IMG/VR virus record: IMGVR_UViG_3300038701_002386
Span: 1 to 36,157 of that record
DNA from: a virus
Length of the DNA: 36,157 nt
Direction: 5' to 3' (one strand)
The translations under genes were made by a program, and so were the position numbers. Under the pieces are notes generated by a model. That model saw only the letters and a program-made list of their open reading frames with translations. It ran no database searches and had not been told where the DNA came from. Positions 1 to 36,157 of this stretch are shown piece by piece (the stretch's first letter is position 1; the number at the start of each line of letters is the position of its first letter).

Positions 1-70
1 GAATAGCCTCTGGTACTGTGAGTGAGGCAGCTAACTCTCCTATTGATTTTGCAATTTCTTGGTCGCTCAT
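1..70 (-). CDS. 5' part of a small membrane protein, cut by the window edge
   Basis: The first 23 codons (begins MSDQEIAKSIG) of the gene that is complete at 35974-36099 near the other end. The two copies are identical as far as this one goes, except for the last two bases at the contig edge. This is best read as one gene seen twice because the genome is circular or terminally redundant. The start is preceded by the leader TTTACTTTAGAGAG with no spacer to ATG. See the complete copy for the protein description. Confidence 0.75.
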   Translation of the reverse strand, partial: MSDQEIAKSIGELAASLTVPEAI

Positions 71-125
71 CTCTCTAAAGTAAAAAAATAAATATTGAAT
101 CAAGGATCAAAGTCATGCTCTATCA
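3..125. repeat. Left copy of the 123-bp terminal direct repeat
   Basis: Bases 3-125 are identical to 36032-36154, a constant offset of 36029. Identity stops two bases from the left edge and three bases from the right edge, so the repeat occupies the extreme ends of the sequence. This is what an overlap of a circular assembly looks like. A real terminal redundancy, or a pair of attachment sites, is less likely because the repeat runs into both ends. Confidence 0.85.
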
Positions 126-334
126 AGTGGAAGCCAGTAGCTAAATTCCAATCTAAAACCTTTATAGTTTTCTTTTGAGACGGACACCCCTTCTTCTGGC
201 AAAGAAACAATCTTAAAAATGTAGAACCGAAACACTCTCCATCCCATAGGATCTATTCTATGAGCTGCATAGTCACTCGTATTCAAGTAAAATTGCCATT
301 TATTTAGTATTCTTTCTATGTTTCCTATTTTCAT
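113..334 (-). CDS. Small phage protein, function unknown
   Basis: 73 residues starting MKIGNIERIL. I chose this start, not one 23 codons upstream, because it follows the leader CTTTTACTTTAGAGAG seen before other genes of this operon, and the longer version would overlap the upstream gene by 16 bases. The protein is rich in aromatic residues (FRFYIFKIV, FSYWLPL) and has no membrane segment or motif I recognise. It ends in TGA. It is one of the last genes of the leftward early operon; across the circular join the next gene is the 41-residue membrane protein. Confidence 0.6.
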   Translation of the reverse strand: MKIGNIERILNKWQFYLNTSDYAAHRIDPMGWRVFRFYIFKIVSLPEEGVSVSKENYKGFRLEFSYWLPLDRA

Positions 335-387
335 CTCTCTAAAGTAAAAGGGTAAAAGAGCAGTTTTTGTCGTGCTCAGGACGGGGG

Positions 388-642
388 TTAGTTTATTGGC
401 CACAAAACAAGAGCTGGCTTGCCCTCTCCTACAGACCCTTCATCATGACCTTGTTCTTTTAGCTCATCTGTTAATTTTTCATAATACACCTCTCCCGAGT
501 ATGAGGAATCGGCGTCATACACTGAATTATCGTCAATTCCATCAAGCGGACTAAAACTATTGCCTTCTGAATCTTTTTGCAGAATTACAATTCTGTTTTC
601 ATCGACGGCTTCAAGTTGTTTTTTGAGTTCTTTTACTGTCAT
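388..642 (-). CDS. Conserved small phage protein (TVKEL... VLWPIN type)
   Basis: 84 residues. It opens with MTVKELKKQLEAVDENRIVI and ends with ALVLWPIN, separated by an acidic stretch with DSEGNSFSPLDGI. This beginning and end recall a widespread family of small phage early proteins of unknown role; the resemblance is from memory, not a search. The charge is strongly negative, a trait shared with DNA-mimic inhibitors, but nothing shows such a role. The leader is A/T-rich, without a Shine-Dalgarno sequence. Confidence 0.6.
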   Translation of the reverse strand: MTVKELKKQLEAVDENRIVILQKDSEGNSFSPLDGIDDNSVYDADSSYSGEVYYEKLTDELKEQGHDEGSVGEGKPALVLWPIN

Positions 643-750
643 ACCAATAAAATAAAAAAATAAATGTTCAGCTTGAGGGCTGGTTGATAGGGGTGAGAGG
701 TTTCAGCACGAGTATTCTCAGGCCGCTTACTCTCCCCCATCAATCAACGC

Positions 751-1026
751 TCAATTACTTGTCTCTCTTTCCCCTTCCTCTAACCCTTCTTCATAAGCCT
801 CTTGTACTATCTCATCGTGTTTCTGAATTATTGTTTCAGCGTAGTACATTGGCTTTGAAAGCAGGTTTCCTGTGAGGTGTTGATAAACTTTTCCTACTTG
901 CCGATAAACAAATATCAAATCAATCATTTCATTCTTCACTTTCTTCATATCTAGCTTGTTATCAGTCATAAGAAGAGGTTTCCAAATCTCTTCAAAATCT
1001 TTTTCTGCTTGTATTTCTTCCTTCAT
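751..1026 (-). CDS. Conserved small phage protein, helical
   Basis: 91 residues, predicted largely helical. The middle reads VYQHLTGNLLSKPMYYAETI, resembling a set of small phage early proteins of unknown function that share an 'LTGG-LSKP' core. The C terminus is highly acidic (EEGLEEGERE). The neighbour on the upstream side ends 3 bases before this start, so the two are probably co-transcribed and translationally linked. No enzyme motif is visible. Confidence 0.65.
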   Translation of the reverse strand: MKEEIQAEKDFEEIWKPLLMTDNKLDMKKVKNEMIDLIFVYRQVGKVYQHLTGNLLSKPMYYAETIIQKHDEIVQEAYEEGLEEGERETSN

Positions 1027-1029
1027 GGT

Positions 1030-1275
1030 TTATTGGGGGTTAGTGATCTCAAATTTTCCAAAAACAAATTTGAATATGCAGTATCCTTTTTTGAGTCCAG
1101 GCAGATCTTTGTAGAGGTGAGTTATAGTGAGAACCATTCGAGGAGAATTATCACTTTTTAAAATGACCAAGTCTCCTACTTCAAAGTCTCTATCGTTGTA
1201 CCTCACTTCAAAGTCTTTTCCTTCCTCTAGAAGATCAAGATATTTTTGCTCTATTTTTAGTTCATGAATTTTCAT
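1030..1275 (-). CDS. DUF3850-like ASCH/PUA-fold protein
   Basis: 81 residues with the pattern HELKI...YLDLLEEGKDFEVRYNDRDFEVGDLVIL...GYCIFKF. This matches DUF3850, a small ASCH-related domain with a PUA-like RNA-binding fold found in phages. The typical signature is an H-x-LKI start, a (F/Y)E-x-R-x-NDRDF core, a GD turn and a final 'GLKxGY' strand; all are present, so the domain is complete. Family knowledge suggests RNA or nucleotide binding, but no reaction is established. It sits in the early operon, 3 bases before the next gene. Confidence 0.8.
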   Translation of the reverse strand: MKIHELKIEQKYLDLLEEGKDFEVRYNDRDFEVGDLVILKSDNSPRMVLTITHLYKDLPGLKKGYCIFKFVFGKFEITNPQ

Positions 1276-1313
1276 AAGTTTTCATTTAGTTATATATCCG
1301 CACAAGCTGTGCA

Positions 1314-1484
1314 TTAGGGGGTGGTTTTAATTTTTTTAGCTTTATACCCCTTACGACTGTAGTAAGTAGCAATGCATGACTTGGCCTTATCTTTCGACAT
1401 TACGGATATATATTTTCCAGACCCAGTTTCATTGGGGTGAGTTATTGCTTCGCCATCTTTAGTGACGATTATGTATGTATCCAT
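1314..1484 (-). CDS. Small basic protein, function unknown
   Basis: 56 residues read directly from the sequence: begins MDTYIIVTKDGEAITHP and ends KAKKIKTTP. The C-terminal third is very basic (RKGYKAKKIK), which suits nucleic-acid binding, but there is no recognised domain. The start follows an A/T-rich leader (TTTTTATATT) with no ribosome-binding motif. It fills the space between two clear early genes in the same direction, which supports it as real. Confidence 0.55.
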   Translation of the reverse strand: MDTYIIVTKDGEAITHPNETGSGKYISVMSKDKAKSCIATYYSRKGYKAKKIKTTP

Positions 1485-1502
1485 AATATAAAAAGTAAGT
1501 AA

Positions 1503-1784
1503 TTAAGCTGTCTTATAATCATCCAATCTCCACTTCTGGCATCTGTCGTCTACCATCTCTCTAGTCTCCTCCTCATCTATCGCTCTCATCTCTAACTCGA
1601 ACGCTTTGGGACACATTCCGTGACTCGCTTGTCCACCTACTGAATGAAGGATATCTTCGAGGATTTTTTTCCGTGTCTCATTCTGATAGGCACAGATCAC
1701 TCGTAGCCACCGTGGGGCGTTCTCTACGTGCTTGAGATTAAAGCCAGGGGTGCAAATATGGTCATGGCTAGGGAAGTCGGTCAT
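1503..1784 (-). CDS. Early protein, function unknown
   Basis: 93 residues if translation begins at MTDFPSHDH. This start overlaps the upstream gene's TGA as ATGA, the usual coupling in this operon; a longer reading frame of 119 codons exists but its extra part lies inside the upstream gene. It contains FNLKHVENAPRWLRVICAYQ and an acidic patch near the end (AIDEEETREM), with two cysteines and two histidines that do not form a clear zinc site. I do not recognise the family. Confidence 0.6.
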   Translation of the reverse strand: MTDFPSHDHICTPGFNLKHVENAPRWLRVICAYQNETRKKILEDILHSVGGQASHGMCPKAFELEMRAIDEEETREMVDDRCQKWRLDDYKTA

Positions 1785-2194
1785 TTGTTCTTCGTTACAA
1801 GGTATTGATAAAGGAACTCGTGGGCTTGTTTTTGTTTTTCCCAGGGTTCGAGGTCTTGCCATCTTTCACAGACTTCTCGATCCCACGAAGCAATCACTGA
1901 CCAATCAAGACTTAGGTCAACATTTCCCAACCTCCTCAACGCCACCCTACAGTGCTCAAGGGTGATGGGGTGGCCGAGGATTATTGCTTCATCCTTTATG
2001 TTTATTTTTGCAGGTGATCTGAGGTTCGGGTGAGAATAGAACTCAAGCCATATTCCGTCCGATTCCTCGTATAGTACACACTCCATACTGTCAGCGGTTC
2101 TTTTGAATCTACACCCAAAACTCAACTTCATAAGCTCTGGCACCAAATCCCGTATCACTCCTTCTAGCTCCGATAATTGTTGTTTTGTGATCAT
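1781..2194 (-). CDS. Conserved phage protein, MITK...SFGC family
   Basis: 137 residues. The start MITKQQLSELEGVIRDLVPE followed by LMKLSFGC, the central IILGHPITLEHC and the late W-rich part resemble a family common in uncultured phage genomes (memory, not a search). Function unknown. The leader TTTTACCTAAAGAGAA abuts the ATG and also contains the stop codon of the gene before it. The downstream gene overlaps its TGA by ATGA, so translation is probably coupled. Confidence 0.65.
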   Translation of the reverse strand: MITKQQLSELEGVIRDLVPELMKLSFGCRFKRTADSMECVLYEESDGIWLEFYSHPNLRSPAKINIKDEAIILGHPITLEHCRVALRRLGNVDLSLDWSVIASWDREVCERWQDLEPWEKQKQAHEFLYQYLVTKNK

Positions 2195-2200
2195 TTCTCT

Positions 2201-2359
2201 TTAGGTAAAAGAATATGTTGTAATAATCCTGATATACGGCATCCCAATTTCATCGGATACGCGTCTTACTGAAAATTGACTCATATTTACGTCTAAGACT
2301 ACCCAGTTTTCCCCATCTACTGATCCTTCGTAATCATAAGTGGTCTTTATTTCTCTCAT
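2201..2359 (-). CDS. Small early protein, function unknown
   Basis: 52 residues, too short for many gene finders. It begins MREIKTTYDYEGSVDGENW and ends YIRIITTYSFT. Alternating hydrophobic and polar residues suggest a small beta-rich fold. Its ATG overlaps the TGA of the upstream gene (GGATGAG), and the leader TTTTTACTTAAAGAGGG is of the repeated type. Its own stop codon TAA lies 6 bases before the next ATG. The tight packing on both sides is the main support. Confidence 0.6.
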   Translation of the reverse strand: MREIKTTYDYEGSVDGENWVVLDVNMSQFSVRRVSDEIGMPYIRIITTYSFT

Positions 2360-2718
2360 CCCTCTTTAAGTAAAAAAGTATCAAGCAATTCAAACAGTTC
2401 TGCTGCTGGGGATTTGAGGATTGTAATAGGCTTTGATGTGTCGTATCTTGCGTCTGGTGAAACTAGCTCCTCACCCCACTCCGCATCTGCCAGTATTTCT
2501 TGGAGGGATTTAGAAACGCAGCCTTCAGTAGCACTTGCCCATAGCTCAGACAAAGCGCCTAGTTCATCTCTTTTAAATCCTCCTGGTTGATCAAACATCC
2601 ACTCCAGGACATCGCCTATCATTATTGGGGGTCTATATGTTGGGCTGCACTCATAGTAATCACAAATACCATCCCCCAACGCCTCTATAATCCGTTCTGT
2701 ATCGTGTTTTGTGATCAT
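2356..2718 (-). CDS. Early protein, MITK... family, function unknown
   Basis: 120 residues when started at MITKHDTERIIEALGDG. This ATG overlaps the stop of the upstream 57-residue gene, and 25 further upstream codons are left out because they lie inside that gene. The N terminus (MITKxxxxxxIxAL) resembles that of the 1781-2194 protein and may be a shared short module. The rest is acidic with several tryptophans and no known motif. It ends in TGA, overlapping the next start (ATGA). Confidence 0.6.
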   Translation of the reverse strand: MITKHDTERIIEALGDGICDYYECSPTYRPPIMIGDVLEWMFDQPGGFKRDELGALSELWASATEGCVSKSLQEILADAEWGEELVSPDARYDTSKPITILKSPAAELFELLDTFLLKEG

Positions 2719-2888
2719 ATAATTGGAAAGTGAGTATTTTCTATAGTTTCTTTCATGTCGTCTAAAGCTGCTTGATACCCTTCTCGAAACCATTTTTCAG
2801 GGTCAGCCATTTCGGGAAAGATGATCCCCCTGAACTCTTTCTTTTGCTTGAGAGTTCTTATTTCCGCGATGATGTGTTTTTTACGCAT
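2715..2888 (-). CDS. Small early protein, function unknown
   Basis: 57 residues: MRKKHIIAEIRTLKQKKEF at the start, then FPEMADPEKWFREGYQAAL and an acidic tail ending NTHFPII. It is helical and amphipathic. The start lies inside the last codons of the upstream NinG-like gene (ATGCGTAA overlap) and its stop overlaps the next ATG, so it sits within a chain of coupled genes. No homologue recognised. Confidence 0.6.
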   Translation of the reverse strand: MRKKHIIAEIRTLKQKKEFRGIIFPEMADPEKWFREGYQAALDDMKETIENTHFPII

Positions 2889-3255
2889 GGGATTTTATTA
2901 TTTCTCTAGCTTCCGAAAGCATTTTTTCTAGGTCTTCTATGGTGTGTTTAACGTTCTTTCGTGATTGTCCGTAGAGATACTCGTGTCTCTCGGGAAAAGT
3001 CTCTTTAAACCACTTTCTAGCGTCTGCTGGGTGCTCTCCCCACCACCGATGACAATCGAAGCAAAGGACTTTGATATTCAGAGGATCGAACTTAAATTGA
3101 TTTCCTCCACTGACGGGGATTACATGAGAAGCCTGACAATAGAACCCTGATTGATACGTGTGACACTTTTGACAGGTGTAGTTGTCTCTGATCTTCACAA
3201 GCAACTTGACTGCATCCATCAATCTTTCTTCGAGATTTTTCTTTTTTTTGGGCAT
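2881..3255 (-). CDS. NinG/Rap-like zinc nuclease (HNH-type)
   Basis: 124 residues. A basic N terminus (MPKKKKNLEER) precedes a zinc site: CQKC near residues 28-31, then QASHVIPVSGGN, FDPLNIKVLCFDCHRWW. The CxxC ... SHxxP ... N ... CxxC layout is that of lambda NinG (Rap), a structure-specific nuclease acting on recombination intermediates, and of related HNH proteins. The length is shorter than lambda NinG (about 200). The neighbourhood (annealing protein, exonuclease, NinB-like protein, SSB) supports a recombination role. A plain HNH endonuclease is the alternative. Confidence 0.7.
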   Translation of the reverse strand: MPKKKKNLEERLMDAVKLLVKIRDNYTCQKCHTYQSGFYCQASHVIPVSGGNQFKFDPLNIKVLCFDCHRWWGEHPADARKWFKETFPERHEYLYGQSRKNVKHTIEDLEKMLSEAREIIKSHA

Positions 3256-3410
3256 TAGACGGAATTATTGAATTTTATGAGACCTTTTACTTCTGGGGCT
3301 TTGAATGATTTTTCCTTAAGAACCCCTGTGACGAGAAAGAACTCGCATTTTTGCTTGATAGTCAGCGGATCTCCACTGCAAGCAACGGTATGTATTTTAA
3401 TTTTTTTCAT
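3255..3410 (-). CDS. Small early protein, function unknown
   Basis: 51 residues, starting MKKIKIHTVACSGDP and ending LIKFNNSV. The stop TAA overlaps the next gene's ATG (TAATG) and the start lies 14 bases inside the end of the upstream gene. The fold is probably a short beta sheet with two cysteines (residues 11 and 22). No match recognised; the tight overlap on both sides is the evidence for the gene. Confidence 0.5.
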   Translation of the reverse strand: MKKIKIHTVACSGDPLTIKQKCEFFLVTGVLKEKSFKAPEVKGLIKFNNSV

Positions 3411-3633
3411 GGGGAAAGGTTATCCAGTCGGGCTTGTTGTTCATTTTGTTTTCTGTAGGGGTGAGTTTTGATTCATATTCTCTTCGGTACCTCATTACGG
3501 TTTCGATGTTAAGAAATGGATATCTGTTGATTACGTATCTCTGTAGTTCTTTTGGATTTTTTAGATATCGCTGTCTTAGATCTGGATCTCTTTTGATCAT
3601 GATGATCAATCCTTCTTCATTTATTGGGTTCAT
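3397..3633 (-). CDS. Small basic helical protein, function unknown
   Basis: 78 residues. The central part DPDLRQRYLKNPKELQRYV followed by RYPFLNIETVMRYRREYE is helical and basic and could bind DNA, as would a small HTH or packaging-type domain, but no family is assigned. The start is supported by ATGA overlap with the TGA of the upstream gene. It lies close after the replication initiator in the operon. Confidence 0.6.
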   Translation of the reverse strand: MNPINEEGLIIMIKRDPDLRQRYLKNPKELQRYVINRYPFLNIETVMRYRREYESKLTPTENKMNNKPDWITFPHEKN

Positions 3634-4034
3634 GATAATTGTTTTAAAGGAATACGATTGCCAGATACTGGGTGGTAATAAGCTAGGAAAGTCTCCAACA
3701 ACCTCGCTTCATTCACGGGCCCTTGATAGACCTCACAACGCCAAACAACTACTTTCTTCCCCTCCACCACCATTGACCCGTGTAGTGCTTCCTGGATCCA
3801 TTTCAGAGCTCCTGAAGCTCGGTCTTCTGGCTTGATATCATGGAGCCGAACCTTGTTTGTTGGATATTCATTACCCTGCAAGTACACAAACGGCTCTCGG
3901 GCTTTTCTAGCTAGGTCTACTGCATCCACCTCGTGTTTGTTAAGGTAGATTTTTGTGGTATCACCTGCTTCTGTGATGGTTGCGTACCGTTTCTTTGTCT
4001 CAGTACTGACTGCAAATGGATTTATGGTTTTCAT
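3630..4034 (-). CDS. Early protein, function unknown
   Basis: 134 residues. It begins MKTINPFAVSTETKKRYATI and contains IYLNKHEVDAVDLARKARE and WIQEALHGSMVVEGKKVVVW. It looks like a mixed alpha/beta soluble protein; I do not recognise it. It follows the replication initiator by 9 bases, so it may assist replication, but that is only position. The leader CTAAAAAATACAC has no Shine-Dalgarno sequence. Confidence 0.6.
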   Translation of the reverse strand: MKTINPFAVSTETKKRYATITEAGDTTKIYLNKHEVDAVDLARKAREPFVYLQGNEYPTNKVRLHDIKPEDRASGALKWIQEALHGSMVVEGKKVVVWRCEVYQGPVNEARLLETFLAYYHPVSGNRIPLKQLS

Positions 4035-4043
4035 GTGTATTTT

Positions 4044-4814
4044 TTAGTAGATCATTGATTCCCGCTGCATTTTTTGAATCTCAAAGAATTTGTCGCGGTC
4101 TTGGTGGTACTTGGAAACTGGCGAAGCTCTTGAGCTTGATTTCTCAGCGTTGCGAAACCAGGTAGAGAGTCGTCTGCGAACCTCGAAGGTTTTCTGTTGC
4201 TTCCATCTGCACGTCTTCCCAGACTTTGAAGGTTCGGTCCAGTAGTCGATGAACTTCTCTAGTTCTGCCTGTGCTGCTTCTTGAGAATTTCCCTTTTGGA
4301 TAACTCCCATTAGGACGTGGTTGTATATTTCTCCCTTGGCAAAAAATTCTTCTGCAATTTCTGCTGGTGTTGGGTCAGACGAAATTTTTTCGTCTGCTGT
4401 ACCCTTCTTTACATTCTTATAATTCTTTACATTCTTGTTAGGGTCGATACCTGGACCGTCCTTGGACCGTCCTTGGTCAACTTTGCGGTCAACTTGCTGG
4501 TGCTCATCCCAATTTTTGATAGTCACTATGCCACCTTTAGCGGTTCGCTTGAGGTCAATCATGCGGTCAGCTTCAAACCTCTTTATCCAATACAAGACCG
4601 TCGACGGTGAGAGACCTAATTCCTTTGCCATTTCTCTCTTTCCCATTAGGAATTGACCAGGTTTTAGAGAAACTTTTTCTCTTTTTGCGTAAAATTCTCT
4701 TTCCTCATGTGAAGCTCTCAGAAGGCACTCAACCCATATGTGAACAGCTTTTGACTCCCTGTATATTGGTGACTTCTTTAGTTTGCGATGTAGTTTTATC
4801 CAGCCGTTTGACAT
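4044..4814 (-). CDS. Replication initiator (replisome organiser) with winged-helix domain
   Basis: 256 residues. The N terminus MSNGWIKLHRKLKKSPIY and the segment FLMGKREMAKELGLSPSTV, then YWIKRFEADRMIDLK, form a winged-helix DNA-binding domain (about residues 50-115) typical of phage replication initiators of the lambda O / DnaD-like kind. A linker (about 115-150) is rich in Lys, Asp, Gly and Asn; the C-terminal half is helical and could recruit the host helicase loader. No helicase or polymerase gene is present, so host replication enzymes must be captured. The linker-coding DNA holds tandem repeats that look like an origin. It follows ssb by 3 bases. Confidence 0.75.
   Translation of the reverse strand: MSNGWIKLHRKLKKSPIYRESKAVHIWVECLLRASHEEREFYAKREKVSLKPGQFLMGKREMAKELGLSPSTVLYWIKRFEADRMIDLKRTAKGGIVTIKNWDEHQQVDRKVDQGRSKDGPGIDPNKNVKNYKNVKKGTADEKISSDPTPAEIAEEFFAKGEIYNHVLMGVIQKGNSQEAAQAELEKFIDYWTEPSKSGKTCRWKQQKTFEVRRRLSTWFRNAEKSSSRASPVSKYHQDRDKFFEIQKMQRESMIY
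4408..4497. other. Candidate replication origin repeats inside the initiator gene
   Basis: Two exact 11-bp tandem copies of TGGACCGTCCT at 4452-4462 and 4463-4473, then GGTCAACTT twice with a 12-bp period (4475-4483 and 4487-4495). Next to them is an A/T-rich stretch with TTTACATTCTT twice, 18 bp apart (4408-4418 and 4426-4436). Iterons plus an A/T-rich unwinding-like element within the initiator gene is the arrangement of lambda ori in gene O. The function is inferred from layout. Confidence 0.55.
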
Positions 4815-4817
4815 AAT

Positions 4818-5234
4818 TTAGAATGGTAAGTCTTCTACAGATATTTGACCGAGGTCTTCTTGGCTAGGGTCTGGGCCTAGATCCTCTGAGGTGTTTTGTT
4901 TTGGCTTTGTGTTAAGCATGATCAGGTTGTCCACGACAATTTCAGTCCGATAGTTTTTGTGGCCTTCCTTTTCCCATGAACGAGTTTGTAGGCGTCCAGA
5001 GAAGAAAGCTTTGTCTCCCTTATGGAGATATTGTCCCGCTATCTCAGCAATTCGACCCCAGAGAACTACGTTGTGATATTCAACATCTTTCTTTCTTTCT
5101 CCTGTGTTTTTATCAGTCCATTCTCGATTAGTAGCCACTGACAAACTGGTGTAGAACTTGCCGTTTTGAGTTTGTTTTACTTCGGGATCTCTTGTGAGAT
5201 TTCCGATGATTTCTGCTTTGTTGAGTGATGACAT
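4818..5234 (-). CDS. ssb: Single-stranded DNA-binding protein
   Basis: 138 residues. An OB fold starts with LNKAEIIGNLTRDPEVKQT and contains FYTSLSVATNREW, VEYHNVVLWGRIAEIAGQYL and KGDKAFFSGRLQTRSW, the classic bacterial SSB pattern (residues 1-105). A short linker leads to the acidic tip EDLPF, which in SSBs docks partner proteins. It coats single strands during replication and annealing. It lies between the NinB-like gene and the initiator in the early operon. Confidence 0.95.
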   Translation of the reverse strand: MSSLNKAEIIGNLTRDPEVKQTQNGKFYTSLSVATNREWTDKNTGERKKDVEYHNVVLWGRIAEIAGQYLHKGDKAFFSGRLQTRSWEKEGHKNYRTEIVVDNLIMLNTKPKQNTSEDLGPDPSQEDLGQISVEDLPF

Positions 5235-5251
5235 ATGAATTGAGTAATGAT

Positions 5252-5638
5252 TTAAAATTCTATTTCATTTGGTAGTGGTATTTGTATATTGAGATCTGTA
5301 GCCGCCCATCTCCTTACTTCCTCTAGGAAGTCTTCAAATGTTTTTGTATCGAGATCTGAAGTGCTCCTAGTAGTTGGAAGCATTCGCTTTTCTACCCTCA
5401 GAAACTTCCACTTGAGGGCTTCGTGCATCTCTTCTCTGGTGTATCCAAGCTCTTGACTTAGGATCGTGATGACCACTCCCCAGTAGTAGCGATTCTGATT
5501 ATTGCTCCTTCCTTTCTTGAGCTTTTTGACGGTCATGACGACACGTCCTGAGAGGCTATTTAAGTACTCTGTAAAGAGTTCTTTGTTGTAAAGGGTGAAC
5601 TTCCCTTTTTCGATCTGTCCTTGGAACGTAGGGGTCAT
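5252..5638 (-). CDS. NinB/Orf-like recombination mediator
   Basis: 128 residues. The core VVMTVKKLKKGRSNNQNRYYWG matches the RS-x-x-QN-x-x-(Y/L)W signature of NinB (lambda Orf), followed by a helical part (HEALKWKFL) and STSDLDTKTFEDFLEEVRRW, again as in NinB. Lambda Orf binds SSB and helps load recombinases. The start overlaps the exonuclease stop (TAATG), and ssb follows directly, which suits an SSB-partner role. The family call rests on motif order, not a search. Confidence 0.75.
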   Translation of the reverse strand: MTPTFQGQIEKGKFTLYNKELFTEYLNSLSGRVVMTVKKLKKGRSNNQNRYYWGVVITILSQELGYTREEMHEALKWKFLRVEKRMLPTTRSTSDLDTKTFEDFLEEVRRWAATDLNIQIPLPNEIEF

Positions 5639-6231
5639 TATTTCGACATAAAGCTGATAATTTCAGTGATTTTCCCTACTCCTTTCTCAAACCCATCTAA
5701 AAGCTTTTCGTGCATCTCCTCATCTGGCTTTATGCGAACGATCACTAGAGATTTTTTAAAGTTTGGATTATACGAAACGTAATCCCACCATTTCCGACCT
5801 GTCACAAGAAGGTTCATTTGAATTTGCCAGATATACTTCGACTCGATAGCGTTTTCGTCGAGGATGTTTTTGAAGTGATTTAGATCTCCTTTGCACTTGA
5901 TCTCTAGCCCTCCATCCTCTCCGATCAAACCGTCTGGGCTACACCCCACAAAATTATCCAATTCAACGAAACCAACTTGATCAACAATATTACCTGTTTC
6001 TAGTTCGTATATGGATCGAGCCTGATCTTCTAGTTCTATACCTCGCTGCATGTTTTCGTTTGTATACCCTTCCTCTTCTCCATTTGAGAAGTATTTAGCC
6101 ATGAGTTTAGTGATGTAGGTATCAAGACCTTTCCCGTTGTTTCCAATCTCCTGAGCGTGAGATGCTGTCATCTTTCCTTTTCGTATCTCATGCCATTCAG
6201 GTGTGCCTTGTTCGATGTTATGAATTTTCAT
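5638..6231 (-). CDS. YqaJ-type (lambda exonuclease-like) recombination exonuclease
   Basis: 197 residues. QGTPEWHEIRKGKMTAS is the typical YqaJ start. The catalytic PD-(D/E)xK site is visible: D100 in GCSPDGLIG and E110/K112 in GGLEIKCK. A QIQMNLLVTG helix follows, as in the family. It would digest one strand of duplex ends, leaving single strands for the annealing protein encoded just upstream (its gene end overlaps this start by 14 bases). Length is normal for the family; nothing is missing. Confidence 0.9.
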   Translation of the reverse strand: MKIHNIEQGTPEWHEIRKGKMTASHAQEIGNNGKGLDTYITKLMAKYFSNGEEEGYTNENMQRGIELEDQARSIYELETGNIVDQVGFVELDNFVGCSPDGLIGEDGGLEIKCKGDLNHFKNILDENAIESKYIWQIQMNLLVTGRKWWDYVSYNPNFKKSLVIVRIKPDEEMHEKLLDGFEKGVGKITEIISFMSK

Positions 6232-6745
6232 TTTCTTGAGCGTTAGAGAGTAGTTGTTGTTTTCGTTCAGTCACGATCTTGTCAAATTCTTTGCCCCTTC
6301 CTTTTCCATTCGATCGCATCTCCTTATAAAACACTGATAGATCTTCAATGGTTTCAATCTTCATGACTTTCTTTTCGTACTCTTGTAGTTCTTTGAGTAG
6401 CTTCATTTCTTTCTCTTCTAGGAACTCTTCCATTTCCTCACTAGAGGCGACGTCACCAGAAGCCATATAACCCAGGTTTGCTAGTGCTCGTCCTACGGCG
6501 ATGGTTTCTAGTTTTTCGAAGTTTTTTTCACCCTTTGAAGGGCCTAGGGATCGACCAGTTGCCTCTGCTGAGCCCTCGTCTTTCTTGTCTTTTAGTACTC
6601 TGGCCTTGAAAGATGTTTGATCTCCATGAAACTCAAATGATGTTTCAATGAGTCCATTAGGGCAATCAGAACGAAACTCTTTGATTCGAGCTGGAACAGT
6701 TGCGTACTCCTTCCCTTTGAGATTGATTGTTTGTACTTTTTTCAT
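6218..6745 (-). CDS. Single-strand annealing protein (ERF/Sak-like)
   Basis: 175 residues from MKKVQTINLKGKEYATVPARI. The segment FKARVLKDKKDEGSAEATG, then KLETIAVGRALANLGYMASG and ASSEEMEEF, is the hallmark of ERF/Sak annealing proteins (usually 'ETxAxGRALAxLGY'). The C-terminal third is charged and helical. I start at residue 45 of the longer open frame because upstream codons overlap another gene and look non-coding. It is paired with the YqaJ-type nuclease, forming a two-component recombination system. Confidence 0.75.
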   Translation of the reverse strand: MKKVQTINLKGKEYATVPARIKEFRSDCPNGLIETSFEFHGDQTSFKARVLKDKKDEGSAEATGRSLGPSKGEKNFEKLETIAVGRALANLGYMASGDVASSEEMEEFLEEKEMKLLKELQEYEKKVMKIETIEDLSVFYKEMRSNGKGRGKEFDKIVTERKQQLLSNAQENENS

Positions 6746-6774
6746 GTATAATGTGATTAGGTTGCTATTAACTT

Positions 6775-6999
6775 TTAGAATGGTTGGTAGTAAGAAGACT
6801 CTGAGGTTCGTTTTACGTCCTCGGCGTCTTCGATATGTGCGATGCAATACTGCTCGTCTGCATCTAGTCCTGGCCAAGGTTCAAACTTTTCTATGCAGTA
6901 TGTGCTCATGCACTGGACTTGTTCGCCGTTTGCGATTCGAGTCATGTTTGCGAGAAGTGTTATTCCCCTGCCCGCTTCCAGTTGTTCGTATTGAGTCAT
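6775..6999 (-). CDS. Small early protein, function unknown
   Basis: 74 residues, starting MTQYEQLEAGRGITLLANMTRI and ending ESSYYQPF. It is acidic, with three cysteines (CMSTYC, QYC) and one histidine that could bind metal, though the spacing is not a known finger. It lies between the 41-residue membrane protein and the annealing protein. No family recognised. Confidence 0.55.
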   Translation of the reverse strand: MTQYEQLEAGRGITLLANMTRIANGEQVQCMSTYCIEKFEPWPGLDADEQYCIAHIEDAEDVKRTSESSYYQPF

Positions 7000-7000
7000 A

Positions 7001-7126
7001 TTACGGGATTAAAAGAGTGATAAAGATGAACGAGAGGAGATAGAAAAGTGTCATTGCTGCTAGTGGTCTTTCTTTCTGTCTCTCTTGGTAAACTCCATTG
7101 ATGAGTTCTAGTGTTTTGGTTTTCAT
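7001..7126 (-). CDS. Small membrane protein with a C-terminal anchor
   Basis: 41 residues read directly. The start is MKTKTLELINGVYQERQKER and the rest is one hydrophobic helix (LAAMTLFYLLSFIFITLLI). A basic/acidic front and a terminal membrane segment describe a tail-anchored peptide. Its ATG overlaps the TGA of the lysozyme-like gene (ATGA), so the two are coupled and may act together at the membrane. Function unknown. Confidence 0.55.
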   Translation of the reverse strand: MKTKTLELINGVYQERQKERPLAAMTLFYLLSFIFITLLIP

Positions 7127-7508
7127 TTTTCAGTTAGGGTGAAGTGTTTTTTTTGCTTTTTATAGAGGCCGTTCTTGTAGGCATTGAAGAGATTTGGGTT
7201 AGCACTGAATTTTTCCCAGCACTGCTCCACCTGAAACCTGTAGTCTGAGAAGCGAGGATCATTGATGATGTGAGAGTTGTATCGAGGATGGAACTGACAG
7301 AGTCCCGTTTCACGTTGTCCGTAGGTTGGGTAGTCTCCTCTTCGGTCAAGTGTCCATAATCCATTTTCTCCATCTATCGTTGCCAAGAAATCAAGATTGT
7401 TGTTCGAGACTTCAGAGGCATATCTGACAATGTAGTTCTGGTCTTCTCCAGCCGTATGCTTTACGTAGAGTGTCTTTTTGTTTTGTGGCGCACTCGCTCC
7501 TAGAGAAA
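7123..7508 (-). CDS. Lysozyme/transglycosylase-like catalytic half, reached by a frameshift
   Basis: About 127 codons with no ATG or GTG start; only a TTG at 7384-7386 could begin it, and that would cut off VRYASEVSNNNLDF, which belongs to the fold. FLATIDGENGLW supplies the likely catalytic Glu, and TGLCQFHPRY matches the 'G-x-x-Q' element of soluble transglycosylase/lysozyme folds. It would cut peptidoglycan. The frame joins the upstream membrane-anchored half by a -1 shift at TTTT just before that gene's TAG, giving a protein of about 228 residues. A sequencing error is the other explanation. Confidence 0.65.
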
Positions 7509-7808
7509 ATCCTGCTGTCCTTGGATTTTTGCTGTCCAGGTAGCGACTTTTGTCATGTCTGGATTCTCCATAGTCATTTCCTTTTGAATCTTCAGCTTCG
7601 AGAGATCTTTCTCTACGAGAGCTTTTGCTTTCTGAGCGTTTTCTAGAGCTGTCATGTGAAGGTGTACTTGTTCCGAGTACATAGCGTGCTCTTCATTAAG
7701 AGCGTTGATCTGAGCGTCTACACCTCCCTCTTGTGAAGAGATAAGAAGTATTGATGCAGATAGTGCTAGTACTGCTGTGATGCCGATATTTATTGCTTTG
7801 GTATTCAT
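7500..7808 (-). CDS. Membrane anchor and coiled-coil half of the lysozyme-like protein
   Basis: 102 codons. An N-terminal hydrophobic helix (residues 8-24, INIGITAVLALSASILLI) is followed by a coiled coil of about 60 residues. It ends KIQGQQDFL then TAG. The GAT TTT CTC TAG ending is a possible slippage point: slipping back one base on TTT continues as SLGASAP into the catalytic half. The unshifted product would be an anchored coiled coil without enzyme. The gene is third in the leftward operon. Confidence 0.7.
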   Translation of the reverse strand: MNTKAINIGITAVLALSASILLISSQEGGVDAQINALNEEHAMYSEQVHLHMTALENAQKAKALVEKDLSKLKIQKEMTMENPDMTKVATWTAKIQGQQDFL

Positions 7809-7810
7809 TT

Positions 7811-7903
7811 TTATATTGTTATGAGATAGATGAGGTTCACTACGCTGTACAAGATCAGGGATGCTGAGATGCAGGCGGAGTAAGTGAGTATTTGATTGAT
7901 CAT
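7811..7903 (-). CDS. Tiny membrane peptide
   Basis: 30 residues, almost entirely hydrophobic (MINQILTYSACISASLILYS, then VVNLIYLITI). It could span the membrane once. The leader is TAAAATACTAATATT, without a ribosome-binding motif. It fits exactly between the Cro-like gene and the membrane-anchored lysozyme gene. So short a frame could be chance, but the composition and position are those of a real small membrane gene. Confidence 0.45.
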   Translation of the reverse strand: MINQILTYSACISASLILYSVVNLIYLITI

Positions 7904-7921
7904 AATATTAGTATTTTAGAG

Positions 7922-8137
7922 CTATTCTACTAAATTTTTGTCAATAAAAAGAGTTATATCATCATCCAAAGCTTTTGCAATGTCATCTGCTATATTGAGC
8001 GTTTTTATCTTTGGTGTTTTTAAGTAGTACCTTACTGTTGACACAGGTCTACTTGCTCCTTGGGCTACCTGCTCATAACTAAGCCCTAACTGAAGACGTT
8101 TTGCTTCCGCTGGTGTGATCTTTTGGACTTTTGCCAT
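7922..8137 (-). CDS. Cro-like helix-turn-helix regulator
   Basis: 71 residues. The helix-turn-helix lies in LSYEQVAQGASRPVSTVRYYL (residues 19-39), preceded by a basic N terminus (MAKVQKITPAEAKRLQLG) and followed by a C-terminal dimer-like part. As the first gene leftward of the control region and divergent from the repressor, it has the position of Cro: it would bind the same operators and turn down the repressor. Identity as Cro, not CII or another regulator, is inferred from position. Confidence 0.65.
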   Translation of the reverse strand: MAKVQKITPAEAKRLQLGLSYEQVAQGASRPVSTVRYYLKTPKIKTLNIADDIAKALDDDITLFIDKNLVE

Positions 8138-8195
8138 TAGATTGATTTAAATAGTAATATGTCGAAAGTTTTTTGTTTAACAAGCTTGTATATAA

Positions 8196-8224
8196 ATAGT
8201 AGCAAACCTACTAATCAAAGTCAA
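8196..8224 (-). promoter_or_regulatory. Leftward early promoter
   Basis: On the minus strand TTGACT (8224-8219) and TACTAT (8201-8196) are separated by exactly 17 bp, close to the sigma-70 consensus. Transcription would start near 8189 and lead into the Cro-like gene 50 bases on, then the whole early operon. Confidence 0.65.
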
Positions 8225-8253
8225 GCATAAAGTACAGGAAATGTTAATAAATT

Positions 8254-8283
8254 AGTATAATAGCTTTAATAAGCCAATAACAA
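8254..8283 (-). promoter_or_regulatory. Second leftward promoter with operator in its spacer
   Basis: On the minus strand TTGTTA (8283-8278), an 18-bp spacer, and TATACT (8259-8254). The spacer contains the near-palindrome GCTTATTAAAGC (minus strand; plus-strand positions 8263-8274), of the form GCTT-N4-AAGC. A repressor bound there would block the promoter. Confidence 0.5.
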
Positions 8284-8312
8284 GGCTGTCTTTATGGCTT
8301 TTTTAGCCTGTT
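8279..8312. repeat. Inverted repeat in the control region
   Basis: AACAAGGCT (8279-8287) faces AGCCTGTT (8305-8312), a stem with one extra base and a 17-base loop that includes TTTTTT. It could be an attenuator-like hairpin or a further operator. No clear choice can be made from the sequence. Confidence 0.35.
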
Positions 8313-8390
8313 TTGTTAATATGTTGTTTGATAAAAGATATAAAATATTGTTTAGTTATAACTTTTTAAATCCTTGTGTTAAAGTATCTA

Positions 8391-8402
8391 GCTTATTAAA
8401 GC
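8391..8402. promoter_or_regulatory. Second operator copy, next to the repressor start
   Basis: GCTTATTAAAGC, the exact reverse complement of the site at 8263-8274. It ends 6 bases before the repressor ATG and abuts a possible -10 (TATCTA, 8385-8390). This is the position expected for self-regulation of the repressor. No good -35 is visible for that promoter. Confidence 0.5.
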
Positions 8403-8408
8403 CGTTTT

Positions 8409-9140
8409 ATGCATTTAGGGAGCCTACTAAAAAACCTTAGAAAATCCAAGAGGTGGACACTTAAAAAGCTTTCAGAGGAATACAATTCCTCAAAGAAAGC
8501 AGATATGAGTGATATTCACCTTAGTCTTTTAAGTATGTATGAAAGGGGTAAGTACCAGCTTTCAAAAGAGAGGATGAAGGATATTCTTGTTTTTGGATTC
8601 AACTACACCCCCAAAGAAGCAGACCAAGCTATCTCTGAATACATTGTCTCTCAAGAAGGGAGGAACCTCGGACTAGAGAAGGTTAAAGAAATTCTTAACC
8701 AATCTTCATCAAAACTTCATTTTGAGAAGGTAGAGTGGAGTCATTCTAATCTTATTCCTGTGTTCAATTCTGTAGGTGCTGGCTTCACCAGTGACACAAC
8801 TATCGAGGCAGATGTATATTTCCCTATCCCTTCTGATGTTCGGTACCCGAAAGACAGACTCTTCTACGCTCACGTCGAAGGCGACTCCATGAAGCCCGCT
8901 ATCATGAACGGTGACTATGTACTCATTTTGAAAGACGAGGTCGAAATGATCGAAGGGAAGATCTACGCTTTTTGGGTGGATGGAAGGTACACGATCAAAC
9001 GATTCAAGAAGATCACCGATGAGATATACCAACTCACCCCTAATAACCCAGACAAGGAGTCGGTCACAGTGACGCCCGATATGCAAAAGAATATTTACCC
9101 AGTGGGGAAAGTGATCAGGGTGCAGAGACGGCTTGATTAA
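8409..9140 (+). CDS. Lysogeny repressor with HTH and self-cleaving S24 domain
   Basis: 243 residues. An N-terminal helix-turn-helix (about residues 1-60; LGSLLKNLRKSKRWTLKKLS) is joined to a LexA/CI-type S24 peptidase. The catalytic pair is S160 (VEGDSMKPAI) and K197 (RYTIKRFKK); the cleavage site is probably A124-G125 in SVGAGF. RecA-stimulated self-cleavage under DNA damage would lift repression. It diverges from the Cro-like gene across a region with paired operator-like sites. An unusual insertion (NSSKKADMSD) sits inside the HTH. No Shine-Dalgarno precedes the ATG. Confidence 0.92.
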   Translation: MHLGSLLKNLRKSKRWTLKKLSEEYNSSKKADMSDIHLSLLSMYERGKYQLSKERMKDILVFGFNYTPKEADQAISEYIVSQEGRNLGLEKVKEILNQSSSKLHFEKVEWSHSNLIPVFNSVGAGFTSDTTIEADVYFPIPSDVRYPKDRLFYAHVEGDSMKPAIMNGDYVLILKDEVEMIEGKIYAFWVDGRYTIKRFKKITDEIYQLTPNNPDKESVTVTPDMQKNIYPVGKVIRVQRRLD

Positions 9141-9165
9141 TTTTATATACCGTAAGTGGCTTGAA

Positions 9166-9366
9166 ATGAGCAAAGGTTTAAAATGGCATTACTTCGGAAT
9201 GTTTGGGATCATGGTAGTTTTGTATCTTGTTCTTAGAGTTGCCGAGGTTGGCGTTGCGGATATCTTGAGTGATGAAAGTCTCGTCGACGAGTTCTTAGTG
9301 ATATCACAGCTAATAGTTGTGTTTTATGGATTCGTGTACTTCCTCAGATTCCTCAACAACAATTGA
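9166..9366 (+). CDS. Small membrane protein beside the repressor
   Basis: 66 residues from MSKGLKWHYFGM, with two membrane helices (about 9-27 and 42-61) around an acidic loop (ADILSDESLVDEF). A TTG start 11 codons earlier would overlap the repressor end and is less likely. Small membrane genes next to phage repressors are often expressed in the lysogen and can block superinfection; that role here is only suggested by position. Confidence 0.55.
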   Translation: MSKGLKWHYFGMFGIMVVLYLVLRVAEVGVADILSDESLVDEFLVISQLIVVFYGFVYFLRFLNNN

Positions 9367-9422
9367 TCCATGTACAACGACGGCTTGATTAGCTAGTGTT
9401 ACACCAGGCGTACGCACGTTGT

Positions 9423-9451
9423 TTGACATGTAGTGTTTTTTGAGCTACATT
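9423..9451 (+). promoter_or_regulatory. Strong promoter upstream of the non-coding RNA
   Basis: TTGACA (9423-9428), a 17-bp spacer, TACATT (9446-9451): the best promoter match in the window. No gene of normal size follows for 600 bases; a structured stretch and a terminator do. Transcription should start near 9458. Confidence 0.75.
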
Positions 9452-9456
9452 CTTTT

Positions 9457-9826
9457 TGTCTTCAATATGAAGGCCCCAGAAACTACTTCTCAGACTGAAT
9501 CTTTTACGTATCACTTACAACAAAGACTCTAAACCTGGAGTAGTAGGAGGTGTGAAAACACTCTCTACGAGGCTAGCGCCTCCTCTCTCTGGGTTTGGAG
9601 TTTTTTCAGGAGGTTAGCCAGGCGTCTGTCATTACAGCAGAAGCTCTGGCAGGCGTCTGTACTTATCTTCTGTGTTGACCCAAAGTAGCTATGTTCCAAT
9701 GCTACACTTGCGGAGGATGCATCATCTTTCGCACAAGAAAAAACGGGGTAAAGTACCCCGTTCACGTTGGATCTAGTAATCACTAGATCGTGAGCCCGTC
9801 ATCCCTTGAAAGTTGGCGGGCTTTTT
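9457..9826 (+). ncRNA. Structured non-coding RNA of about 370 nt, class unknown
   Basis: The transcript is bounded by a near-consensus promoter and an intrinsic terminator. Stems visible by eye: GGCTA/CCTCC (9571-9583) with GGAGG/TAGCC (9609-9619); a 9-bp stem 9742-9750/9754-9762; an 8-bp stem GATCTAGT/ACTAGATC (9770-9789); and the terminator. CAGGCGTCTGT occurs twice, 31 bp apart (9619-9629, 9650-9660). A 21-codon frame (9467-9532, starting MKAPETTSQTE) lies near its 5' end without a ribosome site. The minus strand has a 72-codon frame that looks like a shadow. It could belong to the large phage-borne RNA classes; a family cannot be given. Confidence 0.65.
9793..9826 (+). terminator. Intrinsic terminator of the non-coding RNA
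   Basis: AGCCCGTCA (9793-9801) pairs with TGGCGGGCT (9814-9822), 9 bp with one G-U, followed by a T run to 9826. It separates the repressor-side transcripts from the late operon. Confidence 0.8.
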
Positions 9827-9835
9827 CTGATGCAA

Positions 9836-10076
9836 AATCAGACGGAAACAACTGAGTTAGTTGCTTTCGCCAAACTTTGCATAGGATATATATAATAAGT
9901 TATTCATGATGTCAATGTCAAGAGAACATCACGATCAATAAACATAAACTACTGTTTTTGTATTTACATGTAAACTACTCGAAATTGCTAGAGTGCCAAG
10001 GTGTGTACTACTAACATTTTGACTTTTGAAAAAGTTCATGTTTAAGGAAGGGTACTACTCTTTCATATCATGAACC
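9836..10076 (+). promoter_or_regulatory. Late-operon control region
   Basis: 240 gene-free bases before the first late gene. Seen: a perfect 12-bp palindrome TTTACATGTAAA (9963-9974); TAAACTACT twice, 26 bp apart (9945-9953, 9971-9979); TACTACT at 10006-10012 and 10053-10059; and a possible promoter TTGCTA-18-TACTAA (9985-10014). The repeats suggest binding sites for a late activator or repressor. Which element is the promoter is unclear. Confidence 0.4.
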
Positions 10077-10583
10077 ATGATTACCAAGACCACAGCCAAC
10101 AAGGCTCTTTTAGTTCGATCGGTTATCGGAAAGAACGCAAACCGACTCAACAACAAGGATACTCAAAAGTATCTATCTGTTCATCGTGCACTCAATAAAG
10201 CACTTGCTCCTCAAATCGAAAAGATGAAGGAGTTTGAAAAAGAACAGAATGAACTTGTCATAAAGTTCCGAGAACAAGAAGCAGATCTCGTATCAAAGAA
10301 AGCTCAAGCTCAAGGAGAAAAAGAAAAAGAAGCTGTCCAAGCTGAGATTGATTCTCTTCCAGTTGGGTACGGTAAAGCAGTGAAGCCACTCAGTAAGAAA
10401 ATCGACGCTCAATCAGAACTCGACAAGAAAACGGATATCGAAATTACTTTTGATGGAAATGCTTTTGCATGGCTTCGAGAACACGTTGAGAACAACGGAA
10501 TTGATCTCGCAAAGAATCAAGACGGTTCAGTTAACAATGAACTCCTTGAAGACCTCTTTTGTTTTGTAGGACTAAATGAGTAA
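10077..10583 (+). CDS. First late-operon protein, coiled coil, function unknown
   Basis: 168 residues. A long helical, charged central part (about 45-115, EKMKEFEKEQNELVIKFREQ) forms a coiled coil, followed by DIEITFDGNAFAWLREHVEN and an acidic end. It precedes the terminase genes and its TAA overlaps the next ATG (TAATG). Similar helical proteins (for example DUF1617-like) sit at this place in other phages, but I do not assign a family with confidence. Confidence 0.65.
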   Translation: MITKTTANKALLVRSVIGKNANRLNNKDTQKYLSVHRALNKALAPQIEKMKEFEKEQNELVIKFREQEADLVSKKAQAQGEKEKEAVQAEIDSLPVGYGKAVKPLSKKIDAQSELDKKTDIEITFDGNAFAWLREHVENNGIDLAKNQDGSVNNELLEDLFCFVGLNE

Positions 10584-10978
10584 TGAGAACAGGACGCCCT
10601 TTAAAGTTCGCAACACCTGAGATACTTCAGGAAAAAATAGACCAGTACTTTAAGGAAACTCCTCCTATTGAAGTTACTATCTCTGGCCTTGCTCTTTTTC
10701 TTGATACGAGCAGAGAAACGCTTATGAACTACGAAAAGAAGGATGATTTCTTTGACACTGTAAAAAAAGCAAAGCTCCGAGTGCAGGTTGAGTATGAGAA
10801 AGACCTTAGGAAGAAAGCCAGGCCAGGAGATATCTTCGCACTCAAAAACTTTGGATGGTCAGACCGACAAGAGATCACTGGCGCAGATGGTAAAGACCTT
10901 CCTACTCCAATAATCCCGATCAATGTTCATACAAACAACAGCAACAAGGAAGATAACAGCGTTGTCGAAGAGGATTAG
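10583..10978 (+). CDS. Terminase small subunit
   Basis: 131 residues. MRTGRPLKFATPEILQEKID is a common TerS start; the DNA-binding helix-turn-helix follows (ISGLALFLDTSRETLMNYEK, about 33-52). KARPGDIFALKNFGWSDRQE is the usual central signature of the gp3-like TerS group. It would bind the packaging site and hand the DNA to the large subunit, whose gene overlaps its last 56 bases. The C terminus is Asn/Glu-rich. Confidence 0.88.
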   Translation: MRTGRPLKFATPEILQEKIDQYFKETPPIEVTISGLALFLDTSRETLMNYEKKDDFFDTVKKAKLRVQVEYEKDLRKKARPGDIFALKNFGWSDRQEITGADGKDLPTPIIPINVHTNNSNKEDNSVVEED

Positions 10979-12155
10979 AGCTATTCAAGGAGGGACTTCC
11001 GCAAGTAAAACTATCTCTGTGCTCTTGTATTTGATCGCAATGGCTCAATCAGATAAAACCCCGACTCTTACGAGTATCGTCTCTGAGTCATTCCCTCATT
11101 TGAAACGTGGATCAATGAGGGATTTTTTAATGATCATGCAAGAACATGGATACTTCAAGGACAAGAGATGGAATAAGTCTGATTACACTTACACTTTTGA
11201 GACGGGTTCGAAGATAGAGTTCTTTTCAGCAGACCAGCCAAACAAAGTCAGAGGGCCACGGCGACATAGGCTTTTTGTGAATGAGGCTAACAACATACCT
11301 TATGAGGCCTTTGATCAGCTTGAGGTTCGTACAAGAGAGTTTATCTTTCTTGATTGGAACCCCACCAATGAGTTTTGGTTTTATGAAGAGATACAAGGAA
11401 AACGTGATGACGTGGACTTTCTCATACTGACCTACCTAGACAATGAAGGACTCCCAGAAGAGATTGTGAAATCTATTGAGCAAAGAAAAGAAAAGAAAAG
11501 CTGGTGGCGTGTCTATGGTGAAGGTCAACTAGGAGAAGTCGAAGGGAAGATATACAGAGGCTGGAAGATTATTGATGAAATCCCTCATGAGGCCAAACTA
11601 ATTAGACGAGGGCTTGACTTTGGGTACACAAATGACCCGTCTTGCTTAGTGGATATTTACGCTTACGATGGAGGCTACATTATCGACGAGAAGCTTTTTA
11701 GAAAGGGGATGAGCAACAAGCAAATAGCTGACTTGATAAACAACCAAGAAGAGGATGTGCTTGTGATCGCAGATAGTGCTGAACCGAAATCCATTGACGA
11801 AATCAGAAGCTACGGAGTACAGATCATAGGAGCGAAGAAAGGGAAGGACTCTGTATCATTTGGGATTCAGTTTGTTCAAGATCAGCAAATAAGCGTAACT
11901 AAGAGAAGTGTGAATGTGATTAAGGAGTACAGAAACTACCTATGGGAGACAGATAGAGACGGAAAGATTCTCAATACACCAGAGCACCCCTTTTCTCACT
12001 CTATGGACGCTATTAGATACGGCTTTTCCTCTTTGGTGAAACCAGAGAAAAAAAGCAATGTAAGCGACGCCGCAAAGAGCTACTACGGCGAAACAAAGCT
12101 TGATTGGGGTGGTGGAACTTCAAATCAGCTTGCAAATCAAAAAAGTTCACTCTAG
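10923..12155 (+). CDS. Terminase large subunit (packaging motor)
   Basis: 410 residues. The ATPase has a Walker A variant QGGTSASKT (residues 22-30) and Walker B LFVNE (117-121), with Asn before the catalytic Glu. The C-terminal RNase-H-like nuclease shows D232 (RRGLDFGYTND), D284 (LVIADSAEPKS) and SHSMDAIRY near residue 363. This is a Terminase_3 (PBSX/P22-like) large subunit of normal size. It pumps DNA into the procapsid and cuts it. The start overlaps terS; no better start exists downstream before Walker A. Confidence 0.95.
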   Translation: MFIQTTATRKITALSKRIRAIQGGTSASKTISVLLYLIAMAQSDKTPTLTSIVSESFPHLKRGSMRDFLMIMQEHGYFKDKRWNKSDYTYTFETGSKIEFFSADQPNKVRGPRRHRLFVNEANNIPYEAFDQLEVRTREFIFLDWNPTNEFWFYEEIQGKRDDVDFLILTYLDNEGLPEEIVKSIEQRKEKKSWWRVYGEGQLGEVEGKIYRGWKIIDEIPHEAKLIRRGLDFGYTNDPSCLVDIYAYDGGYIIDEKLFRKGMSNKQIADLINNQEEDVLVIADSAEPKSIDEIRSYGVQIIGAKKGKDSVSFGIQFVQDQQISVTKRSVNVIKEYRNYLWETDRDGKILNTPEHPFSHSMDAIRYGFSSLVKPEKKSNVSDAAKSYYGETKLDWGGGTSNQLANQKSSL

Positions 12156-12178
12156 TGCTTGTACATAACCACTAGAAA

Positions 12179-13897
12179 ATGACAGAGGAACAAATACGGC
12201 AAAGCGTCGGGCGTCTCATTGAGGATAACTACGATGTAAAGATCGATAGAGACACTAAAAACGAGAATATCCTTAATCTCTTCAAGGAAGGATTTATGGC
12301 TTATTCTCCTTCTGGTGCTCGTAAGGTAGAATCAATGCTTTTACAGCAAATCATGTGGCGCACAATGGATAAGACCAAGCCACTTGATTTTAGTATGCAG
12401 TCAAATAGACCAGAGGAGATCGAGCAACTTGTGACTTATGGCGTATCAACGATGGCTGATAGGTCTGAGCTGATCGGGAGTCTCAGAAGTAAACAGGGTG
12501 TTTGGTGGAACTCATATCTTTTTGGAGATGCTTTTTATATGTGGGGAACGCAAGACAACGACGATATACCTTTGATCTTCTCGGTAGTACCGAACTCGAA
12601 TATATACGTAGATCAATACTGTACACAAATACGAACAACAAAAGGGAGGTCAGCAACAAAGGTACTTGTGATCTTCTCAATGGCACCAGAGCAAGGGTAT
12701 GCGATGTATCCAAGGCTCAAGAGAAACGAGGTGAAGGGGCAAATTCCTAGAGAAATAAATCGTATTGCTAATGTAGAAACTGGAAGAGATGAACAGCAAA
12801 CCTGGAAGATACAAAACGATGTACTTGAGATAGGATTTTACTTTGATATTTCCGATTCAAAGAACCCTGTTTTTTCGATAATCGCTGGTGACTCAATGGA
12901 GATTGTAAAAAGAAAACAAGGGTTTGGAGGAAAGAATCAGTACCCTTTTGTTTTGGACGGTCAGCCATACATACCAGTTGGGCAACGTGTTTGTATGCCG
13001 TCCGCTCAAGGGTTTTATAATTACGGTATAGGAGATCTTTTCTTTAAGCTTGCAGAGGTTTCTCGGCAACTTATCAACCTCGCTTTTGGTCATGCTGAAG
13101 AATCAGTCTATCCTACTTCGATTGTCTCAATCGCTCAAGGTACAGCCTCTGACTTCTTCGCAACCTTACAAGAGGCCAACAAAGCAAAAGGGGCTGGTAT
13201 GAAGCCAGTAGTACCCCTTGAATACGATCCTAATGCACCAGGAGGAAATAGGCTTGGGGTTCAAACCCTGGCCACTCAAGGAGCTATGGGAGAGTTTCAG
13301 GCAATGTACGACCTTATCACCAAAGAAATCAGTCGATGCGGGATTGTGCTTGATGATCTTGATCTCAACCCGCAAGCCACTCAATACCAGATTTTAGCAG
13401 AAGAAGAGAAGGCGACGGCATGGGTGAAGCAAGTACAAGAATACAACGCTTCTGAATGGGAGTTTTGTTTGAATGTTCTCCTGGATTTTTCAAAGAAGTT
13501 TATCAAGAAATCGAACAAGTCCCCTATTGATATCCCTGTAGCTTTGGAGGTTGATGGCCAACCGATAAAAGGTGAGTTCACGCTTGGTGCTTGGTCTGAT
13601 GAACTTAAGAAGAACAATTACTTTCCAAAGGTTGATAGTCGATCGGGTGCAATCCCTTCGAATGTTGTAAAACAAACAAAGCTTCAGCGTGTAATGTCGA
13701 TGTTTCAACCTGGTACGCCAGAGTTCACACAACTTTCAAAGAAATTCGCACAACTGAACGACGTTGATATTAAGTACTCACAAGGTCCAACTCAAGCACC
13801 ACAAGAAGCTACGGAGTCCATGGAGATAGACGCACCTGAAGTCCCCCCGATGGGACAACAAGTCAGTCCTGAGCAAGTAGCACAGGCAATAGCATAG
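12179..13897 (+). CDS. Portal protein
   Basis: 572 residues, in the place directly after the large terminase where portals lie. It has no obvious enzyme motif. The middle contains FYNYGIGDLFFKLAEVSRQL and the long helix-rich LTKEISRCGIVLDDLDL type segments seen in portal stems; the C-terminal tail is Gln/Pro-rich (VPPMGQQVSPEQVAQAIA). The size fits a portal of a short-tailed phage. Twelve copies would form the ring through which DNA passes. The call rests mostly on position and size. Confidence 0.75.
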   Translation: MTEEQIRQSVGRLIEDNYDVKIDRDTKNENILNLFKEGFMAYSPSGARKVESMLLQQIMWRTMDKTKPLDFSMQSNRPEEIEQLVTYGVSTMADRSELIGSLRSKQGVWWNSYLFGDAFYMWGTQDNDDIPLIFSVVPNSNIYVDQYCTQIRTTKGRSATKVLVIFSMAPEQGYAMYPRLKRNEVKGQIPREINRIANVETGRDEQQTWKIQNDVLEIGFYFDISDSKNPVFSIIAGDSMEIVKRKQGFGGKNQYPFVLDGQPYIPVGQRVCMPSAQGFYNYGIGDLFFKLAEVSRQLINLAFGHAEESVYPTSIVSIAQGTASDFFATLQEANKAKGAGMKPVVPLEYDPNAPGGNRLGVQTLATQGAMGEFQAMYDLITKEISRCGIVLDDLDLNPQATQYQILAEEEKATAWVKQVQEYNASEWEFCLNVLLDFSKKFIKKSNKSPIDIPVALEVDGQPIKGEFTLGAWSDELKKNNYFPKVDSRSGAIPSNVVKQTKLQRVMSMFQPGTPEFTQLSKKFAQLNDVDIKYSQGPTQAPQEATESMEIDAPEVPPMGQQVSPEQVAQAIA

Positions 13898-13922
13898 GTT
13901 TTATTTTATTACATTTTTTATT

Positions 13923-14183
13923 ATGGATCGTTTTACAATCAAGGTTCGCATCATAGAAACTGGCGAACTAGACACGATTTGGGCACACCGTTTTAACCCT
14001 GAACTACATGAAAAACTTGAAGAAGATGTTTCAGAACCTACTGAAGAAGTGGAGAAAGTCGATGATGCTGAGGAAGGAGAAGAAGAACCAAAAAAGACTA
14101 AGAAAAAAGGAGGAAGAAAGTCGAGTAAAAAGTCTGAGGAAGTACAGCCAGAATCTAAGGAAAGCGAAAGCACAGACGCCTAA
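13923..14183 (+). CDS. Small charged protein in the head operon
   Basis: 86 residues. The first 35 residues (MDRFTIKVRIIETGELDTIW) look like a small beta domain; the rest is low-complexity Glu, Lys and Ser. The leader is a T-rich stretch TTTTATTATATTTT-like without a Shine-Dalgarno sequence. Its place between portal and scaffold suggests a head assembly role, but nothing in the sequence shows one. Confidence 0.6.
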   Translation: MDRFTIKVRIIETGELDTIWAHRFNPELHEKLEEDVSEPTEEVEKVDDAEEGEEEPKKTKKKGGRKSSKKSEEVQPESKESESTDA

Positions 14184-14223
14184 GTGTCAGCGTCTTCTTG
14201 GAAATGAAAGACTTGTCGGAGAG

Positions 14224-14409
14224 ATGGGTTTTATCTGGGATAAAAACGCGACACACCTACAGCTCATTGCAGCCGTAAAACTAATGGAGTACGAGAAATC
14301 GCGCTCTTTTAGTCGTGAAGAAATAGACGCATACAAGGAGGGATTGGCTGCAATTCCTGTATTTCTAGCGGAGTGCCAGGAGGAATATGAGAAAATGCTT
14401 GACAATTAA
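14224..14409 (+). CDS. Small helical protein in the head operon
   Basis: 61 residues from MGFIWDKNATHLQLIAAVKL. The frame stays open far upstream, but that part overlaps the preceding low-complexity gene and reads as basic low-complexity shadow, so I start at the first ATG beyond it. The protein is amphipathic, with EEIDAYKEGLAAIPVFLAEC. Function unknown. Confidence 0.5.
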   Translation: MGFIWDKNATHLQLIAAVKLMEYEKSRSFSREEIDAYKEGLAAIPVFLAECQEEYEKMLDN

Positions 14410-14455
14410 AAAAGTGCAGACTTGTGTCAGTTTGTATCCTTAACAACTCGGAAAT

Positions 14456-15124
14456 ATGTCTGAGCAAGAACAGAAAGGGCCTGAGCATGATCTTTTCAAA
14501 GATAATGACAGTCTCGGATCTGAGTCATTGACAGATCCCGCAACTGACACCGCTAAAGAAGGTGAGCAGAAGCAAAAGCCAGATTTAGGTTCACTCAATC
14601 GGGCCAAGCAAGTAAATGTTTGGGCTGAGCGGATCGAGAAAGGCGAAGCATCATTTGATTCTATCCCAGAAGACCAAGAATGGCTCAAGTCACTGGTCGA
14701 GGATGAAGTCAAAGAACGTGCAAAGCGTTCTGATATTGATTCAATCGTAAGGCAGCGGCTCGAAGAAGAGCGCAAAGCTGAAGCGAGGAAAGCTCAATCT
14801 CAGAAGTATGAAGCTCTTAAAAAAGATCTTCAAACAGCCGATCTCACCGACAGCGATAAGCAGTTAATTGCCGCTAAGTACGACAGCCTGAAGGCGAAAG
14901 GACTCAGTAATGCTGATGCTTTGGAAGAAGCGTTAGACGTTTACAAGGTCATTTCAAAATCAGGGGAAGATGCACTTTCTCAAATGAAGGAAGATATGCA
15001 GATTCCGTTGTATACAGCACCCGTCGAGGATAAAGAACCTGAGTATGGGACTGAAGACTTCTTCCAAAAGGGGGATGCTCAAGATCGCGTAGAGCGGATG
15101 GAGCAAATCGCTATGGGTCAGTAA
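14456..15124 (+). CDS. Scaffolding-like protein
   Basis: 222 residues, highly charged, with no cysteine and few aromatic residues. The central part (about 80-160) is a long helix rich in Glu, Lys, Arg and Gln (RQRLEEERKAEARKAQSQKY). It lies just before the capsid gene. This composition and position are those of internal scaffolding proteins that guide procapsid assembly. The C-terminal tail ends RVERMEQIAMGQ. Family not identified by sequence. Confidence 0.75.
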   Translation: MSEQEQKGPEHDLFKDNDSLGSESLTDPATDTAKEGEQKQKPDLGSLNRAKQVNVWAERIEKGEASFDSIPEDQEWLKSLVEDEVKERAKRSDIDSIVRQRLEEERKAEARKAQSQKYEALKKDLQTADLTDSDKQLIAAKYDSLKAKGLSNADALEEALDVYKVISKSGEDALSQMKEDMQIPLYTAPVEDKEPEYGTEDFFQKGDAQDRVERMEQIAMGQ

Positions 15125-15141
15125 GTCTGAAGTAATGAGTT

Positions 15142-15168
15142 GTTAATGGGCAATTTTATCCCATTAAC
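15142..15168 (+). other. Hairpin in the leader of the capsid gene
   Basis: GTTAATGGG (15142-15150) pairs perfectly with CCCATTAAC (15160-15168) around a 9-base A/T loop. No T run follows, so it is not a normal terminator. It ends 8 bases before the capsid ATG. It could stabilise or process the capsid mRNA, or expose the start. Confidence 0.55.
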
Positions 15169-15176
15169 ATCTTACG

Positions 15177-16328
15177 ATGGCTAATAACACAACTGTTTTC
15201 AACCCTAAGTTGTGGCAATCGTCTATCCAGGATTACCTGGTCAACATGCTTGTTGCAAAGATGGTCGCTATGACAAAATTCGAAGTTTCTCTCTCTTATG
15301 GGAAAGAAATCGAATTTCCAGAGATGTCTGATATTTACCTGCAAAATTACACACCAGGTACAGACCTCTCAGCTCAACCTATTGTCGGTACTTCTAGCGT
15401 GCTTCAGATTAATCAATCTAAAGCTGCTCTTCTTGATATCGATAAGATTGAGAAAATCCAGTCTAAACCAGACTACCAAATCAAGCTTTCTAAACAGCTT
15501 GCCTACCAACTCGCGAACGGTATTGATGCCGCTGTGATCTCTACAGGGGTCAACGGTGCTACTCTTACCGCTTCAGGAGGAACCCTAAATGCTGCGTCTA
15601 TGTTTAAAGCGATGCTTGATGCTGACACGGTATTATTTAGAAATCGTGCATACAGCCAAGGTTCACAGAAATTTGCAATCATGGGGCCTAAGTTTAAAAA
15701 CTTCCTCACCTCTACTTTTGTCGCAAATGGTTTCAAAGAATCTGACTCGTCTTTACGCAATGGTTTTGAGGGACGTGCAAATGGATTTGACGTTTATTGC
15801 TCAAACAACGTGCCTTCTCAAGTTGATCTCACTATCGCTACGAATCCAACCAACGGAGACACGATTGAGATCTTCGGTGTAACAATCACCTTTGCTACTT
15901 CAGCGTCAAACCCTGGAGAGGTAACAATCGGAGGTTCTGCCGCAGCTACACAGACAAATCTTTCTAACTTGATCGATAACACCTCTACGGGCTTCGTCGA
16001 CTTTAGCCAGGAAGATCGTGCAGTCGTCGAGAACGCCAATATCGAAATTGGTGCTTGGTCTGCTAATAAAGCAACTATCTCAGGTGCTGGATATATCGGA
16101 GGTACTGCTGACTTTACTTCAGCAAACAACTTCTTCGGGACAGAAACGACCTACATTCTCTTTGGTGTGAAAGGAGCAATCGCTTTGGCAACTCAAATAC
16201 AGCCAACGCTTGAGCTTTCTGACAAACCAATGCAGTTCGGTCAATACCTTAAAGGTATCGATTTGTTCGGAACAAAAGTCTTCTCTCGTTCTGGGAAGCG
16301 TCTTTACGCACTCACTGTTAACGCTTAA
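15177..16328 (+). CDS. Major capsid protein, HK97 fold, with inserted domain
   Basis: 383 residues. The first part (SIQDYLVNMLVAKMVAMTKF, then FPEMSDIYLQNYTPG) and the end (GKRLYALTVNA) are typical of HK97-fold capsids. Between about 216 and 320 sits an inserted beta-rich segment (NPTNGDTIEIFGVTITFATS, then EVTIGGSAAATQTNLSNLI) that resembles domains in phage decoration and surface proteins. That insert would sit outside the capsid and may give added stability or bind ligands. The gene is preceded by a hairpin instead of a ribosome site. Confidence 0.88.
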   Translation: MANNTTVFNPKLWQSSIQDYLVNMLVAKMVAMTKFEVSLSYGKEIEFPEMSDIYLQNYTPGTDLSAQPIVGTSSVLQINQSKAALLDIDKIEKIQSKPDYQIKLSKQLAYQLANGIDAAVISTGVNGATLTASGGTLNAASMFKAMLDADTVLFRNRAYSQGSQKFAIMGPKFKNFLTSTFVANGFKESDSSLRNGFEGRANGFDVYCSNNVPSQVDLTIATNPTNGDTIEIFGVTITFATSASNPGEVTIGGSAAATQTNLSNLIDNTSTGFVDFSQEDRAVVENANIEIGAWSANKATISGAGYIGGTADFTSANNFFGTETTYILFGVKGAIALATQIQPTLELSDKPMQFGQYLKGIDLFGTKVFSRSGKRLYALTVNA

Positions 16329-16339
16329 TCACCCTTAAA

Positions 16340-16822
16340 ATGGCTCAAAAAGATCCAGCTTACATATCGGACTTAAATCTTATTAGAAACGGGAAAGGGA
16401 TCACTCTCGGACCTGACTCTAGTAACGATGAGAAGCGATTGTTCAACGGTGAAGGGTTTCAGTTGAAACCCGCTATAGTGACAGCAAAGACAACAACAAC
16501 AACCCTGACGGCCGCTGAGGTCGTCGGGGGGATGATTACTGCTAACCAGGGCGCGTCTGGTGCAGCTACTTACACTCTTCCTACAGGGACTCTCTTAGCT
16601 GCGGCTATTGATGGTCTTTTCGTGGGTGCTTCCTTTGACCTCACAGTCACGAATATCTCAACCGATGCGGCTGAGGACGTGACTATTGCAGGGGGAACGG
16701 GAACGACTCTCGTAGGGAATGGCGTAGTGGCTTCTAATAACGCAGCTACTGACAGGTCAGCGGGAACCTTCCGTTTTGTTTACACTGCTGAAAACACTTT
16801 CAGCGTTTACCGAATCGCTTAA
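16340..16822 (+). CDS. Head decoration or surface structural protein
   Basis: 160 residues. The N-terminal DLNLIRNGKGITLGPDSSND precedes a Thr/Ala/Gly-rich beta domain (TLTAAEVVGGMITANQGASG). It follows the capsid gene after an 11-base gap and is closed by a terminator. The short A-rich leader (CCCTTAAA) has no ribosome site. Composition and place suit a capsid-bound decoration protein; a fibre-like role is the alternative. Confidence 0.65.
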   Translation: MAQKDPAYISDLNLIRNGKGITLGPDSSNDEKRLFNGEGFQLKPAIVTAKTTTTTLTAAEVVGGMITANQGASGAATYTLPTGTLLAAAIDGLFVGASFDLTVTNISTDAAEDVTIAGGTGTTLVGNGVVASNNAATDRSAGTFRFVYTAENTFSVYRIA

Positions 16823-16824
16823 TC

Positions 16825-16855
16825 AAAAGGGGTGCTTTATTGCGCCCCTTTTTTC
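16825..16855 (+). terminator. Intrinsic terminator after the decoration gene
   Basis: AAGGGGTGC pairs with GCGCCCCTT (one G-U) around TTTATT, followed by TTTTC. It would end most capsid transcripts here, lowering expression of the downstream genes. Confidence 0.75.
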
Positions 16856-16868
16856 TTAATTCAAACTC

Positions 16869-17282
16869 ATGAGAAATTTTCCAAAAGAGAACTACGTCAT
16901 ATTTAAAAATCAAGGAGCAGACGGTCAAGGTGTTGCTTTTAAGGTCGAAGAGTTCGAAAAACTTACTTTTGCACTCGATACTTCAAGTTCTGCTGCGATG
17001 ACTATTAAAGCTTTGATTTCTACACAAGAAACAGAGCCTGACTGGTCGGCTTCACAATCAGCAACTAATCAGTATTCATACGCTCGTATCACGTCTCTAG
17101 GGACAGGAACAACAGTAGCAGGAGCTACTGGGATCGTTCTTTCAGGTACAGACGTACACGACACCTACACAGTCGAACTAGGAAGCGGAGCTGTCCGATG
17201 GATCAACTTTGATCTTTCAGGGTACTCAGCTGGTCAAATCGATGAACTCGCCTTATTCCCTGTTAATAACACTCTTCGATGA
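16869..17282 (+). CDS. Small virion protein, function unknown
   Basis: 137 residues, beta-rich ([20 protein letters not shown], then [19 protein letters not shown]). It contains no cysteine or membrane segment. Its TGA overlaps the start of the collagen-like fibre gene as ATGA, so the two are translated together, perhaps as fibre base and fibre. The gene is the first after the terminator. Confidence 0.65.
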
Positions 17283-19129
17283 GCCTAAAAACCATTCGCT
17301 CTAATCGTTTGGAGCTTTCAGATGCATACAATTTCACAGGAACGCTCCAAAAGAATGGTGTGAATGTTGCTACCGTGAACGACTTAGTCACAGGTGCAAC
17401 AGGATACACAGGGTATACAGGCTATACGGGTGCAGCTTCGACTGTCACAGGCCCTACAGGGTACACAGGCCCAACTGGTGCTCAAGGAAATATAGGAGCA
17501 ACAGGATACACTGGCCCAGATGGAGCCACTGGTCCAACGGGGTATACAGGATACACGGGAGCTGATGGTAGTGACGGCGCAACGGGATATACAGGATATA
17601 CAGGCCCTGCTGGTTCGGCGTCTGCTACAGGTGCAACAGGATATACAGGATATACAGGATATACAGGGCCAGCGTCTTTTGTGCCAGGGCCTACGGGGTA
17701 TACAGGGTACACTGGCCCAGCAGGTACAGGAAGTACGGGGTATACAGGGTACACTGGTTATACAGGTGTCCCTGGATCGGCCACTGCAACAGGTGCTACT
17801 GGGTATACGGGTTATACTGGGTACACAGGAGATACAGGCGCACAAGGCCCCACAGGTTATACAGGGTACACAGGATACACTGGTGCTCAGGGAGACATTG
17901 GGCCTACAGGATACACTGGGTATACAGGAGCGGCCTCAACTATCACAGGACCAACTGGGTATACAGGATATACTGGTGCAGCTGGTGCAGACTCAACCGT
18001 CACAGGACCTACAGGATACACGGGGTACACGGGGCCAATAGGTGCTACAGGATATACTGGGTACACAGGTGATGCTGGAAGTGCGGGTGCTCAAGGAGCG
18101 ACTGGTCCAACTGGTCCAACTGGATACACAGGGTACACGGGACCTCAGGGGGCAGCCTCTACAGTTACGGGCCCTACAGGGTATACGGGTTACACTGGAC
18201 CTCAAGGAAATCAGGGGAATATCGGCCCAACTGGGTACACTGGTTACACTGGTGACCAGGGTGCGGCATCGACAGTAACAGGCCCGACTGGGTACACGGG
18301 TTACACAGGTGCGGCTGGAAGTGCAGGAACTCAAGGCCCGACTGGGTACACGGGGTATACTGGTGCTGCTGGTGCAGATTCTACAGTAACAGGGCCAACA
18401 GGATACACAGGGTACACGGGTTACACAGGTGCGGCTGGAAGTGCAGGAGCTCAGGGCCCGACTGGGTATACAGGGTATACAGGGTATACAGGTGCTTCTG
18501 CTTCTGGGGGTGGCCCGATAATGAATGTGTCTACTTTCTTTGAGTCTGACTCGACTCGGTTTTTTACTTTTACCGCTAGCTCAGCGACAGTATCCTTTCA
18601 AAACAATGGTGTTGAGTTGAGGGCGTCTTCTACGTCTGGCTCATACTGCAAGATAGACTTATTAACAACCAATTCGATTGGTTCTTTGTTCGATGACTCG
18701 TCGTCTTTTTGTAGTAATTTTGGAGCAATCGCTGTTGCGAATAGTAATAGCGAATTTTCTACTTGGGTAGGAGCATTGTCTTTAACTGGTGCAAGCATTA
18801 CAAAGACAGGGAAGCATTACGGGTGGATCATTGACAGGACGTCAGGAACTGCTGATTTTCAGGCTTCAAATGCGAACGGAACGACTGAAACAAACACCTC
18901 TATCACTGCGTCTGCGAACATTAATGACTTCGTCACCGCTATTAAAGACGGAAATACTAATATAAAGTACTACACAGGAAACACGCTTGATGCTACTCAT
19001 ACCACAAATCTCCCCTCTGGGACGGGCTCTACCACGTTATTGAGTGCTGGTATTTGCAATAAAAACAATGCGGACGATGGGGACATTACAATGTCATATT
19101 GGGGATTCAGTTATGATCCTACTTCTTAA
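17279..19129 (+). CDS. Collagen-like fibre protein
   Basis: 616 residues. A short head (1-38) leads into about 365 residues of Gly-X-Y repeats (39-405), mostly GYT, GPT and GAQ/GAA triplets. Threonine takes most Y positions. Interruptions ([12 protein letters not shown]) repeat at regular intervals. The C-terminal 200 residues form a beta-rich domain with two cysteines, likely to trimerise the fibre or bind a receptor. Bacterial and phage collagens form triple helices without hydroxyproline; Thr in Y position is a known glycosylation-type position. A glycosyltransferase gene lies two genes on. Confidence 0.9.
17393..18492 (+). repeat. Low-complexity tandem repeat DNA encoding Gly-X-Thr
   Basis: Repeated GGATATACAGG-like units in steps of 9 bp, with synonymous variation, run over about 1.1 kb. 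Such DNA can gain or lose units by slippage or recombination, so fibre length may vary between relatives. Assembly errors are also likelier here. Confidence 0.8.
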
Positions 19130-19137
19130 AATTAGAT

Positions 19138-19545
19138 ATGCCTAAAACTGTTTTTAACATTCCGACATGGGTTTGCGCTTGCGGATACAAGCAAGACTTT
19201 GAGCCTACGACTGAGAAAATGGATGAAGTCTTTAATAAGGATCGAAAATTTAAAGCTTCTAATGTGGGAGCGAACGATTGTCCTAGTTGTATTTTGAAGG
19301 GGGCTTCTGGAAGGCTCGCTCCAGCCAACTCAGGACATATCAGAGTTACAGTCATGGGTGAAGAAGAGATTGATGATTTAGTTATGTATGGAGGAGAGGT
19401 GACGAGAAAAAGTGAGGCGGCTGAATCAGAAGAAAGACGACCTGGCTTTCGCGAAAAAAGAAACCTTACTACAAAAGAAAAAAATGCTCTCAAAAAAAAG
19501 ATCCGTGACGACATAGAGTTTTGGAATCAGCGAAAAATAACCTAA
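19138..19545 (+). CDS. Zinc-ribbon protein, function unknown
   Basis: 135 residues. A CxC pair (C13, C15 in WVCACGYKQ) and CPSC (near 48-51) make a zinc ribbon; the rest is charged, with a basic C terminus (TTKEKNALKKKIRDDIEFWN). Its position between fibre and glycosyltransferase does not explain its role. It could bind nucleic acid or act as an assembly factor. Confidence 0.6.
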   Translation: MPKTVFNIPTWVCACGYKQDFEPTTEKMDEVFNKDRKFKASNVGANDCPSCILKGASGRLAPANSGHIRVTVMGEEEIDDLVMYGGEVTRKSEAAESEERRPGFREKRNLTTKEKNALKKKIRDDIEFWNQRKIT

Positions 19546-19549
19546 TAAT

Positions 19550-21379
19550 ATGAATTTCTCTGTTTGTCTTATCGCTAAGAACGAAGAAAAAACCCTTCCT
19601 CGAATGGGGGCTTCATTGAAAGAGTTTCGAGAGAGAGGGGGGGAGATGCTTCTTTTGGACACAGGAAGTACCGATAAGACGGTTGAAGTAGCTGAATCAC
19701 TTGGATTCAAGGTTTTTGAAGTTGGAGACAAGTTCGTGAAGAAAATCAGCAAGACACTCGCCAACAATATCAATAAAAAGTTTAACGGAGGAGACCAGCC
19801 GATTGTGAGCGAGAGCGATAAAATTTTCAATTTCTCAGCTGCGAGGAATTATATTGCCGAAAAGGCTGCAAACGACATGATCGCCATGCCTGATTGCGAT
19901 GAGGAGTACACAGCTTTTGATTTGGATCGTATTTGTGAAGCTATTGAAAAAGGAGGTGATCAGCTCGAATACAATTTCGTCTACTCTCACGATGAATACG
20001 GCAATGAAGCGATCAAGTTCACTCATTGTAAGTTTTACAACCGTACAAAGCTTAATTGGGTAGGGGTTGTACATGAAGTACTCCAAGGAAAAGCGGAGAG
20101 AGTTTTCTTGGGGGAGGATATTATCAAGCTTGAGCACTTTCAAAACCAAGAAAGTGACCGATCACAGTACTTAACAGGTCTTGCTTTGGACTGTTTTCTG
20201 AATCCTGAAAACGACAGAAACTCACACTACCTCGGGAGAGAGTTTTTATACACAGGACGATACAAATCAGCAATCAAAGAACTCAAAAGACACCTCACGC
20301 TTGGGACATGGAAAGCAGAGAGAAGCCAATCAATGATCTTTATAGGAGACTCATATATGGCGTTAGGAGACGAAGAAAACGCTTTGTTGTGGTGGCATAA
20401 AGCATATGATGAAGAACCGAGTAGAAGAGAGCCTTTCGTACGGTTGGCATGGAACGCATTTACCAAGGGGGAGGCGCAAAGAGTAGTTGCATTCTGTGAA
20501 GCTATGCTGACGATCCCTTGGAGTGCGTTCTATGCTAATAACAGGCATCACTACACTGTTTTTCCTCATGAGCTCCTTTACTGGGCGTACTGGCAGCTAG
20601 GAGACCAGATCAGCGCGAAGATGCATTTCAATGCAGCGATCAGACACGATCCAAAGAACAAGAAATTCCTTGAAGACTTCAAATATTTCAATAGAGAGCC
20701 GAAAGTATGGCCTTCTGTTTCGATCGTTATTCCAACGCTAGGAAGAAAGAAGAAACTCAAAAGACTACTCGATGCTATTGAGGAAAACGCAGGGTATGAA
20801 AACTACGAAGTCATAGTCGCTCACGATGGAGAAGACCACAACGAGGAAGATTTTTATAGTGAAAGAGTCACTGTCTTGCAAAGTGAAAATCGGCAAGGTG
20901 TGCCAGTTACAGTCAAGCAAGCAGTCGAAAAGTCTCAAGGGTCTCTTGTGATGTTTTTAGGTAATGACTGTATTCCTAAAGAAAACTTTCTAAAAAATGC
21001 CGTTCAAAAAATGTTTGATTCCTGGGGGCTTCTCTTTGACGGTCTTGTGGGGTTAAACGATGGGTATTGGCGTGGTGAAATAGCTACTCACTGGCTGGCG
21101 TCTAAAGCTTTACTCCCCTATCTCGATGGTGAGTTCTTTCATACTGGATACAATCATGTAGGGTGCGATAATGAGCTAACGGCTCGATGTAAAAAGATCG
21201 GGAAGTATGTATGGGCTGAGGAAGCTGAGGTTTTTCACGAACACCCGATACAAGATAATTCTTTACAAGACGAAATATACAAACTAGGACTATCTAAACA
21301 AGACAAAGACAGAAAACTTCTCAAAAAACGCTCAGAAGACCTTGAATTTGAACTTTTAGAAAACTTTATTCGACCATAA
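19550..21379 (+). CDS. Double GT2 glycosyltransferase with a TPR-like middle
   Basis: 609 residues. N-terminal GT-A domain (1-190): VCLIAKNEEKTLPRM, LLLDTGSTDKTVEVA, and the metal motif MPDCDEEYT. A helical repeat part follows (205-370: YTGRYKSAIKELKRHL, YMALGDEENALLWWHKAY). A second GT-A domain begins near 386: SVSIVIPTLGRKKKLKRLL, with FLGNDCIPKE in place of DxD, and continues to 560. Two sugar-transfer sites in one protein recall enzymes that build chains. Inside the virion operon it may decorate the collagen-like fibre or another structural protein. Host-surface modification is the alternative. The TAA overlaps the next ATG (TAATG). Confidence 0.85.
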   Translation: MNFSVCLIAKNEEKTLPRMGASLKEFRERGGEMLLLDTGSTDKTVEVAESLGFKVFEVGDKFVKKISKTLANNINKKFNGGDQPIVSESDKIFNFSAARNYIAEKAANDMIAMPDCDEEYTAFDLDRICEAIEKGGDQLEYNFVYSHDEYGNEAIKFTHCKFYNRTKLNWVGVVHEVLQGKAERVFLGEDIIKLEHFQNQESDRSQYLTGLALDCFLNPENDRNSHYLGREFLYTGRYKSAIKELKRHLTLGTWKAERSQSMIFIGDSYMALGDEENALLWWHKAYDEEPSRREPFVRLAWNAFTKGEAQRVVAFCEAMLTIPWSAFYANNRHHYTVFPHELLYWAYWQLGDQISAKMHFNAAIRHDPKNKKFLEDFKYFNREPKVWPSVSIVIPTLGRKKKLKRLLDAIEENAGYENYEVIVAHDGEDHNEEDFYSERVTVLQSENRQGVPVTVKQAVEKSQGSLVMFLGNDCIPKENFLKNAVQKMFDSWGLLFDGLVGLNDGYWRGEIATHWLASKALLPYLDGEFFHTGYNHVGCDNELTARCKKIGKYVWAEEAEVFHEHPIQDNSLQDEIYKLGLSKQDKDRKLLKKRSEDLEFELLENFIRP

Positions 21380-22251
21380 TGGCATATTACTCAAAAGAAG
21401 TACCGACGGGAACCGTTGACGGGGCAAATACCGTCTTCAATACCGCAAATTCAATCTATCAAATAGATGATATTTTCATTGATGGGGCTATTTACCTGGG
21501 CGATTACACGGTCTCTGGTACCGAAATCACACTCTCAGATGCTCCTGTATACAGTATTTATGTTGATTATTACGACTCGTCACCTGGCGGAGGTGCTGGA
21601 TCATTCACTTTACAAAGTCTTTGGGATGAGTTCTTGAGACGTAAAAGAGACCTCGGAGGACTACCAGAGGCTACCTTTATCATGTGGTGTAGATGGATAC
21701 AGAGATTCGCCTACAACAAAATCAAGCAAGTAGACCCTGAAAGACTCTATTCGGAGACTCAAGTAGTTGCTTCGAGAGGAACGAATGTACAGGTTTCTGT
21801 ACCAGAGGGATTCAGAGACTCGGCTGGCGTCGATGCTGGCCTTTGGGAATTAGACAACGGACTCCCTACGGGGAACAGGCTTCCAAAGACAAGTTTCGCC
21901 TCTTGGCGTACGGGATATTACATATGGAAAGGATATATTCGATTCACTCCTGTGCAGTGGAATAAAACAATGACATACACCTTCAGATGGATGCCAGACC
22001 TTTACTCATTTACAGCCCTTACAGATTCTTGGACTGTAGACGGATCAAGTGACGGTACGCCAGTACTAGAAGAGCACCACTTGCAATACATGGTCGAGGC
22101 GATAGACGTCTTATATGAACAATGGGATATAAACCCTGGATCTGAAAGTTACGCAGATCAAAGATTTGTACGTGCTCTTTCAGAAATGCTCGAAAATATC
22201 AAGCAAGCACCTGTTATTTACCAGACTTTTAACTACGCATTAGGCTTCTAA
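21379..22251 (+). CDS. Head-tail adaptor-like protein
   Basis: 290 residues. The N-terminal part (PTGTVDGANTVFNTANSIYQ, then IDDIFIDGAIYL and YTVSGTEITLSDAP) is a beta domain often found at the front of phage tail and receptor proteins. The remainder is helical (LQSLWDEFLRRKRDLGG, YMVEAIDVLYEQWDINPGSE), which suits a connector ring under the portal. It is placed before the plug-like tail protein. Function by position; adaptor is preferred over receptor-binding protein. Confidence 0.6.
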   Translation: MAYYSKEVPTGTVDGANTVFNTANSIYQIDDIFIDGAIYLGDYTVSGTEITLSDAPVYSIYVDYYDSSPGGGAGSFTLQSLWDEFLRRKRDLGGLPEATFIMWCRWIQRFAYNKIKQVDPERLYSETQVVASRGTNVQVSVPEGFRDSAGVDAGLWELDNGLPTGNRLPKTSFASWRTGYYIWKGYIRFTPVQWNKTMTYTFRWMPDLYSFTALTDSWTVDGSSDGTPVLEEHHLQYMVEAIDVLYEQWDINPGSESYADQRFVRALSEMLENIKQAPVIYQTFNYALGF

Positions 22252-22252
22252 A

Positions 22253-24061
22253 ATGGTTTACACACCTCTAAAGGGGGCGTCGCCTCCTAAACAAAAGACC
22301 GATCTCAGCACAATGCCTACAAAGGGGATGAATAAGTTCTATGCTTCTCAATTCCTGGGATACGAGCAAGCAAAACGAATTGAGAACTATCGAGTGGAGG
22401 GGCCTGGGAAATTCACCATGAGAAAAGGGCTTGAGAGACAATTTTCAGACTCTGGGCAAAACTCTACGCTTTTCAGGCAGTTTGTGAATAATGAAATATT
22501 CATCTATGCACACGATGACAAAGTTAAGGCGTGGAATAAGTCTGCTGGGACGATTGAGACCATACATACGTATTCAAGCTCTAGTACTTATGAAGGGGAA
22601 AGGTACGGGGACTACTTCTTTATCACTAATAAAAAAGAGAAAATTGGCCGTATTTCCAGGACTTTAGCCTATGACGCTCAAACGAGTAATTTCGCTGTAG
22701 GAGAACAAATCACAGGTGGTACATCGGGGGCTACAGCCATCGTACTTGAGGATAGCGACTCTGGTACTACTGGAACATTAACACTAGGGAGTGTTGTCGG
22801 TACTTTCGAAGATAACGAGGTGATTACAGGAAGCTTAGGAGGTGCTGCCGTGATAAACGGAACCCTTTCGTGGAACTACACCACAATCACCAATGCTCCG
22901 ATCTGTAATAATCTAAAAGTCATCTACAATCGACTACTCGCCATTGGAACGCAAGACAATCCAACTGGAGGGACTTATTCCGCAGTTGATGACGGTTCAA
23001 ATCCTCCTTTTGATGATTGGACTGTTGGAACGCTCTCAGACGATGCAGATGAGATTTTTTCAAGAAATGTCGGACGTGCTTTGAGTGCAGAACTACTCGG
23101 AGATATAGTAGTAGTTTTTGGAGAAACGGGAAAATACGCATTTAGAATCGACACTATTACTGTCGGATCAGATATAAAAAAGGTTAATACTCCAGTGATT
23201 GATAGAAGAGATTTTGGGGGCTCAAGAGTTGCAAGACTTACCGCTAGAGGTCTTTTATACGCCAATGAAACAGGTCTCTGGCAGCTGCGATCCCTTGGGC
23301 AGCCTAATATTCCATATTCAGACCAGGAATCAAACCTCACTGATAAAAATTTGGGAGTAGAGTTTTTTAAGGATATAGACTTATTAAATGCAGATATTAT
23401 ATACGATGCGAACAATGACACTGCGTATCTTACTTGTGCCAAGAATTCAGCAGTCAACAATCTTGTCATCGCTTACAATTTCGAGAATAGTGCTGTCACT
23501 CTTTTTACGGGATGGAATATCGCACGCTTCGAAAACGTAGGTGACGACGAAATCTTTGCTATTTCAGCACTAAGCGTGAGAGGGTATAAATGTTTTTCAG
23601 GTGCTTCAGACGACGGAAAACCAATATACACAGAGCTAACCTTTGAACTCCCGAACGGAATATCAACAAACCAAGACTTTGTAGGGATGTACACGCAAGG
23701 ATTTTTATCGTATTCGTCCCCTCTTTCTATTTGTTTTAATAAGTGGGATTTAGAAGGGAAATACGAAGAAAACTCGAAGTGCTTCACTTGGTCTGCTGAA
23801 CTTGGGACACCAAATCAAAATGGATGGGGAGCATCTCAGTATGGTGGAGCTTCATGGGGCGGAAATTCAAACACAGAAGACAGGCCAGACGGCACTGTAG
23901 AAGCTTTTGGTGGTGCAAGGTGGCCAATTAGAGGATTTCAAAGGTTGGAATGCAAAATCACCTCTTCCAGCAAGCAACTCCATCAAATCACATGGATAGA
24001 ACTTCAAACTAGACAAAAATCACAAATCACCAGAAGAAATATTTCAGTAGTCTCTAACTAA
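22253..24061 (+). CDS. Tail/plug protein, P22 gp10-like in position
   Basis: 602 residues, mainly beta. KRIENYRVEGPGKFTMRKGL near the start and repeated beta segments suggest a propeller-like stack, as in stabilisation proteins of short-tailed phages. Around 146-206 an inserted unit (FAVGEQITGGTSGATAIV, then GTFEDNEVITGSLGG) is a small beta module known from other tail proteins. It follows the adaptor after one base. No tape-measure gene follows, in keeping with a short tail. Confidence 0.6.
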   Translation: MVYTPLKGASPPKQKTDLSTMPTKGMNKFYASQFLGYEQAKRIENYRVEGPGKFTMRKGLERQFSDSGQNSTLFRQFVNNEIFIYAHDDKVKAWNKSAGTIETIHTYSSSSTYEGERYGDYFFITNKKEKIGRISRTLAYDAQTSNFAVGEQITGGTSGATAIVLEDSDSGTTGTLTLGSVVGTFEDNEVITGSLGGAAVINGTLSWNYTTITNAPICNNLKVIYNRLLAIGTQDNPTGGTYSAVDDGSNPPFDDWTVGTLSDDADEIFSRNVGRALSAELLGDIVVVFGETGKYAFRIDTITVGSDIKKVNTPVIDRRDFGGSRVARLTARGLLYANETGLWQLRSLGQPNIPYSDQESNLTDKNLGVEFFKDIDLLNADIIYDANNDTAYLTCAKNSAVNNLVIAYNFENSAVTLFTGWNIARFENVGDDEIFAISALSVRGYKCFSGASDDGKPIYTELTFELPNGISTNQDFVGMYTQGFLSYSSPLSICFNKWDLEGKYEENSKCFTWSAELGTPNQNGWGASQYGGASWGGNSNTEDRPDGTVEAFGGARWPIRGFQRLECKITSSSKQLHQITWIELQTRQKSQITRRNISVVSN

Positions 24062-24066
24062 ACGAA

Positions 24067-26433
24067 ATGGCCTACACACCTATCACAGAAATAAATAATC
24101 CAGCATTGAACTATTTTCAATGGTCGACGCCAACCTATCCCACTCCGATGCTGGCAGCTTCTATCGATGATGATGACACAACAATCTACTTCACAGCCCC
24201 ACCAACTGATAGAGACGGAAATGTGATTACAGGGAATTTCCTTTTTGGTACTCAAAAAGCAAACGGGTACATTGAAACAATATACGTACCTGATGCAGGA
24301 ATGTCTGCTGATGGTCTCACGGCAACAGGTTGCGTACGTGGGATACGTTTATCGGGCTTAGATGTAACGACAGGAGACTCAGATCTAGCGGTTGCGCACC
24401 TAAAAGACCAGCCTGTATTTTGCAATATTTCTGCGACTATTCAGGCGATTACTATTTCAGCTCTGACTGCTGGAATTGGAGGGAATATCAAATTCAACGG
24501 AAGACCCCTGTATATGGGTGAAGGTATCTTTTCAGACAGGGTATTCGCAAACGAAGCGGCACGAGATGCAGCAATTCCAAACCCTGAGAATGGTGATGCT
24601 TGTTATCGGACAGACTTAGGGCAAAAAGAGGATTATGTAGGAGGTAGCTGGCAAGCGAGAGCTAGTGGGGTAAATCCAAACGCCTCAGAAACTGTAGCAG
24701 GGAAGGCGGAAGAAGCTACCCAAACTCAAACAGACGACGCCGATGAAACTGGTGAAACGGGGGCTAAATTATTTTCAACACCTTTGAAAACTGCTCGATC
24801 AGTACAGAAAAATGCATGGCAGTATATAGCCGATACAGGTGCAGCTGATGCTTACGTTGCAGACCTTGATCCAGCACCTACTACATACGCAGAAGGTTTA
24901 GAGCTATTTGTGAAAATTTCAGCAACAAACACAGGCGCATGCACAATTAACGTCAATAGCCTTGGAGCGAAGAGCATTGTCACCAAAGCGGGTGCAGCAC
25001 CTCTTGCGGGAGATCTTCCAGAAGATGCAATAGTTCATCTGGTATACAACGGAACTGAGTTTCAACTTATGTCGGTCACTCTTGCAGGGATTGGTTTCGG
25101 GGCAGCAGACGCAGTGTATACAGATGGAGTTCTTGGAGACTCAATTAGTTCAGCAGACATTACCAATAACCTTAACCTCGTGTATCAAGACACTTCTAAT
25201 ATGAAGTGGTACAAGGTGACTACAATTACTGCTGATTGGTATGGTCGCCTCGGACTTGTGTGTGAAAACGGTTCAGCAAACGACACAGTAAAAATCCTCC
25301 TTAAAGGAAGATACGAGAATCAATCGTTTTCAAACATAGAGCCCACCTTTAGCTCTGCTCTAACAGGCACTGATATTAACGTAGGGAATGCAGCAAGTAA
25401 TCAGCTCGCGGCATTCAATATTAATAATGAGTCAGGTGCTGAGTGTGTGATAACAGGAGGGACGATCTCCGCACGACAACAAGGTGCTCCTGGTGGAGAT
25501 ATGCAGGTTTATTTGGTACTTGAGCAGCAAGAGCAAGCTAACACACCAGCCATGATTAGGGACACGACAAATAATGCTGGCGTTGGGGCAATTATCGCAA
25601 GTGACACCATTGCTCAAGCTTCATTTAGTGGAACGTACCAGGATCTAGCCTTCTCTTTTGGTTCAACAAAGATCCCTGCAGGGGCGACCGTATACTTGGT
25701 TGTTGGAATGGCAGCAGCAGTAGACGCATCGAATTACTACCAGGTACAGAGTAATGCAGCAACCATGCTTTACAGCAGTAGTAGTTCTGCTTGGTCTGGT
25801 ACAGCTAACGCTGGGAATATAACCCTTACAGTAACGTCTACTTCTCCAGTCGGGTACTCTGTCAAACCTAAAACAGGTTCTAACGGTAGTTACGGGCTCA
25901 CTCCTTCTAATCCTTGGAGTAGGCCTGTTGGAAAAGTTCTTTCTTCATCTGAATTGTATTTTGACCCAGAAGAGCAAAACTCATCGGAGGATATAGCTAA
26001 TATTTACTTTGCAGCTAGTTTTGGAGCTTTTATCGGTCTTGCAACAATAACAAGCAACTTTTGTCCTCGAGAGCTTACTATTGAGGCCGACTTAATGAAT
26101 GACGCAACTACTGATACCTACTACCGATCAAAAGGAAGTATTAGAGCTGATAAAAGTCTCTCTACTCAATTTGGCCTAACAGCCAGCTGTGATGGTGTGC
26201 CAAGAACCTTCAATTTGAACACTCCAACTATCTCAACAGCCACTCCAACTAGTAGCCATATGTATCTACAGGGGCTTGATGGCGCGAACATGACTCAGAA
26301 CAGACTTTACGCTGTAAGACTTGAGTCTGGTTGTTATATATACAGTGGCTACCCTTCTGGCTCAAATAATATAGGAGCTGGAAATAGCGGATATTCGGCA
26401 AGTATGGCTCTTCTAAATATTAGATCACAATAA
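24067..26433 (+). CDS. Tail fibre or spike protein
   Basis: 788 residues with no enzyme motif. The N-terminal domain (MAYTPITEINNPALNYFQW) would attach to the particle. A linker (GVNPNASETVAGKAEEATQT) is of the type seen in phage fibres, and SATNTGACTINVNSLGAKSI is another fibre-type beta module. The C-terminal part is rich in Ser, Thr, Asn and Gly. It is likely to contact the host cell. The A-rich leader lacks a ribosome site. Confidence 0.7.
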   Translation: MAYTPITEINNPALNYFQWSTPTYPTPMLAASIDDDDTTIYFTAPPTDRDGNVITGNFLFGTQKANGYIETIYVPDAGMSADGLTATGCVRGIRLSGLDVTTGDSDLAVAHLKDQPVFCNISATIQAITISALTAGIGGNIKFNGRPLYMGEGIFSDRVFANEAARDAAIPNPENGDACYRTDLGQKEDYVGGSWQARASGVNPNASETVAGKAEEATQTQTDDADETGETGAKLFSTPLKTARSVQKNAWQYIADTGAADAYVADLDPAPTTYAEGLELFVKISATNTGACTINVNSLGAKSIVTKAGAAPLAGDLPEDAIVHLVYNGTEFQLMSVTLAGIGFGAADAVYTDGVLGDSISSADITNNLNLVYQDTSNMKWYKVTTITADWYGRLGLVCENGSANDTVKILLKGRYENQSFSNIEPTFSSALTGTDINVGNAASNQLAAFNINNESGAECVITGGTISARQQGAPGGDMQVYLVLEQQEQANTPAMIRDTTNNAGVGAIIASDTIAQASFSGTYQDLAFSFGSTKIPAGATVYLVVGMAAAVDASNYYQVQSNAATMLYSSSSSAWSGTANAGNITLTVTSTSPVGYSVKPKTGSNGSYGLTPSNPWSRPVGKVLSSSELYFDPEEQNSSEDIANIYFAASFGAFIGLATITSNFCPRELTIEADLMNDATTDTYYRSKGSIRADKSLSTQFGLTASCDGVPRTFNLNTPTISTATPTSSHMYLQGLDGANMTQNRLYAVRLESGCYIYSGYPSGSNNIGAGNSGYSASMALLNIRSQ

Positions 26434-26434
26434 A

Positions 26435-29017
26435 ATGACAACCCAACAAAACGCACGACGGGAACTAAGGAAAAGACGCCTTGAGAAAAGAAAGGAAGCT
26501 CAAGGCTCTTCGAACGCAATTATAGGGACTCAGCCAGTTACTTATAGCAAGTCTGAAGTAGCTCCAAGTAAAAAACAAGCTCCTTATCAATACCAGTCTA
26601 GTCAAGGACAGATAAAACGTGACCCCGTGATGCCTGTGGGGACAAACCCTGACGGGACATACGACATGAATTACACTCCCGCTTCCTCAATGGAGATCAA
26701 TGGAGTTTCCGACCCCTACGCTAAAAAAAAGCAGCTAGAAAACTTCTACAAAGAAGAAGGACTTGGGTTTAATGCGAATTTTTCAGAGTCTTTTCAAGAT
26801 GACGCAAAGAAGTTTTTAGAAACACAACAAAGACAAGCTTCAGACCTTGAAAGACAACTTGGCTACGCTACAGAGCAAGCTAAGAAATCACTCGGGCAAG
26901 ATCTTGGAGCATTGAATTCGAAATTTTCTAGGGGAAGAGAAGGATTTAATTCTTCGAGTAACTCAATGATCTCGAAGGAGCTCATCGGAGGAAGAAAAGA
27001 AGAATTCAATCAACAAATGGCTGATATTGAGTCGAAAAAACTTCAATTGAAACAACTTCAGGAGGCACAACAGAGAGGGTATCTTGAGTCGAGAGCGGAT
27101 CAAATTGCTGCACTTGGAGCGAATCTTGCTAAGGCAGAAAAAGAGCTGCAAGACTCGGCGAATGAAAGCCGATCTCAAACAATGGATCTCCTTACGCAAC
27201 TAAATGACTCGGGCGCGCTTGCTGGATTGAGTGATGGAGATATGGCTTACTTAGAGCAGATGCTCCCAGATGCTCCTGGTGGTGTTATTCAGCTTCTTTC
27301 TGGTGCAGCTACGCGAAAACAAGCCTCAGAAGAAAAAGCAGCTATTCTCGACAACCAAAAGAACACCATTGATATGGTGAGTGGATTGGTGAAACAAGGG
27401 GTCACGATGACACCAGAAATGATGATGAATTTTGCGCAACAAAGCGGGCTTCCTATGGAAAGCCTGTATTCTTTCAATACACAAGCTCAGCAAGTGATGA
27501 ATGATAAGAGTTTGGATCAGGCTACCAAAGCCGCAGAACTACAAAAACTCACAAATGAGCTTGATCGAGAAGGAAGAGGGATTGTAAATGCAGACCTTGA
27601 ACGACTCGACTATATCGAAGGGCTCTATCAACAAGGAGCTAGCCAAGAAGAGATCTCAAGAGCTAAGAAAGCTTTGGGAATGGATGATGAAGACGATCCA
27701 ATGTACCAAGCAGAGCTTATGCTCAAGCGTTCAGAAGCGGAGATAAAAAGAAAACAAGCGGCTGGTCTACCTGTGACAATGGATGACAAATTGAAGCAAT
27801 TAGAAGCAAAAGAGAAGATCGCTGCAATGAATGGATACGCTGAGTACGGCATTGGGGATGCATACGTACCTAATCAATCACTCAATGGCATTACGGCTAC
27901 TTTTGAAGACGGTAAGCTTAAAATAGCTTGTGATGATCCGATGCAGTGTGGTGAGTTTGTAAATCGAACCTGGGGACTTGGAAGTGGTGGATCGGGAGGG
28001 TTTGGAGACTCGAAAGAACAAAAAATGAAACTTGTGGAAAGTAGAGGCATTTCGACTGGCTCTATTGTTGATTTTGCATCTCAAATAAAGCCAGGGATGG
28101 CCTTTGTAACAGATCAGGGAGCTAATGGTCATGTGGGTATTGTAACTCAAGTATTTCCAGACGGTACATACACAACATACGAGGCAAACATCGGAGACAA
28201 CAACCCAGCAACACCAGACCCACCACAAGAAAATAGCCGATCGATAAAAGACGGTGATTTACAAGGGTTTGTCTACCCTCCAAAAGGGAAGTTTGAGGAA
28301 GTTGGAAAAACAGGCGGAGACACTTTGTATTCTCAGTTCGAAAAAATGGCACGAGACGCAGGCCTAACAAGTCCTACAGAGATAAAGAAGTTTGCAGACC
28401 AAAGACTAGCCGATTCATTCAAGCCACCTACAGAGGCTCAAGGGAAAGCTCTTAAAGCTCTATACACAGCTACGAACGAATCAGAGAATTACCAGGAGGC
28501 AATGAAAGGGGTTGATCCAGTTGATTTGTCGAACAGCGTAGGCGTGATAGCGAGAGAGCTTGGAAATTCAGAAGAAAAACTCACCTCTCAGTTAGTCAAT
28601 CAATATGTAGATGATCCAAAGGTGAGGAACCTTATCAATAGCGAGTTGCGTTGGGTTGCTGCTGTTCTTCGTGAGGAGTCTGGGGCTGCTATTTCAGCAT
28701 CGGAATATCTTACAAAGGGATCTCAGTTTTTTCCTAGAAAAGGAGATGATGCCTCAGAGATTGAAAGAAAAAGAAGGGCGAGAGAAGTGGAGGAAAGAGG
28801 TCTGAAGGCAAAGATAGGCGCAGCTGGTGATAGAGCATTCCAAGAAGAGCTCAAGATAAGAGAGGAGGCAAAGAAAAACGCGCCTAAGCAAGAAAATCCA
28901 TTTGTAAATTTCCTTAGTTCATTTATTGGCCAGCCTGAGATTTCAGATGATCAAGATGAATTTAGCGCGATAGACATGACTACCCCAGAGGGGCTTTTAT
29001 CAGAATTTGATTTATAA
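26435..29017 (+). CDS. Large virion protein with CHAP peptidoglycan-hydrolase domain
   Basis: 860 residues. A disordered basic start (RRELRKRRLEKRKEAQGSSN) is followed by coiled coil (about 120-260) and helical regions. A CHAP domain lies at about 500-600, with catalytic Cys in PMQCGEFVNRTWG (near 505) and His in GANGHVGIV (near 566), and TYEANIGDN as third element. The last 250 residues are helical and charged. As a virion part it would open the cell wall during DNA entry. The size and position match an ejected internal protein. Confidence 0.78.
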   Translation: MTTQQNARRELRKRRLEKRKEAQGSSNAIIGTQPVTYSKSEVAPSKKQAPYQYQSSQGQIKRDPVMPVGTNPDGTYDMNYTPASSMEINGVSDPYAKKKQLENFYKEEGLGFNANFSESFQDDAKKFLETQQRQASDLERQLGYATEQAKKSLGQDLGALNSKFSRGREGFNSSSNSMISKELIGGRKEEFNQQMADIESKKLQLKQLQEAQQRGYLESRADQIAALGANLAKAEKELQDSANESRSQTMDLLTQLNDSGALAGLSDGDMAYLEQMLPDAPGGVIQLLSGAATRKQASEEKAAILDNQKNTIDMVSGLVKQGVTMTPEMMMNFAQQSGLPMESLYSFNTQAQQVMNDKSLDQATKAAELQKLTNELDREGRGIVNADLERLDYIEGLYQQGASQEEISRAKKALGMDDEDDPMYQAELMLKRSEAEIKRKQAAGLPVTMDDKLKQLEAKEKIAAMNGYAEYGIGDAYVPNQSLNGITATFEDGKLKIACDDPMQCGEFVNRTWGLGSGGSGGFGDSKEQKMKLVESRGISTGSIVDFASQIKPGMAFVTDQGANGHVGIVTQVFPDGTYTTYEANIGDNNPATPDPPQENSRSIKDGDLQGFVYPPKGKFEEVGKTGGDTLYSQFEKMARDAGLTSPTEIKKFADQRLADSFKPPTEAQGKALKALYTATNESENYQEAMKGVDPVDLSNSVGVIARELGNSEEKLTSQLVNQYVDDPKVRNLINSELRWVAAVLREESGAAISASEYLTKGSQFFPRKGDDASEIERKRRAREVEERGLKAKIGAAGDRAFQEELKIREEAKKNAPKQENPFVNFLSSFIGQPEISDDQDEFSAIDMTTPEGLLSEFDL

Positions 29018-29021
29018 AAAT

Positions 29022-31058
29022 ATGGCTACACTTAGACAAGCGATCGATATAGCAAAAAAAGAGCCTAACTCTGAGAGATCTCAGAAGCTCAAGGCTGCAA
29101 TTATAGCTGGAAAGATGGACTCTGTAGCGGAAAAAGAAGGAATAAACCTAGATCCATTCAAGTCGGTAGTCAAAAAAAGAGCTACCCCTGGAAGTATCGC
29201 TGAAAAACTTATTTCGAGCATAGCTCCTGGAGCTGTAAACACGGCAAAACAATTTGCAGATACAGGAAAACAAGTTCTTAAGCAAACAGGAGAAGCCGTC
29301 ATGAAAAACCCTGACGCGGTTATGGAAAAGTATGAGAATTTCAAAGAAGTCGACAAAGCAAAGAAAAATGTAGTCTTGTCGCCAGGAGAAAGAATGGAGG
29401 ACATATCAGATGAAGAAATTATTCAAAAATCAGAAGACCAAGAAGGAGCGAGAGAATCAGTCACTGGGCAAGTCGCAAGAGGCCTTGGTTCGAGTCTGTC
29501 AAAAACAGTCTCAGGAATTTCGTCTCTTACTAGGAAAGGTGCGGAAACTGTCACAGGAAAAGATATCGAGCCTGGCGTAATTGAGGAAACCTTTAGGGAA
29601 GGAGTTGAGAATGTAGACAAAAATCAAACAGGTATTGAAAGCCTTACCGAGATAGCTGGAGATATTGCACAATTTTTCATTCCAGGAGGGGCGGCAGCCA
29701 AAGGAGCAAAAGCCCTTCAGCGTACAAAACTAATGTCGAAAGCCCCCGCGCTAGTGAGAAATACAGCCCCGATAGCTCTTACAGAAGGACTTGGGGCGGC
29801 TGGAGTGACGGCGGCGCAAACTGGTGACATCGGTACGGAGGAGGTCTACGCAGGCCTATTAGGAGCTGTATTCCCTGCGATTGGTGGTACATGGAAAACC
29901 TTCAAGGGAGCTGACGAACTACTCTCAAAAGCTCCGAACCCTAAAGCCGTTAAAGAAGCGCGTCGAGCAGGGGTAAGTGAGGCGGATATCAATACAATTC
30001 TAAACTTATCAGACGATCAAAAGGAGATCGCGAAAGGATTCCTAGAGGCCTCAAAGAAAAAAGCTACCGAAAAGATCTCGCAAACGGGGAAGGTTAACAA
30101 GGGAGCATTCGGACAAGTAGGAAAAGAGCTGGATAGTTTTGTAGACGAAGCGGCTGGGCTCAAAAAATCTATCGGTAAAGAGCTCGGGGACGAAGCTGCA
30201 AAACTCAAGGGAACAACTAAGATAGATCTCTCTCCATCTAAAAAAGCACTACAAGATGTCCTGGGAGAGTCTGGTATAAAGGTTTCATCGAAAGGAAAAC
30301 TGAATTTCAAAGGCACTCGATACGAGGGGCTTGCTGGTGATCAAAAAATAATCCAAGATGCTTGGAATTTCGCCAATAAAAACAAGAACGCAGATCCTTT
30401 TGTAGTACTTGAGAAAGTAAGAAATCTTGATGTGAAAGTCGGTGCTGGGAAGACGAAGATGGATATCGGGCCCGCTGAAAGAATAGTAAATATATACAGG
30501 TCAAGCCTAGATGATAGCGTGACAAACCTGTCTCCAAAACTTAAAGAGCTCAAATCTCAATATGCTCAAATATCAAACGCCCTTAAGAAGGTCAGGAAAC
30601 TCATAGGTAAAGAAGGGGAAAAAAGTGAAGATGTTGCACGTAGACTATTTGGCAATGCTAGCGGAAAGACGGAGGATGTATTCAATGCAATAAACGATCT
30701 TGTAGAAAATTTCAGCATGAAGTCAGGTAAAGGCCTACTGAATAAGTCAGCTATTGCAGATGTGACAGACTCAGCCGCTGGGGCGATAAGCTCTAGGTCT
30801 TTTGCTGGTGGAGTTAAAGAAGGTGCTGAGGCAGCTACAAAAGCGGCTACTGGCAACGGTCTAGGAGACTTAGTCCTTATACCTTTGAGAAAAATAGCCG
30901 AAAAAATCTATCCAAAACTAGATAAAGATGAAGCAGTCGAAATGCTCTTAAAGGCAGAAGTACAGAATGGAATGAGCTTCCTTGACGTGCTGAAAAGCCT
31001 CTCGACTAGGGTGGCAGGAAAAACTGGAGCGGCTATTGGAGGGCTTCAAGAGCAATAG
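29022..31058 (+). CDS. Internal virion (ejection) protein with hydrophobic segments
   Basis: 678 residues from MATLRQAIDIAKKEPNSERS; an ATG five codons earlier overlaps the previous gene and is less likely. Small hydrophobic or Ala/Gly-rich stretches at about 210-290 (IAQFFIPGGAAAKGAKAL, APIALTEGLGAAGVTAAQTG) could insert in membranes; long charged helices follow, and the C terminus is helical. Paired with the preceding CHAP protein, it fits the internal proteins of short-tailed phages that build the DNA channel. No precise family assigned. Confidence 0.65.
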   Translation: MATLRQAIDIAKKEPNSERSQKLKAAIIAGKMDSVAEKEGINLDPFKSVVKKRATPGSIAEKLISSIAPGAVNTAKQFADTGKQVLKQTGEAVMKNPDAVMEKYENFKEVDKAKKNVVLSPGERMEDISDEEIIQKSEDQEGARESVTGQVARGLGSSLSKTVSGISSLTRKGAETVTGKDIEPGVIEETFREGVENVDKNQTGIESLTEIAGDIAQFFIPGGAAAKGAKALQRTKLMSKAPALVRNTAPIALTEGLGAAGVTAAQTGDIGTEEVYAGLLGAVFPAIGGTWKTFKGADELLSKAPNPKAVKEARRAGVSEADINTILNLSDDQKEIAKGFLEASKKKATEKISQTGKVNKGAFGQVGKELDSFVDEAAGLKKSIGKELGDEAAKLKGTTKIDLSPSKKALQDVLGESGIKVSSKGKLNFKGTRYEGLAGDQKIIQDAWNFANKNKNADPFVVLEKVRNLDVKVGAGKTKMDIGPAERIVNIYRSSLDDSVTNLSPKLKELKSQYAQISNALKKVRKLIGKEGEKSEDVARRLFGNASGKTEDVFNAINDLVENFSMKSGKGLLNKSAIADVTDSAAGAISSRSFAGGVKEGAEAATKAATGNGLGDLVLIPLRKIAEKIYPKLDKDEAVEMLLKAEVQNGMSFLDVLKSLSTRVAGKTGAAIGGLQEQ

Positions 31059-31281
31059 CCCCTGGAATAACCGAGGCTATAAACAAGCCTACACTTCCTA
31101 TTGAGCCAGCCACAGCCATTCCAACAAAAAAGAAAGAAATACCCATGAATATCCAAAACTCCTTTCTAATTGAAGCTTTCAATAGTAAAGGAAGGACAAC
31201 AAAGACCGCGATAAGAGACCAAAAAATAGTCCAGAACATAAAATCAATTAAGCAAAAAACAACATACCAAAACTCTGTCAA
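31033..31281 (-). CDS. Opposite-strand small membrane protein
   Basis: 82 residues with three hydrophobic stretches (FWTIFWSLIAVFVVLPLLL, EFWIFMGISFFFVGMAVAG, SVGLFIASVIPGAIAL) separated by a basic loop (KASIRKEF). It fills the 237-bp gap between the ejection protein and the endolysin on the other strand and overlaps the former by 26 bases. The positive loop is a sign of a real membrane protein. No plus-strand frame uses this gap. It could be a holin/antiholin or an immunity protein. Confidence 0.55.
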   Translation of the reverse strand: MTEFWYVVFCLIDFMFWTIFWSLIAVFVVLPLLLKASIRKEFWIFMGISFFFVGMAVAGSIGSVGLFIASVIPGAIALEALQ

Positions 31282-31295
31282 TTAAGCAACTAAAC

Positions 31296-31898
31296 ATGAG
31301 TATATTCACAGCAGATCGAGACCTCAACAAGCTCACTCCTGAGATGAAGAAACGGGTACAAAAGTTTCTGAAAGAGTGCGCTGATGCTGGAACGCCTGTA
31401 TTTATCACTGAGGGCTTTAGGACTACGGCACGACAAAAGTGGCTGTATTCTTTTGGAAGGTACGGAGAGAACAAAAGCAAAGGGAAAGTGACGTGGACAC
31501 TTGAAAGCAATCACATGACTGGTGAAGCTGTTGATATTGCGTTTGATAAAGCGGGTGATATCTATGTGGGGCAATGGGAAAAAGTCTACGATATCGCTGA
31601 AAAGAATGGCCTTAGATCGCTTTATAGAGACTCTGGCTATGACAGGCCTCACCTAAACTTCGATCACAATTGGACACCGCCATTCAATCGAAGAGTACAT
31701 GAGAAAAAACTCATAGACCTGGGAATAGTGACAACTGAAAAAGATCTCGATCTCCCCCCTACTCGTGAGGAGTTTTACAAGATCGCCTCATTGCTTCACG
31801 AAAGCCAGGAAAAGCGCATAGAAGCACTTGAAAAAGACAATAGAACACTAAAAAGAAAGCTCATACGATTAGAGAACCTTATAAAACGTATTCAATAA
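31296..31898 (+). CDS. Endolysin, M15 (VanY-type) peptidase
   Basis: 200 residues. GFRTTARQKWLYSFGR, SNHMTGEAVDIAF (H73 and D80) and RPHLNFDH (H119) are the zinc ligands of M15 D-Ala-D-Ala-type peptidases such as the T5 endolysin. A charged, coiled C-terminal tail (160-200) may bind the wall or hold oligomers. No signal peptide, so export depends on the holin encoded next. It would cut peptide cross-links for lysis. Confidence 0.9.
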   Translation: MSIFTADRDLNKLTPEMKKRVQKFLKECADAGTPVFITEGFRTTARQKWLYSFGRYGENKSKGKVTWTLESNHMTGEAVDIAFDKAGDIYVGQWEKVYDIAEKNGLRSLYRDSGYDRPHLNFDHNWTPPFNRRVHEKKLIDLGIVTTEKDLDLPPTREEFYKIASLLHESQEKRIEALEKDNRTLKRKLIRLENLIKRIQ

Positions 31899-31908
31899 TT
31901 TTTTTACT

Positions 31909-32172
31909 ATGGAAGCATTTACTTCTGTCCTTATCGGACTACTTACGGCTTTGGCTGTAGAACTCGCTAAAAGAACAGGTTTTAGCGTATCAAATATTTT
32001 TGTATTCGCCGCACTCTTGGCTGGTGGATTTTGGACGTTCGCAGAGTACTTCGGCCCTACAGGTTTTACTGACAACGTCTTCGCGTTCGCCTCTGAGTGG
32101 ATAGGAAGTGCAGCACTCGTATATTCAGCTATTCACACGGCTGGTCAAGTAAAATCTAAGTTTATGGAATAA
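31909..32172 (+). CDS. Holin-like membrane protein
   Basis: 87 residues with two or three hydrophobic helices (TSVLIGLLTALAVELA, IFVFAALLAGGFWTFAEYF, IGSAALVYSAIHTAG) and a charged C terminus (QVKSKFME). It follows the endolysin by 10 bases, where holins usually lie. Its TAA overlaps the next ATG (TAATG). It would let the endolysin out of the cytoplasm. Confidence 0.75.
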   Translation: MEAFTSVLIGLLTALAVELAKRTGFSVSNIFVFAALLAGGFWTFAEYFGPTGFTDNVFAFASEWIGSAALVYSAIHTAGQVKSKFME

Positions 32173-32495
32173 TGGAAGGAATAGAAAAAGACACATTCAA
32201 GCAAAGAAACAACCACGTAGACAGCGAGCTCGTGTACCTTAAGAAAGGACTCGATGAGAACAGCCGTATCACTAGAGAACTACATGACCAAGTTTTTCAA
32301 CTTCACGGGAAAATATCTGCACTTCCCCTGAAAGTGAAGGACTCTGTAATGGGTGCTATAGATCACAAGTTTGTCACGAAAGACCGCTTCTCTCCTATAG
32401 AAAAGATCGCTTATGGGACAATTACTTTTATCCTATTAGGTGTTTTTTCTACTCTTGGAGCCGCAGTAGTATTTTTTCTCAGATATTCAACTTAG
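32172..32495 (+). CDS. Second lysis-cassette protein with C-terminal membrane segment
   Basis: 107 residues. The N-terminal part is charged and coiled (VDSELVYLKKGLDENSRITR), and one membrane helix near the end (TITFILLGVFSTLGAAVVFF) anchors it. The layout recalls XhlA-type proteins, which assist holins. Its stop codon overlaps the first bases of the tRNA-like element. Role: holin partner, moderate confidence. Confidence 0.65.
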   Translation: MEGIEKDTFKQRNNHVDSELVYLKKGLDENSRITRELHDQVFQLHGKISALPLKVKDSVMGAIDHKFVTKDRFSPIEKIAYGTITFILLGVFSTLGAAVVFFLRYST

Positions 32496-32562
32496 CATGG
32501 TGTTGTGGAGCACGCTTCGGGTTGCACCGAAAGAGGAGCTAGTTCGACTCTAGCTGTTAAGA
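32491..32562 (+). tRNA. tRNA-like element with irregular anticodon loop
   Basis: Acceptor CTTAGCA pairs with TGTTAAG (32555-32561, one G-U). D arm: GTG/CAC around TTGTGGAG. T arm: GCTAG-TTCGACT-CTAGC, a textbook TTCRANY loop. The anticodon arm is odd: TTCGG/CCGAA leaves a 6-base loop GTTGCA, or TTCG/CGAA leaves 8 bases; a regular 7-base loop cannot be drawn. If TGC is the anticodon it would be alanine. ACCA follows one base late for an encoded CCA. Either a degenerate tRNA or a tRNA-like structure. Confidence 0.55.
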
Positions 32563-32580
32563 ACCAGGCTTTCTCTGGGA

Positions 32581-32731
32581 AAGCTACAGCCTACCATCTC
32601 TTCTGGGGTGGTGGGCTAGACTTTGTGATATAATAAAGCTGTAGCTTCTCACCTCCCTGTTGAAGTAATGGTGGCTGTAGGGAAACCGTTGACCAGCATA
32701 ACGCTTTTACTTTTAAAAGCAGGGAGATGAG
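32581..32731 (+). ncRNA. Candidate structured RNA downstream of the tRNA-like element
   Basis: AAGCTACAG (32581-32589) pairs exactly with CTGTAGCTT (32639-32647) and encloses CCTACCA/TGGTGGG. CTCACCTCCCTG (32648-32659) pairs with CAGGGAGATGAG (32720-32731) with one mismatch. CTACAGCC can also pair with a later GGCTGTAG, an alternative fold. No reading frame uses the region. It lies where the two operons converge and might also serve as terminator, but lacks T runs. Confidence 0.45.
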
Positions 32732-32738
32732 AGATTAC

Positions 32739-32984
32739 TTACATATCTGGCCGTTGTCCTTTTGGTGGTTCCCATCCTGCTTCTGTACCATATGCCCCCA
32801 TCATGAGCTCAACAGCCATTTTACAAAACTCATCACGTGAGAGGTCTTCTCCAATGTCATAGTTATAGACGTCATGATCACCATCTTGATAACCCAATAA
32901 AACAACATACTTTTTATTTCCGACTGTAGTCGCTACTGCTTCACCGAGTTTCTCTACGGCTTCTAGTATTCTTTTTCTGCTCAT
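32739..32984 (-). CDS. Small protein in the integrase operon, function unknown
   Basis: 81 residues (MSRKRILEAVEKLGEAVATT ... GWEPPKGQRPDM). It is acidic with an amphipathic front and a mixed fold. It is the last gene of the integrase operon; its ATG overlaps the TGA of the upstream gene (ATGA). No family recognised. Confidence 0.6.
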   Translation of the reverse strand: MSRKRILEAVEKLGEAVATTVGNKKYVVLLGYQDGDHDVYNYDIGEDLSRDEFCKMAVELMMGAYGTEAGWEPPKGQRPDM

Positions 32985-33337
32985 GAGTCTTTGTTAAGGG
33001 ATTTAATATATCTTTCATATTCACGAATGGCATGGCTAGCTCCCTTTCCTTTTGAAAAACTTTTTAAGACTTCTTCAAATTCGGTATTATCTATTGCTAT
33101 ACTTGAACAGTAAAGACCAAAAGCTAATGCTTCCTCCGACGCCTCTCTCCTTCCTTCTTCTTTGGCCGCCTGTATCATTTTTTTTGCATATGCTGGTGAC
33201 CATATATCCCCCTTTGAAGTCTTGTAAATGACGCTTTTTCCATCTTTTGATTCGTTAAAAAAAGATATGTAAGAAGAAATATTTCTCCCCATAAGTCTGC
33301 TTTCAGTGTATGTCAGCTTTTTTGTTGTTTTAGTCAT
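32981..33337 (-). CDS. Small protein in the integrase operon, function unknown
   Basis: 118 residues. The front is basic (MTKTTKKLTYTESRLMGRNI); the middle KKMIQAAKEEGRREASEEAL is helical, and the end is again basic. No enzyme motif. The start lies 8 bases inside the upstream gene and the end is coupled to the next by ATGA. A regulatory or anti-defence role is possible but not shown. Confidence 0.55.
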   Translation of the reverse strand: MTKTTKKLTYTESRLMGRNISSYISFFNESKDGKSVIYKTSKGDIWSPAYAKKMIQAAKEEGRREASEEALAFGLYCSSIAIDNTEFEEVLKSFSKGKGASHAIREYERYIKSLNKDS

Positions 33338-33620
33338 CTTTATTTAAATTAAAAAATACTTGTTCTCTCACCCACTCCGCTAAGTCTCTCATCTTATCGT
33401 AGTCGTTCTCTAGTTCGTATTCAAACACTTCACTATCAGCTATGATGTAGTTGATAATCTCTATAGTCGTAGTGATCACTGAAAGATCATCGTTTCGCCA
33501 TACACCACCATAGATACCGAGTTCATAGATCAACGCTTTGACACCTTCTCGTACTTTCCAAGTATATCGTTCGTCTTCTGGTATCTCCTGTAGCCGATCT
33601 GTTATGTCTGGGAGGTTCAT
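33330..33620 (-). CDS. Small acidic protein, function unknown
   Basis: 96 residues, starting MNLPDITDRLQEIPEDERYT and ending REQVFFNLNKDD; net charge strongly negative, mostly helical. The start follows the zinc-finger-like gene and overlaps it by four bases. No family assigned. Confidence 0.55.
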   Translation of the reverse strand: MNLPDITDRLQEIPEDERYTWKVREGVKALIYELGIYGGVWRNDDLSVITTTIEIINYIIADSEVFEYELENDYDKMRDLAEWVREQVFFNLNKDD

Positions 33621-33862
33621 AAGTATTGATTATATTTATTCTTCTTTACGTTTGGTACTTCCCATTCTGGATGGTCTTGGATAAATTCGACCGCTTGAGC
33701 TGCTTTCATCCTCCCTCCTAAAGCTCTAGGTATTCTCCTGGTGAGAAAGGTGACTTTCTTTTTGCAAGCCTTGCAATACGCCCTTGTTCTGGAAGAGGCC
33801 TCAAAATCTTCATAACAAACAAAGCACGTTTTGGTATGTTTTTTTTGTGCGAAATAGAACAT
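33617..33862 (-). CDS. Small zinc-binding protein
   Basis: 81 residues. CFVCYEDF and CKACKKK give two CxxC pairs about 17 residues apart, a single zinc ribbon or finger. The rest is basic. Its ATG follows the integrase TAG directly, so it is co-translated. It may bind DNA near the attachment site or elsewhere. The exact family is unknown. Confidence 0.65.
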   Translation of the reverse strand: MFYFAQKKHTKTCFVCYEDFEASSRTRAYCKACKKKVTFLTRRIPRALGGRMKAAQAVEFIQDHPEWEVPNVKKNKYNQYL

Positions 33863-35584
33863 CTATTTTAGGGGGTAAATATAAAAACGTCTCACGTCGA
33901 AAAGAAGCTCTTCAAGCCAGTTGTCTAGTGAATTTAGATAGTGTTCGAACGAAGAACCTCCCTGCCCACCATCTCCGATTTGACCACTATCAACAGTGTG
34001 TTTTACCGCAGCAACAAGGGATAAATTAGGTGTTCGAACATGAAGTTTTTTATACGCAGGTGGTTCTCTGAAAACAAGATCCCAGTACTGCTCCAATACT
34101 GGCTTGTTCTCTGGCTTTAGGAAGAACTCATAGGGGTGTTCGAACATTTTTTTCACATAATTCAAATACCCCCTCATTTCTTCCTCTTCTACTTCTGTTT
34201 TGTTGCGAATATTCGTTGCGTTTTTTATCTCTTCCTCGATATTTTCAATCTGTTCAGCGATCATCTTCTTTATGAGCGAAGAGTCGGTGCTTGTGTATTC
34301 TTTCAATAGGGCTTGTTGCCTTAATCTTAGATTAGTGACATTATTTGAGACCTCTACAACATCATCTACTTTTTTGAGTTGTTCTATTCGAAACTGATCA
34401 ACTGCAACCATCTCTAGCATGTCCAAAGTGTCGCTTCCCACCCCTATCTCTTCAAAGAAAGAACCCACAGTCTCGTGGAACTCCTCTCGTGGCACACGAA
34501 AGTTATGTCCTTTATAACAGTGGTAGTAATGATGTCGCTTGCCGCTCTTTCCTCTGGAAGCACTCGCCGTCAAAGGATTGCCACAATCACACGTCACAAG
34601 TCTCTTGAATGGGTATTCTGGATTATTGACTATTCTTTGTCTTTTTTCCTGGCCCTCAATAATTTCCAGAGGCTTCTCCTTGATAAAGATCTTCCCTCGA
34701 TTTGCCTTGTTAAAAAGATCCACACTCACAAGTCCTTTAAATTGGGCTTTGACAGGCTTGTTTTGAGTCCACTTCCCCACGATAATACCAGCGTATACGG
34801 GGTGTGAAATATATTTTTGAAGCTGCTTGACTGTAAGAGGCTTTTCTCCTCTATTGCCGACTACTTTTCGAGTCTTTTTGTCTCTAACATTGTAACGCCT
34901 GGATTTGTACCCTAAAGCGTTCATTCTATTAACAATAGCTTCATCTGAAAGCCCCTCTGCTCTTAGGGTGAACATTTCACGGATAAAGCGAGCTTCTTGT
35001 GGGTTTGGTACACGAATTGGGCGTTTTTTGCCGTCTTCACATATGATTTTCTCATTTTGATAGCCATATTGTGCTGGCCCCAGAGCGTAGCCTTTGCGTA
35101 CAAGACGTATTTCCTGTCCTATCATTCTTGTGAGCATAGTAGATACCTCTTCCTGTGCCATATCAGCTTTGAAATTTTCTGCGAAACGAGTAGGTGATTT
35201 TTTTGACCAGGAATACTCAACACCAAGCTCTTCTAAGGTGTTTTTTTCTTCTTGGATTATTCCAGCGCAATCAATAATTGACACACCGTATTCTGAGAGA
35301 CGCTTTTTGAATTGAGAAAACGAAGAAGCCCCACCGCGAGTAAGCCTATCAATGTCTCTTATGAACACCGCACTTATAGAGGGGTCTGAGGATATGTAGG
35401 CGAACATAGCGTCAAGAGCTGGCCGTGAGTCTTTTCGCCCACTATAAGGCTCTCGGAACGCTTGCATCACTTTATAGCCCCTCATATCCGCTTGTTTTCG
35501 GCATACTTCTTCTTGTTGCTCTAAAGATTCTCCTTTGTCGGATTGTTTTGTTGAGGATACGCGAAGGTAGATAAGGGCATTCAT
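33863..35584 (-). CDS. Large serine recombinase (integrase)
   Basis: 573 residues. The catalytic domain (1-150) has the nucleophile S10 in YLRVSSTKQS and RDIDRLTRG (R76-R83). A recombinase domain follows (about 170-290; GPAQYGYQNEK, HPVYAGIIVGKW), then a zinc ribbon (about 350-380; CDCGNPLT and HYYHCYKGH) and a long coiled coil (420-480). This is the complete large-serine-integrase architecture. It would join phage and host attachment sites in one direction; a partner factor reverses it. The start overlaps the upstream 60-residue gene (ATGA). Confidence 0.93.
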   Translation of the reverse strand: MNALIYLRVSSTKQSDKGESLEQQEEVCRKQADMRGYKVMQAFREPYSGRKDSRPALDAMFAYISSDPSISAVFIRDIDRLTRGGASSFSQFKKRLSEYGVSIIDCAGIIQEEKNTLEELGVEYSWSKKSPTRFAENFKADMAQEEVSTMLTRMIGQEIRLVRKGYALGPAQYGYQNEKIICEDGKKRPIRVPNPQEARFIREMFTLRAEGLSDEAIVNRMNALGYKSRRYNVRDKKTRKVVGNRGEKPLTVKQLQKYISHPVYAGIIVGKWTQNKPVKAQFKGLVSVDLFNKANRGKIFIKEKPLEIIEGQEKRQRIVNNPEYPFKRLVTCDCGNPLTASASRGKSGKRHHYYHCYKGHNFRVPREEFHETVGSFFEEIGVGSDTLDMLEMVAVDQFRIEQLKKVDDVVEVSNNVTNLRLRQQALLKEYTSTDSSLIKKMIAEQIENIEEEIKNATNIRNKTEVEEEEMRGYLNYVKKMFEHPYEFFLKPENKPVLEQYWDLVFREPPAYKKLHVRTPNLSLVAAVKHTVDSGQIGDGGQGGSSFEHYLNSLDNWLEELLFDVRRFYIYPLK

Positions 35585-35763
35585 CGGCTATAGTAAAAGT
35601 GCTTGGAAAAGGAGTATAAAGCATCTATCTTATCCTGGATCTGCTTATCACTCCATGATTCATATTTCGCTCCAAAAATATCACGGATAACGGATACAGT
35701 CACCTGCCGCTCTCTAGACTTGGAGCTTTTTATTGTTTCGATATGTGTTTTGAGGTTTGGCAT
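35581..35763 (-). CDS. Small basic protein, possible recombination directionality factor
   Basis: 60 residues (MPNLKTHIETIKSSKSRERQ ... YSFSKHFYYSR), basic and helical, with a helix-turn-helix-like stretch. It is the gene before the integrase and overlaps its start, the position of many excision factors. A promoter 8 bases upstream means its mRNA would have almost no leader. The role is inferred from position. Confidence 0.55.
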   Translation of the reverse strand: MPNLKTHIETIKSSKSRERQVTVSVIRDIFGAKYESWSDKQIQDKIDALYSFSKHFYYSR

Positions 35764-35770
35764 TATTTTT

Positions 35771-35799
35771 TATATAAATTCCAGTAATCACTGGTTCAA
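35771..35799 (-). promoter_or_regulatory. Integrase-operon promoter with internal operator
   Basis: On the minus strand TTGAAC (35799-35794), 17 bp, TATATA (35776-35771). A perfect-armed palindrome CCAGT-N4-ACTGG (35781-35794) fills the spacer and would let a regulator block it. Start of transcription is predicted at about 35764, next to the ATG at 35763, so the message is nearly leaderless. Confidence 0.6.
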
Positions 35800-35966
35800 T
35801 AGCACTGAGTAGGGTTTGACCTACAGTCTTTTTTAGATGGAAGCTTTATGATTCGCTGTGGACTTCTCCATCTTGTCACCACACGCTGCCTTTTCGCCCT
35901 ATGCTCGTCAGCCTAGGAATTACACTTAGCTTTTACGCCTCACTGGACGCCATCAGTGCTATTGAA
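35795..35966. repeat. 172-bp element bounded by a perfect 14-bp inverted repeat
   Basis: TTCAATAGCACTGA (35795-35808) and TCAGTGCTATTGAA (35953-35966). Inside: GTAGG/CCTAC and AGATGGA/TCCATCT hairpins. No coding frame. It lies upstream of the integrase, where attP is expected, and could be an attachment region, a folded RNA, or both. On the minus strand the right arm is followed by CCA. Confidence 0.5.
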
Positions 35967-35977
35967 TCAAGGATCAA
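35960..35977. repeat. 18-bp direct repeat flanking the 41-residue gene
   Basis: TATTGAATCAAGGATCAA occurs here, at 93-110 and at 36122-36139 (the last two are the same site if the genome is circular). The copies lie just after the stop codons of the two neighbouring small genes. Confidence 0.7.
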
Positions 35978-36099
35978 GAAAATATTCCGTGTAGAATAAT
36001 TGCAGCTGCTATCATCCCGAAGCCTAAAAATATAGCCTCTGGTACTGTGAGTGAGGCAGCTAACTCTCCTATTGATTTTGCAATTTCTTGGTCGCTCAT
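35974..36099 (-). CDS. 41-residue small membrane protein
   Basis: MSDQEIAKSIGELAASLTVP followed by a hydrophobic helix (EAIFLGFGMIAAAIILHGIF) and a final Ser. One membrane span near the C terminus. The leader TTTACTTTAGAGAG directly before ATG is of the repeated type. It is the last gene of the leftward early operon across the join. Function unknown; the same gene is cut at the left edge. Confidence 0.65.
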   Translation of the reverse strand: MSDQEIAKSIGELAASLTVPEAIFLGFGMIAAAIILHGIFS

Positions 36100-36154
36100 C
36101 TCTCTAAAGTAAAAAAATAAATATTGAATCAAGGATCAAAGTCATGCTCTATCA
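36032..36154. repeat. Right copy of the 123-bp terminal direct repeat
   Basis: Identical to 3-125. The last three bases of the window (CTC) and the two bases before the repeat differ from the left copy, as expected for frayed contig ends. Confidence 0.85.
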
Positions 36155-36157
36155 CTC

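Follow-up and report, generated by a model that had tools for sequence, protein, structure and literature searches.

What is encoded in the long gap that separates the lysogeny genes of this virus from its packaging genes? The source, a virus record (IMG/VR IMGVR_UViG_3300038701_002386, positions 1 to 36,157), is 36,157 bases long, and by the window we mean this whole stretch of DNA at its full length. The ends of the record repeat each other directly (1-128 versus 36030-36157, with 123/128 bases identical and the differences at the outer edges), which suggests a near-complete genome. The leftward early genes code for an SSB, a YqaJ exonuclease and a NinG-like endonuclease, and a serine integrase is encoded at the far end of the window. 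The lysogeny module comprises an S24-type repressor and a small protein (Table 1), and 710 bp separate the end of the latter (9366) from the start of the packaging operon (10077). The RNA region that the original prediction placed between the lysogeny repressor and the late operon does lie in this gap (9366-10077). A Shine-Dalgarno site is absent before the start codon in most genes of the window, suggesting a host from a group in which such sites are dispensable. Among the structural genes is one for a collagen-like protein with long repeats (17279-19129).

Judging from the folds and signals described below, the gap very probably yields a folded RNA of ~370 bases and a shorter folded RNA from the opposite strand that overlaps its end. 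The plus-strand stretch 9458-9830 has a minimum free energy of -154.1 kcal/mol, against a mean of -102.2 (sd 5.2) for 100 dinucleotide shuffles (z -9.9), and 0/100 of these were as good as the native sequence. When the window was scanned in 360 windows of 250 nt, the top fold outliers were those starting at 9501 and 9601. Stability above the expectation from composition, by which structured RNAs are recognized, was found for the plus RNA both over its whole length and in the best 250-nt window (z -11.3). The features originally predicted for this RNA are all present: several long stems, namely hairpins 1 (~30 bp) and 2 (23 bp), with mean pair probabilities of 0.92-0.99 for the main helices; perfect hairpins near the 3' end (9742-9762, 9 bp; 9770-9789, 8 bp); an intrinsic terminator (stem 9792-9823, plus strand, with TTTTTC next); and a near-consensus promoter, TTGACA-17-TACATT (9423-9451, plus strand). 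The absence of a gene of normal size likewise holds, no plus-strand open reading frame exceeding 34 codons within 9458-9828. The prediction had further noted two sequence copies 31 bp apart. Both copies of CAGGCGTCTGT are present (9619-9629 and 9650-9660), but they lie inside the arms of hairpin 2; because CAGGCGTCTGT is nearly self-complementary via two G-U pairs, the copies pair together as one stem and represent the two arms of the hairpin, not separate repeats. We also considered CAGGCGTCTG as a protein-binding repeat and dropped it, as its copies pair with one another.

The one frame of the stretch that exceeds 34 codons is a minus-strand GTG frame of 72 codons (9783-9565), which crosses the hairpins and which we attribute to chance, and hydropathy analysis of all frames of at least 10 codons found no toxin-like frame with a membrane segment. 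A structured RNA on the plus strand thus has good support, from its fold energy and strand preference as well as from the predicted promoter and terminator.

Table 1. Genes, predicted signals and structural elements in and around the gap
Feature	Position	Strand	Remarks
S24-type repressor	8409-9140	rightward	lysogeny module
Small protein	9133-9366	rightward	lysogeny module, next to S24-type repressor
P1, promoter-like TTGACA-17-TACATT	9423-9451	+	for plus RNA; sigma-70 consensus match
Plus RNA, ~370 nt, predicted	9458-9828	+	start placed by spacing from P1, end by terminator
5' stem-loop, 7 bp, 3-nt loop	9458-9474	+	mean pair probability 0.95
ATG frame, 21 codons, MKAPETTSQTESFTYHLQQRL, putative	9467-9532	+	overlaps start of hairpin 1
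Hairpin 1, ~30 bp, 6 G-U pairs, U-run at 3' edge	9522-9605	+	predicted fold
Hairpin 2, 23 bp plus short apical stem, 5 G-U pairs	9607-9672	+	predicted fold
Stem-loop, 5 bp, GTAGC/GCTAC	9685-9705	+	predicted fold
ATG frame, 31 codons, MFQCYTCGGCIIFRTRKNGVKYPVHVGSSNH, putative	starts 9691	+	begins in a loop
Hairpin, 11 bp, 2 G-U pairs	9709-9733	+	predicted fold
Perfect hairpin, 9 bp	9742-9762	both strands equal	TTTTTTC after it on minus strand
Minus-RNA terminator, GAACGGGGTACTTTACCCCGTTT then TTTC	9763-9741	-	terminator criterion, over palindrome 9742-9762
Perfect hairpin, 8 bp, GATCTAGT-AATC-ACTAGATC	9770-9789	both strands equal	T-run on neither side
Plus-RNA terminator, AGCCCG...CGGGCT then TTTTTC	9792-9828 (stem 9792-9823)	+	fold and terminator criterion
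5' hairpin of minus RNA, 22 bp, 4 G-U pairs (minus strand)	9830-9882	-	predicted fold
P3, promoter-like TCGCCA-18-TATAAT, 10/12	9867-9896	+	candidate late promoter, past plus terminator
Minus RNA, ~150 nt, predicted	9885 to 9736	-	ends predicted; fold z -7.5
P2, promoter-like TTGACA-18-TATTAT, 11/12	9921-9892	-	for minus RNA; best match in window
Packaging and head genes	10077 onward	rightward	first product a 168-aa protein

The two strands of the gap differ in how well they fold. A DNA palindrome folds about equally on either strand; a hairpin kept as RNA may contain G-U pairs, whose counterparts on the opposite strand are A-C mismatches. The plus fold contains 16 G-U pairs and 0 A-C 1x1 mismatches. 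Hairpin 1 reaches -44.7 kcal/mol on the plus strand versus -29.7 on the minus, hairpin 2 -31.2 versus -17.4, and the hairpin at 9709-9733 -13.1 versus -5.6. Only one of the 250-nt windows has a more negative strand difference than that starting at 9501 (-34.5 kcal/mol). Past the plus terminator, the preference of the hairpin at 9830-9882 is reversed (-23.3 kcal/mol on the minus strand versus -13.9 on the plus), and the palindromes 9742-9762 and 9770-9789, in the overlap of the predicted transcripts, are perfect and strand-neutral. The preferred strand of the hairpins switches where the promoter and terminator positions place the switch of transcript, which is support and not proof, because minimum-energy folding favors G-U over A-C by construction.

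Sites of the form TTGACA-N16-18-TANNNT are not rare in the window as a whole, with 2 seen against 1.3 expected. Both fall inside the 710-bp gap and face each other (shuffle P 0.0015), promoter-like sites that score 10/12 or better number three in the gap (P 0.002 in gap shuffles), and a terminator on both strands together occurred in 1/60 shuffles of the gap, all these values being optimistic because the tests on promoters and terminators were picked post hoc, after the sequence had been seen. By the criterion applied, intrinsic terminators in the gap number exactly one per strand, 9792-9828 (plus) and 9763-9741 (minus). The promoters were scored on the sigma-70 consensus, which may not be that of the host (most genes lack a Shine-Dalgarno site); the Bacteroidota-type promoter TTTG-N-TANNTTTG was also looked for and gave no site.

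Given a promoter at 9921-9892 and a terminator at 9763-9741 on the minus strand, part of the 3' hairpin set would also be a property of a minus RNA. The predicted plus and minus transcripts share ~93 nt at their 3' ends, over which they are perfectly complementary. The description of the locus as a stand-alone RNA gene therefore needs amending: the plus RNA has a promoter, a terminator and a fold of its own, but a predicted convergent minus RNA (~9885-9736) overlaps its 3' end. On the strength of its signals the locus is two-sided, a real and strongly structured element, and not one lone RNA. Downstream of P3 but ahead of the first packaging gene lie a direct repeat, TAAACTACT, at 9945 and 9971 (span 9945-9979), and a perfect palindrome, TTTACATGTAAA (9963-9974), flanked by the repeat copies; the stretch 9945-9979 is a possible regulator site.

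We give an even chance to the reading that the gap encodes two convergent structured noncoding RNAs, the minus RNA being antisense to the 3' end of the plus RNA and exerting antisense control. Transcription, pairing in the cell and the regulatory logic, which we infer from the directly established fold, strand preference and signal positions, would then run as follows. P1 would drive the ~370-nt plus RNA, ending at the terminator 9792-9828, and P2 the ~150-nt minus RNA, ending at the terminator 9763-9741. Over the ~93 shared nt the minus RNA would pair with the plus RNA's 3' portion; RNase III would act on the resulting duplex and perhaps also on the long hairpins 1 and 2, and the minus RNA would thereby set the level of the plus RNA. 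The -10 elements of P2 and P3 overlap, so that the two promoters would hardly be usable at once. Minus-RNA synthesis and late transcription from P3 would be mutually exclusive, and the plus RNA would be freed once late transcription begins. As for targets, a search for complementarity between the plus RNA and phage gene starts found no accessible seed of >8 nt. That the locus represents a new class of phage RNA, a large structured noncoding RNA with a convergent antisense partner that is released on late entry because the partner's promoter and the late promoter have a -10 region in common, is an unlikely proposition. If both RNAs are real, a temperate phage with few known relatives would carry, between its lysogeny repressor and its packaging genes, a sense-antisense pair made of RNA only and lying outside every Rfam family, which would be a candidate switch element that needs no protein product. 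At present this is one orphan sequence with strong signals.

All the fold and signal evidence comes from that single sequence, and the search for relatives gave little to compare it with. DNA searches of phage and plasmid records found none, and none of the viral contigs searched showed the double CAGGCGTCTGT pattern. A terminase search recovered 79 loci, 41-78% identical, that have little in common with this phage beyond terL, and blastn found the RNA in none of the 79. The large terminase itself (10923-12155) is up to 78% identical to those of many environmental phages that share almost nothing else with this genome, and this indicates strong mosaicism. Searching 38 whole records with the DNA of the RNA returned the window itself and chance matches of 13-19 bases, and single-sequence covariance models found no RNA relative in 31 records besides the window. 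No relatives emerged via the integrase, the 168-aa protein encoded at 10077 or the small one encoded at 9133, the repressor led to two distant loci at 29% identity, and the major capsid protein led to one nearest phage at 61% and two more at 40%. In that nearest phage (L084), the gap before the small terminase gene measures 227 bp and is without a strong fold. Records very near the window may be missing from the searched set, and both an orphan origin of the RNA and membership of an unsampled clade are possible.

Structured stretches also occur elsewhere in this genome and among the terminase relatives. After the last late gene, a second plus-strand stretch at 32485-32735 has a z of -4.8 (-6.2 for 32480-32740) and no Rfam match. 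It contains a tRNA-like gene (32491-32562) for which ARAGORN gives a two-base anticodon and no amino acid; an encoded ACCA comes next, and then a further large stem. One terminase relative, L016, has a row of terminator-like hairpins between two genes (4343-4647, z -6.7), and L056 carries the same hairpin stretch by position and energy. In another, L017, the stretch 44-303 has a match to abiF RNA together with one tRNA gene for Pro and one for Gln.

The main rival to the convergent pair is a late-operon leader resembling lambda pR'-6S-tR', in which P1 would be the late promoter and the structured stretch an untranslated leader containing terminators; a Q-like phage factor, or the RNA itself as in HK022 put, would let polymerase pass these and reach the packaging genes. 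The stretch directly precedes the packaging genes and shares their strand, P1 and then the terminator 9792-9828 come before the operon, and a U-run ends hairpin 1. We nevertheless regard this reading as somewhat unlikely: it leaves the minus promoter, the minus terminator and the minus-preferring hairpin unexplained, and a further promoter-like site, P3, lies past the terminator. None of the 20 early-region ORFs has a Pfam or PHROG match to an antiterminator, which is a weak argument because such proteins diverge strongly. Simple insulation, with the hairpins forming a two-way terminator block that separates repressor-side from late transcription and having no other role, would need the same single terminator per strand, set for convergent transcripts, and the hairpin row of L016 offers a parallel in a related phage. 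It appears distinctly unlikely, given that hairpins 1, 2 and 9830-9882 far exceed what a terminator needs and are strand-specific, and that each strand has a near-consensus promoter of its own.

The convergent layout, the sizes and the 3' overlap also agree with txpA/RatA and its relatives, and a mark of type I toxin-antitoxin modules, an antisense RNA that converges on or overlaps its partner and has a promoter and a terminator to itself, is predicted here from the sequence signals. The plus RNA would then be the mRNA of a short-peptide toxin, perhaps the 31-codon ATG frame MFQCYTCGGCIIFRTRKNGVKYPVHVGSSNH that starts in a loop, and the minus RNA its antitoxin. Frames of ~30 codons are, though, expected by chance in 370 nt, and no frame fits a small hydrophobic toxin with a membrane-spanning segment, making this very unlikely. 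Highly improbable is a purely DNA-level element, such as a packaging site, an origin or a repeat remnant, whose palindromes merely resemble RNA stems. The stretch lies just before the small terminase gene, where cos/pac sites are frequent, and two of the palindromes are perfect; against a DNA role, the positions that depart from Watson-Crick pairing are G-U pairs on one strand, the favored strand flips at 9830, and no copies are found in phage or plasmid records.

How does a convergent pair of structured RNAs compare with known systems? Lambda pR'-6S-tR' consists of a promoter, a short untranslated transcript and a terminator, followed by the late genes (on its Q system, PMC6606751), and its 6S RNA is about half as long as the plus RNA. 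Our locus shares the order of promoter, untranslated transcript and terminator right upstream of the late genes, but its plus RNA is much more structured, a predicted minus RNA converges on it, and P3, a distinct promoter-like site, lies farther downstream. Lambda OOP and P22 sar are short antisense RNAs near the immunity region, with their own promoter and terminator, that target mRNAs of regulatory proteins. The minus RNA resembles them in size, signals and location, whereas the transcript opposite it has no evident coding function.

ROOL and GOLLD RNAs have a complex fold supported by covariation, with pseudoknots, and form an oligomeric cage. Covariance-model searches against Rfam (cmscan, at gathering scores, and up to E 10 for 9100-10080) gave no credible match, so that the suggested kinship with GOLLD or ROOL is unsupported even at that threshold. 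tRNA genes are usually found near ROOL and GOLLD, and many GOLLD RNAs are >800 nt (PMC12286853). The plus RNA is, like them, a phage-encoded structured noncoding RNA; it is shorter, consists mostly of local hairpins in a row and has no adjacent tRNA, the sole tRNA-like call being that at 32491-32562.

Convergent type I pairs, txpA/RatA and relatives, are common in prophages (PMC6563280, PMC8464778). Their toxins are encoded by short ORFs of about 28-60 aa, hydrophobic and containing a membrane segment (PMC6563280). RatA (222 nt) and txpA overlap by ~120 nt at their 3' ends, SR5 (163 nt) and bsrE by 114 nt, and the duplex of known convergent pairs is a target cut by RNase III (PMC8464778). Without claiming membership of any named family, we note that the locus looks as if it acts as a sense-antisense pair: it resembles the Bacillus subtilis prophage pairs in layout, not in sequence, and although both of its RNAs seem noncoding, it shares with them a prophage setting, convergent transcripts (predicted ones here), the shorter one of 150-220 nt, and a 3' overlap of ~90-120 nt.
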